Shown here in pieces: positions 1-64,000 of a stretch of 64,000 nucleotides of DNA. The DNA comes from an uncultured Desulfobacter sp. (lineage in GTDB: Bacteria; Desulfobacterota; Desulfobacteria; Desulfobacterales; Desulfobacteraceae): the NCBI RefSeq assembly GCF_963665355.1, contig NZ_OY762229.1:248001-312000 (forward strand), read 5' to 3'. The position numbers were made by a program, and so were the translations under genes. The notes beneath the pieces were generated by a model, which worked only from the letters and a program-made list of their open reading frames with translations, did no database searches and had not been told where the DNA came from. Each line of letters begins with the position of its first letter. Within the stretch, counting starts at the first letter, position 1.

Positions 1-253
1 GGAATAGTAAAGCGAGACTTTTGTCTATGAAAAAATTGGGCTTGATCATAACTTCGGCCACTTTGTGCTCATCTTTTCAGAACATAAAAAATAACGCTGG
101 AATTACAATCGGTTGGTAGTGCCCTGAATCGGGTTTTCTCATGAGTGGCCCATGTTATGATCATCCCCAAAAAATTCTATTGTTCCCCAAAACCCCATGA
201 GCACTGGCGTTTCTATTGTTGGGGATTGGGATCACCCCAATCCCTTTCGATTT

Positions 254-345
254 TTACCGGTAAATATTCCAATACATGGCCTCGGTGTCGCTGATTTTTC
301 CAAGATACATCTGGGCGGTGGACAGGAACCGTCTATTTTGTACGT
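254..345 (-). pseudogene. possible tyrosine recombinase C-terminal remnant
   Basis: A short minus-strand reading frame ending in TAA at 254-256 reads STAQMYLGKISDTEAM followed by a few residues. This resembles the end of phage-type integrases around and after the catalytic tyrosine. No upstream catalytic domain is present, so at most it is a tail left by a lost element. The rest of bases 1-353 holds nothing I can support as a gene. The assignment rests on a short motif only. Confidence 0.3.
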
Positions 346-353
346 TCAAATAT

Positions 354-734
354 TCATTTTTTCGATTGCTCTTGTTTTAACCTTTCGCTCATCCCCGGAC
401 GTTCATAACCATATACTTCCTTTGACCAAGTTGCTGACCAATCTGCAAGCGGAACAATAAATGAACGTAACTCTTTCCCTCTTTCCGTTAAAACGTAGCC
501 ATCAAGACTTCTTGCAACAATTTCTGCATTACGTAAGTCCTTTAGCCGACTATTAAGGACGGATGGAGAGACCCCTCCACAGCGATCCTGAAGATCTCTA
601 AATGAACATGGGTTGTCCCCGAGGTACCAAAGAATGCCTAACGCCCAACGCTTTCCTAAAAGGTCAAAGAGTGCGTTGATTGGTGAACCGGAACTTGAAC
701 CTCGAACCTTTTTACCAGGCTGTGATGAAGACAT
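354..734 (-). CDS. HxlR-family winged-helix transcriptional regulator
   Basis: The protein carries the HxlR core: SPINALFDLLGKRW followed by LWYLGDNPCSFRDLQ, the recognition-helix region SPSVLNSRLKDL, and the wing ending YVLTERGKEL. Family members are small homodimeric DNA-binding regulators, often beside redox or reactive-electrophile genes. I place the start at the ATG at 734, which begins two bases after the stop of the upstream tautomerase gene and has a GAGG about 12 bases upstream. An in-frame ATG at 812 would add 26 residues and overlap that gene by about 75 bases. Both genes are on the minus strand and probably co-transcribed, so this regulator may control the tautomerase or sense its substrate. 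About 126 residues, normal for the family. Confidence 0.85.
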   Translation of the reverse strand: MSSSQPGKKVRGSSSGSPINALFDLLGKRWALGILWYLGDNPCSFRDLQDRCGGVSPSVLNSRLKDLRNAEIVARSLDGYVLTERGKELRSFIVPLADWSATWSKEVYGYERPGMSERLKQEQSKK

Positions 735-735
735 C

Positions 736-936
736 TTAGAAAGATGCCTCAGCAATGATCTCAGCTCGTGTTTTGCCTGCGAGCCCGATAGATTCATTTT
801 GGTATTCATCAATAAAAACTACATACTTGTCTGCAGGAACTTTAGTTATTTCCACTGCGGTTTTAGTGATTTCCTTGATTAAACGAGCTTTTTGTTCTTG
901 ATCAATTGGATGAATAGCAACAGTAATAACAGGCAT
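736..936 (-). CDS. 4-oxalocrotonate tautomerase-like protein
   Basis: A 66-residue protein beginning MPVITVAIHP, with the N-terminal Pro that becomes the catalytic base in the 4-OT/MIF tautomerase superfamily once Met is removed. The rest fits the single beta-alpha-beta unit: a helix KARLIKEITKTAVEITK, then the strand KYVVFIDEYQ. Members form hexamers and isomerise enols or unsaturated keto acids; the substrate here cannot be told. The reading frame is open upstream, but the start at 936 is required to place Pro at position 2. It precedes the HxlR regulator with only a 1-base gap to that gene's chosen start. Confidence 0.85.
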   Translation of the reverse strand: MPVITVAIHPIDQEQKARLIKEITKTAVEITKVPADKYVVFIDEYQNESIGLAGKTRAEIIAEASF

Positions 937-1231
937 AATTTTATTTTCTCCTTCGATTAATTCAACTGCTACGCATTTAATAGCATGATACGAAAATAGT
1001 ATCAAAAAGATTTTTATTCCGATTATTCTATGCAAAGGGCTAACCCTCGAAAATTTTCCAAAACACCCAAAGCAAATTAAAAATTTAGAATAAATCGGAA
1101 AATGCCTATACCGTGGTCATGTGTACTTGATCTGTTATTGGTGAGGGCCGCTGAACTTCAAATAGTCCGGTTCAATACCAGGAGTGATTGCTTTCAATCG
1201 CTTCTTTTTTAACAGAAAACATATTCCGGTA

Positions 1232-1825
1232 TTACCTGCGAGATACTAGGATTTCGTCAATTAATCCATATGCTTTTGCCTGCTCCGCCGTCATAAAATA
1301 ATCCCGTTCCATATCCTCCTTAATTTTTTCAAAAGGCTGTCCTGAAAGGTTGCTATATATTTTATGGAGTTTCTCTTTTGTTTTTTCAAGCCACTCACTG
1401 CGGATTTTAATGTCTGTCGCCTGACCCTGAAGCCCACCGGATATCGAAGGCTGATGAATCAATACCTCACTGTTTTTAAGTGCAAATCGTTTGCCTTTCG
1501 TCCCGGAAACCAAGAGTAATGAAGCGGCGCTCCCCGATTGCCCAACACTGATGGTTGATACATCACATTTGATGTAGTTCATGGTATCCATAATGGCGAA
1601 TCCGTCCGTTACGGAACCGCCAGGGCTGTTAATATAAAAATGAATATCTTTTCCACAATCAGCAGATTCTAAAAAGAGCATCTGTGCTATAATTACGCTC
1701 GCAAGTTCATTGGTCACCACACCGTTAAGCATTACAATGCGGTCACTCAACAGCCTTGAAAAAATATCATAAGAGCGTTCTCCACGGGATGTTTGCTCAA
1801 TTACCATAGGTATGAGGTTATTCAT
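1232..1825 (-). CDS. clpP: ATP-dependent Clp protease proteolytic subunit (ClpP paralogue)
   Basis: A 197-residue ClpP serine peptidase. The catalytic triad is readable: Ser99 in GQSGSAAS, His124 in VLIHQP, and Asp175 in [19 protein letters not shown]. The glycine-rich motif [19 protein letters not shown] precedes it. The nucleophile motif is GQSGSAAS where the usual form is GQAASMGA, a modest divergence. It stands alone among small regulators, with no tig, clpX or lon beside it, so it may be a secondary paralogue and not the housekeeping copy. A GGAG lies 9 bases before the ATG. It would form a tetradecamer docking a Clp ATPase encoded elsewhere. Confidence 0.93.
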
Positions 1826-1847
1826 ATTATAATCTCCACATATCGCT

Positions 1848-2246
1848 TTATGCGGCCATATTAGTGATTTTATTTCTGTTAAAGTAGCTGCTAAGGTCGA
1901 TCACCTTATTGGACGTGTTACCCCCACAAATTTTTCGGTATTTTCCTGGTGTCAGGCCATAAATCCTCATAAATGCCCTTGAAAATGATTCCTGCGACGC
2001 ATATTGATAATTCAGAGCGATATCAATAATTGGCTGCGCTGTCTGAGTAAGATCTTCAGCCGCTTTTGCCATCCGTCTTTTAGTGATGTACCGATATACA
2101 GATTCTCCGACTATTTTGTGAAAGAGTCTGTGATAATGATACTTTGATAATTTAGCTTTCTGGGCCAAATCGTCCAGTTTGATCTGGTCTTTCAAATTTT
2201 TTTCAATATACTCAACTGAACCACGCAGTGTTGTGTAATAATCCAT
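1848..2246 (-). CDS. AraC-family transcriptional regulator, DNA-binding domain only
   Basis: About 132 residues made almost entirely of an AraC/XylS double helix-turn-helix: [21 protein letters not shown] is the first HTH region and [33 protein letters not shown] the second, with the signature FSRAF-YG-TPGKYR. There is no separate ligand-binding domain, as in MarA/SoxS/Rob-type regulators, so activity may be set by its level. The ATG at 2246 is chosen because AAGGAGG lies 8 bases upstream; an upstream in-frame Met at 2288 lacks such a site. It lies 22 bases upstream of clpP on the same strand and could be co-transcribed with it. Confidence 0.88.
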
Positions 2247-2383
2247 ATGTCTCCTCCTTTCCAAATAATGTTTTATCATTATAGACATCCATAAAATTAA
2301 ATTATTGATAATTTTTGCTTAAAATAAACTCCGCCTTCCGAGCAGGCTTTTTTAAAGGCCATTTCATCGTATTCTGGCCACAA

Positions 2384-2707
2384 TCGAAAAAGGTCTTCAA
2401 ACTGTTTACACAGGCGGATCTTTTGGTTATTGATGATTTGTTCCTCCGGAAGAAAATGCCTAAAGATGCAGGTGACTACCTGCTGGATGTCATCATTAAC
2501 CGATATGCCAGAAGGAAAAGTACCGTGATCACATCCAATCGACCCATTGAAGACTGGGGTCTGCTTCTAAAAGACAATGCAGCAGCATCGGCCATACTGG
2601 ACCGGTTGCTTCACCATGGTCATCTGCTAAAATTTGAAGGGAAGAGTTACCGGCTCAAAGAGGCCGCCCAGCGGCTCTCCCGGCGGCCCAATACTAAAGA
2701 GGGATGA
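2384..2707 (+). pseudogene. truncated IstB-like transposition helper ATPase (IS21 family)
   Basis: The reading frame corresponds to the C-terminal half of IstB, the AAA+ helper of IS21 transposases: the Walker B region ADLLVIDDLFLRK, then VIINRYARRKSTVITSNRP (sensor I, with SNRP), and a tail LDRLLHHGHLLKFEGKSYRL. The Walker A half and the transposase IstA are missing. The open frame extends upstream to about 2315, but those residues do not look like IstB. The element therefore suffered a left-side deletion and only its right end survives. Confidence 0.8.
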
Positions 2708-2754
2708 AAAAAGGAGAAAATGAGAAATATTGAGAGCATAACTTAGATCTTAAT

Positions 2755-2815
2755 ATTCTGTCGCCGGGGGATTTTGACCCGGCCACGGGTGGGGGATTTT
2801 AAAGTGGCCATCCGG
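2755..2815 (+). mobile_element. probable right terminus of an IS21-family element
   Basis: Just after the IstB remnant, the motif GGGGGATTTT occurs twice (2766 and 2791), each next to a GGCCA or GGCCAC motif. IS21 elements typically carry short iterated transposase-binding repeats at their ends, so this is probably the relic right end. No matching left end is seen. Bases 2816-2892 hold nothing else recognisable. Confidence 0.45.
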
Positions 2816-2892
2816 GAACAGCTCTCTTTTCAAAAATACTGGCTGTGGGCTTCTGATTTGAGACCGTTGCCATTCTTGCCATTCATACTTTA

Positions 2893-3867
2893 ATGGTGTA
2901 TGTTTTTTCTATGGAAACCAGTGAAAAATACCAGGATCAGGCCCGGATGCTGGCCAACCGGGTAAAAAAAAGATTCAAGCATCTATACAAACGGTTCACG
3001 AAACAAAACCTGGAGGTTTTCCGGCTCTATGACTGGGACATCCCGGAAATCAGGGCCGTGGTGGACTGGTATGCAGGCCATCTTGTGGTGGGAGAATATT
3101 CCAGAAAACAGTCCACCCCAGACTGGCTACCCTTCATGGGTAAAGCTGTGGCCCAGGCCCTTGATGTCCCGCCGGCCAATCTTCACCTTAAAATCCGCAA
3201 GGCCGGTGTCAAGGACGGCGCCCGGTACCACAGGATTAATACGAAAAACCAAAAGATCCCCATGTGGGAACGCGATCTTCAGTTTCTGGTCAACCCCAGC
3301 GACTACGTGGACACAGGTTTGTTTTCCGACCACAGGGAGACCCGCATGATGGTCAGACAAATGGCCCGGGATAAGGATTTTTTAAATCTGTATTGCTACA
3401 CAGGGGCATTCACATGCTATGCGGCAAAAGGAGGAGCAGCATCCACCCTGTCCGTGGACCGGGCCGAAACCGCCATCACCTGGGTTAAAGAAAACATGAC
3501 ATTAAACAATTTATCCGCACCCTGCCACACCCAGATTCAGATGGACACTTTTGCTTTTCTTAAAAAAGCCCTTCGACTTAAACAAAGATACGATCTGGCG
3601 GTGGTGGACCCGCCCTCCTATTCCACCACACGCATGGACAACAGACACTTTGACATCGCCAAAGACTACCCTTTTCTGCTTAACCAGGTCTTCAAACTTA
3701 TGCGGCCGGGCGGCACGGTATTTTTTTCCACCAACCACCAAAATTTTTCCATGGCTGAAAACCAGCTTGACGCTGCGGATATCCAGGAAATCACTGAACA
3801 GACTATCCCCGAAGATTATGTTTCTGCCAAAAAACAGATTCACCGGTGCTGGCGAATCATCTGTTAA
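2893..3867 (+). CDS. class I SAM-dependent methyltransferase, RlmK-like (23S rRNA)
   Basis: The order of motifs matches the C-terminal RlmK half of the bifunctional 23S rRNA methyltransferase RlmKL. VFRLYDWDIPE lies near residue 42, a small RlmI-like region follows, then LVNPSDYVDTGLFSDHRETR, the SAM site FLNLYCYTGAFT (residues 163-174), the acidic loop SVDRAE, the catalytic-type VVDPPSYS (236-243) and a CWRI-type end. In E. coli RlmK forms m7G2069. Here it is free-standing, without the THUMP/RlmL half. Two starts are possible, 2893 or ATG at 2911, and neither has a clear ribosome-binding site. The RlmI family is the main alternative. It stands alone, downstream of the IS relic. Confidence 0.85.
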   Translation: MVYVFSMETSEKYQDQARMLANRVKKRFKHLYKRFTKQNLEVFRLYDWDIPEIRAVVDWYAGHLVVGEYSRKQSTPDWLPFMGKAVAQALDVPPANLHLKIRKAGVKDGARYHRINTKNQKIPMWERDLQFLVNPSDYVDTGLFSDHRETRMMVRQMARDKDFLNLYCYTGAFTCYAAKGGAASTLSVDRAETAITWVKENMTLNNLSAPCHTQIQMDTFAFLKKALRLKQRYDLAVVDPPSYSTTRMDNRHFDIAKDYPFLLNQVFKLMRPGGTVFFSTNHQNFSMAENQLDAADIQEITEQTIPEDYVSAKKQIHRCWRIIC

Positions 3868-3937
3868 GAATTTAGGGCCGCATTACCTTTGCTATACAAA
3901 TTTCCAAAGGCCTTCTCCTCTCTCTCATTACCTGTTC

Positions 3938-4031
3938 TATATGAAAATTTGTGTAGCCTGCACAGATCGTTCAGCCTTCGTTGTGGGATAGACCCGGCAG
4001 TTGAAATGTCAGGTCAGCCCATGGCTGTTAT
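3938..4031 (+). repeat. 94-base interspersed repeat, copy A
   Basis: Matches copies at 7078, 33341, 54648 and 63097. It runs from TATATGAAAATTTG to GCCCATGGCTGTTAT. It lies between the convergent methyltransferase and endonuclease genes, and its last four bases include the TAA of endA. The 3-prime half contains complementary segments (a GTGGGATAGACC region against GGTCAGCCCA), imperfect in this copy. Confidence 0.8.
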
Positions 4032-4768
4032 TGAACAAATCTATTTTTATTCCCCTGGATGGTTTCTATTCTTTTGGCGCGTTCTCGTTCCCAGTCATCA
4101 ACCGGGTCCTGCCTGTCCCATGCCTGAAACAGCTTGATATTTTTTTTACTGATTATTCCATGACCTGGATATGCATCATCCATATAGAAATAAATTCTTG
4201 CGATATCTCCGCGGATTTCGGGTCTTGGCTCGACTTTCTGGTTTTCGATTTCAAAATCGCACTTTCCAAACTGTCTATATTCCCCCGGGATCATGGCATA
4301 GGAATAATTGGAGCGCAGAGCATTGATCTGGCCGTCAGCCGGTGTCAGATTGTAGAGGTCTGCTTGCATATGCCTATATTCCATACTAACTTTTTCAGCG
4401 CATTTTCGGCCTTTAAAAGATTTTCCGTTGCGGCCGACACAACCTTCGGCACCTTCCCGCCACTCTTTAAATGATTGTCCAAAACTTTGGGCCGGCACCA
4501 CATGTTCCCACTCCACGCGTGCTGATCTCTTAAAATGTTTCGTCATTGGAGAAAACTTATCAGTGGGCACAATGGTTTGATCTGATTTAAACGGACAGTC
4601 GCAATAAAAGGAAATTCTATGGTCGTAATAAACCTTATTTAAAAGCAATTTCTTGGCTTTTGAAAAGGAGTCTATGGTCATATTTCCCGCAGCATACGCC
4701 ATTATAGGCAAAAAACACAGAAGCAGAATACAGGCAACAATTAACCCTGAATTTTTGAATCGGAACAT
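4028..4768 (-). CDS. endA: endonuclease I (EndA/Dns-type secreted nuclease)
   Basis: A 246-residue endonuclease I family protein. An N-terminal signal peptide (hydrophobic residues about 8-26, ending AYA) predicts export to the periplasm or medium. The beta-beta-alpha-metal active site is visible in RVEWEHVVPAQ, and the following HMQADLYNLTPADGQINALRSN is the second family signature. Paired cysteines (CDCPF, C in AEGCVG and RKCAE) suggest disulfides. The length is close to that of Vibrio Dns and E. coli EndA. The enzyme degrades extracellular DNA, perhaps for phosphorus or nutrient recovery. Its stop codon lies inside the interspersed repeat. Confidence 0.93.
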   Translation of the reverse strand: MFRFKNSGLIVACILLLCFLPIMAYAAGNMTIDSFSKAKKLLLNKVYYDHRISFYCDCPFKSDQTIVPTDKFSPMTKHFKRSARVEWEHVVPAQSFGQSFKEWREGAEGCVGRNGKSFKGRKCAEKVSMEYRHMQADLYNLTPADGQINALRSNYSYAMIPGEYRQFGKCDFEIENQKVEPRPEIRGDIARIYFYMDDAYPGHGIISKKNIKLFQAWDRQDPVDDWERERAKRIETIQGNKNRFVQ

Positions 4769-4894
4769 GGTCTTTTCCTTTTAATTTTAAGTTGGCAAAT
4801 ATTACGAACTTATGAAATTATACTAGGAAAATCGCAACATGTGAATAGATAAATTCCAGAGTGGCCGCATGAAAAAATAGGGGACAGTCTTTGT

Positions 4895-5173
4895 TTATGG
4901 AATAAACCACATTCCTGGCCCGCATGGAAAAAAAGAACTGTACCTTACTGAACCAAGCTTGCTTGTCTGGCGCATATAAAGATAAGTGCCAAAACCAAAC
5001 GTCGCATCTGCATTCTCGCTGATAACCGCCAAAATGGTTTCACTCAACGTATCAACATAGACGATGGTTGCATTGGACAAAGACCGGGCTTTAATTTCCT
5101 GGAATTTCAGTCTCTTTTGATCCGCATTTTTTTTTGCGTAGAGCGCGGTGAAAGCCCACAGCGCTGCAGACAT
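4895..5173 (-). CDS. small hypothetical protein, weak call
   Basis: A 92-residue frame with a short hydrophobic start (ALWAFTALYA) and a central stretch IVYVDTLSETILAVISENADATFGFGTYLYMRQ. I do not recognise it. No ribosome-binding site precedes the ATG. It may be a decayed gene; the flanking DNA (4790-4894) is also non-coding. A segment AATAGGGGACAGTC at about 4877 resembles a half-site of TnpA_REP-type palindromes, but I see no partner. Confidence 0.25.
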   Translation of the reverse strand: MSAALWAFTALYAKKNADQKRLKFQEIKARSLSNATIVYVDTLSETILAVISENADATFGFGTYLYMRQTSKLGSVRYSSFFPCGPGMWFIP

Positions 5174-5286
5174 TAAATCTTTTAAGGGGGGGATCAGTTA
5201 ATCATTGATAGCAATCGGCGACAAAAAAGAAAAAGGAATATTTAGCCTTACGGACAGTAACGGAAGCCAAGCCCGTATAGACAATG

Positions 5287-5313
5287 AAGGACATGAATAT
5301 TCTTCATGTCCTT
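5287..5313. terminator. perfect 11-bp hairpin downstream of the sulfurylase/kinase gene
   Basis: AAGGACATGAA, a 5-base spacer, then TTCATGTCCTT form a perfect inverted repeat 30 bases beyond the stop at 5343. There is no long T-run, so it may act as an mRNA 3-prime stabiliser or an operator as well as a terminator. Confidence 0.4.
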
Positions 5314-5342
5314 ATGGAAAAATGGATTTTCTGAAATATCGG

Positions 5343-7037
5343 CTACACAAACCCTTTCTCACTGATCAACAGCAGAATCTGCTGAACAGCCTCATCCGGG
5401 GTCAGGTTTGAAGTATCAATGGACAGTTCCGGATTTGAAGGTTCCTCATATGGATCATCCACTCCGGTGAAGCCTTTGAGAAGTCCTGCTTTGGCTTTGG
5501 CATACATGCCTTTGCGATCCCGTTTTTCGCACACGCTGATGGGGGTGGCCACATGGATTTCAAAAAAACCGCCATGGGCCTCGATGGATTCTCGAATTTT
5601 TGACCTTGTCCTCTCGTAGGGAGCAATGGGGGCGCAGATGGCAATGCCCCTGTTTTTGGTGATTTCAGACGCCACGAACCCAATGCGCCGGACATTGATG
5701 TCACGGTGTTCTTTGGAAAAATTAAGCTCAGAAGAGAGATTGCGCCGGACAATATCTCCGTCCAGAAGAGTTACGGGCCGGGTGCCGATTTCCATAAATT
5801 TTGAATACAGTACATTGGCAATGGTGGATTTTCCGGCTCCCGAAAGTCCTGTGAGAAAAACAGTAAATCCCTGACAGACAGGAGACGGATAGGAGCGGCG
5901 CAACTCTTTGATCACATCGGGAAAACTGGCCCATTCCGGTATGTTTTTTCCTTTTCTGACCCGGTCACGGATATGGTCATTGGTAAAGGATAGGGTTTCC
6001 TGACCCTCCTTTACCTCACTGGCCAGTTTAAATTCATCCTCAAAGGGCAAATAAACCATCTCTTCAAAAAATACAGGCTCAATGCCGATCTCCTCGCCGG
6101 CCTGCCGGGCCAGTTCCCTGACCTGGGGTGTATCGTAGAACGAATTGCCGCAGCTGTCCTTTCCGGGGGTTGCATGGTTGTGCCCGATGACAAAATGGGT
6201 GCACCCGAAATTTTTCCCGACAATCATGTGAAGCACCGCATCTCTCGGGCCGGCCAGCCGGGTGGATAACGGCAGCAGATTGAGCATATGGGTATCCGGA
6301 GGATAATGGGCTGCCACCTTCTGATAACATCGCATACGGGTATAATGATCAAAATCTCCGGGCCTGGGGATGCCGGCTATGGGCAGCATCAACAGATTTG
6401 CCTTTGCTTTTTTCATGGCCTGGATGGTCAGCTCGAACTGGGGACGGTGAATGGGTTGCCGGGTCTGAAACCCTACCACCCGTTTCCATCCAAGCTTGAC
6501 AAACTGTTGCCGCACCTCCGAAGGCGTGTTGCGGATCTGTTTGAAATCAGAATGGATCGGAAGATTCAGGGCTTCAATAGTGCCGCCAACGTAGTATCTG
6601 TCCCGTCCACTCTGAAGCCTGGCCACCTCATCATGGGCCATATCTGTGGTGCCGTAAACAGCCATGGCCTCTTTTTCCATATCAGCCTGCCAGATATCCT
6701 CAATGGCCATGAGACCTAAAGGGAATCCTTCGGGGTCACGGAGTACAGCAGACTGCCCGGCCTCAAACCGGTCTGCAAGATCCCGGGAAACATCAAGACA
6801 GATGGGCACAGGCCAAATTTCACCGGAAGGCAGGCGCATGCGGTCCAGGACACTTTCATACGCCTCCCGGGTCATAAATCCTTTCAGGGGACTGAATACA
6901 CCTGTGGTTAACAGTTCAAAATCACAGATCTGACGCAGATTCAACGTGATATCCGGTAAAGAGGATAACAATTGTTTAAGTGCTGTATGACGCTCCTGAT
7001 CCACCAGAAGATTGACAAGACATATTTCTTGGGGCAT
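5343..7037 (-). CDS. ATP sulfurylase / APS kinase fusion with altered sulfurylase active site
   Basis: A 564-residue fusion. Residues 1-385 follow bacterial ATP sulfurylase in the Sat-CysC bifunctional family; residues 390-564 are APS kinase with an intact P-loop GLSGAGKST (397-405), LLDGDIVRRNL, RRIGFVA and FTGVDDPYEEP. The sulfurylase domain has lost hallmark residues: the usual QTRNPxHRAH reads QTRQPIHRPQ (191-200), and VGRDHAGPG reads IGHNHATPG. The kinase half should turn APS into PAPS; the first half may be inactive or act on something else, with APS supplied by a separate dissimilatory Sat. The start is the ATG at 7037, with AAGGGA 6 bases upstream; an earlier ATG at 7052 has none. Upstream lies repeat copy B. 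Confidence 0.92.
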   Translation of the reverse strand: MPQEICLVNLLVDQERHTALKQLLSSLPDITLNLRQICDFELLTTGVFSPLKGFMTREAYESVLDRMRLPSGEIWPVPICLDVSRDLADRFEAGQSAVLRDPEGFPLGLMAIEDIWQADMEKEAMAVYGTTDMAHDEVARLQSGRDRYYVGGTIEALNLPIHSDFKQIRNTPSEVRQQFVKLGWKRVVGFQTRQPIHRPQFELTIQAMKKAKANLLMLPIAGIPRPGDFDHYTRMRCYQKVAAHYPPDTHMLNLLPLSTRLAGPRDAVLHMIVGKNFGCTHFVIGHNHATPGKDSCGNSFYDTPQVRELARQAGEEIGIEPVFFEEMVYLPFEDEFKLASEVKEGQETLSFTNDHIRDRVRKGKNIPEWASFPDVIKELRRSYPSPVCQGFTVFLTGLSGAGKSTIANVLYSKFMEIGTRPVTLLDGDIVRRNLSSELNFSKEHRDINVRRIGFVASEITKNRGIAICAPIAPYERTRSKIRESIEAHGGFFEIHVATPISVCEKRDRKGMYAKAKAGLLKGFTGVDDPYEEPSNPELSIDTSNLTPDEAVQQILLLISEKGFV

Positions 7038-7077
7038 GGAATTTCCCTTCATTGCATTACGGACCTTTTAATCTTTT

Positions 7078-7156
7078 ATAACGGCCATGGGCCGACCTGG
7101 TCTATCAGCCCCCAGGCTCAACCCACAACAAAACATGAAAGTGATCTAACTATATC
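7078..7156 (-). repeat. 94-base interspersed repeat, copy B (degenerate)
   Basis: In reverse orientation it reads GTTGTGGGTTGAGCCTGG, a variable segment, then GTCGGCCCATGGCCGTTAT, matching the 3-prime half of the other copies. The 5-prime half has diverged. It lies directly upstream of the sulfurylase/kinase start, so it is probably in its leader or promoter region. Confidence 0.6.
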
Positions 7157-7281
7157 ATCAAGTATCTGGCGGTTGGGAACAAAAAAAGCTTTTCCGTCAA
7201 AAATTCTCAGGCGCGTATTCAAAAACAATGAAAACCGTGATTTTCTGTTTAATCATCCTTGCGACAAAATACGGTAACACA

Positions 7282-7316
7282 AAAGGCCGGAAAACCTGTT
7301 TGGTTTTCCGGCCTTT
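7282..7316 (-). terminator. rho-independent terminator of acs
   Basis: A 15-bp perfect stem (AAAGGCCGGAAAACC against GGTTTTCCGGCCTTT) with a 5-base loop. Read on the minus strand it ends in TTTTGTG, 26 bases after the acs stop. It could also work in the opposite direction. Confidence 0.85.
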
Positions 7317-7341
7317 CCTAAAGATTTGACAATGGTTATTG

Positions 7342-9306
7342 CTATTTCATCAGCTCTTTATGGCTGCTGATCAATGTACCCACAACTTCGGGATCTGAAA
7401 GGGTGGATATGTCCCCAAGCTGATCATACTCATCCGTTGCAATTTTTCTTAAGATACGTCTCATGATCTTGCCGGACCGGGTTTTGGGAAGGTCCTTGGC
7501 AAAATTGATGATATCCGGTGTGGCAATGGGCCCGATTTCATCTCTCACATGCCTTTTCAGATCAGCCATGAGTTCATCGGAGGCAGGTATGCCGATATTC
7601 AGTGTAACAAAAGCATAAATCCCCTGCCCCTTAATGTCATGGGGATATCCGATGACTGCGGCTTCGGCCACATCAAGATGGCTTCCCAGGGCAGCCTCCA
7701 CTTCTGCTGTGCTCATGCGGTGTCCGGACACATTGATAACGTCATCCACACGCCCTGTGATCCAGAAATAGCCATCCTCATCCCTGCGGCAGCCGTCCCC
7801 TGCAAAATAATATCCGTCAAACATCTGGAAATAGGTCATTTCAAAACGGTCATGGCTGTTATAAACCGTGCGCGCCTGACCGGGCCAGGGCTCCTTGATG
7901 GCAAGAATCCCTTCGCAGGCCCCTTCCATCTCTTTTCCGTCTTCACCGAGCACCACAGGCTGCACCGAGAAAAACGGCAGGGAGGCGGCCCCGGGCTTCT
8001 GGCCAATGGCATAGGGCAAGGCAGAAATCATGATGCCTCCGGTCTCTGTCTGCCACCAGGTATCCACAATAGGGCACTGCCCTTTTCCCACATGTTTATG
8101 GTACCACAGCCACGCCTCGGGGTTGATGGGTTCACCCACTGATCCCAAAACCCTCAGAGATGAAAGATCGTATTTTTCCACCCATTGATCCCCCTGGGCC
8201 ATGAGCGCCCGAATGGCAGTGGGGGCGGTATAAAACTGATTGACTTTCCATTTATCAACCGTGGCCCAGAATCTGCCTGGATCCGGATAGGTGGGGACGC
8301 CTTCAAATATAATGGATGTGGCACCCTGGGAAAGCGGACCGTAAACAATGTAGGAATGGCCCGTGACCCACCCGATATCCGCCGTGCACCAGTACACATC
8401 TCCTTCATGGTAATCAAATATATATTTAAAGGTCGTCCCGGTATACACCATATAACCGCCGACATTGTGCTGAACCCCCTTGGGTGTACCTGTGGAGCCT
8501 GATGTATAAAGAATAAACAAAGGATCCTCGGCATCCATCCATTCCACGGGACACTCAGCACTCTGGACCTGGGCCGCCTCGTGCCACCAGACATCCCGGT
8601 TTTCCACCATATCAACCTGGGAACCGGTCCGTTTGACCACAAAACAGGTTTCAACGGTGTGCCCCTGGCCTGCGCACATCTTAAGGGCCTTGTCAGCATT
8701 CCCCTTGAGAGGAACAGACTTGGCCCCGCGCATGACGCCGTCCGATGTCACCAGAACCTTGCAAAGGGAGTCCATGATCCTGTTGGCCAGGGCCTCGGAA
8801 GAAAATCCTCCGAAGACAATGGAATGAATGGCCCCAATCCTGGCACAGGCCATCATACTTATGGCCAGTTCCGGAATCATGGGCAGGTATATGGCCACAC
8901 GGTCGCCCTTGCCCACTCCGCTTGCTTTCAGGGCATTGGCAAACCGGCACACCTTTTCATGAAGTTCACGATAGGTGATCACCATATCCTCATCCGGGCT
9001 GTTTCCCTCCCAGATCAGCGCAGCCTGGTCACCCCGGCTTTCCAGATGACGGTCCAGACAGTTATAGGTAATATTGGTCTTGGCATTTTTAAACCACTCA
9101 ATGGACACCGGCCCCTTGGACATGCTGTAGTTAAAATCCCGGACCTTGTCCCACTTTTGATCCCAATAAAACGTTTCCGCAATTTCACCCCAGAATCCCT
9201 CAGGGTCGTCCACGGATTTTTGGTACATGGCCTTATACTCGTCCATGGATTTAACCCAGGCAGTTTTACGAAATTTATCCGGTGCATGAATAATATTCTC
9301 GTCCAT
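7342..9306 (-). CDS. acs: acetyl-CoA synthetase (AMP-forming)
   Basis: A 654-residue AMP-forming acetate-CoA ligase that activates acetate to acetyl-CoA through acetyl-AMP. Visible motifs are the P-loop-like [12 protein letters not shown] (about residue 265), [11 protein letters not shown], the hinge region [22 protein letters not shown], and [15 protein letters not shown] with the conserved Lys that is often acetylated. The length is standard. AAGGAG lies 10 bases before the ATG. A strong terminator follows, and upstream there is a sigma-54-type promoter (9361-9376) and then a sigma-54 activator on the same strand, so acetate activation here is probably under NtrC-type control. With ackA at 12.7 kb, the window encodes two acetate-handling routes. 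Confidence 0.97.
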
Positions 9307-9360
9307 AGTAGGAATCTCCTTTTCTTATAAGTATTTTATCATTAATATATTAATGATAAG

Positions 9361-9376
9361 AGCAAGCTTTGTACCA
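9361..9376 (-). promoter_or_regulatory. sigma-54 promoter upstream of acs
   Basis: On the minus strand the sequence is TGGTACAAAGCTTGCT, which fits TGGCAC-N5-TTGCW with GG and GC exactly ten bases apart and one departure (T at the fourth position). It lies about 55 bases upstream of the acs ATG. A sigma-54 activator gene ends 194 bases further upstream. Confidence 0.6.
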
Positions 9377-9569
9377 AAGACGATTTTAAAACCTAACTTA
9401 CCGATAATAAATGAAAAATAACAATATTGCAGATTCTTTCGGCAAAAGCATAGCCACAATAAAAGTTGTTAGCCTCTTGGAGGCATCAAATCAAAAAACC
9501 TTCCAGAACAAGAAGATAGCAATACAACAACAAATATTGTAAATACAATTAAGTTGTAGGCAGGTCGGA

Positions 9570-10955
9570 CTATACCTCTTTGCGGAGTTTTTGAAGACGT
9601 TTGCTGAGTGCCTGCTGCGAAATACCCAAAATTTTGGCCGCCGCTGTCTGGTTTCCCCCTGTATGGGCCATGGCTTTTTCCACCAGGGCATCAGAGGCCT
9701 GCTTCAATGTGGGAAGATCATGGCTTGAAAGCATGGGCGCCCCGGCCCCATGATCGGCATGGGCGGCAATATTAAACAGATCGGCAGAAATGGAACCACC
9801 CTGGTATCTGGACATGGCATCGTACACCATGGACTTCAACTCCCTGATATTACCCTTGAACGGGTATGATTCCATGGTTTCGATGAGACTTTTCGGGATA
9901 TCAGGAACCGGCTTGTCCAGTTCATCGGCAGCCTGGCAAATAAAGCGATCCAGAAGCAGTGGAAGATCTATGATGCGTTCCCTTAGTGGCGGTATGGTCA
10001 ACGTATGCGTAGAAAGACGGTAAATCAGATCCTTTCTAAACTTACCTTGTTTTTCAAGTGCCCATAAATCCTGGTTGGTGGAAGCAATGATCCGGGTATC
10101 TGAATGTCGGGTGATATCTGACCCCAATGCCAGATAATCACCCCCCTGGAGCAGCCTGAGCAGCTTAACCTGGGAGGACAATGCCAAATCCCCGATCTCA
10201 TCGAGCATCAAAGTGCCTCCGGACGCCTGAAGAATCAACCCGGGCCGGGCGTTCTGGGCGTTGGTAAAAGCGCCGGGCACATGGCCGAACAGGGTGTCGG
10301 AAAACATATTATCATCCAGCCCGGCCACATTAACCTTAACCAATTTTCCCTTGCGGCCGCTTAAGTTGTGGATGCATTGGCCGATCAACTCCTTCCCCAC
10401 CCCTGTTTCTCCAAAAATCAGCACCGGCTGGGGAGATGGCGCCACGGCTTCCACATAATGGAAAATGGCATGCATCTGACTGTCCTGGGTAATAATAGCA
10501 CTGAAGGCAGCAGGTTTTTTTATCTGGGCAAAAAGTTCCTGATGCCGGGGGGATGAAAGCCGCCCCAGAGCCTGACCGCCATCAAGGGCCTGTTTCACCG
10601 ACTTGACAAGGCGATCCGGATCAAAGGGCTTAAGGATATAATCCATGGCCCCGATCTTCATACATTTAACAGCCGTATCCACTTCAACATCGCCTGTAAT
10701 TACAATCACAGGTATTCTTGGCCAGGTTTTGCGGATACTTTTCAATAAATAATCACCATTGATATGAGGCATATTCAAATCCAGGAGAACCAGGCCTGGA
10801 ATTCTGCGCTCCATGTTCCTGATCACATCCCTTGAATCTTGAATGGCAAAAATATTGTCAAAACCTGCCATTCGCAAAGCAGCTTCTACTGCAACAAGAA
10901 TATTTGGATCATCATCCACTATAAATATGGGATTATCCGGATTTGGTGAATTCAA
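9570..10955 (-). CDS. NtrC-type sigma-54 response regulator (orphan)
   Basis: A 461-residue response regulator: receiver domain (about 8-120, acidic DDD at 14-16, phospho-acceptor Asp59 in LVLLDLNMP, Lys in ILKPF), AAA+ sigma-54 interaction domain (Walker A GETGVGKE, Walker B MLDEIGDL) and a Fis-type HTH near the C terminus (NQTAAAKILGISQQALSKRL). The sigma-54-contacting loop reads GAFTNA, not the usual GAFTGA, and is preceded by HVP. The start appears to be TTG at 10955, with AAGGAG 12 bases upstream. No histidine kinase is adjacent. Sigma-54-like promoters lie on both sides (acs at 9361 and a small gene at 11447), making these likely targets. Confidence 0.92.
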   Translation of the reverse strand: MNSPNPDNPIFIVDDDPNILVAVEAALRMAGFDNIFAIQDSRDVIRNMERRIPGLVLLDLNMPHINGDYLLKSIRKTWPRIPVIVITGDVEVDTAVKCMKIGAMDYILKPFDPDRLVKSVKQALDGGQALGRLSSPRHQELFAQIKKPAAFSAIITQDSQMHAIFHYVEAVAPSPQPVLIFGETGVGKELIGQCIHNLSGRKGKLVKVNVAGLDDNMFSDTLFGHVPGAFTNAQNARPGLILQASGGTLMLDEIGDLALSSQVKLLRLLQGGDYLALGSDITRHSDTRIIASTNQDLWALEKQGKFRKDLIYRLSTHTLTIPPLRERIIDLPLLLDRFICQAADELDKPVPDIPKSLIETMESYPFKGNIRELKSMVYDAMSRYQGGSISADLFNIAAHADHGAGAPMLSSHDLPTLKQASDALVEKAMAHTGGNQTAAAKILGISQQALSKRLQKLRKEV

Positions 10956-11446
10956 AACGCTTATAATCTCCTTGATGCTAATATAAATCCTGGCAGGGCA
11001 ATACCCCCAAAAACCGACGAGGCTCCTTCAGTCAACCGCAGATCACCTTCCGTCTTGCCATCCATTGAAAATTTTTCTATTATGGAAGAAAGCAACATAA
11101 AAATGTGTGGCGGTACACAAGGCAAAGGTCAATACCGGGGGAATAATCATCCTCTATCGAAATATTCTTATATTCATAGTCCGACGCTTTAAAACCAGAG
11201 TCAAGCAAGTCAACCTCCCTGAATTTAAGGGTTAGGCAGGCATCTTTGTTCTCTATCTTTATCCGGAAAAATTATCGCATGTCAACCGCTGTTCAAAAAA
11301 CATGACAAAAAACCGAACAAAAATGTAAATTTTTACCCAGTTATTCCGATAATAACATCATGGGGGTTTCTACCGATAGATACAAGCACAACCCACACCC
11401 CAGCCCTTTTTGAGTTTCAACATTTTTTTAACGACTTAAAACGAAA
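10956..11446. other. long non-coding upstream region
   Basis: About 490 bases with no supportable gene between the sigma-54 activator and the promoter at 11447. It includes the dyad GTTATTCCGATAATAAC at about 11339, roughly 100 bases upstream of that promoter, a possible enhancer site. A weaker minus-strand match to a sigma-54 promoter ending TTGACTTGCT lies near 11203-11218 and might serve the activator gene itself. Confidence 0.4.
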
Positions 11447-11462
11447 TGGCATATAACTTGCT
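11447..11462 (+). promoter_or_regulatory. sigma-54 promoter for the small gene at 11530
   Basis: TGGCATATAACTTGCT matches TGGCAC-N5-TTGCW at all key positions except the sixth base, with GG and GC ten bases apart. It lies 68 bases upstream of the small gene's ATG. The -12 part (ACTTGCT) is the same as in the sigma-54 candidate at 34192. Confidence 0.65.
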
Positions 11463-11529
11463 GTACTTATTTTTAACAAAACTTATGACAAACACACAAA
11501 TCAATTACTTATAAAAAAGGAATTAAAAA

Positions 11530-11730
11530 ATGGACAGCAATAAAAAAATATTTGAAGTACGAAAGACTTTTGGACTCAGTGTCCTGCTTAAACTGACCCG
11601 CAAAGCCATAGACGGAATAGAGATCAGCGAAACAAACGGAAAATACCGCTCTAATCTTGACCACGATGAAATGAACCGTGCCGTGACCCGCACCATGGCT
11701 TCCCACAACATTCAGTTGAAGATCGGATAA
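11530..11730 (+). CDS. small conserved-looking protein of unknown function under a sigma-54 promoter
   Basis: A 66-residue, soluble, basic protein (MDSNKKIFEVRKTFGLSVLL... ending QLKIG). I do not recognise a family. The case for a real gene is the context: an AAAGGAATT ribosome-binding site about 9 bases upstream of the ATG, a good sigma-54 promoter 68 bases upstream, and two hairpins downstream, the second a typical terminator. It lies divergently from the NtrC-type activator. Its size, charge and absence of membrane segments suggest a regulatory or adaptor protein, but that is a guess. Confidence 0.65.
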   Translation: MDSNKKIFEVRKTFGLSVLLKLTRKAIDGIEISETNGKYRSNLDHDEMNRAVTRTMASHNIQLKIG

Positions 11731-11793
11731 TTTTTTCCCGCATACCTTTATGAGGTATGTGGTTTGGCCCCGACTAAAGTATTATCTGTCCGG

Positions 11794-11837
11794 ACACCGG
11801 AAAGCATTGATGTGCTTTCCGGTGTTTTGTATTTTTT
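11794..11837 (+). terminator. rho-independent terminator after the small gene
   Basis: ACACCGGAAAGC pairs with GCTTTCCGGTGT (12 bp) and is followed by TTTTGTATTTTTT. A weaker hairpin, CATACCT/AGGTATG, precedes it at 11741-11759. Confidence 0.85.
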
Positions 11838-12121
11838 GGCGCCTTCATGGAAAAATAACGCTACAAAAATAAAATATTCCATATTTGTAACTATAATCAT
11901 ATGCCGATTTCCTGATAAAAAGGTGGCATTCACTTCTAATTTACTTTATGACTGTCCATGAAAGTTTAGCCAGGGCACATTACTGGTATAACAGCCATAG
12001 GCGGCCCGGCCTTTCAACGTTTAAGCTCACTCCCTATACAAAAAAGGAATTTAAACCCGTTGGAGTTTTTAATTAGAAGGCCAGGTAAAAGCTATTACAT
12101 GACAAACCGGTTACATATAAA

Positions 12122-12499
12122 ATGATCAAAATAGTAATGGTAGGATTGGGTGGCGCCATGGGAGCCATGTGCCGCTATCTGGTATATGAAGGGTATATCA
12201 ATGCTGTAAAAGATGAACCCCTTCCTTTAGGAACCATCACCGTCAATGTTTTAGGATGCTTTATCATTGGTTTTTTAGGTGGCCTTGCAGATGCGCGGCA
12301 AATCTTTCCCCCTGAGATAAGATTGCTTATTTTCACCGGATTTTTGGGGGGATTCACCACATTCTCCACCTTTGGTTTTGAACTGTTTTTATATATGCGC
12401 AACGGACAGATTGGCCTGGCCATTCTAAACGGGCTTATTCAGTTATGTGCGGGGCTTGTATTTGTATGGGCGGGTTTTATGCTGTCAAAAGCTTTCTAA
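12122..12499 (+). CDS. crcB: fluoride exporter CrcB/Fluc
   Basis: A 125-residue, four-helix membrane protein of the Fluc fluoride-channel family. Signatures are the N-terminal GGAMGAMCRY, GTITVNVLGCFIIGF and GFLGGFTTFSTFGFE, which contains the polar track and box residues of the fluoride pore. Dual-topology dimers export fluoride. I find no good ribosome-binding site before the ATG and no recognisable fluoride riboswitch upstream. It appears to be monocistronic. Confidence 0.95.
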   Translation: MIKIVMVGLGGAMGAMCRYLVYEGYINAVKDEPLPLGTITVNVLGCFIIGFLGGLADARQIFPPEIRLLIFTGFLGGFTTFSTFGFELFLYMRNGQIGLAILNGLIQLCAGLVFVWAGFMLSKAF

Positions 12500-12566
12500 A
12501 AATAGATAATACATTTTTGTCTCCAATTTGTCTCACCCTCTATTATCCAGCTCCTCCCCCCCCCTC

Positions 12567-12607
12567 AAAAAAAACCGGGCCACCCATTTTTTAGCAGGGT
12601 TGCCCGG
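12567..12607 (-). terminator. rho-independent terminator of ackA
   Basis: On the minus strand CCGGGCAACCC and GGGTGGCCCGG form an interrupted stem followed by eight T residues, 44 bases past the ackA stop. Confidence 0.85.
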
Positions 12608-12650
12608 GAAGGGAAAACGAAGAAAGTATACTGAAATATACAGGAAATGA

Positions 12651-13859
12651 TCAGGCGGTCACAAGATCTTTGCAAATGGTTGCAATTTCAAGCTCTTCAT
12701 CTGTTGGGACCACCCAGACTTCCACGGCACTGTCATGAGTAGAGATCCGGCCGGATTTACCCCTTAACCCGGCATTTAGCTCTTGATCCACTATAATACC
12801 CAGGTGTTCAAGCCCTTCCAGACATTTCTCCCGGACCTGGCTGTCATTTTCCCCGATACCGGCGGTAAAGGCAATGGCATCCAGCCGGCCAAGCACGGCA
12901 TAGTAAGCACCGATATATTTTTTAATACCGTGACAAAGCATCTCAAAGGCAAGTCTGGCATTATCATCTCCCTGGCTTATGGCTTTGTGGATATCCCGCA
13001 TGTCATTCATTCCGCAGATCCCCAGAAGACCGCTTTCACGGTCAAGAATGGTCTGAATTTCCGCGGCACTTTTCCCCGTACAGGAAGATAGATAAGCCGG
13101 CAGAGAAGGATCAATATCACCACACCGGGTTCCCATGATCAACCCTGACGTGGGCGTCATCCCCATGGAGGTTTCCCGGCAGATGCCGCCTTTGACAGCG
13201 GTCATGGACGAGCCATTGCCCAGGTGGCAGACAATATTGTTCAAATTGTCCAAAGGTTTTTCCATCAGATCGGCGAGTTTCCTGGTGACATAGGCGTGGG
13301 AGGTGCCATGAAACCCATATCGTCTGACTTTGAAATCTTTGTAAAAAGCTGCAGGCAAGGCGACCCGGTACACATAATCAGGCAGACTGCCTGCAAACAA
13401 CGTATCAAATACAGCAACCGAAGGCACGCCGGGGAAATGAGCCATGGCCGCCTCAATACCGGCCAGGTTGGCCGGGTTATGCAAAGGCGCCAGCACAATA
13501 TTCTGCCGAATTCCTTCAATGGCCTTTTCATCTACAATGCAGTTTGCCTTGAAAAATTCGCCGCCCTGGGCCACCCGATGCCCAATGGCTAAAAGCTCCT
13601 GTGCTGACCTAACAAGCGGATCATCACCCGCCATAAGAAGCTCAGCCACCTTTTCGATGGCCTGGGTGTGAGTCTCAAAGCATTCGAATATCTCACTTTT
13701 CTCACCGGGACCCGAATCAGGGTAGAGCGTGTGAGCCAGACTGCTTTGGGAACTGCCAATACGCTCCACCAACCCCGCACATATGGCCCTGGGGCCGGCC
13801 AGGTCAAACAATTTATACTTCAAGGAGGAACTTCCTGAATTAATGACAAGTACTTTCAT
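12651..13859 (-). CDS. ackA: acetate kinase
   Basis: A 402-residue acetate kinase of the ASKHA fold. Hallmarks are the N-terminal VLVINSGSSSLKYKLFD, the catalytic RYGFHGTSHAYV, the phosphate loops HLGNGSSMTAVKGG and TPTSGLIMGTRCGDIDPS, and FTAGIGEND near the C terminus. It interconverts acetate + ATP and acetyl phosphate + ADP in the cytoplasm. GAAGGGTGG lies just upstream of the ATG and a terminator follows. No phosphotransacetylase gene is adjacent, so pta must lie elsewhere. Together with acs at 7.3 kb the cell can handle acetate in both high- and low-affinity modes. Confidence 0.97.
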   Translation of the reverse strand: MKVLVINSGSSSLKYKLFDLAGPRAICAGLVERIGSSQSSLAHTLYPDSGPGEKSEIFECFETHTQAIEKVAELLMAGDDPLVRSAQELLAIGHRVAQGGEFFKANCIVDEKAIEGIRQNIVLAPLHNPANLAGIEAAMAHFPGVPSVAVFDTLFAGSLPDYVYRVALPAAFYKDFKVRRYGFHGTSHAYVTRKLADLMEKPLDNLNNIVCHLGNGSSMTAVKGGICRETSMGMTPTSGLIMGTRCGDIDPSLPAYLSSCTGKSAAEIQTILDRESGLLGICGMNDMRDIHKAISQGDDNARLAFEMLCHGIKKYIGAYYAVLGRLDAIAFTAGIGENDSQVREKCLEGLEHLGIIVDQELNAGLRGKSGRISTHDSAVEVWVVPTDEELEIATICKDLVTA

Positions 13860-14085
13860 TTTTCCACCCTTCTTTTAAATGCTTTTAATTTTGACCCGGG
13901 CGTCAGACATCCGACACCTGTAGTCTAATGATTTCTTACGATCCCAAGACCCTTGAATATCCCCATGAAGATTCAGAAGAGCTGGTTTTAAGTCCTGGGG
14001 TGATAATAGTTTTAATCGAAGCTGTTTGCCGCGTGTTGTGACTTCTGACCCGTAAGCAGGTCTTTATACGGCAAGCCCCCTGAGC

Positions 14086-14556
14086 CTAGTTCCTTAGGGT
14101 GGCGACCAATCGTCTGGGATTTTCAAAAAAAGCAAAGACATCCAGAACATTGCGAACCATCACATCGGCGGCCATCAAGGCCTGCAGCGCCATCCCTTCA
14201 TCCCCGACCACGGCAACGCCCAATTTGGCATGCTTAAGCATCAAGGCATCGTTAACACCGTTGCCCACAGCCATTGTGGCATCCGCACCCATGCGGTTAA
14301 GCACATCCAGCTTTTTTCGATCCTGATCCTGGTTTGAAATGAGCACAACTTTAGCCTTCACCCCCTCAAGCTGGGTTCGAACTGAACCGAAAGTGTCGGC
14401 CGTCACCACATGAAAATCAAGCTGTCCGGCAAGCCGGTTCATGGCCGGCCCCACCCCGTCAAAAAGGCGGCCATCCGTTGCGATGGTGCCGTTGTAGTCA
14501 AACATCACATTTTGAATATCAACCGGACCGGTGCCTGGAATTTCAATGCGGATCAT
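14086..14556 (-). CDS. HAD-superfamily phosphatase (soluble P-type ATPase-like)
   Basis: A 156-residue HAD hydrolase lacking a large cap. Motif I is FDYNGTIA (nucleophile Asp, with N in place of the usual D, K or L before GT), motif II is around VVTADTFGS, and motif III/IV is the P-type-ATPase-like AVGNGVNDALML. The small size and this motif resemble soluble proteins similar to the P domain of metal ATPases. The substrate is unknown. The ATG at 14556 is preceded by AGGAGG at ideal spacing; a TTG at 14571 in the same frame would include that site and is unlikely. It lies 60 bases upstream of, and on a different strand from, nothing that forces a role; a truncated nitroreductase shares its strand. 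Confidence 0.82.
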   Translation of the reverse strand: MIRIEIPGTGPVDIQNVMFDYNGTIATDGRLFDGVGPAMNRLAGQLDFHVVTADTFGSVRTQLEGVKAKVVLISNQDQDRKKLDVLNRMGADATMAVGNGVNDALMLKHAKLGVAVVGDEGMALQALMAADVMVRNVLDVFAFFENPRRLVATLRN

Positions 14557-14615
14557 GCCTCCTCCTGACAAAACTTTAAATATATTGTTCAGTTATCTAT
14601 ATCTATCCGTACACC

Positions 14616-14975
14616 TTATAAACCGCACCAGGTGATATTATTTTCTACGTCTTCCCGTGGACTGATGACCTGGTTCGCAGGAAAATCCCAGTCAGGGTAA
14701 CCCATTGCAATGGCTGCGAGCAATCGCTTATCATCGGGAATTTGAAGAATTTCTCTGATTGCGTCGGAATAGGTGATGCCCTGGTTCTCAATGCAGGTGC
14801 CAAGCCCCAAATCAACGGCAGCCAGACAGATATTTTGAATGACCAAGCCGGCATCCAGGTAGTCGCCTTCAATGGGACGAGATTTATCACCCACAAGAAC
14901 GATGGCAGCAGGCGCATCAAAATACCGGAGTCCGCGAATGCTTCTTCTCTGTTCAATGGTATCCTTTAATTCCAT
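14616..14975 (-). CDS. nitroreductase-family protein with an internal deletion
   Basis: A 119-residue protein where about 170-200 is usual. The N terminus, MELKDTIEQRRSIRG, matches the FMN-binding start of nitroreductases and the second half (YFDAPAAIVLVGD, DAGLVIQNICLAAVDLGLGTCIE, AAIAMGYPD) matches the family C-terminal part. The roughly 60 residues between them, including the usual SGGN-QPW FMN/substrate region, are missing while the frame stays open. It may be a non-functional remnant or a minimal flavin-binding variant. Confidence 0.75.
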   Translation of the reverse strand: MELKDTIEQRRSIRGLRYFDAPAAIVLVGDKSRPIEGDYLDAGLVIQNICLAAVDLGLGTCIENQGITYSDAIREILQIPDDKRLLAAIAMGYPDWDFPANQVISPREDVENNITWCGL

Positions 14976-15112
14976 TATTTCCTTTCCTTCTTGGCTGACT
15001 CCTATGTTTCATGTATTAAAACTTGTGGATTAATGCCAGGCAGTTTAATGTTAACTGCAATTAATATTCAATACTTTTTATGAAATTTAATGGTGTATAA
15101 AATTATATTATT

Positions 15113-15562
15113 ATGATGAACACAAAACAAATCACCAATAGACACTCAGCGGATCAGGACCCGGCCATTCACCACTTTCAGGCCCAGGTGTATTATGAAG
15201 ACACGGATCACTCCGGCGTGGTTTACCACTCCAACTATCTGAAATTTTTTGAACGGGCCAGAGAAAATATCTTCGGTGTTCAAAACCTGGTCCAGATGTG
15301 GCACGACAAACACATCGGTTTTGCCGTCTACAAAGCAGATATCGGATACCACGACGGGGCGCAATTCGGGGATCTTCTGGATATACGGACCACCTGGGAA
15401 AAACAGGGCGCATACCGGGTGGTATTTTTCCACAGTGCCTGGCGGCCGGGCCAAAATAAGCCAGCGGTGACCTGCACCCTGGAGCTTGTGTGTCTGGGGC
15501 CGGGCAAAAAACTGTTACCCATTCCTGAATTTGATTTTCTGGATCAGGAAAACTTAAACTGA
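15113..15562 (+). CDS. YbgC-type hot-dog acyl-CoA thioesterase
   Basis: A 149-residue single hot-dog-fold protein. The YbgC/4-hydroxybenzoyl-CoA thioesterase signature is clear: VYYEDTDHSGVVYHSNYLKFFERARE, where the Asp in EDTD is the catalytic acid. Members hydrolyse short acyl-CoAs in the cytoplasm; YbgC homologues are often linked to the Tol-Pal envelope machinery, but no tol genes are here. There is no clear ribosome-binding site before the ATG at 15113. The gene is followed after 160 bases by the VWA/kinase operon and may be separate from it. Confidence 0.9.
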   Translation: MMNTKQITNRHSADQDPAIHHFQAQVYYEDTDHSGVVYHSNYLKFFERARENIFGVQNLVQMWHDKHIGFAVYKADIGYHDGAQFGDLLDIRTTWEKQGAYRVVFFHSAWRPGQNKPAVTCTLELVCLGPGKKLLPIPEFDFLDQENLN

Positions 15563-15722
15563 CAGGATTTTACAACTTTTTTACAATCGTTTTACCCCGG
15601 TTTGACACATGGTTTTTTCCAATGGGCTATCCTTGGGCCGTAAGTAAAAAACAGCCGAATAAAAAAGCGCGGTGACTTTGACTTGCACTTTAAAACCCAT
15701 ACCTCACAAAAAGGAGAACGCC

Positions 15723-17057
15723 ATGACAACCAGGATAACCCAAGCTATCTTAATTTTTACTCTTTTCATTTTTTCGGGCACCCAAGCCATGGCAGCCCAA
15801 GGCAGCATTCTCTGCCGGGTGGAAACCGACAGGTCCATACTGCCGGCTGATGCTCCCCAGAACGTAATTTTAAAAATCACCCTGGATGCCCCGAAGCTGC
15901 CCGAAAACACCAATCGTCCCCGGGTGAATATTGCCCTGGTCATGGACCGGTCAGGCTCCATGGGCGGCACTAAAATTGAGATGGCCAAGGCGGCAGCCAT
16001 GGAAGCCCTGGCCCGGCTGGGCAAGAATGATCTGTTTTCCCTTGTCACCTATGATACGGATGTCACCACCCTGATCCCGGCTCAGAACGTAAGGGAAACA
16101 GCCGCCATCATTGGCGCCATAAAAAGAATTGAGGCCGGCGGAAACACAGCCCTTTTCGGCGGTGTAAGCCAGGGTGCCGCAGAAATCAGAAAAAACATTG
16201 AAGACGATTATGTCCACCGGATAGTGCTTTTGTCCGATGGACTGGCCAATGTCGGTCCGAGCAACCCCGCGGATCTGGGGCGTCTTGGCGCTGGCCTGTT
16301 CAAGGAAAACATTTCGGTCACCACTGTGGGCGTGGGCACGGACTACAATGAGGATCTCATGGCCCGGCTGGCCCAGAAAAGTGACGGCAACACCTACTTT
16401 GCCCAGTCCGGCAGGGATCTTCCCCGGATATTTGCAGCGGAATTGGGCAATGTGCTCAATGTGGTGGCCAAGCAGGTGGTGGTGACCATTACCCTGCCTT
16501 CGGGCATTGAACCTGTGGAGATCATCGGCAGGGAAGGTCGAATCCGGAACAACCGCATTGAACTGGCCATGAACCAGCTTTACGGGGGCCAGGAAAAATT
16601 CGCCCTGGTGGAAGTACGCATGAAAGGATACAAAGACGGCAGTTCAATTGAAATTGCAAAAGCCGATGTCTCTTATCAGGATCCTTTTTCCATGAAAAAC
16701 CTGAATACCCAGGCAAGGGCCACAGCCCGCTTCAGTCGAGACCAGACCAAGGTCACAGCGTCCACCAATGCCCAGGTGATCAAGGATTATCAGCTCAACC
16801 TCAATGCTCTGGCCCAGGAAAAAGCCATTGAACTGTCCGACCAGGGAAAAAACAAAGAGGCTGTCCAGGAATTGAGACGATCTGCGGCTGCACTTTCAGG
16901 CTTTGCCGGCAAGTATGATGACAAAGACGCACTTGAAGAAGCCCGGGAGACCGAAGCCCAGGCAGATATGCTTGAAGTTCAGGGCATGAGCAAAAAAAGC
17001 AGAAAAGAGCTTCGGACCAAATCTTACCAGATGAAAAACCAGCAGATTCAAAAATAG
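15723..17057 (+). CDS. secreted VWA-domain protein
   Basis: A 444-residue protein with an N-terminal signal peptide (hydrophobic ILIFTLFIFSG, ending AMAAQ). The von Willebrand A domain has a complete MIDAS: DRSGSMGG, the Thr in AGGNTALFGG and the Asp in LLSDGLANVG. The C-terminal part is charged and helical (KELRTKSYQMKNQQIQK). Related bacterial proteins bind partners through the metal site in the periplasm or on the surface. The ATG at 15723 has AAGGAG just upstream. It is the first gene of a tight operon with a membrane histidine kinase and an OmpR-type regulator, so it may be the extracytoplasmic ligand sensor or effector of that system. Confidence 0.88.
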   Translation: MTTRITQAILIFTLFIFSGTQAMAAQGSILCRVETDRSILPADAPQNVILKITLDAPKLPENTNRPRVNIALVMDRSGSMGGTKIEMAKAAAMEALARLGKNDLFSLVTYDTDVTTLIPAQNVRETAAIIGAIKRIEAGGNTALFGGVSQGAAEIRKNIEDDYVHRIVLLSDGLANVGPSNPADLGRLGAGLFKENISVTTVGVGTDYNEDLMARLAQKSDGNTYFAQSGRDLPRIFAAELGNVLNVVAKQVVVTITLPSGIEPVEIIGREGRIRNNRIELAMNQLYGGQEKFALVEVRMKGYKDGSSIEIAKADVSYQDPFSMKNLNTQARATARFSRDQTKVTASTNAQVIKDYQLNLNALAQEKAIELSDQGKNKEAVQELRRSAAALSGFAGKYDDKDALEEARETEAQADMLEVQGMSKKSRKELRTKSYQMKNQQIQK

Positions 17058-17063
17058 GCCTTG

Positions 17064-18749
17064 ATGACCAGTCGGCGCTCAATCATTATATTCTGGACCC
17101 TGCTTATAGTCCCTGCACTGGTGCTGGCAGGGTCTGCCTTTCGCCACCTCAGCCTTGAACAGGATCGGATACGCATGGCCGGAATCACTGCCCTTGAAGA
17201 CCAGGCCCGGCTGGTCACCGAAAATATAGACCGGACAATGGACGCCATCCAGATCAATCTGACCCGGTCCCTGCTTGATATCCATGCAAAAGACTTACCC
17301 TCCCATATTCTTGGAGAACGTCTTTTAGCATGGGAAGCAGTCAATCCCCTGGTGCGCAATGTGTTTATTTTCAATCCCCAAAAAGGCCTGCTGTATCCCC
17401 GGCGATCCCGGGCAGCCACTGGGGAGGAAAGGCAGTTTATCAACCGGTTCACCCCGCTTATGACCGGTAAAATTCCCTTTAATTTTAATCACCCGGCCGA
17501 TGCGGAAAATAAAACGGCTGCCACAAAAACAACCCGGTCCGGCAGCCTTTACACGCTGTCCAAGCAATCCGTTCCCCCGATACCAATGAAAAAATACACA
17601 GAGGCGGGTACTGCAGCCCAGCCCCTGGGCCACTCCGGCTGGATACCCTGGTTTAGCGACAACCAGCTTTATGTACTGGGATGGGTACAGCCAGAGCAAA
17701 AAGGTCTGATCTATGGGGTTGAGCTGGAGATGATGGCGCTTTTATCCCGGCTGATAACCACCATTCCCCTGAACAGCCGTCCCGGCACAGCTCTTATGGT
17801 CATGGACGGCAACGGCGCCATCATTCACCACACAGGCCCCCTGAAATTTGACCATACACCCAGCACAAAGGAGGCAGTAATCAGAATGGATATATCCCCA
17901 CGCCTGCCCCACTGGTCTGTGTGCGTGTTCATGGATGATTCAGTCCTGTCAGGACGTAACACCTTTCTGGTTCTTGCCCTAATTCTTGTGGGTATTCTGG
18001 TGACAGCAATTATATCCGCAGGTATCTTGATCACCCGATTGACCCTGGCCCAGATCAGAGATGCCAGACAGAAAACATCCTTTGTGGCAGCAGTATCCCA
18101 TGAGTTGAAAACCCCTTTGACCAGTATTCGCATGTATGCGGAGCTGCTGTTATCAAAACGGGTTTCTGATCCTGAAAAACAGCACTCATATCTTGATGTG
18201 ATGGTGGCGGAAAGCCAAAGGCTTACCCGGCTGATCAATAATATTCTTGATTTCGGAAAAATTGAGCAGGGTCAAAAAAACTACCAAATCAGTGAGTTTG
18301 ACATGGGTGAATTTCTATACGAATGCATTGCCACAAATGAAATCCGGTTAAAAAAGGCTGGATTTGAGCTTATCTTACAAATTCCAGACCAGGCATTTCC
18401 TGTAAAAACAGACAGGGATGCCATGGCCCAGGTATTTCTTAACCTCATGGACAATGCCATCAAATACGCAGGATCAGGCCAATTCCTGAAAATCATTATG
18501 GACAGGTCATCCCAGAATATTCAGATAAAATTCCAGGATGACGGCCCGGGCATCCCCCCGGCTCTAAGGGAAAAGATATTTGACAAATTTTTCAGGGCTG
18601 ACAATTCATTAACCACATCAAAGCCGGGGTCGGGATTAGGCTTGAGCATCACCCGGCACATGCTTCGGGATTTAGGCGGCGATATCGTCATGGACACAAA
18701 TCTTTCCCGGGGTGCAGGCTTTAAAATAAGGATACCCATCCATGAATAA
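17064..18749 (+). CDS. membrane sensor histidine kinase
   Basis: A 561-residue histidine kinase. One membrane segment lies near residues 7-23, then a periplasmic sensor region of about 275 residues, a second membrane segment (FLVLALILVGILVTAIISAGILI), a HisKA domain with phospho-accepting His346 in AAVSHELKTPLTS, and a HATPase domain (N box LMDNAIKYAG, G1 DDGPGIPP, G2 GSGLGLS). There is no obvious HAMP. The ATG at 17064 begins six bases after the VWA gene's stop; a TTG directly before it is also possible. The gene overlaps the downstream response regulator by 8 bases, which implies translational coupling and a cognate pair. Confidence 0.92.
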   Translation: MTSRRSIIIFWTLLIVPALVLAGSAFRHLSLEQDRIRMAGITALEDQARLVTENIDRTMDAIQINLTRSLLDIHAKDLPSHILGERLLAWEAVNPLVRNVFIFNPQKGLLYPRRSRAATGEERQFINRFTPLMTGKIPFNFNHPADAENKTAATKTTRSGSLYTLSKQSVPPIPMKKYTEAGTAAQPLGHSGWIPWFSDNQLYVLGWVQPEQKGLIYGVELEMMALLSRLITTIPLNSRPGTALMVMDGNGAIIHHTGPLKFDHTPSTKEAVIRMDISPRLPHWSVCVFMDDSVLSGRNTFLVLALILVGILVTAIISAGILITRLTLAQIRDARQKTSFVAAVSHELKTPLTSIRMYAELLLSKRVSDPEKQHSYLDVMVAESQRLTRLINNILDFGKIEQGQKNYQISEFDMGEFLYECIATNEIRLKKAGFELILQIPDQAFPVKTDRDAMAQVFLNLMDNAIKYAGSGQFLKIIMDRSSQNIQIKFQDDGPGIPPALREKIFDKFFRADNSLTTSKPGSGLGLSITRHMLRDLGGDIVMDTNLSRGAGFKIRIPIHE

Positions 18750-19446
18750 TACAACCATACTTGTGGCCGAAGACGACCCCAATATCCGCACCGGCCTGAT
18801 CGACACCCTGGAAAGCGAAGGCTATCAGGTCATCGAAGCAGGTGACGGCAATGAAGCCCTTTCCTCCTTTGAACAACAAAAACCGGATCTGGTGCTTTTG
18901 GACGTGATGATGCCAGGAAAAAGCGGTTATGATGTGTGCCGGGCCATTCGGACAAAAGATGTTCGGGTGCCGATAATCATGCTCACAGCCAAAGGAGAAG
19001 AGATCGACAAGGTGGTGGGCCTGAAACTTGGCGCAGACGATTACATCACCAAACCCTTCGGGATTCATGAACTTCTGGCAAGAATTGATGCGGTTCTCCG
19101 CCGGTCCCAGTTGGCAGGAGTCCCGGCACAGAAAAGCAAGGAACTCTTTTCATTTTCAGGCTTTACGGTGGACCCCAAACGATTCAAACTCACAGGCCCC
19201 GACAAAAGTTTCGATTTATCAAAAAAAGAGATAGATCTGCTGAAGCTTTTTACCGAACATCCCGGTGAAGTGCTCGACAGAGACACCATTTTGAACCGGA
19301 TCTGGGGTGTGGGATATGGCGGTACCACCCGGACCCTTGATCAACACATTGCAATCTTAAGAAAAAAAGTTGAAAAAAAACCGGCTGAACCCAAAATCAT
19401 CACAACCGTTCACGGGATTGGGTACCGGTTTAAACTACATAAGTAG
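18742..19446 (+). CDS. OmpR/PhoB-type response regulator
   Basis: A 234-residue two-domain regulator: receiver (acidic pocket EDD at 10-12, phospho-acceptor Asp54 in LVLLDVMMPG, Lys in ITKPF) and a C-terminal winged helix (FDLSKKEIDLLKLFTEHPGEVLDRDTILNRIWG, then RTLDQHIAILRKKVE and a GIGYRFKL end). It overlaps the end of the upstream kinase and is presumably its partner. Targets cannot be read from the sequence, though the operon's VWA protein and the adjacent PilZ-like gene are candidates. Confidence 0.95.
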   Translation: MNNTTILVAEDDPNIRTGLIDTLESEGYQVIEAGDGNEALSSFEQQKPDLVLLDVMMPGKSGYDVCRAIRTKDVRVPIIMLTAKGEEIDKVVGLKLGADDYITKPFGIHELLARIDAVLRRSQLAGVPAQKSKELFSFSGFTVDPKRFKLTGPDKSFDLSKKEIDLLKLFTEHPGEVLDRDTILNRIWGVGYGGTTRTLDQHIAILRKKVEKKPAEPKIITTVHGIGYRFKLHK

Positions 19447-19794
19447 CTAAACGGACTCTTTCTCCAGAACACTCAATCCCACGATTTTATGACCTGGATG
19501 CCGTCCTTGTTCAGGGTCTGAAATATGACGGATTTCCACTTTGTACACCTCCAAAGAAAGGCCGGCACCCTGGCGAAGAGTAACTGAAAAGACCTGCCCC
19601 TCTTGGATGTATTCCAGTACCTTGGAATCCTGTCTTGCCAGGATACCTAAACCTGTGCCACTCCAATCCCTTAAAGGAAACTGATAGACAATCACACAAC
19701 CTGGGAACGTAAATTCAACGCTGGCACCGTCGGCAACCGCTGTCCTCACCTGTGCACGGAGGTCTTCGTTTCCTGAATAATTCTCATTTTCCAT
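19447..19794 (-). CDS. PilZ-like small protein
   Basis: About 115 residues. The region FPLRDWSGTGLGILARQDS resembles the (D/N)xSxxG half of a PilZ c-di-GMP motif, followed by a beta-rich segment (GQVFSVTLRQ, IRHISDPEQGRHPGHKIVGL) like the PilZ barrel. The usual upstream RxxxR is not clear, so c-di-GMP binding is doubtful. The Met at 19794 is the probable start; the frame extends upstream to 19845. It converges on the response regulator, with the two stops directly abutting. Confidence 0.55.
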   Translation of the reverse strand: MENENYSGNEDLRAQVRTAVADGASVEFTFPGCVIVYQFPLRDWSGTGLGILARQDSKVLEYIQEGQVFSVTLRQGAGLSLEVYKVEIRHISDPEQGRHPGHKIVGLSVLEKESV

Positions 19795-19977
19795 AATCAG
19801 CCTGATTGTTAAATAAAAGTATGGATTATATGTAAGCCATTTCACCCATTCAAATCAACCCTTTGTTACCCTGCTCCGCAATTTCCGGTTAAAATATTTA
19901 ATTTTTTATAAATTTTTGTAAAATATTAATTTTTTTTATGAATTTCTGATTAAATATGCAATTTTTCTATGACAATA

Positions 19978-20006
19978 TTGACATGGCTATAGCCAAAGCC
20001 TTATAC
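19978..20006 (+). promoter_or_regulatory. sigma-70-like promoter of the hydrogenase operon
   Basis: TTGACA at 19978, a 17-base spacer, then TTATAC. It would start transcription about 105 bases upstream of the hydrogenase small subunit. The region before it (19850-19970) is very AT-rich. Confidence 0.5.
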
Positions 20007-20016
20007 ACTGGAAATT

Positions 20017-20121
20017 ATGAACAAAATCCGCTCAAGGAAATACTGCAAGGAATGCAGCAAACCCAGCGGAACTGATTTATGTACCAGTAGTATTTTAACA
20101 GCATCTAGGAGGTGCCCGTGA
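20017..20121 (+). CDS. possible 34-residue Cys-containing leader peptide
   Basis: An ATG at 20017 opens a 34-residue frame (MNKIRSRKYCKECSKPSG...) with four cysteines that stops at TGA 20119-20121, overlapping the GTG start of the hydrogenase small subunit as GTGA. It would begin only a few bases after the predicted transcript start and has no good ribosome-binding site, so it could be leaderless, or simply untranslated leader RNA. Coupling to the hydrogenase start is the reason to list it. Confidence 0.22.
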   Translation: MNKIRSRKYCKECSKPSGTDLCTSSILTASRRCP

Positions 20122-21074
20122 AAAAACAACAGACGTTGCCTGGAATGCAACATGAAAATTTAGGAGTAACCAGGCGGTGCTTCCTGAAAACCGTTGCCGG
20201 TGCAGCAGCCGGCATTGGTGCATCCCAGGTGGTGAACCCGGCGCTGGTTAAGGCCCTTGAAAAAGGACTGACACGACATCCGGTGCTCTGGATTCAGGGA
20301 CAGGGATGTACAGGTTGTTCGGTCAGTCTGCTCAACAGCGTTGATCCCCCCATAGCAGATGTGCTTTTAAAAGTTATCAGCCTGCAATACCACCCCACAG
20401 TAATGGCCAGCGAAGGCGAGACGGCCCTGGAAAACCTGTTCGGTATTGCCAAGGAATACCAGGGAAAATTTTCCATCGTCGTGGAGGGAGCCATTCCGAC
20501 AGCAGCAGATGGCAAGTACTGTGTTGTCGGCGAATACGGACGCACAGAGTACACCATGGTTGACCTGATCAAAAAAGTAGCTCCCATGGCCGGTTCCTGC
20601 ATTGCCGTGGGCACCTGTGCCGCATACGGCGGTATTCCTGCAGCCAAGGGCAATGTCACCGGTGCCACCGGCTGCACAGATTTTTTCGCGGACAACGGCA
20701 TTCAAACCCCGCTTATCAATATCCCGGGTTGCCCGCCCCATCCGGACTGGATTGTCCTGTCCATCGTACATCTGCTGGAAAATGGCATTCCCGATCTGGA
20801 TGACCAGGGCCGGCCCATGCTCTTCTTTGGAGAAAATATCCATGACAACTGCCCCAGACTGGAAATGTATGAGGCAGACGAACTTTCAAAAATTCTGTCG
20901 GACCCCAAAGGGTGCCGCATGGACCTGGGGTGCAAGGGACCGTCCACGTATGCGGACTGTTACAAGAGAAAATGGAACAGCGGCTTGAACTGGTGTGTGG
21001 ATAACGCTGTCTGTATCGGTTGTGTTGAACCCGGTTTCCCGGATGAGTCATCACCCTTTTACGAACCCGCATGA
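20118..21074 (+). CDS. hysB: [NiFeSe] hydrogenase small subunit
   Basis: About 318 residues. A twin-arginine signal (VTRRCFLKTVAGAAAG) predicts Tat export of the folded heterodimer. Cys ligands for three iron-sulfur clusters are visible: proximal GCTGCS with later cysteines, and the C-terminal GCKGPSTYADC, NWCV and CIGCVEPGFPD. The NWCV motif has Cys where standard [NiFe] enzymes have Pro (NWPV), consistent with a medial [4Fe-4S] cluster as in [NiFeSe] enzymes. The GTG at 20118 is the start, with AGGAGG five bases upstream. The large subunit follows after 36 bases. Role: electron transfer from H2 oxidation to periplasmic cytochromes. Confidence 0.92.
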   Translation: MKKQQTLPGMQHENLGVTRRCFLKTVAGAAAGIGASQVVNPALVKALEKGLTRHPVLWIQGQGCTGCSVSLLNSVDPPIADVLLKVISLQYHPTVMASEGETALENLFGIAKEYQGKFSIVVEGAIPTAADGKYCVVGEYGRTEYTMVDLIKKVAPMAGSCIAVGTCAAYGGIPAAKGNVTGATGCTDFFADNGIQTPLINIPGCPPHPDWIVLSIVHLLENGIPDLDDQGRPMLFFGENIHDNCPRLEMYEADELSKILSDPKGCRMDLGCKGPSTYADCYKRKWNSGLNWCVDNAVCIGCVEPGFPDESSPFYEPA

Positions 21075-21110
21075 TTTACCGAAACAGATACACACTGAGG
21101 AGAAATATTT

Positions 21111-22622
21111 ATGTCAGGCTGCAAGCCGGCTTCCGACCCTGTCGGGAGCACTAAAAAACTTAAAATAAGCATTGATCCGGTCACAAGGATCGAAGGCCAC
21201 CTGAAAGCCGAGGTAGAAGTCAAAAACGGGGTTGTTGTGGACGCCCGCATGTCAGGCGGCATGTATCGCGGATTTGAACAGATCCTTGTGGGCCGAGATC
21301 CCCGGGATGCGGTACAGATCACCCAGAGAATCTGCGGCGTATGCCCCACAGCCCATGCCACGGCCTCGTCCCTTGCCCTGGACGATGCTTTTGGCGTAAC
21401 ACTCACGGACAACGGACGAATCGCCAGAAACCTGATCCTGGGTGCCAACTTCATCCAATCCCATATCCTGCATTTCTACCACCTGGCTGCACTGGATTAT
21501 GTCAACGGCCCGAACACAGCGCCTTTTATCCCCAGATATAAAAACAATGATATCCGGATACCCAAGGAGATCAATGACGCAGCCGTTGCCCAGTACCTTG
21601 AAGCCCTTGAAATGCGTAAAATCTGCCATGAAATGGTGGCCCTTCTGGGCGGCAAAATGCCCCATGTTCAAGGTATTGTCGTGGGCGGAACAACGGAAAT
21701 CCCCACCAGGGAAGCCCTGAATGCCTATGCGGAGCGGTTCAAAAAAGTTAAAAAATTCGTCATGGAAAAATATATTCCGGTGGTTTACACCCTGGCAGGA
21801 CCTTACGGTGATCTGCTCAAGACCGGTGTGGGCCATAAAAACCTGGTCTCCTGGGGCGTTTTCCCCATGGACAGCAAAGGCACAACCCTACTGAAACCGG
21901 GTGTTTACACCGACGGAAAAGATTATAAAGTGGATCCCGCCCAAATCAAGGAATATGTCAAATACTCCTGGTTTGAACAGAGCACCACCGGTCTGAATCC
22001 CACCAGGGGCCAGACCCGACCGGAACCGGGCAAGGCTGGCGCATACTCATTTATCAAGGCGCCCAGGTACAATGACAAACCCCATGAAGGCGGTCCTTTG
22101 GCCAGAATGTGGGCCACCAATCCGGAACTGTCCAAAACCGGCCAGCAAGCCCTGGGCGTAAAAAAACTGCGCGATATCGGCGATGCCTGTTTCTCAATTC
22201 TGGGGCGTCACGTGGCAAGGGCAGAAGAGACTGCTCTGGTTGCCGGAGCGGTTGAAATATGGCTTGCCCAGGCCACCCCGGGCAAGGAGACCTTTGTCCC
22301 GGCGGATATCCCCGAAAACGCAGAAGGCCTTGGTATGACAGAAGCGCCCCGGGGCGCGCTTCTCCACTATGTGGACATCAAGGACTCCGTGATATCCAAT
22401 TACCAGATCACCTCCGCCACGATCTGGAACGCCAATCCCAGGGACGATATGGACCAGAGAGGGCCCATTGAAGAAGCTTTGATCGGCGTACCCGTACCCG
22501 ATGTTGACAATCCGGTAAATATCGGGCGCCTGATACGCGCCTATGACCCCTGACTGGGTTGCGCCGTCCACGTGCTGGACGCAGACACAGGCAAAGAAAT
22601 AAAAGTGGAAGTTCCCCTGTGA
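21111..22622 (+). CDS. hysA: [NiFeSe] hydrogenase large subunit, selenoprotein
   Basis: 503 residues if the in-frame TGA at 22551-22553 is read as selenocysteine. Motif L1 is RICGVCPTAHA; the C-terminal L2 motif is DP-Sec-LGCAVH (Sec481, Cys484, His487), followed by 16 residues to a true TGA at 22620, where the maturation protease would cleave after His. Stopping at the first TGA would delete two of the four nickel ligands. A hairpin just after the UGA fits a bacterial SECIS. The N terminus MSGC resembles that of Desulfovibrio HysA. GAGGAGA precedes the ATG. The substrate is H2 (uptake or evolution) in the periplasm, with the small subunit upstream and the protease gene downstream. Confidence 0.93.
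22560..22583 (+). promoter_or_regulatory. candidate bacterial SECIS hairpin
   Basis: Beginning 6 bases after the UGA: TGC, then GCC, then GTCCA, loop CGTGC, TGGAC, then GCA. The 5-bp inner stem plus a 3-bp outer stem place a GU-containing loop about 17-21 bases downstream of the UGA, within the range known for bacterial SelB-binding SECIS elements. It lies within the coding sequence of the large subunit. Confidence 0.6.
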
Positions 22623-22655
22623 TGGGAAACCCCATTTCCTGATCCAACTATAAAA

Positions 22656-22688
22656 ACAACAGGGTGGCGCTTTACGGCCCCCTGTTGT
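22656..22688 (+). terminator. intercistronic hairpin after hysA
   Basis: ACAACAGGG pairs with CCCTGTTGT (9 bp, 15-base loop) between the large subunit and protease genes. There is no T-run, so it more likely stabilises the structural-gene mRNA or partly attenuates the protease gene than terminates fully. Confidence 0.45.
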
Positions 22689-22739
22689 ATCAATCTTCAA
22701 TTACGCAGCACATCGAAAAACAAGATCGGCAATCAGACA

Positions 22740-23222
22740 ATGAAAAAATTACTGGTGCTTGGTGTGGGAAATATTCTCATGCAGGACGAAGGCTTTGGCG
22801 TCCACGCCATCAATGCATTTTGGGAGGAAAAAGAGGACTGGAAAGACGCAGACGTGGATTTCATAGACGGCGGTACCTTTACCCAGGACATCTTTTACCT
22901 GTTTGAAGCGTATGAAAACGTTCTGGTACTGGATATTGTCAGAGCCAATCAGCCCCCCGGCACAATTTTCACGCGGGAAGAACACCAGCTGCGAAAAGAC
23001 AAGAAGCAGATGCTCTCTTTGCACGACATTGATCTTTTGGACTCCTTAGGTATGGCTCAGATGCGTGGCCACAGGCCATATCTGAGGGTCGTGGGCATTG
23101 AACCGGCCATCATTGACTGGGGAACACAACTTACACCGCCTCTTGCTGCCGCATTTCCTGATTATTTAAAAATAGTTCGACAACAGATTATAAAGCTCCT
23201 TGGAGCATCCGACAAAGACTGA
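22740..23222 (+). CDS. hydrogenase maturation endopeptidase
   Basis: A 160-residue HyaD/HybD-type peptidase that trims the hydrogenase large-subunit C terminus after nickel insertion. It starts KKLLVLGVGNILMQDEGFGVHAI, with the nickel-sensing Glu in MQDEGFG, a second acidic ligand in FIDGGT, and His in LSLHDIDLL, the three residues that probe the active-site nickel in this family. Its substrate is presumably the adjacent HysA, cleaved after His487. It lies 117 bases downstream of hysA beyond a hairpin, with only a weak ribosome-binding site. Confidence 0.93.
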   Translation: MKKLLVLGVGNILMQDEGFGVHAINAFWEEKEDWKDADVDFIDGGTFTQDIFYLFEAYENVLVLDIVRANQPPGTIFTREEHQLRKDKKQMLSLHDIDLLDSLGMAQMRGHRPYLRVVGIEPAIIDWGTQLTPPLAAAFPDYLKIVRQQIIKLLGASDKD

Positions 23223-23235
23223 TGCCCCAAAAAAC

Positions 23236-23272
23236 CGGGGTCGGAAAATCATTATTTTTGAATTCGACCCCG
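23236..23272 (-). terminator. terminator of the acyl-CoA dehydrogenase gene
   Basis: On the minus strand CGGGGTCG and CGACCCCG (8 bp, AT-rich loop) are followed by GTTTTTTGG. It lies 56 bases beyond the acyl-CoA dehydrogenase stop and may also serve the convergent hydrogenase operon. Confidence 0.65.
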
Positions 23273-23327
23273 ATGGTACTGTCATTCTATTAGCGGTTCG
23301 TCTGATGCACAGATGAACAGGCTTTCA

Positions 23328-25142
23328 TCAACTGGGAAACATGTCGTCTGCAATATCCACAGCCACGGAGCATGTGCCAAGCAGTGCTGCAAACCGTCCC
23401 ATGGTAACGGGCAGTACGGTCTGGGCATAGAACTCAAGACTCTTGATCACGCCCTGGTAAAAAGAAATATCTTTCTTTTTGGCCTTTTCAAGCTTTGTGG
23501 CCGCAGTCACACTGCGCCACAGCAGCATCCATGCAAAAATGGTGTCGCCCACAGCATCCTGGAACGGATGGGCATTGGCAAAGGCGGCAAGAACGTTGGG
23601 GCTCATGGCGGTGGTTCCCATGTGAATGGCCACCTCGGCTAATTTGTTTACCACCTCTTCCACCTTAGTCGCTGTTTTTTCAAGTATGGCAATATCCTTA
23701 GCTAAAGCAATTGTTGCCTGCATTTCACCAAACAGATCCATGATTGGCTTGCCCTTTTTCATGCCAAGTTTACGCCCTAGAAGATCCATGGCCTGAATGC
23801 CGTTGGTCCCTTCATAGATCATGGTGATTCTGACATCACGAAGCAACTGGGCCATGGGATACTCCTCGATAAATCCATAACCACCGTAAACCTGCATACC
23901 CTGGGAGCAGACCTCAAAGGCCCGGTCCGTGACATACCCCTTGGCAATGGGGGTGAGCACTTCAACAAATCCCTGGTACCTGGCCTTTTCTTCGTCGGTT
24001 GGCGCATATTTTGACATATCAATACAGTAATGAAGATAATAGATTAGGGTGCGCATGGCTTCCACATTGGATTTCATCACCATGAGCTGGCGTCGTACAT
24101 CCGGATGGCGGATAATGGCAACAGACTGGGCGTCTGGATTCATGATCTCAGTCAGGTTGCGGCCCTGGATACGTGTTCTGGCATAATCCAGGGCATACAT
24201 ATAGGCAGCGGTGGCACAGGCAAAACCCTGAACCCCTACGAGCAGCCGGGCTGCATTCATCATTAAAAACATGGCTTTCATACCTTTATTCTCTTCACCC
24301 AGAAGAGTGCCCACACAAGCACCTTTGGATCCCAGTGACAAGGAACAGGTTGAGTTGCCGTGAATGCCCATTTTATGCTCAATTCCGGTGCAGATGACAT
24401 CGTTGAACTCGCCCAGGGAACCATCCTTGTTCACCCGAAATTTGGGAACCAGAAAAAGGGAGATGCCCTTGGTACCGGCAGGGGCACCTTCAATGCGCGC
24501 CAACACGGGGTGGATGATATTTTCTGCCAGATCATGTTCACCACCGGAGATAAAAATCTTTTCACCCACAATGTTGTAAGTACCGTCTTGGTTGGGGATG
24601 GCCTTGGTGGTCAATGCCCCAACGTCGGAGCCTGCACCGGGTTCGGTGAGCAGCATGGTACCTGTCCATTTGCCGGTATACATATTCTTAAGATAGGTGT
24701 TTTTCTGTTCTTGGGTACCAAAATGATCAACAAGATGACCTGCCCCCTGGGTAAGGCTGAAGTACATCATGAATGGATAATTGGCGCCGTTGAAATATTC
24801 AGCTGCTGCCGCGGCAACGGTAAAAGGCATGCCCTGGCCACCCCATTCCGGATCTTCGGTGGGGGCCAGCCATTCCCCTTCATTGAACAGATCAAATACA
24901 CGCTTGAAAGACGGAGGCGTCGTGACCTTGCCGTTTTCAAGGGTGCAGCCGACTTCATCCCCTTCCTTACTTATGGGCAAAAGCTCCTTGATTGCCAGAT
25001 TTTTTGCCTCTTTAATAACCATATCAATGGTTTTTTTATTAAAGTCAGCATAATTGTCGTTCAGCTCCGCCAGGGTCTGCGCCTCAAGCATCTCGTGAAC
25101 AACAAAATCAATGTCCCGCTGGTCGGAAATTACCTGTGCCAT
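23328..25142 (-). CDS. acyl-CoA dehydrogenase with C-terminal extension
   Basis: A 604-residue flavoprotein acyl-CoA dehydrogenase. Core motifs are WGGQGMPF, the FAD/substrate loop LTEPGAGSDVGAL, GEKIFISGGEH, IEHKMGIHGNST, QVYGGYGF and the catalytic-base region YEGTNGIQAMDLLGRKL. About 130 residues follow the canonical core as an extra helical domain, as in the large C-extended ACAD subgroup common in deltaproteobacteria. It oxidises an acyl-CoA to the enoyl-CoA, passing electrons to ETF. AAGGAGG lies 7 bases before the ATG. It is monocistronic with its own terminator; the enoyl-CoA hydratase at 53.9 kb is not linked. Confidence 0.95.
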   Translation of the reverse strand: MAQVISDQRDIDFVVHEMLEAQTLAELNDNYADFNKKTIDMVIKEAKNLAIKELLPISKEGDEVGCTLENGKVTTPPSFKRVFDLFNEGEWLAPTEDPEWGGQGMPFTVAAAAAEYFNGANYPFMMYFSLTQGAGHLVDHFGTQEQKNTYLKNMYTGKWTGTMLLTEPGAGSDVGALTTKAIPNQDGTYNIVGEKIFISGGEHDLAENIIHPVLARIEGAPAGTKGISLFLVPKFRVNKDGSLGEFNDVICTGIEHKMGIHGNSTCSLSLGSKGACVGTLLGEENKGMKAMFLMMNAARLLVGVQGFACATAAYMYALDYARTRIQGRNLTEIMNPDAQSVAIIRHPDVRRQLMVMKSNVEAMRTLIYYLHYCIDMSKYAPTDEEKARYQGFVEVLTPIAKGYVTDRAFEVCSQGMQVYGGYGFIEEYPMAQLLRDVRITMIYEGTNGIQAMDLLGRKLGMKKGKPIMDLFGEMQATIALAKDIAILEKTATKVEEVVNKLAEVAIHMGTTAMSPNVLAAFANAHPFQDAVGDTIFAWMLLWRSVTAATKLEKAKKKDISFYQGVIKSLEFYAQTVLPVTMGRFAALLGTCSVAVDIADDMFPS

Positions 25143-25621
25143 GTGTCCTCCTTAATAGGGGGATTGTTAATGAACAAACCCTCACTATGCCATTGTATTA
25201 ATATCATGAATCTCCGCTATCACCCGCACGTGTATTTTTTTGTTTATTATCTTTTAATTACAGAACATTATAAAAAAATAGCCTTTTCCTCTATATTTGG
25301 GACCCGCAGGAAGTCTCATAATGAACATTAATTCATTGCATTAATCTTTCTTTTTAGTCAAGAAATTTTTGCATACCACAACAGTGGCATGGCTTGGTGC
25401 AAACAAATTGATACGCCATCATTCCCTTAACCCTGGCCCTGATCTTACCTTAAATAAAAGGTATTAAACCAGGAGCCGGGTCAAGTGAATGAACAAGAAA
25501 AATGCGGGATTGTTTTTTGGCTGAAGTCCTCAGACAGAATCGTATGATGGTGTTGGGGAGGGAATTTTTCCATTGAAGGGTGATTCAGGTCAGGTAAAGC
25601 GGTTGTGAAGCCCCCCGGCAC
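25143..25621. other. non-coding region upstream of the acyl-CoA dehydrogenase gene
   Basis: About 480 bases without a supportable gene. It contains the palindrome AATGAACATTAATTCATT at about 25320, a plausible operator for a fatty-acid or TetR-type regulator of the downstream minus-strand gene, but no regulator gene is adjacent. Long A/T runs occur around 25230-25300. Confidence 0.35.
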
Positions 25622-26569
25622 CTATTTTGCGTTGTCGGTTTTTATTTTTTCCTTGGCCCGGATCAAATTGAAAAAAGTGCTGTTCACAGGCGTGGGGATG
25701 GCATCCTCTTTGCCCATGCGCTCAACAGCACCCGCAAAAACCTCAACTTCAGTTTTCCTATTGGCCTCCATATCCTGGAGCATGGATGTTTTTCCTTCCA
25801 GGCCTAAGGTATTGAGCATTGCCATGCACTGATCGATGTCGGATGCGTCAAGATTGATGCCCCGGTGCCGGGCCAGGGCCACCACCTCCTGCATCAACCC
25901 GACCATCAGCCTTTGAGCCTCAGGAAGATTCCGCAGAATGCCATAGGGCGTTCCAAGCACTGCAGACACCTGATTGACCCCCACGTTAATCATAAATTTC
26001 CACCACATAACCCGAATGATATCCGGTGAAATTTCATTGGGAATACCACCCGAATCCAGGGCATTTTTGACCAGTTCCAGGCGATCTTCATCTATGCCAT
26101 TGAAAAAAACCGGATCATTACCAAAGATAATTCTTCCCGGATTGGCATAGGTAAAACAATTGTTTTCATGCACGGCATCAATCCCCACGGCAATGGCCGG
26201 AACGATTTTCTCCAGGCCGCAGGCATGGCCGAGCAATTTTTCACTTTCAAGCCCGTTCATCACCGAAAGAATCAGGGTGTCCGGCCCGGTCAATGCCTTA
26301 ATATCTTGCAGTACCGGTTGTGTCAGATGGTGGTGTTTCAAGGCGACCAACACCAGATCAAAGGGGCAATCCACCCGGTCGGGATGCGCCACGGGAATCT
26401 TGTAGTCACGGCCGTTAACGGTTATGACAGCACCATCAAGACGGTTAAATCGATCCCCCCGGGCTGTAAAATAAACACCAAGATCTGAGTTGTCCGTAAA
26501 TAAACCGGCATAGGCCGCGCCCATGGCTCCGGCCCCGAATATTGCTATTTTTTCTATGGATTTCAACAT
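25622..26569 (-). CDS. panE: 2-dehydropantoate 2-reductase (ketopantoate reductase)
   Basis: 315 residues. The N-terminal Rossmann motif IAIFGAGAMGAAYAG binds NADPH. The family signatures VLVALKHHHL, LSVMNGLESE and the catalytic-Lys region WWKFMINVGVNQVSAVLGTPYG are present, as is the C-terminal SMLQDMEANRKTEVEVFAGAV. It reduces ketopantoate to pantoate in pantothenate/CoA synthesis. Related ApbA/PanE paralogues can act on other 2-keto acids, and no panB/panC is nearby. Lone gene on the minus strand. Confidence 0.93.
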   Translation of the reverse strand: MLKSIEKIAIFGAGAMGAAYAGLFTDNSDLGVYFTARGDRFNRLDGAVITVNGRDYKIPVAHPDRVDCPFDLVLVALKHHHLTQPVLQDIKALTGPDTLILSVMNGLESEKLLGHACGLEKIVPAIAVGIDAVHENNCFTYANPGRIIFGNDPVFFNGIDEDRLELVKNALDSGGIPNEISPDIIRVMWWKFMINVGVNQVSAVLGTPYGILRNLPEAQRLMVGLMQEVVALARHRGINLDASDIDQCMAMLNTLGLEGKTSMLQDMEANRKTEVEVFAGAVERMGKEDAIPTPVNSTFFNLIRAKEKIKTDNAK

Positions 26570-26701
26570 GTTTTCAGACTTATTTAAGGTTTATCAATTT
26601 CACAGGCAGCAGTTATACCAGCTTACGCCGATTATAAAAAGTTGATTTTGCATGAAAAAAATGATTTAAACCTGAACATACAATTAACAAGGAATTAAAT
26701 T

Positions 26702-27052
26702 ATGTCAGCTGAAAAAAATATATGTCCCAAATGTAATTCACCCTACGCCTATTCCGATGGACTCCTGTGGATCTGCCCGGAATGTACTCATGAGTGGACA
26801 CCTGATCAGGCCCCTGATACACAATCGGAAGACGGACCACGATTCCTTGATGCCAACGGGACGCCATTGCAGGATGGAGATACAGTCACCACTGTTAAAG
26901 ACCTTAAGGCTGGGAAGGACACAATCAAATTGGGTACAAAGGTCAAAAACATCAAGCTGCTTGACGACCCGGTAAATGGCCATGATATTTCCTGTAAGAT
27001 TGCAGGATTCGGGGCCATGTACCTTAAATGTTCTGTTGTTAAAAAGGCGTAA
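26702..27052 (+). CDS. phnA: PhnA/YjdM-family zinc-ribbon protein
   Basis: A 116-residue protein with an N-terminal zinc ribbon (CPKCNS, then CPECTHEW) and the conserved PhnA domain (DANGTPLQDGDTVTTVKDLK, GTKVKNIKL, IAGFGAMYLKCSVVKK). Despite its historical name, the YjdM/PhnA family is not the phosphonoacetate hydrolase, and its role remains unclear. The length is standard. AAGGAATTA precedes the ATG. Monocistronic, followed by a hairpin. Confidence 0.93.
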   Translation: MSAEKNICPKCNSPYAYSDGLLWICPECTHEWTPDQAPDTQSEDGPRFLDANGTPLQDGDTVTTVKDLKAGKDTIKLGTKVKNIKLLDDPVNGHDISCKIAGFGAMYLKCSVVKKA

Positions 27053-27111
27053 AGACCGATCCCAACTCTGATTTTGCCCTGAATGGCAGCTCATTTTGAA
27101 TCAGTATTCCG

Positions 27112-27129
27112 GTCCGGGTGCCCCCGGAC
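27112..27129 (+). terminator. GC-rich hairpin after phnA
   Basis: GTCCGGG, a 4-base loop, CCCGGAC: a 7-bp perfect stem 60 bases after the phnA stop, without a T-run. Confidence 0.4.
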
Positions 27130-27297
27130 AAAGTGACCTCGTCAAGGTTCAGCGCCCCAAGTACCAGCGATGGTAATGCTGTGGTATAGTTCTATTTCTC
27201 TCAATTCATCGTTGGAATCGGATTTCAATGCGTTGGCTTGTTTGCCCACGCAATGGGTATTGCCAGGCAACCAATAAAAACAGAAAGGAAAAATACA

Positions 27298-28521
27298 ATG
27301 AAAAAACAAGGTATTAAATTAGGTCTATCCCTGATGTTTTTGGTATTGTTTTTCTGTATCGCATCTCCGTGTGCTGCGATACAGTTTGGCGGCAAGGTTG
27401 AGCATTTCAGTGCCGACAGTGTCACCATTGATCCCTCCGGCAAGGTTATGAATACAGGAAAAATATATGTGTCCGGACCGGTTATGAGAATGGATGGTAT
27501 AGGTGGGATGATGGGCCGGGGAATGGGTGGAAAAACGCCGGATATATCCATTCTTACATTTAAGAATCAAAAAACAATGTATTTTTATAACCACGACAAA
27601 AAACTGGTATACCAGGGGCCGTTGGAAGAAGAAGATATGCTGCCGGGATATAAAGCCATGGGGGATGTGGTATCTGAAAAAGTCCTGGGAGAGGAGAAGG
27701 TATCAGGTTACAAATGTGTTAAAAAGCAGATCGTCACCAGCACAAATATAATGGGGATGAACCAAAAAAGCACCCTGACTGTCTGGGAGAACGATAGGTT
27801 TGAAGCTCCTTTAAGAACCATGACCGATGGCGGGGCCATCAATGAACTTCGCAACATCAAGGAAGGCAAACCACCTGCAAAATTATTAAGGCTGCTGCCC
27901 GGGTATAAAAAAGTGGGGAATATGATGGCGGTCATGGGAGTCGATTTTGGTGCCATGAGGGATCAGAACCAGAAGGGAAGAGACGGCGGGGGGCGGAACG
28001 TGCAGGACTCGCCCCGGTCCAGGACTAAAAAAAATCGGAATGGCCAGACAACAAATCCGCAAACCCGGGAAAACATGAATGTCAACGACATGATGGCCCA
28101 GATGAATGAAGCCATGGGTGACCAGATGGATCCCGAAGAAAAAAAGCAGTTGATGGCCATCATGGCCAATGCCATGAACAAAGCAAAAAACACAAAAGAG
28201 GGTACCGGGGCTGCAAAAAAGATCTGGCAGTTCATTCCCCAGCGGCAGGGAGATCAGATCGGAGCTGAACTGAAAACAACAAATGTGCTGACAGTTACCA
28301 TGGGAACCAGGGCAGACTTGATGTCCGTATTCACTTTTTATAAAACAAAGCTGGCGTCCCAGGGGTGGCAGGACCGGGGTATGTTTCTGCAGAGCGGGGA
28401 AGGCCATCTAAGCATGTCAAAGGCAGATATGACCTTGAGCATTTCTTCGGCAGACAACCCGGGCTTACAGGGCAGCTATGCTAACTTTTACATAATGCAG
28501 CTGACCGGTCCGGATTTATAG
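27298..28521 (+). CDS. exported protein of unknown function, Met/Gly-rich
   Basis: About 407 residues with a signal peptide (LGLSLMFLVLFFCIASPCAA). The first half is beta-rich (FGGKVEHFSADSVTID, KIYVSGPVMRMD, TVWENDRFEAPLRT) and resembles DUF4412-type or LolA-like periplasmic proteins, with a Met/Gly-rich loop GGMMGRGMGG. A low-complexity linker with many Asn, Arg and Met residues (about 225-300) joins a second domain (WQFIPQRQGDQIGAEL...). AAAGGAAAA precedes the ATG at 27298, while the open frame extends 20 codons further upstream. It faces the sigma-54 regulator gene tail to tail. Confidence 0.75.
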   Translation: MKKQGIKLGLSLMFLVLFFCIASPCAAIQFGGKVEHFSADSVTIDPSGKVMNTGKIYVSGPVMRMDGIGGMMGRGMGGKTPDISILTFKNQKTMYFYNHDKKLVYQGPLEEEDMLPGYKAMGDVVSEKVLGEEKVSGYKCVKKQIVTSTNIMGMNQKSTLTVWENDRFEAPLRTMTDGGAINELRNIKEGKPPAKLLRLLPGYKKVGNMMAVMGVDFGAMRDQNQKGRDGGGRNVQDSPRSRTKKNRNGQTTNPQTRENMNVNDMMAQMNEAMGDQMDPEEKKQLMAIMANAMNKAKNTKEGTGAAKKIWQFIPQRQGDQIGAELKTTNVLTVTMGTRADLMSVFTFYKTKLASQGWQDRGMFLQSGEGHLSMSKADMTLSISSADNPGLQGSYANFYIMQLTGPDL

Positions 28522-28533
28522 CCGAACAACACA

Positions 28534-29886
28534 CTATTCAAGTTTAAAGGATTTGATTTTACGCCATAACGAAACCCGGTCAATTTCCATGATTTCCGCA
28601 GCCCGGGTTTTGTTCCAGCTGGTTTGTTCCAGAACCCACTGGATATACCGCTTTTCCTGCTCCTTCATGGTGGGAATTTTTCCTTCCGGGGCTGTGCGGT
28701 AAATTTCAATGGCCATCTGGGTAAGATGGTCGGGAAGTGCCTCGGGATGGATGACCTCGCTGTTTTCCATAGCCACGGCCCGTTCTATGATATTTTCAAG
28801 TTCCCGGACGTTTCCCGGCCAGGTGTAATTCACAAGAAAATCCATGGTGGTCCGGTCGATCTCCTTAATACTTTTTCCCATATCCCGATTTTTCTTTGCC
28901 AGAAAATGATAGGCCAGCAGGGGAATATCTTCTTTTCTGTCTGCAAGTGCCGGCAATATGATGGATGCCACGTTGAGACGAAAATAAAGATCCTGGCGGA
29001 AATGGCCCTTATCAACCTCCTGGCGCAGATCCCGGTGGGTGGCCGCAACAAATCTTAAATCCACGTCTATGGTCTGGGTGCTGCCCACCCGCATGATCTC
29101 TTTTTCCTGGATCACCCGCAGGATCTTGACCTGCATGGAGGGCGGCATATCTCCGATTTCATCAAAAAACACAGTGCCCTGATCGGCAACCTCGAACAGG
29201 CCTTTTTTGGTTTTCATGGCACCGGTAAAAGCCTCTTTCTCATGGCCAAAAAGCTCATTGGCCATGAGATCTTCCGAAAATGAGCCGCAGTTAAAGGCCA
29301 CCATCTCATGATTCTTCCGGCTGGAAAGACTGTGAATTGCCCTTGCCACGAGCTCTTTGCCAGTGCCGCTTTCACCTAAAATCAACACGGAGATATCGGT
29401 CTGGGCCACCTGGGCAATGGTCTTTTTCACCTGGAGCATGGGTGCACTGTTACCGATGATGTCAGGCAGTTTTGCCCTCTGGTCAAGCTGCTTTCTCAAA
29501 GCCTGATTTTCCACTTGAAGGGATCGTTTGAGAAGAGCCTGCTTGATGATCTGCCGGACCTCGTCTATTTTGTAAGGCTTTGCAATATAATGATAAGCCC
29601 CTTCTTTCATAGCGATAACGGCATTGTCCACGGTGGCGTAGCCGGTGATCATGATCACTTCGGAGTGGGGCTGCAGTTCCCGGCAATGTTCAAGGATCTG
29701 CATACCGTCAATTTTTTTCATCTTGTAATCGGTGATAATCAGATCAAAGGTTCTGGTTCTCATAAGGTTCAGCCCCTTGGTTCCGCTGTCTACGGCTGAC
29801 ACCTTGTATCCATCCTTGACAAGAATATGTTCAAGGTTTTTAAGAGCGATCTGCTCATCTTCAATTATAAGAATATGTTCCTGCAT
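28534..29886 (-). CDS. NtrC-type sigma-54 response regulator
   Basis: About 450 residues. The receiver (phospho-acceptor Asp53 in LIITDYKMKK, Lys in IAKPY) is followed by the AAA+ domain (Walker A GESGTGKE, Walker B FFDEIGDM) and a Fis-type HTH (NKTRAAEIMEIDRVSLWRKI). The sigma-54 loop reads EAFTGA where GAFTGA is usual. The ATG at 29886 has AAGGAAG six bases upstream; a TTG at 29904 in the same frame is less likely. It begins 14 bases after the histidine kinase gene, its evident partner. Its receiver is about half identical to the one inside the Lon-type protein at 34550. A sigma-54 promoter heads the upstream same-strand operon (34192), a likely target. Confidence 0.94.
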   Translation of the reverse strand: MQEHILIIEDEQIALKNLEHILVKDGYKVSAVDSGTKGLNLMRTRTFDLIITDYKMKKIDGMQILEHCRELQPHSEVIMITGYATVDNAVIAMKEGAYHYIAKPYKIDEVRQIIKQALLKRSLQVENQALRKQLDQRAKLPDIIGNSAPMLQVKKTIAQVAQTDISVLILGESGTGKELVARAIHSLSSRKNHEMVAFNCGSFSEDLMANELFGHEKEAFTGAMKTKKGLFEVADQGTVFFDEIGDMPPSMQVKILRVIQEKEIMRVGSTQTIDVDLRFVAATHRDLRQEVDKGHFRQDLYFRLNVASIILPALADRKEDIPLLAYHFLAKKNRDMGKSIKEIDRTTMDFLVNYTWPGNVRELENIIERAVAMENSEVIHPEALPDHLTQMAIEIYRTAPEGKIPTMKEQEKRYIQWVLEQTSWNKTRAAEIMEIDRVSLWRKIKSFKLE

Positions 29887-29900
29887 GGTTCTTCCTTGTG

Positions 29901-31319
29901 TCAATCCGGCAGACTGACGGTAAATATTGTGCCCTGCCCCAGGCTGGAATTCACGCTGATTGTCCCGCCGTGCTGCTCAATGATACCATGAATAATGGAA
30001 AGGCCCAAGCCCGATCCCTTTCCCACTTCCCGGGTGGTGAAAAAAGGGTCAAAAATTCTGGCCAGATGTTCTTCCTTTATCCCTTCGCCCGTATCCTTAA
30101 CAGTAAAAACAAAGGTGCGGGCCTGGCTGTCCTTGTATGCTGAAATGGTGAGATGTCCCCCTTGCTGATCCTCCATGGCATAGACGGCATTAATGATCAG
30201 GTTGAGCAGAACCTGCTGGATACGTCGGGGATCCATGCGGCCCTCAAGATCATCGGGAACACTGATTTCCACCTCAATTTCCGAAGGGATGTCCCCGGAA
30301 ATCAGGTGCATGGTTTTATTGACCAATTTTTTAAACAGGATCGGTTCAATACTAAAATCACTATGCCTGGAAAAATCAAGCAGGGCCCGGATAATTTCCT
30401 TTGAGCGGTGAATCTCCTGTTCCACATTGTCCAGAAGCATCCTTTTATATTCAATATCCGAATCTTCAATTTCCTCCTGGATAATCTGGATACTGGTGGA
30501 GATATTGTTCAACGGATTGTTCAGTTCATGGGCAACTCCGGAAGTAAGGGTTCCCAAAGAAGACATTTTCTCTGCCTGTATAAGCTGGGTCTTACGCCGG
30601 TCCAGCTCCTCAATCATGTCGTTTAAACTTACGGCCAAAGATTCAAACTCGTCTCCGGTGTTTATTTCCGGAATTTTATCATAATCCCCCTTGGCAATGT
30701 GTTTGATCCCGGTTTCAATGGCTTTTAATGGACGGTTGAACTTGATCACCAAAAAAATTGTGGCCAGCACCGTGAGAATAAACAATAAGAACAGGGAAAT
30801 CATCAGGTATTCCCTGGACCGGTCCAGCAGTTCAAACACCTTTCTTTTTTCTGTTTTCACCACCTGTTCAATATCGGTGGTCAGTTCCCTGCCAAGCTGG
30901 GTCACCGTATTTTGAATCTGAAAAGACTGCTCAGAAGATACTGCACCATTTTTATACAGGTTCAACAGGGTTTCCAGGTTGGTGCGGTAGGCATTAATGG
31001 ACTTCCTGCGTTGCTGAACAGAGGGCTCCTTTGCCACAAGGTCGGGAAACACTTTTTCAATAGATGCCTGCTTTTCATCAATTTTATTGATGTATGACAG
31101 GGCCAGGGACAAATCCTTGACATCTTTTCTTAAAAAAAAATTTTTCTCGTAACGGCGGGCTTCCAGAATCGTATCCAGCAGATCCCGCTTCTTTTCTATG
31201 AGCACCAGAGTGTTTAACACCGTGGAATTGCTGTAGTGGTTAATAAACCAGATAATGCTGTTCACCACCATGAAAACCAGGAAAAGAAATGATATTTTTT
31301 GTCTGAGACTGAAACTCAT
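29901..31319 (-). CDS. membrane sensor histidine kinase with HAMP
   Basis: 472 residues: membrane segment about 9-27, a helical periplasmic region of roughly 145 residues (a four-helix-bundle-like sensor), a second segment (YLMISLFLLFILTVLATIFLVI, 171-192), HAMP, HisKA with phospho-accepting His264 in SGVAHELNNPLNN, and HATPase (NLIINAVYAM, DTGEGIKEEH, GKGSGLGLSI). It belongs to the NtrB-like group that partners with NtrC-type regulators. The downstream regulator starts 14 bases after its stop. It lies 145 bases downstream of the SLC13 permease on the same strand and may share its transcript, which suggests control of that transporter operon. Confidence 0.94.
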   Translation of the reverse strand: MSFSLRQKISFLFLVFMVVNSIIWFINHYSNSTVLNTLVLIEKKRDLLDTILEARRYEKNFFLRKDVKDLSLALSYINKIDEKQASIEKVFPDLVAKEPSVQQRRKSINAYRTNLETLLNLYKNGAVSSEQSFQIQNTVTQLGRELTTDIEQVVKTEKRKVFELLDRSREYLMISLFLLFILTVLATIFLVIKFNRPLKAIETGIKHIAKGDYDKIPEINTGDEFESLAVSLNDMIEELDRRKTQLIQAEKMSSLGTLTSGVAHELNNPLNNISTSIQIIQEEIEDSDIEYKRMLLDNVEQEIHRSKEIIRALLDFSRHSDFSIEPILFKKLVNKTMHLISGDIPSEIEVEISVPDDLEGRMDPRRIQQVLLNLIINAVYAMEDQQGGHLTISAYKDSQARTFVFTVKDTGEGIKEEHLARIFDPFFTTREVGKGSGLGLSIIHGIIEQHGGTISVNSSLGQGTIFTVSLPD

Positions 31320-31463
31320 AATTCACTTATATCTTTGTTGATAAGGGGAAACAAGACCATGGCCGGTTTAATTTTATCACTTTGAGACAAATGCAGTAAA
31401 AAACGGGCCGACCAGACAAAAGGTAATCCGATCGACCCGGGGAGGTGCTATTGCTGTCTTTAT

Positions 31464-33278
31464 TTACGAAATACCGTAAAACAGGTAAATGACGGTAAGC
31501 TCCACGGTCAGAAACAGCAACGTCATTACAGTGCCGGCCTTGGCGTAATCAATGGTTCGGTAACCGCCCGGACGCATGACCAGAGCATTAACCTGATGGG
31601 TCGGCAACACAAAGGTGTTGGACGCTGAAAGCCCCACCACAAGGGCCGCCATTCTCGGATCTGCCCCGGCCATCACGGCCATATTCATGCACAGGGGAAC
31701 CAGAAGTACCGTGGCCCCCACATTGGAGATCACCAGGGTAAAAAAGGATGCCATGAGGCCCACAACCGCTAAAAGGATTATGGGTGACGGCGTTCCGATC
31801 AGGTTGAGCACGGTGTGGGCAATAAACCCGGCCGTGCCTGTTTTTTCAAAGGCAATTCCCAAGGGGATGAGCCCTGCCAGCAGAAAAACCGTCATCCAAT
31901 CCACCGCCAGATATGCCTCGTCAACGGTCAACACACCGGTAATGATCATGCCAAGGGCCCCGGACATAAGCGCAACTGCCAGTTGGATTTTCAAAAAAAC
32001 AATCTGGAAAAGGGCAAGTGCCAGCCAACCCACAGCCAGCATGGCTTTCTGGGGCCGCAGGATTTCACCCTCCAGCTTGGATGCAAATATCAGGGCTCTG
32101 GGTTTGGGCCTGTTCATCAGGATATGAAATTTCTCCCAGGGACCCTGGAGCAGCAGCGTGTCGCCCATGGCCAGGCGAATATTGGTCAGTCCTGAGTAGT
32201 ATTTACGGTTGTCCTTGAAAAGCACGAGGGGATTGAGCCCGTACATCTCCTTGAAATTAACCTCGTTCAGGGTTCTGCCGATGAGTTCGGATCTTGGTGC
32301 GACAACAACCTCGGCCATACCGGCATTGGTATTGGCCAGAAACTCTGCAAAGGTTTCAAGGGCAGGCTTTATCTGCCAGCCGAACTCCTTTGCCAGCTGC
32401 TCAATATTTTCCCTTTTACCGACCACCGCAATATCATCGCCACTGTTGATTGATTCATAACTGCGGGGCACATGGTTGGTGGTCCGGGTGGAGGGAGAAG
32501 AGATGCCGATGACCGTAACAAGAAACTTGGGACGAATGTTTAAATCATCCAGAAGCCCTGTGGTACCGGAACCTTCGGGAACATGCATCTCCACCAGACT
32601 GTTGACACCCTCGTATTCATTAATAAGCACATCCGTGGCACCCTTGCTGTCCTGGCCGCTTGCGCTGGGAAGAATGAACCGCCCGAAAACCAGAAAATAT
32701 AAAAGTGCTGTCCCCAGCAGACACACGCCAATGGGGGTCTGGGTAAACAACCCGAAAGGTTCAAGCTTTTCTCCGCCCAATACCATAAGGTCATTGAGTA
32801 GAATGGTCGGACTTGCCCCCACAAGAGTGAGCGTGCCGCCGATAATGGCGCAAAAGCCCATGGGCATCAGGATGCGGGAGGCGGGAATACCCACCCTCTT
32901 GGAAATTCTCTGGGTGGCCGGCAGAAACAGGGCTGCAGCACCAATGTTCTGCATCATACTGGAAATGATGCCCACGGTGCCCGACACCAGAAGCATAATC
33001 TTGCCTTCGCTTTTGCCGGCAAGGGCCAGGATCGGCTTTGCCACCTTATTCATAACGCCGGTTTTATCCAGGCCTGCACCGATAATAATAACTGCAATGA
33101 TAGAACAAACTGCATTGGAACTTAAGCCCACAAAGGCTTCTTTGGGAGAGATCAGTCCAATCAGGGGGAGAAGGACCATCATCATTATCCCGACCACATC
33201 CACCCGTACCCATTCAAACACAAAGAGGCAGATAACAAAAACCAGGATGATCATGGTCATAATCATATCAGGGGTCAT
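31464..33278 (-). CDS. SLC13/DASS-type permease with TrkA-C (RCK-C) domains
   Basis: About 604 residues. Around ten or more hydrophobic segments frame two cytoplasmic TrkA-C domains in the middle (residues about 210-400, containing DVLINEY... and VVAPRSELIGRTLNEVNF). The signature SSMMQNIGAAALFLPA in the first half and TLVISNVGATVLLVPL in the second are the paired hairpin motifs of sodium-coupled SLC13 anion transporters. In sulfate reducers such proteins are candidates for sulfate uptake; dicarboxylate is the alternative. The ATG at 33278 follows TGGAGTG; the frame remains open upstream through repeat copy C but lacks another good start. It sits in an operon-like series with a UspA-like gene and a microprotein. 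Confidence 0.92.
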   Translation of the reverse strand: MTPDMIMTMIILVFVICLFVFEWVRVDVVGIMMMVLLPLIGLISPKEAFVGLSSNAVCSIIAVIIIGAGLDKTGVMNKVAKPILALAGKSEGKIMLLVSGTVGIISSMMQNIGAAALFLPATQRISKRVGIPASRILMPMGFCAIIGGTLTLVGASPTILLNDLMVLGGEKLEPFGLFTQTPIGVCLLGTALLYFLVFGRFILPSASGQDSKGATDVLINEYEGVNSLVEMHVPEGSGTTGLLDDLNIRPKFLVTVIGISSPSTRTTNHVPRSYESINSGDDIAVVGKRENIEQLAKEFGWQIKPALETFAEFLANTNAGMAEVVVAPRSELIGRTLNEVNFKEMYGLNPLVLFKDNRKYYSGLTNIRLAMGDTLLLQGPWEKFHILMNRPKPRALIFASKLEGEILRPQKAMLAVGWLALALFQIVFLKIQLAVALMSGALGMIITGVLTVDEAYLAVDWMTVFLLAGLIPLGIAFEKTGTAGFIAHTVLNLIGTPSPIILLAVVGLMASFFTLVISNVGATVLLVPLCMNMAVMAGADPRMAALVVGLSASNTFVLPTHQVNALVMRPGGYRTIDYAKAGTVMTLLFLTVELTVIYLFYGIS

Positions 33279-33340
33279 TGAAAAACACTCCATTAAGTCT
33301 AACTGGTGTTTGGACTGAAAGCCCCTCATCGGGACAACTT

Positions 33341-33434
33341 TATATGAAAGTCTGTGTAACCTACAAAGATCTTTCAAACTTCGTTGTGGACTGAGCCCGG
33401 CAGCTGATATGTCAGGCCAGCACATGGCTGTTAT
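33341..33434 (+). repeat. 94-base interspersed repeat, copy C
   Basis: TATATGAAAGTCTGTGTAAC to ACATGGCTGTTAT, the same length as copies A and D. It sits between the microprotein and SLC13 genes, in antisense orientation to them, so it would be transcribed within their mRNA. A TGGACTGAGCCC segment can pair with the GGCCAGCACA end, imperfectly. Confidence 0.85.
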
Positions 33435-33478
33435 ATTCCAAACACAGAATTTTTGTTCAGGATTTAAAAAAAAGACTG

Positions 33479-33562
33479 TTATTCATCTTCATTTCTGTAG
33501 ATAAAGCACAGCACCGCTGTAAACAAAATCAAACCAAGGCCTATGAAAAAATGAGCATCCAT
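33479..33562 (-). CDS. 27-residue single-span membrane microprotein
   Basis: ATG at 33562, TAA at 33479. The protein starts MDAHFFIGLGLILFTAVLCF and ends IYRNEDE: one hydrophobic span with an acidic cytoplasmic-type tail. TAGGAGGATT lies at ideal spacing upstream, immediately after the stop of the UspA-like gene, which argues strongly for translation. It is followed (beyond the repeat) by an SLC13 permease, resembling the arrangement of small accessory subunits that accompany transporters. I do not recognise a named family. Confidence 0.75.
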   Translation of the reverse strand: MDAHFFIGLGLILFTAVLCFIYRNEDE

Positions 33563-33574
33563 GAAAGAATCCTC

Positions 33575-34135
33575 CTAACTCACTGAATAAACGCAAAGCC
33601 GCTGGGCAATCCGGTTCTGGTTCACGGCAGCATCTCTAACAGCAGCAGGGTTTTTGTTCTCGGAGATAATGAATTCAATGTGGCCGCATTCATTGGTAAT
33701 ATCGGAAATGGCATGATCAACGTCTGCCTGGCTTGTGGTGTGGGCAAATTTGAGTCCCATTTCTGCAGCCTTCTCCTTGAACGGCACCACGTTTTTCGCA
33801 GCGGTCTCCTTGAAATCGGCGTACAGTTCTTCCTGAGTGGTGGAAAAAAACGAGGTCACGTCATGGGTCAGATTGGCCGCATTTACCGCGATAATGCCGT
33901 AATCCATACGTTTGGCCATATCCAAAGCATAACTGGTCATCTCGTCTGAAAACCGGCTTTCAAGGGTGGCAACCACAAGGTTTTTACCCTGGTTGGTCCT
34001 GCATGATATGGTACATGAGCACTGATCAGTACCGTCATCATCTTTAACACAAGGCCCGGAAAACATAATCGGGTTCTCTTTGCCGTGCTTTTTTCCAAAA
34101 CTTAATCTGTCTTTTAATCCATTTAAAAACTGCAT
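33575..34135 (-). CDS. universal-stress-protein-like protein
   Basis: About 186 residues. The stretch KNLVVATLESRFSDEMTSYALDMAKRMDYGIIAVNAANL and the later ADVDHAISDITNECGHIEFIISENK follow the alternating beta-alpha pattern of UspA domains: strand, long helix, strand, and a final helix-strand pair. The N-terminal segment is Cys-rich (CVKDDDGTDQCSCTISC) and could bind a metal. No clear ATP-binding GxxGxxxxS loop is seen. AAGGAGG lies 10 bases before the ATG at 34135, and a TTG two codons upstream is an alternative. It is the first gene behind a sigma-54 promoter and precedes the microprotein and SLC13 permease. Confidence 0.7.
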   Translation of the reverse strand: MQFLNGLKDRLSFGKKHGKENPIMFSGPCVKDDDGTDQCSCTISCRTNQGKNLVVATLESRFSDEMTSYALDMAKRMDYGIIAVNAANLTHDVTSFFSTTQEELYADFKETAAKNVVPFKEKAAEMGLKFAHTTSQADVDHAISDITNECGHIEFIISENKNPAAVRDAAVNQNRIAQRLCVYSVS

Positions 34136-34191
34136 AATCAACCATCCTCCTTTAGGTGTATTAGGTTATCAATCTTTTTTGTGGAATAATG

Positions 34192-34207
34192 AGCAAGTTG
34201 CATACCA
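34192..34207 (-). promoter_or_regulatory. sigma-54 promoter of the UspA-like/SLC13 operon
   Basis: On the minus strand TGGTATGCAACTTGCT fits TGGCAC-N5-TTGCW with GG and GC ten bases apart and two departures. It lies 57 bases upstream of the UspA-like gene's ATG, leaving a leader of about 45 bases that includes the ribosome-binding site. Confidence 0.6.
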
Positions 34208-34285
34208 GATTTTCAAAATGTCTATAGAAGCGCTTAGAATAAGGATTTCCATAATCTGGGGGCCATTTACCTGCCCAAGATTGCG

Positions 34286-34377
34286 TTGCATATTGCAATG
34301 TATTTTTTGATCATCGCCCAAAGCCTTGCCATATAGCGGTTTTCGGGCATTGCATTTGTCAATGTTCGCGTTGCGAA
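34286..34377. promoter_or_regulatory. two dyads, candidate enhancer sites
   Basis: TTGCATATTGCAA (34286-34298) and TTCGCGTTGCGAA (34365-34377) are both perfect 5+5 inverted repeats with a 3-base centre. Their centres lie about 85 and 165 bases upstream of the sigma-54 promoter at 34192, the usual range for NtrC-type activator sites. The second is also about 180 bases upstream of the divergent lon-like gene. The remainder of 34208-34549 has no gene. Confidence 0.45.
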
Positions 34378-34549
34378 ATGCATCGATTTACATCAAGATA
34401 CAGTGATATTCTTACCTGGCTTAAACAGAAAAACCTTTAGTAATGTACTTTTAAAGATGCCTTAAAAAGGAATCAGACATCAGGCATGGTAATTGCTCCA
34501 ATGCTGAAAACCATTTATAACCTTTAAGCTTGAGAGAAAGGGTCTTCAT

Positions 34550-36577
34550 GTGAAACGGATTTTTAAAAAAGAAGAAGCGCCGCAGGTTGTTGATGCGGGG
34601 GCAGAAGAGATTGCGGCCCTGCGCGAGGCCGTACTGGACCAGAAAATCCCGGCCGAGGTTGAAAAAATTCTGCTTAAAGAGGTGGAGCGGCTTGAAAAAA
34701 TAAACCCCGCGTCGGCAGAATACACCATCGGGCTTAACCATATCGATTATGTGACCACCCTGCCCTGGAACCGATACACCCAGGATAATCTTGACATCCA
34801 GCGGGCGGAAAAAATTTTGGATTCCGACCATTATGGACTTGAAGAGATCAAGGAGAGAATTCTTGAACATCTGGCGGTGCGGCAGATGAAACTGTCCCGG
34901 AAAAATACTATTCTTGTGGTGGATGACGAGCAGATCACCAGAATGAATCTGGAACATGTTCTGTCCAAGGAGGGTTATGAAGTCACCACGGCTGACGGCG
35001 GCACCCAGGCCCTTGAATTCTTAAAAAAAAATACCGTGGATCTGGTGATCACAGACCTCAAAATGGACAAGATCGACGGCATGGCGCTTCTGGGACGTAT
35101 AAAGGCCAACAGTCCCGGCACAGAAGTGATCATTATCTCGGGTTATGCCACGGTGCTCACGGCCGTGGACGCCATCAAGCGCGGATCCTTTCACTTTATT
35201 CCCAAACCCCTCAAGCTCGACGACATCCGGGAAACCGTAAAAAAAGCCTTAAGCAAAAAAACAGGACTTGTGGAAGCCAAGGGACCTGTGATCTGTTTTG
35301 CAGGCCCTCCGGGTACGGGCAAAACCTCTCTTGGCCAGTCCATTGCCCAAAGTCTTGAACGAAAATTTGTCCGGATTTCCCTTGCCGGTGTGAAGGATGA
35401 GGCTGACATCAGAGGACACAGGCGCTCCTATGCCGGTGCCCTTGCCGGCCGGATCATCCAGGAAATTCGACGGGCCGAATCTCTGAACCCAGTTCTCATG
35501 CTTGATGAGATTGATAAAATCGGACAGGATTTTAAAGGAGATCCCGCCTCAGCCTTGCTTGAGGTCCTGGATCCCCAGCAGAACTCAAAGTTCATTGACC
35601 ATTACCTGGACATCCCCTTTGACCTTTCCAAGGTGATGTTCATTGCCACGGCCAATATGGTGGCAAGGATCCCCGGGCCTTTACTGGACCGGTTTGAGGT
35701 GATCTCCATGTCCGGATACACCATCGAAGAAAAAATCCACATTGTCCAGCGCCACCTGATCCCCCGGGCCAAGGAAGATACCGGACTTTCGGGATTTGAT
35801 CTTAAATTTACAGAAAACGCACTTCGCATCATCATCAGAGAACACACCCGGGAAGCAGGATTAAGGGGACTTGAGCGGAAAATTGCCGCGGTCTGCCGCA
35901 AAATTGCCCGGCAGTATCTGGATACACCGGATGGCCCCCGGAAGATAAAAATTGATGAAAGTGCCGTTGAAAAATTTCTGGGGCCTGCCCAATATCACTA
36001 TGAGATTGCCGGGGCCCGGGACCGTATAGGGTGTGCCACAGGCCTTGCCTGGACAGAGAGCGGCGGAGAAATCATCTTTGTTGAGACCACACGGATGATG
36101 GGTGCCGAACGACTGATCCTCACCGGATACTTAGGAGAGATAATGAAAGAATCGGCCCAGGCCGCCTTAAGTTATATCCGCAGCCACACCGAACAGTTTG
36201 GCCTGGCCCCGGATTTTTTTCAAGGCCGGGATATCCACGTCCATGTACCCTCGGGCGCCATTCCCAAGGACGGCCCTTCAGCCGGGATGACCATTGCCGT
36301 GGCACTGGTCTCTCTCTTAAAGGATATACCCTGCCCCCGGGATACAGCCATGACAGGAGAAGTGACTCTAAGCGGCAGAATCCTTCCTGTGGGCGGCATC
36401 CGGGAAAAACTTCTTGCCGCAAAAACTGCTGGAATCAAAACGATTATTTTCCCCGCTAAAAACCAGGCTGAGATTGCCGCCATGGATGACACGCTCAAGC
36501 AGGGAATAAATATCTTTACCGCAAGTGAGCTTGATGACGTCATTCGGCAGGTATTGGGCATGGAAGCCATTGATTGA
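34550..36577 (+). CDS. Lon-type protease with inserted CheY-like receiver domain
   Basis: 675 residues. Residues 20-115 match the Lon linker just before its ATPase (TLPWNRYTQDN, AEKILDSDHYGLEEIKERILEHLAV). A full receiver follows at 118-236 (DD at 125-126, phospho-acceptor Asp169 in LVITDLKM, Ser197, Lys219). The Lon AAA+ module then resumes (Walker A GPPGTGKT, Walker B LMLDEID at 316-322, DIRGHRRSY) and the protease domain carries the dyad Ser577 (DGPSAGM) and Lys620. The normal N-terminal substrate-binding domain is absent. This predicts a two-component-controlled ATP-dependent protease. The start is GTG at 34550 after AAAGGGT. It is divergent from the UspA-like/SLC13/kinase/regulator series, whose regulator has a very similar receiver. 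Confidence 0.96.
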   Translation: MKRIFKKEEAPQVVDAGAEEIAALREAVLDQKIPAEVEKILLKEVERLEKINPASAEYTIGLNHIDYVTTLPWNRYTQDNLDIQRAEKILDSDHYGLEEIKERILEHLAVRQMKLSRKNTILVVDDEQITRMNLEHVLSKEGYEVTTADGGTQALEFLKKNTVDLVITDLKMDKIDGMALLGRIKANSPGTEVIIISGYATVLTAVDAIKRGSFHFIPKPLKLDDIRETVKKALSKKTGLVEAKGPVICFAGPPGTGKTSLGQSIAQSLERKFVRISLAGVKDEADIRGHRRSYAGALAGRIIQEIRRAESLNPVLMLDEIDKIGQDFKGDPASALLEVLDPQQNSKFIDHYLDIPFDLSKVMFIATANMVARIPGPLLDRFEVISMSGYTIEEKIHIVQRHLIPRAKEDTGLSGFDLKFTENALRIIIREHTREAGLRGLERKIAAVCRKIARQYLDTPDGPRKIKIDESAVEKFLGPAQYHYEIAGARDRIGCATGLAWTESGGEIIFVETTRMMGAERLILTGYLGEIMKESAQAALSYIRSHTEQFGLAPDFFQGRDIHVHVPSGAIPKDGPSAGMTIAVALVSLLKDIPCPRDTAMTGEVTLSGRILPVGGIREKLLAAKTAGIKTIIFPAKNQAEIAAMDDTLKQGINIFTASELDDVIRQVLGMEAID

Positions 36578-36636
36578 TTCTGCCGCAGCGCCTAACGAAC
36601 TTTAACAAAACATACCCATCAATGATCGTCCAAACA

Positions 36637-37728
36637 CTATGATAAAAGCCGGCGGATAAACTCGTGATACAACACAGCAGCCTGAACCACCTGGCTGTAG
36701 GGGACCGATTCGTCCTGGGCGTGAGCATTTTCAAGCTGCCCCGGCCCTAAAATGACAGGCTTTGTACCGGCCGAAAAAATATGATTGGCATCGGAATGGC
36801 TGGGAAATGGGCCGGGCTGCCAGGGAAGATCCATTTGAGCGAAAACTTCTTTCAGGCAATCCTGCACCCGTCCCTTGTCCGGCAACGTATACCCGGCATC
36901 AATGGTATGGGTCCTGAACAGAACCGGAATCCCGCTCTTTTTGACCTCCGGCCGGACAACCACATCTTCAAGCTCGGATATAATCTCGCCGATGGGGGCA
37001 TCCGGCGGCAAGTGAATATCAATCCAGGCCTCCCCGTATTCGGGAACGGCAAAGCCTGCCGGCGGAGTGGACAAATCCCGGATATTATAGATCAGTTCCG
37101 GGCGACGGCTTTCCACATAGCTGGTAAACCGGATCAAACTGTCCAGCAGTGACTTTACGGCGTTTTTTTTGCGACCGGCCATGGAGGCATGCTGGCGTTT
37201 ACCCTGGGTGCTGATCTGGCTTTCCACGTATCCATAACTTTCAAAGCAAGGACAAAGGTTGGTGGGCTCGCCGATGACCGCCCAGGGAAAGGTGAAATCT
37301 TTCATAAGGCGGACGGCACCATCTCCTGTTTCCTCTTCTCCCACCACCAGGCACAAGGCCACGGGCAGAGACGGCTCCTTAAAATCATCCAGAAGGTTCA
37401 GGTAGGCTTCAATCATGGCGGCACATCCGGCCTTCATGTCCGCCGCACCCAGGCCTATGATGTCTCCGTCATGCTCACCGGCCATATAGTGTTCCAGATC
37501 ATAGGCGGACACTGTGTCCACATGACCGATCAAGGCGATGGCAATATCCGCGCCTTTAGGGGCTACGATCAGGTTATGGCGATGCTCATCCACGTCCTGG
37601 AACTGAACGTCAATTCCCCGTCTTTTCAAAAAATTCTTAAGAAAAACCAGAATATCTTCCTCTTTTCCGGACGGGCTGTAGATGTCGATCATGCGCAAGA
37701 GAAGCTTTTTCAAGCGGGTTTCATCCAT
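36637..37728 (-). CDS. M20-family metallopeptidase (ArgE/DapE-like)
   Basis: 363 residues of the M20 dizinc amidohydrolase fold. Visible are the metal motif LIGHVDTV, GLGAADMKAGCAAMIEA with the bridging Asp, the catalytic Glu-Glu pair GEEETGDGAV, GEPTNL, and the C-terminal His in ENAHAQDESV. Substrates in this family are N-acyl amino acids or small peptides (ArgE, DapE, LysK, carboxypeptidase G2), and I cannot choose between them. The ATG at 37728 overlaps the stop of the upstream GNAT gene as TAATG, so the two are translationally coupled. That suggests acetylation and deacylation of a related amino compound. Confidence 0.9.
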   Translation of the reverse strand: MDETRLKKLLLRMIDIYSPSGKEEDILVFLKNFLKRRGIDVQFQDVDEHRHNLIVAPKGADIAIALIGHVDTVSAYDLEHYMAGEHDGDIIGLGAADMKAGCAAMIEAYLNLLDDFKEPSLPVALCLVVGEEETGDGAVRLMKDFTFPWAVIGEPTNLCPCFESYGYVESQISTQGKRQHASMAGRKKNAVKSLLDSLIRFTSYVESRRPELIYNIRDLSTPPAGFAVPEYGEAWIDIHLPPDAPIGEIISELEDVVVRPEVKKSGIPVLFRTHTIDAGYTLPDKGRVQDCLKEVFAQMDLPWQPGPFPSHSDANHIFSAGTKPVILGPGQLENAHAQDESVPYSQVVQAAVLYHEFIRRLLS

Positions 37729-38300
37729 TATGGAATCACCTTTTTCTTTTTCTCATGTTTGCCTTGATGCGCGCCGTGTCCCAACGCCTTTGATTTAAGG
37801 CGCTGCTGGTCTGCGGCCAGGTTCAGTGTACGGTAGACATGGGGGACGGGAGGTCCGAACCCTATTTTATCGAAAAATTTCAAGGCTTTTTTGTTTTCTG
37901 CCGGGGTATCCACGATCATCATGCGCACCCCTTCTTTCAACATCAGGTCTTTGAAGCGGTTAAACAGTTTTTCAGCCACACCTTTTTTATGATATTCGGG
38001 CAGCACGCCCAGCCAGATCAGGTAACCGTACTTCCAGGCTGAATGCTCTTTTTCAATGGTGGTCCCCAGGGCAAATCCAACAATCCGGTCGTGGTCTTCA
38101 GCCACCAGACAGAATTCCGTATCGCTGTTATACAGGGTTGTCACTTCAAAGGGATCCCAGGTCCTGTACATGGTGGGAATCTCATCGGCTTTGAACAGAA
38201 GCTCTCCGATGTGATAGACTTGGGCAATGTCGTCAATATCCATTTTCCTGATTTTAAGGGTATTTTTTTTAAGGCCGTGAACCGACTCTTCACAATCCAT
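37728..38300 (-). CDS. GNAT-family N-acetyltransferase
   Basis: 190 residues. The GNAT core shows IVGFALGTTI (strand 4), YLIWLGVLPEYHKKGVAEKLF with the acetyl-CoA pyrophosphate loop, and NKKALKFFDKIGFG near the end. The C-terminal tail is strongly basic and His-rich (HGAHQGKHEKKKKVIP), which may not be structured. GAGGAAA precedes the ATG. It overlaps the start of the M20 peptidase by one base, implying linked function. The substrate is unknown. Confidence 0.88.
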   Translation of the reverse strand: MDCEESVHGLKKNTLKIRKMDIDDIAQVYHIGELLFKADEIPTMYRTWDPFEVTTLYNSDTEFCLVAEDHDRIVGFALGTTIEKEHSAWKYGYLIWLGVLPEYHKKGVAEKLFNRFKDLMLKEGVRMMIVDTPAENKKALKFFDKIGFGPPVPHVYRTLNLAADQQRLKSKALGHGAHQGKHEKKKKVIP

Positions 38301-38400
38301 TGGGTATGTTTTCCTCGTGGTTAAATCAAATTTTTGCCCAAGAATAATATCTATTTTTTGTCCGTCAAGAGAGAATGATTCATCAGATATGCCGGGAAGG

Positions 38401-38499
38401 AATCGGCCCAGGCCGCCTTAAGTTATGTTCTCAGCCACACCGAACAGTTTGGCCTGACCGCAGATTTTTCCAGGGCCGGGAGATCCACGTTCATCTACC
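38401..38499 (+). repeat. decayed partial copy of the lon-like gene
   Basis: About 99 bases match 36150-36248 in the protease domain of the lon-like gene, with roughly a dozen differences and one single-base indel, in the same orientation. Shared runs include CAGCCACACCGAACAGTTTG. It lies in the gap upstream of the small membrane protein gene and is not an open reading frame of its own. Confidence 0.85.
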
Positions 38500-38615
38500 G
38501 CTACCGGTTTTTACTTGTAATATGGTCTTGCTTTAGAATTGCACGGTTGATAAAGATCATGATCATATATGGTCAGTCAAAAGTTGGAAAATTAATCCCA
38601 GGAAAGGAAACACAA

Positions 38616-38852
38616 ATGTCTGAGGAGAAGATCCGGCAGAAAAAAATTGAAGATTGGCACCTGAAGCGGCGTAAATGGTATCAAATTTACTTTTTTGCAG
38701 GCGTGGGCATCAATTTTTTACTGTATTTCACAAAACCCTATGGATTTGATCCCAGCGGAAGTATTTTTTGGGGCTCTTTCTTTGGGATCGCAATTCCCCT
38801 TGCCACCATGTTTGCCGGTGTTTTTATTCATGAAAAAATCATCGGAGTGTAA
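38616..38852 (+). CDS. small two-span membrane protein, unknown
   Basis: 78 residues. A charged N terminus (MSEEKIRQKKIEDWHLKRRKW) precedes two hydrophobic segments, IYFFAGVGINFLLYF and IFWGSFFGIAIPLATMFAGVFI. AAAGGAAAC precedes the ATG at 38616; the frame is open further upstream. It overlaps the start of the downstream exported-protein gene by 23 bases, so the two are likely translated together. I do not recognise the family. Confidence 0.65.
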   Translation: MSEEKIRQKKIEDWHLKRRKWYQIYFFAGVGINFLLYFTKPYGFDPSGSIFWGSFFGIAIPLATMFAGVFIHEKIIGV

Positions 38853-39756
38853 ATTCAGATTCAGCGCCTTTTTCCTGGGTGTGATGTTTTTGCTGTGGGC
38901 AGGGGCGGCGTCCCAGGCAGACGTGCTGTTTACCCATGAGGAGACAAGCCATGATTTCATGCTGGGTGAAACCAGTGCAAAAGTGTTGTTGGGCTATACC
39001 GACCATGGCAAGTACAGTGACAGGCAGATTTCTTATCAGTCAGGCTTTTTAAAGCGATTTTTCGGCAAGGTTAAAACCGGCAGAAATACAAGCCAGTTTG
39101 ACTTGAAGGAAAATACTGTTTCCGAAGTGGACTGGGAAAACCGCTATGTCTATGTTTACGCCATTGCAAATATTTCCGACCCTGAATGGCACCGGAAAAG
39201 AAACCCCATGATGAAAGAGCGCCGGGAACTGGTTGAACAAAGATATGAAGTGTCACCTCCGGAGATCTCTTTTGAGTTCAACGAAGAACCTGAAACAGTA
39301 AACGGGTATTCCACAAAAAAGGTGGTGATCAAACTAAATCTTGAAACCACTGACAAGAAAAAAAATGCAAAAAGCATTACAAGGATCACCCAGTCATTAT
39401 GGCTGTCCACTGAGGTGAAAGGATATGATCTCTACACAAATTTTAACGAAGCGCTTTCCAGGAAAACAGGAGTGAATTCCCACAGACTGGGGCTTTCCGG
39501 GGATCTTTTAAGCTATTATCCCCTGGATCTAAACTCAATTGAGGATGATCTTTCCAGGGTTTACGGGTATGCCGTGAAGGCGAAATTTCGTCTTGAAGGG
39601 TCATATATCCAGAATTTTGCGGATAAGCCACCCCAAAAAACAGATAAGGTATTTAAAGACCAAACCTCTGTGTTAACCAGTGTACAGGAAACATCGTCTC
39701 TTGATTCAAGCTTGTTTCTGGCACCTGAAAGCTTTGCCAGAAAAGAGATAAAATAA
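38830..39756 (+). CDS. exported protein of unknown function
   Basis: 308 residues with a signal peptide (MKKSSECKFRFSAFFLGVMF... ending AASQA). The mature part is beta-rich (TSAKVLLGYTDHGKYSDRQISY, YEVSPPEISFEF, NGYSTKKVVIKLNLET), similar in general style to the DUF4412-like protein at 27298: a small-molecule or lipoprotein-sorting-type beta fold. The start at 38830 lies inside the preceding membrane-protein gene. Longer forms starting at 38695 would run through the other frame of that gene and are unlikely. A bidirectional terminator follows. Confidence 0.7.
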   Translation: MKKSSECKFRFSAFFLGVMFLLWAGAASQADVLFTHEETSHDFMLGETSAKVLLGYTDHGKYSDRQISYQSGFLKRFFGKVKTGRNTSQFDLKENTVSEVDWENRYVYVYAIANISDPEWHRKRNPMMKERRELVEQRYEVSPPEISFEFNEEPETVNGYSTKKVVIKLNLETTDKKKNAKSITRITQSLWLSTEVKGYDLYTNFNEALSRKTGVNSHRLGLSGDLLSYYPLDLNSIEDDLSRVYGYAVKAKFRLEGSYIQNFADKPPQKTDKVFKDQTSVLTSVQETSSLDSSLFLAPESFARKEIK

Positions 39757-39781
39757 ACCGGGAACCAGATATAAATGAATC

Positions 39782-39814
39782 AAAGCCTGGGGAGCATGAT
39801 ATCCCCCAGGCTTT
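39782..39814. terminator. bidirectional terminator
   Basis: AAAGCCTGGGG pairs with CCCCAGGCTTT (11 bp, 11-base loop) between convergent genes. It ends in CTTTGCTTCTTTG on the plus strand and in CTTTGATTC on the minus strand. Confidence 0.75.
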
Positions 39815-39864
39815 GCTTCTTTGTTATGAAGAGTGTTATTGAACGACCGTCATTCGCCCCTTCT

Positions 39865-41481
39865 TTAGATCCGATCCTGTTTAGGCTGCCTGGGCCTTAA
39901 ATCCCTTACATATTTCTGGATGGCCTCTTCACTGTTCCTGGGAGTGACAAGACTCACACAGATATAAAAGATAAACCCGACAAAGACCCAATAGAATTGA
40001 TGGGGGGTTGACAGTTTGTTGGCCGGATCACTCAGGAAAAACCAATGATAGCTTCCCAGATGGTTTTTTGCATACATCCATGACCCTGTGGAACAGATGG
40101 TCATGACAATGATGTTAAGCATCGCAGCGATGGTGGTCCCCCGTTCCCACCACAGACCAAGAATGAGAGGAGGCCCTACGGAACAAAGGATTACGATAAA
40201 TGCAGCGCCCGAAATATCAAGTACAAGCGCCGGCGGCTTAAAGGAAAGCAATCCACAGACAAGGATAATAAAGATTGTCATATACCGGGTACACTGAACC
40301 GGATTTCTATCAGGCCATGAAGATCCGAAAACCTTGCCGATAAGGTCGCGGCCCAGAACAACATTCAATACCATGGTCCAGCCTGCTGCGGTCGCCATGG
40401 CGATGGCAAGGCCTCCGGCAGCAATCACAGCCAGCAGGAACGGGCTGTTCAAGGCTTCGTTGGCGGCGATCATGGAGTAATCCGTGACTGATGCGCCGGC
40501 AACGCCGTATGCGGTTTTCATGTGTTTCAACAGGCCCATGGCGCTGTCAATGCCTTCTGTCTGCATAAGGGGATGCAGCTGCTCTATAAGCACCTTGGTT
40601 CCGGTTCCGATGATGACCAGCCCCGCATACATGGCACCACCGATAAGGACTGCCCAGAAAACACTTCTGCGTGCTGATTTAATGTCCTGGGTTGTGAAGA
40701 ACCTGACAACTGTGTAGGGCATGGCGGAAAAACCAAAATGCCAGACAAAAAAGAAACCTATCACCCCGGTCCAGGTGCTCATCAGAGGATGGGATGCCTT
40801 TTCCGCAACATAGGGCATATTAAAAAATGTGGGGCTGTTTGCCAAAACCGCATCAGTAAGGCCGTTAAACCCGCCGTAATGGAATAGAACATAAAACATT
40901 GCCACAAGTGATCCCACGGTCATGGCTATCCCCTGGAAGGCGGTGGAAAAAGTGGTGGCAACCATGCCGCCGTAATAAATATATGCAAAAACGATTACCG
41001 AGGCCAGGATTACGGAAATAGTAAAGTTGACCTTCAGGATACAAAGCAGGAACAGAGCAGTGCCGACGATGGAGAGGACAACATAGGCAAAGCCGCCGAT
41101 AACCGTCGGAATGGCGGCCCAGAGCCGCATCCATCTGGTTTCGTACCGGTCTGCATAGTAATCGGTGAAAGATGTTGGTTCATACTTTCTTAAAGGCGCA
41201 GCTGTCAGAAGAGTGGCAATGGGCATACCGCCGATAATGCCGACCAGAGCCCACCAGAAAGGATAACCAAGCAAAAAGATAAATGCCGGAAGCCCTAGGA
41301 AACTTGCAGGGCTGAAATAGGTAGCAGCAAGGGCGCTGCCGTTGACAAAAGCACCGACCTTCCGCCCTGCAACATAAAAATCAGATGCGTCAAGGGAGGC
41401 CTTTCGTGAGGTCCAGCCGATGTAAAAAATAACTACAAAATAAGCAAGTGCGCCAATTAAAACAACTGGATTAACGCTCAT
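39865..41481 (-). CDS. sodium:solute symporter, acetate-permease type
   Basis: 538 residues, about 13 hydrophobic segments, of the SSS (LeuT-fold) family. SNAGxK-type motifs are replaced by family equivalents: FYVAGRKVGAFVNGSALAATYFSPASFLGLPA near the start and GGLAIAMATAAGWTMVLN in the middle are typical of ActP/MctP-like monocarboxylate carriers. Acetate or pyruvate is the most likely substrate, which fits acs and ackA in the same window, but this is inference. The ATG overlaps the stop of the small membrane subunit by 4 bases. The two probably form one transporter. Confidence 0.9.
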   Translation of the reverse strand: MSVNPVVLIGALAYFVVIFYIGWTSRKASLDASDFYVAGRKVGAFVNGSALAATYFSPASFLGLPAFIFLLGYPFWWALVGIIGGMPIATLLTAAPLRKYEPTSFTDYYADRYETRWMRLWAAIPTVIGGFAYVVLSIVGTALFLLCILKVNFTISVILASVIVFAYIYYGGMVATTFSTAFQGIAMTVGSLVAMFYVLFHYGGFNGLTDAVLANSPTFFNMPYVAEKASHPLMSTWTGVIGFFFVWHFGFSAMPYTVVRFFTTQDIKSARRSVFWAVLIGGAMYAGLVIIGTGTKVLIEQLHPLMQTEGIDSAMGLLKHMKTAYGVAGASVTDYSMIAANEALNSPFLLAVIAAGGLAIAMATAAGWTMVLNVVLGRDLIGKVFGSSWPDRNPVQCTRYMTIFIILVCGLLSFKPPALVLDISGAAFIVILCSVGPPLILGLWWERGTTIAAMLNIIVMTICSTGSWMYAKNHLGSYHWFFLSDPANKLSTPHQFYWVFVGFIFYICVSLVTPRNSEEAIQKYVRDLRPRQPKQDRI

Positions 41482-41726
41482 ATTCCACCGCCTTCCTGTT
41501 TTAGCTTTTCCTCTCTTTTCTCTTCAGACCAGTAAAATAGGAAAGAGATGAAAACATTGATAACCCAGAGTCCGAAGAACCAGTTGTAAAGATAGCAGGC
41601 TGGAATACCGAAGATTTTCTTCAGTGGAAGTCCCGGAATCGTCATCTCCAGGATCATGAAAAGAAACACCCAACAGTACATCAGGCCTGTGCCTATCCAG
41701 AAAATTTTCGGCATGCCTTTGAACAT
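41478..41726 (-). CDS. small membrane subunit preceding the symporter
   Basis: 82 residues, two hydrophobic segments (IGTGLMYCWVFLFMILEMTI and LYNWFFGLWVINVFISFLFYW) and a charged tail EEKREEKLKQ. Such small proteins accompany SSS symporters (as DUF4212 or DUF485 genes do elsewhere) and may act as an assembly or gating subunit. AGGAGGATT lies at good spacing. The ATGA overlap with the symporter gene indicates coupled translation. Confidence 0.8.
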   Translation of the reverse strand: MFKGMPKIFWIGTGLMYCWVFLFMILEMTIPGLPLKKIFGIPACYLYNWFFGLWVINVFISFLFYWSEEKREEKLKQEGGGI

Positions 41727-42240
41727 AGAATCCTCCTAATTTTAGGATCGTTTTTTGTAATCCCGGAAGACCGCTATCTTTTCCGGGAAGCTAAAGTTTA
41801 AAGTTCAGTTGAGCAATGTACGTTTTTTTCTCTCCTTGTGCGCTTGTGCAATGAAATCTGCCGGCTGCCTATAAGCTACAGCATGGCCGTTTTCATCTAA
41901 TCCCTCCTCTTGCCTAAGCTGCTCCTTTAAAGTGTCAGCATGCGCTTTACCGTTCAACCATAAAAGTTGTTATCAGCTGGAAACAAGGGTATTTGACGGA
42001 TACAAATATGAGAGCTGAGGGAATTTAACAATCAGCAAATGCCTGATTTTAAATGTGAGCTGGAATTCCGACATAGGATAGGTTTTTTGCCTATAGCGAT
42101 GTGTCGTCCATGAATATGACGTCCCGGATGGTGAGAGATTGCCTTAAAAATTGTGTTGTTATTGGTATTTTGGCGGGTTCGGCGTGAAGATTATAAAATC
42201 TTCCGGGACCATTATAGAGCCGTGAAACGGAACATGTCTC
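41727..42240. other. non-coding leader/promoter region of the symporter operon
   Basis: About 510 bases with no gene. An 8-bp hairpin (TCCCGGAA against TTCCGGGA, 41761-41788) lies 35 bases before the small-subunit start, in its probable 5-prime leader. I checked GCAA...CC combinations near 41815 and 41860 for sigma-54 sites and found the spacing wrong. Confidence 0.35.
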
Positions 42241-43848
42241 TTATTTTTTATGGCAACCCTTACGAATAATTGTAACACTTTCTTCGGCTTCAGGTGCAAT
42301 AATAGCGGTAATCCGCATGTGATCTTCAAGAAAAGTGTTTGCCGTGGGAACATACTCTTTCCCGTCCACCATATACCGGATGAGCAGGCAGCCGCTCGGA
42401 AGCCGAAGATCTCGTATCCTTTTCCCGGAAAAGGAAGAACCCTCCTCGATTTCAAAATCAAAGAGGGTGGGTTCACTCAAATTCAACCGGCTTGAGTCCC
42501 GGTCAAGATCCCGTTCAAGCAAAGTTTCATAAATAGGCAGATTGTTCATCATTTCCGCAACAGCGTATGCGCAAAAGCAGCTGACAAGCAAAGGCAGCAT
42601 CTGCTGATAGCTTCCGGTCATCTCAACAATCAGGGCCACTCCGGTCAAAGGGGCGCGAACGATGGCCGCAAAATAAGCCGCCATCCCGACAACAGCGAAT
42701 ACAGCAGGCTCAGTCACAATGGACGGTGCAATATAATGGGAAGCGTGGCCCACCGCAAACCCCATAAGAGCCCCAAGGGACAAGAGCGGAGCAAAGATCC
42801 CCCCTGAGGCGCCGGTGCTGTAGCTGGTGATTGCCAGAAAAAACCGAAAAACAAAAAAAAGTGGAATCCAGGAAAGGGCAAATTTGCCCACCATAACCAT
42901 TTCAGCCAGGGCGTGGCCACTGCCGATGGCAATGGGGGAAAACCAACCCGCCAGTCCGGCCAGAGCGCCTACAAAAGCGGCAATACCAAGCTTACCTTTG
43001 CCGCTGAAAAGATCAAACAGATTGACGGTCCTGATCAGGCTCCAATTGTATAAAACGCCCAGCAATCCGGCCACAAGGCCGAGCAAAACAAAGAAGGGCA
43101 ATGATGCGATGGAAAGCGCAGGATAATTGGGAACCAGAAACGACATCTGCCCCCCTGAAAAGTATCGCACCACGATGTCTGCAATGGCCGCTGCAAGAAA
43201 AACGGCTCCGAACACAAGGGGATGAAAATCGCGCTGTATTTCTTCGAGAACAAACATCACGCCTGATAACGGAGCATTAAATGCCGCGGCAAGTCCGGCG
43301 CCTGCTCCGGCACCGATGAGTGTCCGTTGTTCCCGGGGGCTGCTTTTAAAAAAAGTGGAGACGGCATTGCCGACAGCACCACCCATCTGGACGGTCGGGC
43401 CTTCACGCCCCAGGGCCAGGCCACTGCCGATGGACACAATTCCGGAAATAAATTTAACGGGCAGAACCCGGGACCATTTCAATGTCCGCAAACGGCTCAT
43501 GACGGCTTCAATGTGAGGAATCCCACTGCCACTTGTTTCCGGGGCAAATCGGCGAACAAGAAACACCGACAAGACCGCTCCGGTTACACCGAACAACACC
43601 GGGAAAATCCATCCCCACTCCGGAAATTGCGCAGACCATTCTATCAGGGTATTTCTCAGGTTGTCAGCGGCCTCTATAAATACGCTGAAAAATGCAGAAA
43701 CAACCCCGGCGCCCAACCCGACAAGGGCTGACAAGGGAAACAAATTACGGCGCTGGCGCCTGGTCTGAAGGGTCTCATATATCCCGGACCGGACTGTTTC
43801 AAGCCCGGCAGGTGATGTGGAAGATTCGTTGATGACTTTTAGAGGCAT
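42241..43848 (-). CDS. ClC-family chloride/proton antiporter with RCK-C tail
   Basis: 535 residues. The ClC pore signatures are present: GSGIPHIEAVM (central Ser of the anion site), GREGPTVQMGG with the gating Glu, GxFxP-like GGIFAPLLSLGA, and VMFVLEEIQRDF, which retains the internal Glu needed for proton coupling. This supports an antiporter over a channel. The C-terminal 90 residues form a TrkA-C/RCK-C domain (FDFEIEEGSSFSGKRIRDLRLPSG...) in place of the CBS pair seen in many ClCs, a likely ligand-sensing regulator. Chloride is the default substrate; fluoride-specific ClCs differ in the Ser motif. Confidence 0.93.
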   Translation of the reverse strand: MPLKVINESSTSPAGLETVRSGIYETLQTRRQRRNLFPLSALVGLGAGVVSAFFSVFIEAADNLRNTLIEWSAQFPEWGWIFPVLFGVTGAVLSVFLVRRFAPETSGSGIPHIEAVMSRLRTLKWSRVLPVKFISGIVSIGSGLALGREGPTVQMGGAVGNAVSTFFKSSPREQRTLIGAGAGAGLAAAFNAPLSGVMFVLEEIQRDFHPLVFGAVFLAAAIADIVVRYFSGGQMSFLVPNYPALSIASLPFFVLLGLVAGLLGVLYNWSLIRTVNLFDLFSGKGKLGIAAFVGALAGLAGWFSPIAIGSGHALAEMVMVGKFALSWIPLFFVFRFFLAITSYSTGASGGIFAPLLSLGALMGFAVGHASHYIAPSIVTEPAVFAVVGMAAYFAAIVRAPLTGVALIVEMTGSYQQMLPLLVSCFCAYAVAEMMNNLPIYETLLERDLDRDSSRLNLSEPTLFDFEIEEGSSFSGKRIRDLRLPSGCLLIRYMVDGKEYVPTANTFLEDHMRITAIIAPEAEESVTIIRKGCHKK

Positions 43849-44376
43849 TGAAATTTTATGTCGGTTCAGTTTAAATCAGTTTTGTATTCCTTAAAGCAAC
43901 TACCACTTGGGATAAAATACCGCAAGTTTGAAGATTTATTTTTATGGTTCCCCTGTAGGCCAACTTGATTGCAGAGCCAAGAGTGTTATCTCTTTTGGCC
44001 ATGACGAAAAATGACTTTCAGGCCTTAACAGAAGGTCGCTGTCGCTGTCCCTGTCTTTGCCCCTTACATCTCAAATCTGTTTCGGTGATATTGTGTATTT
44101 TTTTTTTTGATAATCTGGTACCGGACAATATCCTTTGGTAAAAGCCGGTCAGATCTCCATGCACAAGGTAGAAATGGCCATGGCCATGTCGTTGGTGGTT
44201 TCGCAATTCAAAGCGTTGTTCATAGCCATATATTACTCTATAATAAAAACATAAAAAAATAATGAAGATTTTATTGACACAATATCTTTTGTGAATATTT
44301 TATTTTCAAACAATCGGACGGCGGATTTAAACAAGTCTGCCGGAAAAAGACAACAACATGAAAAGGAGTCGGAACT
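43849..44376. other. non-coding region upstream of hsp20
   Basis: About 530 bases. A probable promoter for the first small heat-shock gene is TTGACA at 44274 with a TATTTT-like -10 at about 44296. A stretch near 44020-44230 on the minus strand looks vaguely coding but is broken by stops, with no ribosome-binding site. Nothing else is recognised. Confidence 0.4.
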
Positions 44377-44823
44377 ATGTTTACAAGAAGAAATGAAATA
44401 GACAGAATGTTTGGGGCCATGGATCTGCTCCGCACCAGAATGGACAGACTTTTTAATGAAAATTACAGACCTTACCTGCATGGACCGGCATTTACCCTGG
44501 GAACCAATTCACCCAGAACCAATCTTGTGGAAAATGGTGACAAATTTGAAGTCCAGGCTGAACTGCCCGGTCTCTCAAAGGATGACATCAGCATTAAAAT
44601 CCAGGGCAATTACCTTGAAATCAGCGGTAAACGGGTTATTGAATCCCCTGAAGGGTATAAATCCCACAGAAATGAACGGTCTGCCACCACATTCTCACGC
44701 AGTTTTACCCTGCCCGAAGAGGTTGATGCGGAAAAAGTTGATGCCCAGCTTAAAGATGGAATTCTGTATCTGACCTTGCCAAAATCAGAGGCAGCCAAAC
44801 CCAGACAGATCGCTATCAATTAA
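44377..44823 (+). CDS. Hsp20/alpha-crystallin small heat-shock protein
   Basis: 148 residues. The alpha-crystallin domain spans about 45-140: PRTNLVENGDKFEVQAELPGLSKDDISIKIQGNYLEISG, then FSRSFTLPEEVDAEKVDAQLKDGILYLTLPK, with the family A-x-x-x-x-G-V/I-L signature as LKDGILYL. An N-terminal arm starts MFTRRNEIDRMFGAMD. It is an ATP-independent holdase that binds unfolding proteins. AAAAGGAGT precedes the ATG. A second Hsp20 gene follows after 50 bases, so the two form a stress operon ending at the terminator near 45380. Confidence 0.95.
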   Translation: MFTRRNEIDRMFGAMDLLRTRMDRLFNENYRPYLHGPAFTLGTNSPRTNLVENGDKFEVQAELPGLSKDDISIKIQGNYLEISGKRVIESPEGYKSHRNERSATTFSRSFTLPEEVDAEKVDAQLKDGILYLTLPKSEAAKPRQIAIN

Positions 44824-44873
44824 CTATATAGACACACAAAAAAAAGAATTAAATAAAATTTCAGGAGGTTACC

Positions 44874-45259
44874 ATGAGCAACAGACAAGAGATCACCACA
44901 ACCGAAGACAAGACCATTGAAAAAAACCGTGAACTGAGAACCGCCACCCCGTCAGTGGACATTTATGAAAATGAAAATGAGATCCTGCTTTATGTGGACA
45001 TGCCTGGGGTTCACAAGGAAGATGTAAGTGTGAATATTGAAAACGGCAAGCTGTCCATCTCCGGTGTACGCAAGCTGGGCCAGCAGGGCGTGTCCAACTG
45101 GGCGGATTTGTTGATGTGGAATATGTCAGAAGCTTTTCCATCCCCCAGACCATTAAAGTGGAAGATGTCGCGGCCAAACTCAAAGATGGAGTACTGACCC
45201 TTCATCTGCCCAAATCTGATGCCGCCAAACCCAGACTGATTGAAGTCAAGGCCGCATAG
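44874..45259 (+). pseudogene. second Hsp20 gene, frameshifted
   Basis: Starts MSNRQEITTTEDKT after an AGGAGG ribosome-binding site and runs through the first half of the alpha-crystallin domain (VDIYENENEILLYVDMPGVHKEDVSVNIENGKLSISGV). At about 45105-45108 the homology passes to the next frame, which continues FVDVEYVRSFSIPQTIKVED and LKDGVLTLHLPKSD to a TAG at 45257-45259. One base appears to be missing next to the TTTG run. As it stands, translation would end at 45197 with an unrelated tail. It may be a recent mutation or a sequencing error. Confidence 0.88.
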
Positions 45260-45329
45260 AACAAGGTAAAAAACATGACTAAAGGCCAACGATGGTGATA
45301 TAGTTGGCATGATATCAGACATGAACACC

Positions 45330-45381
45330 CCCGACCCATTCTTCCCCGAACAAGGGAGAATGGGTCGGGTATTCTATTTTT
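45330..45381 (+). terminator. rho-independent terminator of the hsp20 operon
   Basis: CCCGACCCATTCT pairs perfectly with AGAATGGGTCGGG (13 bp), followed by TATTCTATTTTTTT. Confidence 0.9.
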
Positions 45382-45445
45382 TTCCGGTTTTCGGACCCAA
45401 GGAACGGAAACCTGACAAAATACCGATTTCCAAGGAGGCAAAGAC

Positions 45446-46024
45446 ATGGACCAGGTAAAACCCAAAGGTGCAGGCAAAAGCAGCTTTGAATTGATCAACA
45501 CCAATATTTTCAAACAGATGCTGCCAATCCGCCAAGGCGGTGTCATTCTGGATCTGGCCTGTGGAAAAGGCATGTACTCTGTGTTTCTTTCACAGCTTGC
45601 AGGACCGTCCGGACTGGTATATGCCGTTGATCTCTGGGAAGAGGGACTGGGGATCCTGGAGGAAAACGCCCGGGAAAAGAAGATCGACACTATTGCCACC
45701 ATAAAGGCGGATGTCACCAGGCAAATTGACCACATAGAAGCCCATAGCCTGGACCTGTGCCTGATGGCCACAGTACTGCATGACTTTAAAGAGATGAACG
45801 CCGACCGGATCGTTTTAAAACAGGTTCGTAACCTTCTTAAACCCGGGGGACGCCTGGCTATTGTTGAATTCAAAAAAATGGACGGCCCTCCCGGTCCGCC
45901 CGAACATATACGCCTGACCCCGGAAGAGACAGAAAAAATGGTCACGGCAGAGGGGTTTAAAAAAGTAAAGTCGGCAGATATCGGGGACTATAACTATATG
46001 ATGACTTTCAGCTCACCGGGATAA
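45446..46024 (+). CDS. SAM-dependent methyltransferase (UbiE/ArsM-like class I)
   Basis: 192 residues of class I methyltransferase fold: SAM motif I VILDLACGKGMYS (about 34-46), acidic end of strand 2 VYAVDLWEEGL, motif around KADVTRQID, and LLKPGGRLAIVEFKK after strand 5. The substrate is not evident; similar small enzymes methylate quinones, thiols or metalloids. AAGGAGG lies just upstream of the ATG. It lies alone between the hsp20 terminator and the CaCA exchanger. Confidence 0.85.
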   Translation: MDQVKPKGAGKSSFELINTNIFKQMLPIRQGGVILDLACGKGMYSVFLSQLAGPSGLVYAVDLWEEGLGILEENAREKKIDTIATIKADVTRQIDHIEAHSLDLCLMATVLHDFKEMNADRIVLKQVRNLLKPGGRLAIVEFKKMDGPPGPPEHIRLTPEETEKMVTAEGFKKVKSADIGDYNYMMTFSSPG

Positions 46025-46167
46025 GGCTCCAGGATTAGACGCATGGACCGATAAAGATTGACAAGAGCACGGCAAAAAATATAATCCTTGGACTCTGTTT
46101 TAAGCGCCTGAACCATGGGAAAACTTATCCGGCAGATTCAGGTGGAACTGAGTGAAAGGAAAAAAAG

Positions 46168-47160
46168 ATGATAATGACGATTTTTGCTGTGCTTACCGGA
46201 CTTGGGCTCCTTGTGTGGGGGGCAGACCGGTTTGTGGACGGAGCCGCATCCACGGCAAAACATTTTGGCATGCCCTCACTGCTTATCGGCATGGTCATTC
46301 TGGGTTTTGGAACATCTGCCCCTGAAATGGTTGTTTCTGCCCTGGCGGCCATGAATGGCAATGCAGGCATAGGTCTTGGCAATGCCTACGGATCAAACAT
46401 CGCCAATATCGCCTTGATCCTGGGTGTCACTGCCATGATAAGCCCCATCAAGGTCTCTTCCGCCGTCCTGCGCAAGGAGCTGCCGATTTTAACACTTGTC
46501 ACGGCTCTTTCTATTTTTTTTCTGGCGGATTTATATTTATCAAGGCTGAATGCAGTTATACTGCTGGTTTTGTTTTTTTTTCTCATGGCATGGGCCATTG
46601 TCCAGGGAGTGAAACAGCCTTGCGATTCTGTGGAACATTCGGATCCTCTGGCAAAGGATGTTGAAACAGAAGCTGTCGAATATAGCCTGCCCCTTAACCG
46701 TGCCATATTCTGGCTGGCAGCTGGACTGCTTTTGCTTTTGGCAGGATCCCGCATCTTTGTCTGGGGGGCTGTGGCCATGGCCGGTATGCTGGGGGTCAGC
46801 GACCTGATCATCGGCTTGACGGTTGCGGCAATAGGCACATCTTTACCGGAGCTTGCATCTTCTGTCCTGGCCGCCCGGAAGGGTGAACATGAACTGGCCC
46901 TGGGCAATGTGATCGGCTCCAATCTGTTCAACACACTTGCTGTTGTAGGCATATCAGGTGTCATCTATCCTGTTGCCGTGGAAGCATCGGTCCTTTATCG
47001 GGATATGGCTGTCATGGGAATACTGACACTCTCCCTTTTTGTCCTTGGTTATGGATTCAGGGGAAAGCAGGGCCGTATCTCCCGTTTTGATGGCGGCATA
47101 CTTTTTCTGGTATATGTATGTTACACAGCAGGACTGGCCATAAGTGTCATAAAATCATAA
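46168..47160 (+). CDS. CaCA-family calcium/sodium antiporter (YrbG-like)
   Basis: 330 residues, ten hydrophobic segments arranged as two inverted halves. The alpha-1 repeat is GFGTSAPEMVVSALAA with GNAYGSNIANI after it, and the alpha-2 repeat is AIGTSLPELASSVLAARKGEHELALGNVIGSNLFN. These hold the acidic and Ser/Asn ligands for Ca2+ and Na+. It exports Ca2+ in exchange for Na+ or H+. Spacing gives no firm operon, with about 140 bases upstream and 190 downstream. Confidence 0.94.
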   Translation: MIMTIFAVLTGLGLLVWGADRFVDGAASTAKHFGMPSLLIGMVILGFGTSAPEMVVSALAAMNGNAGIGLGNAYGSNIANIALILGVTAMISPIKVSSAVLRKELPILTLVTALSIFFLADLYLSRLNAVILLVLFFFLMAWAIVQGVKQPCDSVEHSDPLAKDVETEAVEYSLPLNRAIFWLAAGLLLLLAGSRIFVWGAVAMAGMLGVSDLIIGLTVAAIGTSLPELASSVLAARKGEHELALGNVIGSNLFNTLAVVGISGVIYPVAVEASVLYRDMAVMGILTLSLFVLGYGFRGKQGRISRFDGGILFLVYVCYTAGLAISVIKS

Positions 47161-47349
47161 CGGTTCAGACACCAATTCAAGGTGCCACACAATTTCATTT
47201 CCTGTCTGATTTGTCCTTTTTATCCTTACTGACTGCTTGTTTCATATTGATTTTTCATCAGGCTTTTAGTTTATTGACGAAATAAACTAAAATGTTACAA
47301 TAACTTCATTTATAGTGCCTGAACGGAAACCCGTGTTTGGAGAAATGGA

Positions 47350-49617
47350 TTGAATTACGTTTCTGGTAAAAAAAACAAGTCCAGCTCTAAGCTCAGCCCT
47401 ATTGATGAATTCGCAACGGGAAAAAAGATAGCCGGTTCATTTAGAGTCCTCGCGCCTTTGTATGTCGCATTCCTAATCTTGATCCTGGGTGTTTTTTTTA
47501 TTCTCATACCCAAAGGATTGATAAATATTTATGCTGGTGTCCTTATTTTCACAATCCTTGTCTGCATTGACGTCACAAGACAGATTTTACGAATTGAACA
47601 GCAGAACAGGAAAGTTCAAACCGAAAGAAAGCTGGATGAACTGCGCTTTAAAAAAGCTGAAATCGAATTAAAAAAGAGCGAGGAAAGATATCGGCTGCTC
47701 GCGGACAATGCCACAGATACAATCTGGATTGTGCAGCTGTCCGATTTTAAAATGCGCTATATCAGTCCGTCCATCGAATATCTTCTGGGATATACCCCTT
47801 CCGAGTTTATTCATCTGGATATCAAAGATTATATGACTCAGCCCTCATTGGAAAAAGTTCCTGTAATCATATCAGAACAGCTTGATCAGGACCTTGACCC
47901 CGGCCTGGATTCAAAACGGCTGGAGGCAATAGAGCTGGAGCTGATTAAAAAAGACGGAACGACCATCTGGGTTGAGATCACAGCCAATTTCCTGAAGAAT
48001 GATGCAGGAGAATTTGACAGAATACTTGGAATTTCCAGGGATATATCGGGTCGTAAACACACTGACGAAGCGTTGCAGAGAACCACGGAACTGCTGCGGG
48101 AGGCTGGCCGAATTGCAAAAGTCGGTGGATGGAGCATTGATGTTGAAAGCAAGGCAATAATATGGTCGGATGAAATGAATGACATCCACGAAAGACAGAC
48201 ATCTTCCCCTCCGATGTTTGATGGAGTGACCGGTTTTATCGCCCCTGAATGGCAGGAGAAAATTCAGAACTCATACTACCGTTGTGTTGATGAAGGCCGA
48301 AGCCTTGATGAAGAGTTCGAAATTATCACAGCCCAGGGACACCGCCGCTGGGTCCATGCCACCGGAGAGGCTGTAAAGGATGATACAGGAAAAATCACCC
48401 GCATCACAGGCGCGCTTCAGGATATTTCAGAGCGGATACATGCGGATGAAGAGAAAAAAAAGCTCCAGCAGCACCTTGCCCAGGTTAGAAAAATGGAAGC
48501 CATCGGGGTCCTGGCCGGCGGTATTGCCCATGATTTTAACAATATCCTTTCGGGTGTGATGGGGTTTACCGATCTTGCAATGCATGAAGCAAAAGACAAT
48601 GAAACTTTGAAAAGATATCTGGACCAGGTTTCAGCGTCCAGCCTCAGGGCCAGGGATCTTGTAAGACATATCCTGACATTCAGCAGAAAATCAGATGTTG
48701 AGAAGCAGCCCGTCGACATTAAACCGATTATTAAAGAATCATTAAAGTTTATACGTGCCTCCCTGCCGGCCAGTATTAAAATTCAACATGATTTAAAGAT
48801 TGAGCATGGCCGGGTATTTGGCGATGCCACCCAGGTGTATCAAATTCTTATGGGCCTTTTCACCAATGCCGGCTACGCAATGAAAGATAAAGGCGGGGTG
48901 CTTGATGTTATCCTGAATCGTGTTAAACTTGATGACACCCGGACTGGATACTGGAGAAACATATCTGCGGGGGAATTTATAGAAATCATCGTATCAGATA
49001 CCGGATGCGGCATCCAAGAGAAATATCTTGACCGGATCTTCGAACCTTTTTTCACGACCAAAGAGCGTGGGGAAGGGACCGGGATGGGTCTGGCTACAGT
49101 ATATGGGATCATCAAGGAGATGGATGGCGCCATATCGGTTTACAGTGAAGTCGGGGCTGGGACAACCTTCAGAGTTCTGTTACCGGAGCACAGCCAGGTC
49201 CAGCCATCTGAAAAAAAAGTTACCGCTGTTTTAAAAGAAGGCCGGGGCAATATCCTGGTTGTTGATGATGAAAAGATTATTGCAGAAGCCAATTGTGAAC
49301 TGCTGACTATGCTGGGTTATTCAGTGACAATGCTTACGGACAGTATTGAGGCCATTGAAAATGTGAAAAACAACCCGACACAGTATGATCTGGTTCTGAC
49401 CGATATGACAATGCCCCATATGGATGGCTTTGAGCTTGCAAAGCAGATAAAAAAGATCAACCCGGATATTTCCATTGTTTTGGTCACAGGTTTCAGCCAT
49501 GGGTTAACGGAAGAAAAATGCCGGGATGCCGGGATAACAAACATGGTGATGAAACCCATGACAGCCAGCGAACTGTCATTAACCATTAAAAAAGCGATGA
49601 ATAACAGAGAATTATAA
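47350..49617 (+). CDS. hybrid sensor histidine kinase with two PAS domains and a receiver
   Basis: 755 residues: two membrane segments (about 35-53 and 58-75), a coiled-coil linker, PAS1 (about 112-235, ending GISRDISGRK), PAS2 (about 250-362, ending ALQDISERI), HisKA with His394 in GGIAHDFNNILSG, HATPase (DTGCGIQEKYLDRIFEPFFTTK, GTGMGLATVYG), and a C-terminal receiver with Asp685 in LVLTDMTMP. The small periplasmic part suggests that signals are read by the cytoplasmic PAS domains. The start is TTG at 47350 with GGAG about 9 bases upstream. The sigma-54 regulator begins 9 bases after the stop, so it is its partner. Confidence 0.93.
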   Translation: MNYVSGKKNKSSSKLSPIDEFATGKKIAGSFRVLAPLYVAFLILILGVFFILIPKGLINIYAGVLIFTILVCIDVTRQILRIEQQNRKVQTERKLDELRFKKAEIELKKSEERYRLLADNATDTIWIVQLSDFKMRYISPSIEYLLGYTPSEFIHLDIKDYMTQPSLEKVPVIISEQLDQDLDPGLDSKRLEAIELELIKKDGTTIWVEITANFLKNDAGEFDRILGISRDISGRKHTDEALQRTTELLREAGRIAKVGGWSIDVESKAIIWSDEMNDIHERQTSSPPMFDGVTGFIAPEWQEKIQNSYYRCVDEGRSLDEEFEIITAQGHRRWVHATGEAVKDDTGKITRITGALQDISERIHADEEKKKLQQHLAQVRKMEAIGVLAGGIAHDFNNILSGVMGFTDLAMHEAKDNETLKRYLDQVSASSLRARDLVRHILTFSRKSDVEKQPVDIKPIIKESLKFIRASLPASIKIQHDLKIEHGRVFGDATQVYQILMGLFTNAGYAMKDKGGVLDVILNRVKLDDTRTGYWRNISAGEFIEIIVSDTGCGIQEKYLDRIFEPFFTTKERGEGTGMGLATVYGIIKEMDGAISVYSEVGAGTTFRVLLPEHSQVQPSEKKVTAVLKEGRGNILVVDDEKIIAEANCELLTMLGYSVTMLTDSIEAIENVKNNPTQYDLVLTDMTMPHMDGFELAKQIKKINPDISIVLVTGFSHGLTEEKCRDAGITNMVMKPMTASELSLTIKKAMNNREL

Positions 49618-49626
49618 AAGGTCTAT

Positions 49627-51036
49627 ATGTTTCGTGTATTGATTATTGATGATGACCCCAATATCTGCCTGCTGTTTGAAACCATCCTTGCAAAGATGGG
49701 TTGTGAGACATTTACCGCACAAAGAATAAATGAAGCAAAGGCAATAAGTCTTCAAAATGAATTTGACCTGGTTTTACTTGATCTTGAACTGCCGGACGGC
49801 AATGGCCTTGATATCATGCACGATCTTGTAAATCTGTCTTCTGCGCCGGAAATAATTATCATTACCGGCACAGGCGATGCCCGGGGCGCTGAGATTGCAT
49901 TTAACAACGGGGCCTGGGATTTTGTACAAAAACCATTTCGTCTTGACGATGTCACGTTTCCCATTCAAAGGGCCCTGAATTACCGGAAGGAAAAACTTGC
50001 GGCCCGGGAACTCATCATTTTGAAGCGATCCAAAATTATCGGGGAGTCCCCTGCTTTAAAAAAATGTCTGGATGAAGTGGGGAAAGCCGCTTCAACCGAT
50101 GCCGGGGTCCTGGTAACCGGAGAAACAGGGACAGGTAAGGAGTTGTTTGCCAAAGCGATCCATGAGAACAGCAAACGGGCATCAAAACCATTTGTGGCGG
50201 TGGACTGCGCCTCTTTGACGGAGACGCTGATTGAAAGCACCCTTTTCGGACATGAGAAAGGCTCTTTTACAGGTGCCGTATACCAACAGGACGGCCTGAT
50301 TGTCCAGGCAGACGGCGGATCCCTGATGCTCGATGAAGTGGGAGATTTGTCACTGTCAATCCAAAAAGCACTGTTAAGAACGCTCCAGGAAAGATCGGTC
50401 CGCCGCATTGGGGGAAAAAAAGAGATAGACGTGGATATTCGTCTGATTTCCGCTACCAATCTCAACCTTGATCAATTGGTTCAAAAAAATCTCTTCAGAA
50501 AAGATTTTCTCTACCGGATAAGGGCCATGGAAATTCATCTCCCCCCGTTGCGGGACAGGGTAGACGATATTGAAGAGATTGTTTTAAAAAAGATTCATGA
50601 ACTTTCAAACAGATATAATCTTGAACCCAAGGCCGTTTCCAAGGAACTGCTTGAAACATTGATGTCAAATACCTGGCCCGGCAATATCCGGGAACTGCTC
50701 AACGTCCTGGAGTACACCCTGGCATCGGCCGGAAGCGATCCAACCCTGGTGCCGAAACATCTTCCACCCAACTACAGGCTTTCAACACTGACGTTTCACA
50801 CCCCTGCGGTTCTTCCGGAATCACTTTCACTAACCAGTGAGGCCCTGGACAGCGATTCCGATTTTCCTTCCCTGAATACCTGCCGGGAACAACTGGAGAG
50901 AAACTACCTGATCCGTTTATTGGAAAAAGCCGACAGTGACAGGAAAACGGCCTGCCGGTTATCAGGCGTCTCCCAGGCCAGATTATACACCTTGCTCAAA
51001 AAATATAATCTGCCCGGATTTGGTTCCTACCAATAA
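49627..51036 (+). CDS. NtrC-type sigma-54 response regulator
   Basis: 469 residues: receiver (DDD at 8-10, phospho-acceptor Asp52 in LVLLDLELP, Lys in VQKPF), AAA+ domain with Walker A GETGTGKE, the sigma-54 loop GSFTGA (a common natural variant of GAFTGA), Walker B LMLDEVGDL, and a C-terminal Fis-like HTH (DRKTACRLSGVSQARLYTLLKKY). The linker before the HTH is long. The gene begins 9 bases after the hybrid kinase and forms a two-gene operon with it. Confidence 0.95.
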   Translation: MFRVLIIDDDPNICLLFETILAKMGCETFTAQRINEAKAISLQNEFDLVLLDLELPDGNGLDIMHDLVNLSSAPEIIIITGTGDARGAEIAFNNGAWDFVQKPFRLDDVTFPIQRALNYRKEKLAARELIILKRSKIIGESPALKKCLDEVGKAASTDAGVLVTGETGTGKELFAKAIHENSKRASKPFVAVDCASLTETLIESTLFGHEKGSFTGAVYQQDGLIVQADGGSLMLDEVGDLSLSIQKALLRTLQERSVRRIGGKKEIDVDIRLISATNLNLDQLVQKNLFRKDFLYRIRAMEIHLPPLRDRVDDIEEIVLKKIHELSNRYNLEPKAVSKELLETLMSNTWPGNIRELLNVLEYTLASAGSDPTLVPKHLPPNYRLSTLTFHTPAVLPESLSLTSEALDSDSDFPSLNTCREQLERNYLIRLLEKADSDRKTACRLSGVSQARLYTLLKKYNLPGFGSYQ

Positions 51037-51146
51037 CAGGGGATCTCCACAAATTTTATAAAGGCCACAAAGTCCGGCGACCGCCTTGTGGCAGAAGCCA
51101 TGGAACAATCCCAATCCGGTCCGATGGTTCTGTATGATATCATTTG

Positions 51147-51200
51147 AAATTTGGTGTACAAAGATCATGTCTCAGCCCGTATACACCAAATTTTTATTTT
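51147..51200. terminator. bidirectional terminator hairpin
   Basis: AAATTTGGTGTA pairs perfectly with TACACCAAATTT (12 bp), followed by TTTATTTTATT on the plus strand and preceded by CATTTG. It separates the regulator from the convergent oxidoreductase gene. The hairpin loop is about 23 bases. Confidence 0.75.
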
Positions 51201-51231
51201 ATTCTTGGGCCGTTACGGCTTTATTCCCAAA

Positions 51232-52002
51232 TCAACCGCCCCGCTTTTTTACCTTTCCCACAGGAGCAAGATATATTACAAATTCTTCGTCACCATCAAG
51301 TCCAAGCAGTTCATCTAATTTTTCCTGATCATAAGCGGCAATGGCACAGGTTCCGGCATCAATAGCTTCACAGGCAAGGTATAGATTCTGACACACATGG
51401 CCGGCATCCAGAGCAATCACCTTATGAGCTGCCAGCCCGTACCGCCACTCCATTCTGTATGGTACGGCAGCCCAGATGAACGTAACGGCTGATTTCCCCG
51501 GATAAGGCTGGTTCAGGGAAGCGACGATCATCTCTTCTGACAGCATCTCATCCCTGAATTCAAAGACAAGCTGGTGGGAAAGGGGTAAATATCTGTACAC
51601 CCCGGGATCAATTTCATCCACATTGAAAATGGCAAGATAGGTTTCAAAGGCATGGCGACACCCGGCAGAAGGGACCGTCCTGTATGCATGGCCCTGGAAT
51701 CTTTTCCCCCTGACACCCTGGGTACACCACAACAGGTATGCCAGCTCCTCCAAAGTAAGGCTCTGTTCCAGATAAACCCGGTGGCTCTTTCTGTTTCCCA
51801 TGGCATATGTGAGATCTGCCCTGGGAATCCCGTGCCACTCATCAGGACCGGGAAGATCTATGAGGGCTGCACCCTCGGGGTAAGGCTTTTCAATGGGCGG
51901 CACCGGAACACCCTGATTTTGATCTGTAAATTGGAAAGCGATTGTCTTACGGATACTATCTTTGAGAAAGTACCGGTAATTTTTGATCCTGTCATCCTTC
52001 AT
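51232..52002 (-). CDS. SagB-type nitroreductase-fold oxidoreductase
   Basis: About 256 residues of the SagB/ThcOx group of FMN-dependent nitroreductase-like enzymes: RKSHRVYLEQSLTLEELAYLLWCTQGV, the R-TVPSAG motif TVPSAGCRHAFETYLAIFNV, GVYRYLP, and the C-terminal AHKVIALDAGHVCQNLYLACEAIDAGTCAIAAYD. In biosynthetic clusters such proteins oxidise azolines, but here no YcaO or precursor peptide gene is adjacent, so a free-standing reductase or oxidase is likelier. The ATG at 52002 follows GGGGGGAAA; two upstream Met codons lack a ribosome-binding site. Confidence 0.88.
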   Translation of the reverse strand: MKDDRIKNYRYFLKDSIRKTIAFQFTDQNQGVPVPPIEKPYPEGAALIDLPGPDEWHGIPRADLTYAMGNRKSHRVYLEQSLTLEELAYLLWCTQGVRGKRFQGHAYRTVPSAGCRHAFETYLAIFNVDEIDPGVYRYLPLSHQLVFEFRDEMLSEEMIVASLNQPYPGKSAVTFIWAAVPYRMEWRYGLAAHKVIALDAGHVCQNLYLACEAIDAGTCAIAAYDQEKLDELLGLDGDEEFVIYLAPVGKVKKRGG

Positions 52003-52339
52003 GGTTTCCCCCCGGGACATTGATTTTGACAACCTGTATCTACTACGGATTAGTCATCTGGAATTTCATCTCTAAACATAATTCAAAACTGGCTTTTGGG
52101 AACCTGAAATGCGAAAAATAAAATTTTTATTCGGACCATCACGATCACTTTCTTATGGTTTGGAATAAAGGGGAATCTAACAGGCCGACAAATTGTCTGT
52201 TGCAATTTTCCACGGGGGGATGTTTAATTTTCAAAAAATGTTTCGAAATTCAATCATTGAGACCTAACTTTCACAGATCAGTGTGACCACCGGACCAGAA
52301 TGCGCAAATGGGTCCGGGACAGGAAACAGGAGACAAAAG
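52003..52339. other. divergent promoter region
   Basis: About 340 bases between the divergent SagB-type and MBL-fold genes. A hairpin CCGGACC/GGTCCGG (52290-52317) lies just before the MBL gene's ribosome-binding site and could mask it in the mRNA. No gene seen. Confidence 0.4.
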
Positions 52340-53278
52340 ATGAAAATGACCGTACTAATCATTAACGCCTTGGCCGTGCTCATTGTTCAATCCGTTATGG
52401 GTCAGCCTGGGAAACCAGAGTTGAAAAAAATAACAGAATCGGTTTATGCATATACAGGCGTGCCTATGGGAACACCGGGTAACATATTTTCCACCAATGC
52501 AGGGATAGTGATAGGAAACGATGCCGTACTTGTGGTGGATACGCTGACATCCGTCAAGGAAGCCGAAGGTTTTGCGGCAGATATTCGGAAAATATCGGAC
52601 AAACCCATAAGGTATGTTGTTAATACGCACTACCATCTTGATCATGTTTTCGGGAACAGTCTTTTTGCCGACATGGGAGCCCGCATTATCGGCCATGTGA
52701 AATGCCGTGAAGCCATTATTTCCGACGGGGATAAAATACTTGAGAATCCGGCTGCCTTCGGCCTGCCGGCGGATTTCTGGGAAGGTACCCGCACTGTTGC
52801 GCCGGACACGGCCTTCGAACGTGGGATAATTATTGACCTGGGCGGCATTACCGTAAAACTGATTCACACCGGCTTTGCCTCACATTCAGCAGGATCCATA
52901 ATTGTGCATATACCCTCACAGGATGTCCTTTTTTCCGGGGATATTCTTTTTACCGACGTTCATCCGTATATCGCTGATGGTGATCTGCCCGGATGGGAAA
53001 AGAATCTTGATTTTATACATGCAATGAATGTCAGTCGTATTATTCCGGGACACGGCCCCTTATCCTCAAATAAAGACATTGAAGATATGAAGGCTTATCT
53101 GCCGTTTTTTGATAAGAAGGCAAAAGAACTGTGTGCTAAAGAAAAAGATGTCGGAAAACTGACTGCGGCCATGCTGGAAGTACTTCCCCAAAGAGGTGGC
53201 GGTGATTTCATCGTGACAATGAATCTTCAACTTCGCTATCTGTCGGAAAACAGGGACGGGCAGTACAGGAAACAGTAG
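52340..53278 (+). CDS. exported metallo-beta-lactamase-fold hydrolase
   Basis: 312 residues. A signal peptide (TVLIINALAVLIVQSVMGQ) indicates export. The dizinc motif is NTHYHLDHVFGN (HxHxDH), followed by further ligands in HTGFASHSAGS, SGDILFTDVHP and the final IPGHGPLSS. This pattern resembles subclass B-type MBL-fold hydrolases related to SoxH/quinoprotein relay proteins and some periplasmic thioesterases. The substrate is unknown. The ATG at 52340 follows AGGAGAC, and the frame extends 19 codons upstream without a start signal. No neighbours are linked by short spacing. Confidence 0.88.
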   Translation: MKMTVLIINALAVLIVQSVMGQPGKPELKKITESVYAYTGVPMGTPGNIFSTNAGIVIGNDAVLVVDTLTSVKEAEGFAADIRKISDKPIRYVVNTHYHLDHVFGNSLFADMGARIIGHVKCREAIISDGDKILENPAAFGLPADFWEGTRTVAPDTAFERGIIIDLGGITVKLIHTGFASHSAGSIIVHIPSQDVLFSGDILFTDVHPYIADGDLPGWEKNLDFIHAMNVSRIIPGHGPLSSNKDIEDMKAYLPFFDKKAKELCAKEKDVGKLTAAMLEVLPQRGGGDFIVTMNLQLRYLSENRDGQYRKQ

Positions 53279-53295
53279 GCGTCATGTCTTTTTTA

Positions 53296-53787
53296 TTAAT
53301 CCAAAGAAACAATCCAATGTTCTGGAAATTTCCCTGGAACCAAAGGTGCGGCCAGGACTTTATTAATATTTTCAAGTACGACCCTGGATAGACCGTTTAA
53401 AAAATTCAATTGCCATTCCAAGCCTTCATCGGCAGTTTGTTGTTCTGCTGCAATGAAAGCGGGGCCAGCTGTCATAAAAGCCCAGACCGAATAATTAAAA
53501 TAGTGCTCGGATCCCAACCGTCTGGAGATTTCCAAAGTAGTATTATAAGCCTTGGTTAAAAAGACAGAATGATAATCTATAAGCTCTATGAGTTCTGGTA
53601 ACTTTTCAGGGAATTCAAAAGGATCTATTTCCAGTATTGTGGTGCGGACTTTATCAATATCAAATCTGTATTCCATAAATTTCTCAAACATTAAAGCTGT
53701 TAAATAAACATAATGGTATATATCCTCCCCAAGACCTATCGTAAAGCAGCTTTCAATACCAGAAATATTATGGGGTGGCTCTTTCAT
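53296..53787 (-). CDS. hypothetical helical protein
   Basis: 163 residues, predominantly helical and acidic (YHYVYLTALMFEKFMEYRFDIDKVRTTILEIDPFEFPEKLPEL). No signal peptide, membrane segment or known motif is seen. The ATG at 53787 has no clear ribosome-binding site. It lies alone between two plus-strand genes, in opposite orientation. Base composition is more AT-rich than its neighbours, which hints at recent acquisition. I do not recognise the family. Confidence 0.6.
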   Translation of the reverse strand: MKEPPHNISGIESCFTIGLGEDIYHYVYLTALMFEKFMEYRFDIDKVRTTILEIDPFEFPEKLPELIELIDYHSVFLTKAYNTTLEISRRLGSEHYFNYSVWAFMTAGPAFIAAEQQTADEGLEWQLNFLNGLSRVVLENINKVLAAPLVPGKFPEHWIVSLD

Positions 53788-53851
53788 ATTCTATTTGACA
53801 ATGACATTCCTTTATATATAGGTTTTCCCACAAACTTTAGGAGCGTTGATT

Positions 53852-54637
53852 ATGCCAGACACCCCCATTTTGGTCCATGAGGCTGAAAACCAAGCAACAG
53901 TTATCACCCTGAACCGGCCCGAAGCCTCCAACAGCCTGAACCGCGGTCTGCTTTGTGCCATTGAGAGCGCTGTCGGACAAATATCGACGTCCCGGGAGAT
54001 CCGGTGCCTGATCATTACCGGCCAAGGGGAAAAAACCTTTTGCGCCGGGGCCGACCTCAAGGAGAGACGCGGCATGGATGACGCCCAGACACACCGGTTC
54101 ATATTAAAATTAAATGCCGTGTTTACCATGATCCGGCACCTGCCCATTCCCGTCATTGCCGCCATAAACGGTGCGGCCCTTGGCGGCGGACTGGAACTGG
54201 CCCTGGCTGCCGACATACGCATTGCCGCAGACCATGCCGTTATGGGCCTGCCTGAAACCCTGCTTGGAATTATCCCGGGCGGCGGTGGCACCCAGCGCCT
54301 GCCAAGGCTCATCGGAGAGGCCGCGGCAAAAGAACTGATATTTACAGGCCGCAGGGTGGATGCCCGGCAGGCTCTGAACCTGGGTCTGGTGAACCGGGTA
54401 ACCTCGATCCAGGACCTGATGCCCCAGTGCCTTGACATGGCCGGAATGATTGTCCAGACCGCTCCTGTGGCCGTTGAAATGGCCAAATATGCCATTAACC
54501 TGGGCATGCAGACCGATCTTGACACAGGCCTTGCCATTGAATCCAATGCCTACCGGGTCACAATTCCCACCGAAGACAGACGGGAAGCCCTGGCCGCTTT
54601 CAAAGAAAAAAGGCCTCCCCGGTTTCAAGGGAAATAG
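53852..54637 (+). CDS. enoyl-CoA hydratase/isomerase
   Basis: About 261 residues of the crotonase fold. The oxyanion-hole segments are GEKTFCAGADLKER and NGAALGGGLELALAADIRIA; the following GLPETLLGIIPGGGGTQRLPRLIG has the conserved Glu, and AKELIFTGRRVDARQALNLGLVN follows. The glutamates fit a 3-hydroxyacyl-CoA dehydratase; the methylglutaconyl-CoA hydratase subgroup is close. AGGAG precedes the ATG at 53852. It ends 10 bases before repeat copy D, which separates it from the D-amino-acid operon. Confidence 0.92.
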   Translation: MPDTPILVHEAENQATVITLNRPEASNSLNRGLLCAIESAVGQISTSREIRCLIITGQGEKTFCAGADLKERRGMDDAQTHRFILKLNAVFTMIRHLPIPVIAAINGAALGGGLELALAADIRIAADHAVMGLPETLLGIIPGGGGTQRLPRLIGEAAAKELIFTGRRVDARQALNLGLVNRVTSIQDLMPQCLDMAGMIVQTAPVAVEMAKYAINLGMQTDLDTGLAIESNAYRVTIPTEDRREALAAFKEKRPPRFQGK

Positions 54638-54647
54638 GAGACAATTT

Positions 54648-54741
54648 TATATGAAAGACTGGGGAAGCCATTCAGATCTTTTAAACTTTGTTGTGGGCTG
54701 GGCCTGGCAGCTGATATGTCAGGTCAGCCCATGGCTGTTAT
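54648..54741 (+). repeat. 94-base interspersed repeat, copy D
   Basis: TATATGAAAGACTGGGG to GCCCATGGCTGTTAT, the same length as copies A and C. In this copy TGGGCTGG can pair with TCAGCCCA and CCTG with CAGG inside it, giving a folded 3-prime half. It fills almost the whole gap between the enoyl-CoA hydratase gene and the aminotransferase operon. Confidence 0.85.
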
Positions 54742-54753
54742 AAGGAACAAACC

Positions 54754-55602
54754 ATGGACACATATTACATTGACGGACAGTTCGTGTCCGAAGACGAAGC
54801 CACCCTTTCTGTAAAAGACATCACCGTTCTGCGGGGATTTGGTGTCTTTGACTTTCTGATTACCTATAACAAACGCCCCTTTCGTCTTGAAAAACATGTG
54901 GCCCGCCTGGAAAATTCCGCCCGCCATATCGGACTTGGGCTCAAGCATTCCAACAAAGAAATCTGCGGCATTGTCCTGCGGACCATAGAAAAAAATCCCC
55001 ACCACAAAGAGGAAAATATCCGTATTGTCTACACCGGCGGCATCAGCAGTGACGGTGTCAGTCCCCAGGGCAACGGCGTTCTTATGGTCATGGCCACGTC
55101 CAAACACGAACTGCCGGAGTGGTGGTACACCAGGGGCACCAAGGTGATCACCGTGGACATGGAGCGATTTATCCCCGAAGCCAAGAGTACCAACTATCTG
55201 TCAGCTGTGTTTGCCCAGCAAAAGGCCCACAGCCTTGGTGCCGTTGAAGCCATCTACAAAGACAAGGACAACCGGCTGCTGGAAGGCACCACCACCAATT
55301 TTTTCGCGTTCAAAAACAACACCCTGATCACCCCGCCCGGCGGTATTCTGCCCGGCATAACCCGGGATGCGGTGCTGGAAATTATAGAAAAAAAATATGA
55401 CATTGTCCTGGATTTCCTCCCCCATGAAGACCTGACCGACGTGGATGAAATGTTTCTTACGGCATCCAACAAAGAGATCGTGCCCATCATCCAGGTGGAC
55501 GATACAGTTATCGCCGACGGCAGGCCCGGTGAAAAAACCCTTGCCCTGATGGCGGAGTGGAAAGCCTACACAACAGCCTATGGTCTTGGAGAGGCAGACT
55601 GA
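54754..55602 (+). CDS. class IV PLP aminotransferase (D-amino-acid or branched-chain type)
   Basis: 282 residues of fold-type IV. Motifs are VLRGFGVFDFL near the start, RLEKHVARLENSA, the PLP-Lys region EAKSTNYLSAVFAQQKAHSLGAVEAIY, LLEGTTTNFFAFKNN and GITRDAVLEI; the DEMFLTASNKEIVPI end fits the family. Family members are BCATs, D-amino-acid transaminases and aminodeoxychorismate lyases. The neighbouring racemases favour D-alanine/D-glutamate exchange. It opens a five-gene operon; its stop overlaps the alanine racemase start (TGATG). AAGGAAC lies six bases before the ATG. Confidence 0.9.
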   Translation: MDTYYIDGQFVSEDEATLSVKDITVLRGFGVFDFLITYNKRPFRLEKHVARLENSARHIGLGLKHSNKEICGIVLRTIEKNPHHKEENIRIVYTGGISSDGVSPQGNGVLMVMATSKHELPEWWYTRGTKVITVDMERFIPEAKSTNYLSAVFAQQKAHSLGAVEAIYKDKDNRLLEGTTTNFFAFKNNTLITPPGGILPGITRDAVLEIIEKKYDIVLDFLPHEDLTDVDEMFLTASNKEIVPIIQVDDTVIADGRPGEKTLALMAEWKAYTTAYGLGEAD

Positions 55603-56774
55603 TGAAATCCCCTGATACGCCTTACTTTCTTGAACCCCAGAGCCGGGTTCAGGTGGATCTGTCCGCCTTTGGACACAATGTGCGGAGTCTTAAACGCCTG
55701 ATTCCGGCAACCACCCGGTTTTGTGCCGTGGTCAAGGCCAACGCTTACGGCCATGGCGGCATACAATGTGCAAAAACCGCCCTTGAAAACGGGAGCAGTT
55801 TTCTTGCCGTGGTCCGGATCTCGGAAGCCGTGGCCATGAGAGAGGCCGGCATCACCGCGCCCATCCTTCTTTTGGGAGAAGCCCTGCCCGAACAGGTCTC
55901 TTTTCTTGCGGCCCACGGCATCCGGGCAAGCGTGGCTGACATCAGGACAGCCAGGGCCCTGTCCGCCGCGGCCCAGGCCTTAAATACCACGCTTAAAATT
56001 CACATCAAACTGGATACGGGCATGGGACGCTTAGGATTTCTTCATCCCGGCGCGGTGATACAAGGCCCCGGGGAAGAGGCCGGCATACTTCAGGCCCGGG
56101 GTACTGCGGATTTAAAAGGCCTTGAGGTGGAAGGCGCCTACACCCATTTTGCCAAAGCAGACGTAATCGACAAATCCCATGCCCGGGGACAGTTGGTCCG
56201 GTTCAATGAGATGGTTGCCATGCTCGCGGACATGGGAATTCACCCTGAAATACGGCACGCAGCAAACTCCGCGGCTGTTCTTGAGTTGCCCGAAGCCCAT
56301 TTTGACATGGTGCGTCCCGGTGTGGCCATGTACGGAATGGCCCCTTCCGATGAGGTGGACATTACAAGGCATTCGCTTATCCCGACCATGTCCATCACGG
56401 CAAAGGTCATTTATGTCAAGGCGGTGCCCAAAGATTTCAGCATCTCCTACGGCTGCACCCATATTACAGCGGCCCCCACGGTCATTGCCACGGTACCCGT
56501 CGGGTATGCAGACGGGTACAGCCGTCTTTTGTCCAACCGGGGACAGATGCTGGTCAAAGGCCGGAAAGCCCCCATTGTGGGCCGGGTCACCATGGATTTT
56601 ACCATGATTGACGTGGGGCACATCCCAGGGGTCAAACCCGGTGACGATGTCACCATCCTGGGCTCCCAGGGCAATGAACAAATAACGGCGGACGACATCG
56701 CAGGACTCACCGGGACCATTAATTACGAGGTCACCGCAAGCCTGACCGGGCGGATGCCTGTATCATACGTGTAA
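55602..56774 (+). CDS. alr: alanine racemase
   Basis: 390 residues of fold-type III. The PLP Lys lies in AVVKANAYGHGG; the substrate-carboxylate region is KLDTGMGRLGF, HAANSAAV follows, and the C-terminal beta domain shows ISYGCTH, VPVGYADGYSRLL and VGRVTMDFTMIDV. It interconverts L- and D-alanine. The organism should have a housekeeping alr for peptidoglycan; this copy is embedded between a class IV aminotransferase and a CapA-like gene. Start: ATG at 55602 overlapping the previous stop. The next gene follows after 13 bases. Confidence 0.95.
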   Translation: MKSPDTPYFLEPQSRVQVDLSAFGHNVRSLKRLIPATTRFCAVVKANAYGHGGIQCAKTALENGSSFLAVVRISEAVAMREAGITAPILLLGEALPEQVSFLAAHGIRASVADIRTARALSAAAQALNTTLKIHIKLDTGMGRLGFLHPGAVIQGPGEEAGILQARGTADLKGLEVEGAYTHFAKADVIDKSHARGQLVRFNEMVAMLADMGIHPEIRHAANSAAVLELPEAHFDMVRPGVAMYGMAPSDEVDITRHSLIPTMSITAKVIYVKAVPKDFSISYGCTHITAAPTVIATVPVGYADGYSRLLSNRGQMLVKGRKAPIVGRVTMDFTMIDVGHIPGVKPGDDVTILGSQGNEQITADDIAGLTGTINYEVTASLTGRMPVSYV

Positions 56775-56787
56775 GAAGGCTGTGCCC

Positions 56788-58032
56788 ATGCCGGATACAG
56801 AACATTTTAACTTCCGGAGCGGCTCCTGGTCCGAAGATACCGGGGCCGGAGATACCGCCACCCTGGTCATTGCCGGGGACTGGGCGCCCATCCGGGCCTT
56901 TGCCCCGTTGATTGAATCTGATCCCCAGGCCATTTACGGCGATGTTCTTCCGGTCCTGCAAAATGCCGATTTAACCCTTGTGAACCTGGAGGCCCCGTTA
57001 AGTGACATCGGCCGGGAAGCTTGTAAAAGCGGCACTGTGTTCAAAGGCAATCCCAGCCATATAAAAGGCCTGACCGCAGTACCTTTTTCCGCCGTCACCC
57101 TGGGCAACAACCACACCTTTGATTTTGGGGTGGAGGCGTTCCGGCAGACCACCGGACTCCTGGACCGCCACAGCATAGCCCACACAGGGGCCGGCATGAC
57201 CCGGGAAGAGGCCGAGGCACCCCTGGTCTTGGAAACAAGAGGCATTCGCATCGCCATTGTCAACATCAGCGAAGGTGAAGATCTATGGGCCGCCGGGCCA
57301 GGGCCGGGCGTGGCCGGATGGGACATTGAAGGGGCCTGTGCCCGCATCACAAAGTTAAAAAAAGAGAGTCCCCGGGCGGCCCATGCCGTAATCGCCGTGG
57401 TCCATTGCGGCCTGGAATACATTCCCTTTGCACCTGAATATGCGACCAACGCCTTCAGGAAACTGGCGGATGCCGGTTCAGATGCCGTCATAGGGCACCA
57501 CCCCCATGTGCCCCAGGGTCTATTCTTCCATGGGAAGACGCCGGTGTGCTGCAGCTTGGGCAATTTTGTCTTCTATCAGCCTGCAAATTTGTTCTGGCGA
57601 AAAATAGGATATCTGGTGCGCCTGCACATCAGCAAAAAAGGACTTGCCGGACTGGATATCGAGCCCTACCGGATTCATAACCGGGGCGTTCAAATGCTTG
57701 CAGGCCCGGACCGGGAGTATTTTTTCAAGCGGTTTAAGGAAATCAGCGAACCACTATCCACCCCCCAGGGCAGCAGACTGGCCTGGCAGGGTTTTCTGGA
57801 TTACTACGGGGTGGGCGGACTCAAAAACGAAGTCCATATGATTCTCAACAAACTGGACGACACACCTGGAAAAGGTGCGGCCATGTTCAGAAACCGGCTG
57901 ACCACGGCCCAGCATTTTCACCACTGGAAAGATCTGCTCACCCGTATAATGCAGGAAGAGATGGGACAAAGCCCGGCCTGGGCCCGTGATCTGGCCCGGG
58001 AGTGGCTGAATAGGCCGGTTGCACATGGGTGA
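56788..58032 (+). CDS. CapA-like (poly-gamma-glutamate-synthesis-type) protein
   Basis: About 414 residues of the CapA metallophosphatase-like fold: VIAGDWAPIRAF, DLTLVNLEAPLSD, VTLGNNHTFDFG, VVHCGLEYIPFAPEY and IGHHPHVPQGLFFHGKTPVCCSLGNFVF follow the order of CapA/PgsA motifs (metal-type GD, N-E, NNH, H-G and GHHPH). Unlike capsule-bound PgsA, it has no membrane anchor or signal peptide, so it should be cytoplasmic. The C-terminal 100 residues are helical. GAAGG precedes the ATG. It overlaps the following racemase gene by 8 bases. Role in this operon: probably linking, trimming or transporting a D-amino-acid product. Confidence 0.87.
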   Translation: MPDTEHFNFRSGSWSEDTGAGDTATLVIAGDWAPIRAFAPLIESDPQAIYGDVLPVLQNADLTLVNLEAPLSDIGREACKSGTVFKGNPSHIKGLTAVPFSAVTLGNNHTFDFGVEAFRQTTGLLDRHSIAHTGAGMTREEAEAPLVLETRGIRIAIVNISEGEDLWAAGPGPGVAGWDIEGACARITKLKKESPRAAHAVIAVVHCGLEYIPFAPEYATNAFRKLADAGSDAVIGHHPHVPQGLFFHGKTPVCCSLGNFVFYQPANLFWRKIGYLVRLHISKKGLAGLDIEPYRIHNRGVQMLAGPDREYFFKRFKEISEPLSTPQGSRLAWQGFLDYYGVGGLKNEVHMILNKLDDTPGKGAAMFRNRLTTAQHFHHWKDLLTRIMQEEMGQSPAWARDLAREWLNRPVAHG

Positions 58033-58927
58033 TAAAAGACAGATGACTCTGCTTGTCACCGATTCCGGACTTGGCGGTCTTTCCATATGTGCCGGCATGG
58101 CCGCACGATTTGCCAATGATGCACGGTATGATCTCATTGAGATTGTGTACTTCAACGCCTGGCCCGAACAGAACAAAGGGTACAACCACTATCCGGATCC
58201 GGCAGACCGGCCCAGGGTATTTCACAATGCCCTGGCTGCCATGGCCCGGTTCAATCCCGATCATATTTACATTGCCTGCAACACCCTGTCCGTGATCTAT
58301 CCGTATACCCGGTTTGCAAAAGAGACAGTCATTCCTGTCACCGGCATCGTGGAATACGGGGTTCACATGATCCACAATGCGCTGACCCAGGATCCATCGG
58401 CCTGCGCCGTAATTTTTGCAACGCCTGCCACCATCCATGCAAACAGCCACAAGACAGCGCTGGTTAAACAAGGGATTGCCCCTGAACGTATCATCACCCA
58501 GGGATGTCTGAACCTTGCCGGTAAAATTGAACGGGCCCCGTTCAGCCACGAAGTCAAAACGCGTATTGATGACAATGCCGCCCAGGCAGCCCGCAATCTC
58601 ACTAACACCGGAGCCACGGTATATGCCGGGCTTTGCTGCACCCATTTCGGCTATTGCCAGGACAGCTTTAAAAATGCCCTGGCCAGACATTCCGGCAGAA
58701 CAGTAAAAATCTTAAATCCAAACCACGCCATGACCGATGCCGCCTGCCAGGGAATCATTTCCGGAGGCTCTCCCCAGATGTCTATTAATATTGTATCCAG
58801 GGTCACGTGGGAGCCGGCCGGGATTGAAGCTTATGAGCGCCTGTTGTGCCCAATTTCACCGGAAGTGGTCAAGGCCTTGAAAAACTATCGGCTGGATAGG
58901 AATCTGTTCAGCACGGTCATTGAATGA
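58025..58927 (+). CDS. Asp/Glu racemase family protein (glutamate-racemase-like)
   Basis: About 300 residues. Both cysteine motifs of the cofactor-independent Asp/Glu racemases are present: the N-terminal TDSGLGGLSIC (as in MurI DSGxGGLS), the ACNTLSVIYP catalytic Cys, and the second catalytic Cys in GLCCTHFGY. It should convert L-glutamate (or L-aspartate) to the D form. It is longer than typical MurI (about 265) and divergent after residue 200. Starts are possible at 58025 (overlapping CapA) or 58043. The ATP-grasp gene starts 9 bases after its stop. I expect a separate housekeeping murI elsewhere. Confidence 0.87.
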   Translation: MGDKRQMTLLVTDSGLGGLSICAGMAARFANDARYDLIEIVYFNAWPEQNKGYNHYPDPADRPRVFHNALAAMARFNPDHIYIACNTLSVIYPYTRFAKETVIPVTGIVEYGVHMIHNALTQDPSACAVIFATPATIHANSHKTALVKQGIAPERIITQGCLNLAGKIERAPFSHEVKTRIDDNAAQAARNLTNTGATVYAGLCCTHFGYCQDSFKNALARHSGRTVKILNPNHAMTDAACQGIISGGSPQMSINIVSRVTWEPAGIEAYERLLCPISPEVVKALKNYRLDRNLFSTVIE

Positions 58928-58936
58928 GGAGCAAAC

Positions 58937-59926
58937 ATGAGTCGTATTTTACTGGTTACAGGTCCCGGTGGTGATGCCCAGGGCTGGGGCGACATGGCCG
59001 TCACCCGGCAGATTGAAGCGGCCATCAAAGGGTCCGGCAAATCAGCTGAAATCGCTTTCGTATCAAATATGGCCGGATTGCTCCGGGAACTGGATTCCAG
59101 AAAATTCGATCTTGTCTGGAGTGCGCTCTACCATGTGGCGGAAAACCAAGACTTCATAGGCATGGTGAAAGGGGGTGATAAGTGGGTTGCCGATATCTTG
59201 GACAAGCACCGGATTCCCTATATCGGCCCGGATGCAGCCACCATGAAGGCGTTGGTTCATAAAACCGCCACCCACAACATCATGGACAGGGCGGGTGTTC
59301 CCGTGCCCCGCCATTTCGAGGTAGAACAGGGCCAGACCCTTCCCGGCCTTACGTTCCCGGCCTTTGTCAAACCCAGCTGCGAGAGCCGGTCTTTAGGCAT
59401 CAATGATAACAGTGTGGTCAGTACCATGGAAGAGCTGGAAGCCCAGGTGGGTTTTATCCATGAAAATTTCCACCAGCCCGCCCTTATTGAAGAGTACCTG
59501 CCGGGCCGGGAATATACGGTGCTGATGCTGGGTAACGGTGCACACCGGGAATTTTTACCCGGGATGGTTAAGATAGACCCCAAACTTATGGGAAGACATC
59601 CCATCCTGAAGGCGGAACTGCGCGGTGTGGGTGCCACCAAAATCCGGGCGGCCCAAGAGATGTCTGAAAAAGCCATAGACGCCACAGCCAAAGCCATGAA
59701 AGCGTTGAACTGCCTGGATCATGTCCGGGCAGACATGCGCCTGGACAGCCAGGGGAATGTAAAGATCATTGAGGTAAACGGAATTCCGGGTCTTAAACCC
59801 GTTAAAAGCTGGAGCCCCCAGCTTTACACCCTGCACCATGCATCTGACAAAGGACAAATGGAAGACTACCGCGCCTTAGTCGACCATATTGTGAGCTCGG
59901 CCCTGGCCCGGTACGGCATGTCCTGA
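58937..59926 (+). CDS. D-Ala-D-Ala-ligase-like ATP-grasp ligase
   Basis: 329 residues. The N-terminal domain is Ddl-like (LLVTGPGGDAQGWGDMAVTRQIE), then the ATP-grasp: FPAFVKPSCESRSLGI (Ddl KPxxxGSSxG region), LIEEYLPGREYTVLMLG, and the catalytic/metal motif RADMRLDSQGNVKIIEVNGIPGL (Ddl has EVNTxPG). It should join two amino acids with ATP, releasing ADP. The altered KPSCESRS and NGIPG motifs suggest a specificity different from D-Ala + D-Ala. Last gene of the operon; GAGGAGCAAAC precedes the ATG. It ends directly against the convergent gene's stop. Confidence 0.88.
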   Translation: MSRILLVTGPGGDAQGWGDMAVTRQIEAAIKGSGKSAEIAFVSNMAGLLRELDSRKFDLVWSALYHVAENQDFIGMVKGGDKWVADILDKHRIPYIGPDAATMKALVHKTATHNIMDRAGVPVPRHFEVEQGQTLPGLTFPAFVKPSCESRSLGINDNSVVSTMEELEAQVGFIHENFHQPALIEEYLPGREYTVLMLGNGAHREFLPGMVKIDPKLMGRHPILKAELRGVGATKIRAAQEMSEKAIDATAKAMKALNCLDHVRADMRLDSQGNVKIIEVNGIPGLKPVKSWSPQLYTLHHASDKGQMEDYRALVDHIVSSALARYGMS

Positions 59927-60853
59927 TTAGATGACGAATTTCAAGGTGTTTTCAAAAGCGTTTTTCACCATGTCGGCGATGGTCCGGTCAACGGCCTTGG
60001 CCGCGAGCTCAAGCAGATCGGAGAAAGAGATTTCTTTATCATCCGCTTTGCTCTCATCCGTTAAAGATTCCTCGCCATTGCCCTGTGTCCCGGCAGCGTC
60101 GCTGGCCTCCTGGGTATCCCTGTCCTCCTGGGTTCGCAGATAATAATCAAACAGGTTGCCCAGGGGTTCCCGGGCCCGGGCCAGGGAATCTTCCCGCTGT
60201 TTTTCAAGAAGTCCGGTCAACTGATCCACCAAAGAGGTTTCCAGATCACCCACTGCGCGCGTGTTTCCGCCATCATCCATACCGGTACCGTCGCCCTCCC
60301 CAAGATAAGCTGCGGCCAGATCCCGCCCCAAAGCGCCTGTGGCGGAAGTCTGCTCTTCACTGTGCATGGCGTATCCATACTGAACGGTAATATCGGCTTC
60401 ATAGGAGGAGATACTGTCGTAATACCCCATTTGCATGGCCTGGGAAACAGCTTCCTGCAAATCCCCTTGCATCATCTCACCAATAATGCCGTCCACACCA
60501 GTGATGATGGATTTGACATCCTCAATTTCCTCTTCGCTCAAGTCCCCTTCCACCGTAAACGAAAAAGTCTCTCCGGTACTCAAAGTAATTTCCCGGACAT
60601 TGTAGGAAGCCGCGGCAAAGCCGTCTTGGTTACTGACCACACCCTGGCGGCTGTATTCATACCCTTCAAGTTCGGAATACTGGTTGCTGAACAGGGTGAC
60701 CACATCCCCTTCCCGGGTCTGGATGGTCAGCCCCGCATCAAGACTTGAATAGGAATTGACATAAAGTTCCCTGGAACTTGAAGCGGTACTGGTATCTGAC
60801 AATGCAGCCCGGTTATGCATCCCCGGGGAGTTGATTTGCGGCACGCTGGTCAT
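59927..60853 (-). CDS. acidic protein of unknown function
   Basis: 308 residues, strongly acidic, no signal peptide or membrane segment. An N-terminal low-complexity stretch rich in Ser and Thr, then a beta-rich part (LTIQTREGDVVTLFSNQYSELEGYEYS, REITLSTGETFSFTVEGDL) and a helical one (EEIEDVKSIITGVDGIIGEMMQGDLQEAVSQAMQ). The C-terminal half is low-complexity Glu/Asp/Gly-rich and ends in helix AFENTLKFVI. The middle resembles DUF5610-type proteins in style; I cannot confirm it. There is no adjacent partner; its stop abuts the ATP-grasp gene. Confidence 0.7.
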   Translation of the reverse strand: MTSVPQINSPGMHNRAALSDTSTASSSRELYVNSYSSLDAGLTIQTREGDVVTLFSNQYSELEGYEYSRQGVVSNQDGFAAASYNVREITLSTGETFSFTVEGDLSEEEIEDVKSIITGVDGIIGEMMQGDLQEAVSQAMQMGYYDSISSYEADITVQYGYAMHSEEQTSATGALGRDLAAAYLGEGDGTGMDDGGNTRAVGDLETSLVDQLTGLLEKQREDSLARAREPLGNLFDYYLRTQEDRDTQEASDAAGTQGNGEESLTDESKADDKEISFSDLLELAAKAVDRTIADMVKNAFENTLKFVI

Positions 60854-60990
60854 GATCGGTCTCCTGATTAAACTGTTTCTTTTACGATTTTCTTTTCTAT
60901 CTGATTAATTAAAAGTATCGGCCCCAATCGTAAAAACCTAAATTTTTTACAAATAAAAATTTATAACAGTCCGGTGAACCGGTTTCAGGA

Positions 60991-62853
60991 TCAACTGTCC
61001 AGAAGCATGGTTATATGGTAGACCCCGCTGTCAATATTTGATGTTAACGGCAGTCCTGATTTTTCAAACACCTTGAGCATGGGCTGGTTATCGGGCAGGA
61101 CCTGGGCAATGAGTTCTTTGAGTTTCCGGTTTCTCCCCTCTTCGACCAACAGTGACATCAGATAGGAACCCACCCCTGAGCCCTGGTAATTTTCGTCCAC
61201 CAGAAAAGCCACTTCACCGGCTTTTCCGTCATCGCTGACAACCAGACGGGCCTCAGCGACAATCCGGTGGTCTCCCTTTTTGCCACCAAACCCCACCACA
61301 GAGAACTCTTTGGCGTAGTCTACATTGACATACTCCTGCATTTTGTTGTGGCTCATGGTTTTGATGGAATAAAAAAATCGATAAAAGACCGTTTCATTGG
61401 AACAGCGGTAAAAAAACCGGCGCATGGCTTCTTCATAGGAGGGCTTCATGGCTCTGATCCGAATGGTTTTATCGCCCTTGAAGGTTTTGGTATAGGAAAT
61501 ATGTGCCGGATAGAGATGGGCGGAATGGCTGACAAAAATCTGGTTGGAATAGATAAGATTTTTTTCCCGGGCCCTTTTAATCAAGGCTTCCCTGTCGTCG
61601 GGATGGGCCACGTCAATGATGGCCTGGGCCCGTTCCCGCAGGGGGCGCCACTTGAGCATGGCCACCCCGTATTCCGTGGCCAGCACATGGACCGATTCAC
61701 GCAGACGCAGCTGGTTGACATACCGTTCTATGCTGAACAGGATATTGGACTCGCCGTCTTCGTTGCGGCTGGGCATGCCGATGATGGTGTTGCCGTCCTT
61801 GGAGGCTTCTGCGGCCTTGTAAAAATCAATCCCTTCACCAGGCCCTGAAATCACGGTTCCCTTTAAAGGAAAGGCCACCCGGCCCTGGAGATCCACCTTG
61901 CGGCCTTCATATATGGCGACAAACTGGGGGTTGCGGGCAATGAGCTGGGAGTTGCACACCCAGTCAATACCCTGGAACTCCACCAGGGGATTTTTATGCA
62001 GCCATTTCATCAGCTCCTTGGTGCCCAGGGCGTAGGATGCCAGAGATTTTCCCCGGAACGGAGATTTGCGGCTATTGGTCACAGCTCCGGAATTGACCAG
62101 CTCTGCGGCTGCATCCGTAAAATAGAGGGAGTGGATGCCAAGATCTTTTTTATCGGACAGATAGGGCACCAGCGCTTCGAACAAAGGCCCGAGGGAATAG
62201 TTGATACAGTCACCATCCCGGATTTCATTGGCCACATTGGCAGCCACTTTTTTCATGACATCGCTGACCGGTTCAGGTGCATAGAAAATCGGCTCCCGGT
62301 CCGAGCGCACCAGAAGATCAAACTCCTCTATGGAGACAAAGGTGTCCCCATAGGTAAAGGGCATCTCCTCATTTACCTCACCCACCACAAGGGTTGCCTT
62401 GCTCATGGCTTCCCTTGCCACATCAACGGCAAGGCCCAGACTGCAATACCCGGCATCATTGGGCGGGGTGATCTGGATAAAGGCCACATCCACATTGATT
62501 CTGCCGGATCTGATGATTTTCGGAATCTCGGAGGAGTAGGCAGGAATAAGATCCACCTGACCGCTGGAAATGGTATCCCAGTCCACATACCCCCCTGAAA
62601 AAAATGTTTTCAACCGGTAGTTGGGGGCATTGAGCCGGTCAATGGACAAAATGGTTTCCCCATGCACAGCCAGCTGCACCAGCTCAAGATCCCTGATATT
62701 ATGTTTGTCCACATCAAGCAACGTGCGGATCAGCCTTCTTGGCGTAGCCGGCCCTGTGCCGATGAACACGGTCATTCCCGGCCGGATATGGTTTAAAACC
62801 GTATCCGGGGGCACAAGCTGACTCTCCCAGTTGCTCAAATTTATTTCGGACAT
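60991..62853 (-). CDS. acetyl-CoA hydrolase/transferase fused to a GNAT domain
   Basis: 620 residues. Residues 1-430 form a class I CoA-transferase (4-hydroxybutyrate CoA-transferase/acetyl-CoA hydrolase type): FIGTGPATPRRLI, QITPPNDAGYCSLGLAVDVA, GDCINYSLGPL, LVEFQGIDWVCN, VATEYGVAMLKW. After a linker, residues about 465-615 are a GNAT domain (RIVAEARLVVSDDGKAGEVAFLVDENYQGSGVGSYLMSLLVEE with the acetyl-CoA loop). Similar fusions occur in other deltaproteobacteria. The two acyl-CoA-using parts may act on the same acyl group, or the GNAT may acetylate a protein under CoA control. No clear ribosome-binding site. Confidence 0.9.
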   Translation of the reverse strand: MSEINLSNWESQLVPPDTVLNHIRPGMTVFIGTGPATPRRLIRTLLDVDKHNIRDLELVQLAVHGETILSIDRLNAPNYRLKTFFSGGYVDWDTISSGQVDLIPAYSSEIPKIIRSGRINVDVAFIQITPPNDAGYCSLGLAVDVAREAMSKATLVVGEVNEEMPFTYGDTFVSIEEFDLLVRSDREPIFYAPEPVSDVMKKVAANVANEIRDGDCINYSLGPLFEALVPYLSDKKDLGIHSLYFTDAAAELVNSGAVTNSRKSPFRGKSLASYALGTKELMKWLHKNPLVEFQGIDWVCNSQLIARNPQFVAIYEGRKVDLQGRVAFPLKGTVISGPGEGIDFYKAAEASKDGNTIIGMPSRNEDGESNILFSIERYVNQLRLRESVHVLATEYGVAMLKWRPLRERAQAIIDVAHPDDREALIKRAREKNLIYSNQIFVSHSAHLYPAHISYTKTFKGDKTIRIRAMKPSYEEAMRRFFYRCSNETVFYRFFYSIKTMSHNKMQEYVNVDYAKEFSVVGFGGKKGDHRIVAEARLVVSDDGKAGEVAFLVDENYQGSGVGSYLMSLLVEEGRNRKLKELIAQVLPDNQPMLKVFEKSGLPLTSNIDSGVYHITMLLDS

Positions 62854-63096
62854 AAATCACTACTCCCTGTATAAAATGTACATTGATCTGTTTTACCAGC
62901 TAAAGGACGTGTAATCAAGGCAGGGAAAACGCCCGGACGAATTCCGGGCAACTTTTCGTCCAGACATGATTTTTTATCCAGGCAGTACTTTCAACAGCAG
63001 CACAGGCACATGCCCTAAGAACATCCTTTTTAAACACTCTTCTAATCAAGCGATAACCAATTCTTAAATATTTTAATGTAATACTTACCAAACTAA

Positions 63097-63192
63097 ATAA
63101 CAGCCATGGGCTGATCCGGTATATCAACGGCCATATTCACCCCCCCCAACGAAGGTTGAAAGATCAGTATAGGTGACACAGACGTTCTTACA
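63097..63192 (-). repeat. 94-base interspersed repeat, copy E
   Basis: In reverse orientation it ends with GGATCAGCCCATGGCTGTTAT and begins near GTAAGAACGTCTGTGTCACC, with a C-tract insertion in the middle. It lies just upstream of the gene at 63212. The rest of 62854-63211 contains no gene I can support. Confidence 0.75.
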
Positions 63193-63211
63193 AAAACCAA
63201 CAGGACAATTT

Positions 63212-64000
63212 ATGAATTTCACTATTGAGGTGTACCAGGACCCCGGACGCGTTCTTCCCGATGAGTCCATTGACAACCTATCCCGGGATATCCGGGAAAT
63301 TGCCGGTGACTGCTTCCACGACCTTCCTGAGTATCAGGCCATTGTCGGCACCCGAGGCGCACTTTGTGACAAACTGATCACCCTTGCCAGGGATGAGAAC
63401 AGTACGCCCCAGGGATTCTGCTCCATGGTGTTTTTAGACATTGAAGACGTGGGCCGGGTTCTGCATCTCGGCCTGACCTGCGTTCGGCCCGAAGCCAGGG
63501 GGAAACGGCTTACACATCTGCTGGTAAAAAAAGCATTGACCAGCTATCTTCTCAAGCAAAACCCCTTTGGTAAAATCTGGATTTCCAATTGCGCAGGGGT
63601 ATTGTCAAGCCTTGGTAATGTGGCCATGCACTTTGAGCAGGTATTTCCTTCTCCCTTCCACGCACAATGCCCCGGTGCCACTCACTTGAAAATTGCAAGG
63701 GCCATAAACGAACAGTTCAGGCCGGCGATGTATGTGCTGCCCGAAGCCCTGCTTGATGAAGAGAAGTTTGTGTTCCGGGGCAGTGTAAAAGATACGGTGT
63801 TTCATAAGGAAAAAGATGATTTGGCCTATCATCACAGAAAAAATGGTCTGAACCGGTTTTACGCCAATATGATGAATTTTGAGCAGGGAGACGAAGTACT
63901 CCAGATCGGCTATTTTCGCATGATCTCTGTGGTTAAATATATATTGCGCCAGCGCAGGGTGAAGCAACTGAACAGGCAGCAGGAACACCCGGTGCTGGAG
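63212..64000 (+). CDS. GNAT-like acetyltransferase, partial at window end
   Basis: ATG at 63212, in frame without a stop to base 64000 (263 codons visible). The protein starts MNFTIEVYQDPGRVLPDES; SMVFLDIEDVGRVLHLGLTCVRPEARGKRLTHLLVKKAL has the GNAT acetyl-CoA-binding loop (RPEARGKRLTH) and VLPEALLDEEKFVFRGS follows. It is longer than a minimal GNAT, so a second domain may lie beyond the edge. It lies just after repeat copy E, whose sequence forms its leader. The substrate cannot be told. Confidence 0.75.
   Translation, partial: MNFTIEVYQDPGRVLPDESIDNLSRDIREIAGDCFHDLPEYQAIVGTRGALCDKLITLARDENSTPQGFCSMVFLDIEDVGRVLHLGLTCVRPEARGKRLTHLLVKKALTSYLLKQNPFGKIWISNCAGVLSSLGNVAMHFEQVFPSPFHAQCPGATHLKIARAINEQFRPAMYVLPEALLDEEKFVFRGSVKDTVFHKEKDDLAYHHRKNGLNRFYANMMNFEQGDEVLQIGYFRMISVVKYILRQRRVKQLNRQQEHPVLE

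Follow-up and report, generated by a model that had tools for sequence, protein, structure and literature searches.

The closest described system is that of Desulfovibrio vulgaris. There, the sections consulted of Rajeev et al. 2011 (PMC3333781) report DVU3303 as a response regulator containing Lon protease and as one arm of a three-component system with DVU3304/DVU3305, and already propose that phosphorylation activates the DVU3303 protease. We refer to such proteins as REC-Lons. In the parts of later papers that we drew on, DVU3305 is a general-stress sigma54 regulator (PMC4641369), and a 2023 RB-TnSeq study (PMC10102598) gives pairwise cofitness values all >0.9 for DVU3303:DVU3305, with disruption of the three-component system being beneficial in 6.25 mM chlorate and the target DVU3299, a putative anion transporter, being important in chlorate (fitness -2.3). 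On these excerpts, loss of the system helps in chlorate and loss of the target DVU3299 hurts, a pattern that does not fit a simple activator. The portions seen of the main text of a 2008 survey of Lon architectures (PMC2605481) do not use the words receiver or response regulator, and a biochemical study (phosphorylation, ATPase, proteolysis) of any REC-Lon was not found in the open-licence literature, among the papers listed. An earlier note on the DNA analyzed here had regarded the architecture as not a described Lon type. This was wrong, given DVU3303, and the protein encoded in the window (the whole 64,000-nucleotide stretch of an uncultured Desulfobacter sp. that was analyzed) belongs to a family known since 2011.

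NtrC-family sigma54 regulators also carry a receiver before an AAA+ module, and the REC-Lon receiver is of the same type (1zy2, NtrC1, 1.3e-21); their output is a sigma54 activator, whereas that of REC-Lon is a protease, and Lon linker helices precede its receiver. RssB and CpdR are separate response-regulator adaptors for ClpXP; phosphorylation-controlled proteolysis via a receiver is proposed for REC-Lon too, but here the receiver lies within the protease chain. LonA (TIGR00763, MEROPS S16) has the linker helices, AAA+ module, lid and Ser-Lys protease in common with REC-Lon, which differs in lacking the N-terminal LON domain and in having a receiver before the AAA+ module. A man-made N-domain-less LonA, MtaLon 242-793, retains ATPase, peptidase and casein degradation and loses degradation of thermally unfolded Ig2 and scrambled lysozyme, according to the part of its description consulted (PMC8087443).

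The REC-Lon gene of the window is made up as follows:

34550..36577, forward strand: REC-Lon gene (linker helices, receiver, AAA+, lid, S16 protease), 675 aa
34604..34897, forward strand: Lon linker helices, residues 19-116, matching residues 8-105 of the solved Lon chain 3m6a
34910..35239, forward strand: receiver, residues 121-230 (PF00072 Response_reg, 101 bits)
35291..35707, forward strand: AAA+ ATPase core, residues 248-386 (PF00004)
35948..36556, forward strand: S16 protease (Lon_C), residues 467-669, with the Ser577/Lys620 dyad (PF05362, 266 bits)

The open reading frame starts with GTG and contains no internal stops. Its receiver has the acidic pocket (D125/D126), phospho-acceptor D169 (codon 35054-35056), Ser/Thr switch (S197) and lysine (K219) of a response regulator, and NtrC-type and other regulator models of NCBIfam, those of RssB and CpdR included, matched it, each under its own cut-off. 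The remainder reads as a LonA, with an AAA+ module with Walker A/B, a Lon_lid at residues 410-459 (Pfam), a Ser-Lys S16 protease and a match to TIGR00763 'endopeptidase La' of 707 bits against a cut-off of 608. We take the AAA+ motifs to be the Walker A GPPGTGKT, D319/E320 and pore-loop Y294. The N-terminal LON-domain family was absent among the 10 Pfam families listed (E<=0.001). Alignment to solved chains locates the difference precisely. In 3m6a, which we take to be Lon of B. subtilis, residues 8-105 correspond to query residues 19-116 and residues 106-530 to query residues 243-669, with zero chain residues between; the two chain stretches are contiguous, so ~126 residues are inserted in REC-Lon and none removed. 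Chains 7p6u and 4ypl have 3-4 residues between both matched stretches. The earlier note had placed the receiver at the joint of the linker helices and the AAA+ module, and this clean insertion bears it out, as does its statement that the N-terminal substrate-recognition domain is gone: no Pfam family for it was found, and the match of the 795-aa chain 7p6u to REC-Lon begins only at residue 249. Residues 4-101 of chain 4ypl, presumably the MtaLon 242-793 construct, match REC-Lon 17-114; MtaLon AAAP 242-793 therefore starts at about the same linker point as REC-Lon, and differs in having no receiver. The host genome contains five further full-size Lon open frames (791-817 aa), and REC-Lon is thus an extra paralogue. 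Separately, a 100-aa frame at G000:C2:2775843-2776145 (L007) matches the Lon C-terminus (profile positions 104-204 of 205) and has one TGA within the match; it is apparently the remnant of another Lon copy.

We aligned 48 REC-Lons, one of which is a duplicate record (L149 = L053) that was kept in this alignment, the receiver tree and the sigma54 scan and dropped from the linkage, palindrome, transporter, orientation and core-tree counts. D125, D169, K219, K258, Y294, D319, E320, S577 and K620 are identical in 48/48; position 197 is T or S in 48/48, and position 126 is D in 46 and E in 2. Hence the phospho-acceptor with its receiver hallmarks and the Ser577/Lys620 dyad, both described as intact from the window protein alone, hold across the family. 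The stretch between residues 111 and 244 is 134 residues long in every sequence.

Full-length REC-Lon genes are present in 18 of 59 close genomes, the host included, and a nineteenth genome has a partial one. The 17 full-length homologues in other genomes are 56-92% identical, and five of the carriers (G004, G008, G015, G016, and G018) are single-contig genomes, which excludes a misjoin. A wider search for other REC-in-Lon proteins, which the earlier note had proposed, found homologues in Desulfobacterota and Nitrospirota. With a 213-residue query spanning linker, receiver and Walker motif, 51 of 395 genomes in an even draw of Desulfobacterota match at E<=1e-50, and 48 of these matches span the whole segment, +/-3 residues at the ends. 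The phylum of a Nitrospirota-titled genome has REC-Lon in 19/148 genomes, that central genome included, and the family of a Desulfocurvus-titled record, the inferred family of D. vulgaris, has it in 20/59 (full protein, E<=1e-180). Among the named carriers are Desulfobacter vibrioformis DSM 8776, at 96% across the query segment, as well as MAGs whose titles read Nitrospirota, Desulfocurvus, Desulfovibrionaceae or Desulfobacterales. The REC-Lon design is real and widespread. A plasmid-borne REC-Lon was also considered and rejected, since a search of 72,556 plasmid records gave zero matches at E<=1e-30.

Reading upstream from REC-Lon, the window contains a set of divergent genes and candidate control sites:

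28534..29904, reverse strand: NtrC-family sigma54 response regulator (Pfam)
29901..31319, reverse strand: HAMP-HisKA-HATPase histidine kinase, the predicted phosphodonor (Pfam)
31464..33425, reverse strand: DASS/CitMHS anion transporter with TrkA_C (PF03600, PF02080)
33575..34141, reverse strand: small Usp-like protein (PF00582, 14.9 bits, sub-threshold against a cut-off of 24)
34192..34207, reverse strand: sigma54-type promoter of the divergent Usp-transporter-kinase-regulator genes (TGGTATGCAACTTGCT; conserved in the intergenic alignment)
34284..34300, no strand: putative upstream activating palindrome, box 1, of the TGTTGCANNNTGCAACA type, 3 mismatches
34369..34385, no strand: box 2 of the putative upstream activating palindrome, 85 bp further along and degenerate here (4 mismatches), in a conserved block
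34482..34497, forward strand: sigma54-type promoter, GG-N10-GC, 52 nt before the REC-Lon start, score 15

The kinase at 29901-31319 had been put forward as a partner of REC-Lon, a prediction that gene linkage supports. Of 46 REC-Lon loci, 39 contain homologues of both the kinase (>=200 bits to the window kinase) and the regulator (>=390 bits), and none of 70 other Lon loci does. The 70 are of mixed phyla, shorter (median 14.2 kb, 36/70 of them >=14 kb) and from hosts unmatched to the REC-Lon hosts. The controls come from a contig scan dominated by ordinary Lons, in which 10 of the 80 loci kept were REC-Lons and the other 70 served as controls. REC-Lon neighbourhoods were taken from 33 of the 51 phylum-draw genomes (E<=1e-50), four close genomes and all 10 contig-scan loci; long contigs were preferred, and the phylum draw had by then revealed which genomes had a linked receiver, so 39/46 may be flattering. 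Judged by eye among the matches listed, which reach down to about 5e-30, with few candidates scored per genome, the top non-Lon receiver in the phylum draw lay on the same contig, no more than ~12 kb away, in 35/51. Seven of the 46 loci do not have the pair at the thresholds used. The REC-Lons of two near-identical loci, L158 (9668-11674) and L159 (8439-10445), are accompanied by a less similar kinase and regulator (regulator 336-338 bits) and by neither the palindrome nor an above-threshold transporter; this is possibly a re-wired branch.

The two receivers of the window are also alike. Among 145 other receiver matches in the host genome (150 of 220 candidates scored), the receiver of the regulator at 28534-29904 is the nearest to the Lon receiver, with 51% identity and 124 bits, and the next scores 94 bits. 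A receiver tree unites 47 of 48 Lon receivers with 41 of 45 regulator receivers in a set of 88 rows (support 88) that contains none of 28 other host-genome receivers; L168 and L175 fall in the next larger set. The 41 linked-regulator receivers form their own group (support 89), nested among Lon receivers, which are not one clade but require at least 3 changes in this tree of a short alignment with 48 of 118 inner branches open. Alpha1 is the kinase-contact helix of receivers. In the window pair it is 60% identical, compared with a mean of 22% and a maximum of 47% against the 28 other receivers, and N133 is found in 48/48 Lon and 42/45 regulator receivers (commonest in the background are L and S, 5/28 each). 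Across loci, alpha1 identity in matched Lon/regulator pairs hardly exceeds that in mismatched pairs (0.580 v 0.568), so no fine-scale co-adaptation between the Lon and regulator receivers is seen.

On a quick tree of the AAA+/protease core, 47 REC-Lons lie on one side of one branch (98 SH-aLRT) relative to 70 other Lons, namely 65 from other loci, since 65 of the 70 control loci yielded a usable Lon core, and the five of the host genome. On the core tree, then, the REC-Lon family has one origin. A recent capture of the receiver from the linked regulator in the window lineage was rejected because the 47 REC-Lons group on the core alone (98) and the 41 linked regulators group separately (89).

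The divergent neighbours suggest what the circuit handles. Across the 46 REC-Lon loci, the window not counted, a DASS transporter is found in 14, a TauE/SafE transporter in 24 and both in 0, and neither type is found in any of the 70 control Lon loci. At the thresholds used, eight loci have neither; L050 and L136 are on short contigs, and L136, L158 and L159 have a sub-threshold TauE (80-105 bits). In 37 of the 38 loci, L148 being the exception, the transporter gene lies upstream and is transcribed away from REC-Lon, at a distance of 1.0-2.6 kb in 35 loci and of 4.6 and 6.1 kb in two. A Pfam scan of three proteins found TauE in each, and one neighbour gave a full Usp match; of five scanned relatives of the Usp-like protein, those of L135 (31.1 bits) and L160 (24.4 bits) pass the cut-off and three fall under it. 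Placed on the REC-Lon tree, the transporter label switches at least twice, loci with neither type being uncounted. DASS and TauE/SafE are unrelated families, and their exchange is a non-orthologous replacement in a fixed slot. We take this to mean that the circuit deals with an anion, or with stress caused by one; the transporter slot is the basis for this reading, which fits the chlorate phenotype and the 'anion transporter' target in print. Elsewhere in the window, two adjacent reading frames (44377-44823 and 44874-45197) presumably encode proteins resembling small heat-shock proteins; the second ceases to resemble the first towards its end, which may be out of frame.

Sigma54 promoters have the consensus GG-N10-GC. 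The 408-base region between the Usp-like and REC-Lon genes has diverged in the Desulfobacter clade, yet it retains conserved blocks, namely two sigma54-type sites that face outward along with three palindrome-like boxes (L049 spans no more than a part of this alignment). The site before REC-Lon scores 15 in 6/6 Desulfobacter-clade loci and is an invariant block in the diverged alignment. Before REC-Lons at large such a site was not found: scores of >=14 occur in 9 of 47 upstream regions (two of the nine, L053 and L149, being the same record) versus 16 of 667 control upstream regions, with gene starts set by a simple rule that is possibly wrong in some loci. At >=15, there are six REC-Lon sites, all from the Desulfobacter clade, and 7/667 controls.

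The palindrome TGTTGCANNNTGCAACA was derived from the six Desulfobacter-clade loci and tested on 40 held-out loci, without the six source loci and without L136, whose gene is cut by the contig end. With <=2 mismatches, it has 40 matches near REC-Lon starts (35.6 kb) in 24/40 loci versus 16 in 747 kb elsewhere, and with <=3 mismatches 57 matches in 29 loci versus 48 in the same 747 kb; 30 permuted palindromes had at most one near match each at <=2 mismatches. Where palindromes are paired, 11 of 16 spacings are 86-91 bp, or about 87 bp. Held-out loci that do not have the palindrome number 16/40 at <=2 mismatches and 11/40 at <=3, and four loci scored as misses (L160, L164, L054, and L058) carry a pair just beyond the counted region. 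These counts show that a shared enhancer motif is enriched before REC-Lon genes. Near-matches away from the REC-Lon promoter, at L131 1973 and 11744 and at L132 12029, are possible further targets of the regulator.

The window resembles the D. vulgaris system, as the consulted parts of its reports describe it, in several respects. Both have a REC+Lon protein with a kinase and a sigma54 regulator nearby (as in 39/46 loci); the DVU3303 system has UspA-type, membrane and anion-transporter targets, and the window has Usp-like and transporter genes upstream with candidate regulator sites. They differ in arrangement, since REC-Lon in the window is divergent from the Usp-transporter-kinase-regulator genes, whereas in L156 and L051 it stands before the kinase and regulator on the same strand. 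The window transporter is a DASS, and its likeness to the DVU3303 system is one of published description and gene context. In a related genome (L156), REC-Lon, kinase and regulator follow in that order and overlap, so the D. vulgaris cofitness may be polar.

We suggest, with a probability of about 0.68, that REC-Lon is a phosphorylation-controlled, N-domain-less Lon that provides the proteolytic arm of an anion/general-stress circuit. The invariant phospho-site and catalytic residues, the linkage to kinase and regulator, the similarity of the two receivers, the shared motif, the D. vulgaris cofitness and the retained activities of MtaLon 242-793 speak for this. The kinase at 29901-31319 would phosphorylate both receivers, that of REC-Lon and that of the NtrC-family regulator. 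The phosphorylated regulator, bound at paired palindromes ~87 bp apart, would fire the sigma54 promoters, which would drive REC-Lon as well as the divergent Usp-like and anion-transporter genes. Phosphorylation of D169 may change where the receiver sits with respect to the ring entrance or to an assembly interface and would thereby turn the N-domain-less Lon on (off being less likely). Because the general unfolded-protein receptor, the N-domain, is missing, the substrate range should be narrow, and REC-Lon would degrade only disordered or specially delivered proteins; likewise, the behaviour of MtaLon 242-793 implies that it should be no general quality-control enzyme. The transcriptional and proteolytic arms would thus answer the same anion/general stress. 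Here the phosphorylation gate, its sign, the phosphotransfer and the kind of substrate are what we infer.

A bolder version, which we consider unlikely, is that REC-Lon forms a Lon class of its own in which the receiver replaced the N-domain as the substrate gate, with the phosphorylated receiver itself capturing substrate and feeding it to the pore. The substrate would perhaps be the sibling regulator or the Usp-like protein, recognized through receiver pairing or Usp contact, and the setting would be an anion-stress circuit whose transporter slot, DASS or TauE/SafE, was swapped at least twice.

We also rate as rather unlikely a role of the receiver as a docking platform, in which, by pairing with the regulator receiver or by binding the kinase, it would bring the bound protein to the pore and make REC-Lon a negative-feedback timer of its own circuit. 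Alpha4 is part of the usual receiver pairing face. Of the receiver parts compared, the alpha4 region shows the greatest similarity between the two (0.659 matched, 0.630 mismatched), and the N-domain that normally binds substrates is absent, both of which are in keeping with docking. Against it, REC-Lon disruption in D. vulgaris agrees in sign and pattern with disruption of the kinase and the regulator (cofitness >0.9, in the excerpted data of PMC10102598); losing a degrader that provides feedback should have the reverse effect, which argues against pure negative feedback, and polarity could mask this.

Receivers can inhibit their own output domains. With an intact phospho-site, REC-Lon might accordingly be turned off by phosphorylation, or might drain phosphoryl groups from the kinase, and act once the stress ends. 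This is improbable: many REC-Lon genes carry their own circuit's enhancer motif, and in the Desulfobacter clade also the sigma54 site, so the protein would be made while switched off, and the same-sign phenotypes in the consulted part of the D. vulgaris data (PMC10102598) count against it as well. Still less credible is that the receiver is a mere assembly scaffold in place of the N-domain, with phosphorylation having no effect; an insertion that is clean and always of one length (134 residues in 48/48, from 111 to 244) would suit a scaffold, but D125, D169 and K219 are invariant in 48/48 and the kinase linkage is strong. Finally, the assembly or frame artefact that the earlier note had allowed for is ruled out, with a negligible residual chance, by the 17 other full-length homologues, five of them in single-contig genomes, and by the single clade on the AAA+/protease core.

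The favoured reading, that of a phosphorylation-controlled Lon, bears on how proteolysis is regulated. AAA+ proteases are normally steered by adaptors or N-domains. With a receiver within the protease chain, REC-Lon is a test case for direct two-component gating of ATP-dependent proteolysis, an idea that has been in print since 2011. What is new here is the comparative support for the circuit, from the held-out enhancer test, the controlled kinase linkage and the transporter swap. The conserved kinase, the paired enhancer and the interchangeable anion transporter suggest where signal and substrate may lie.
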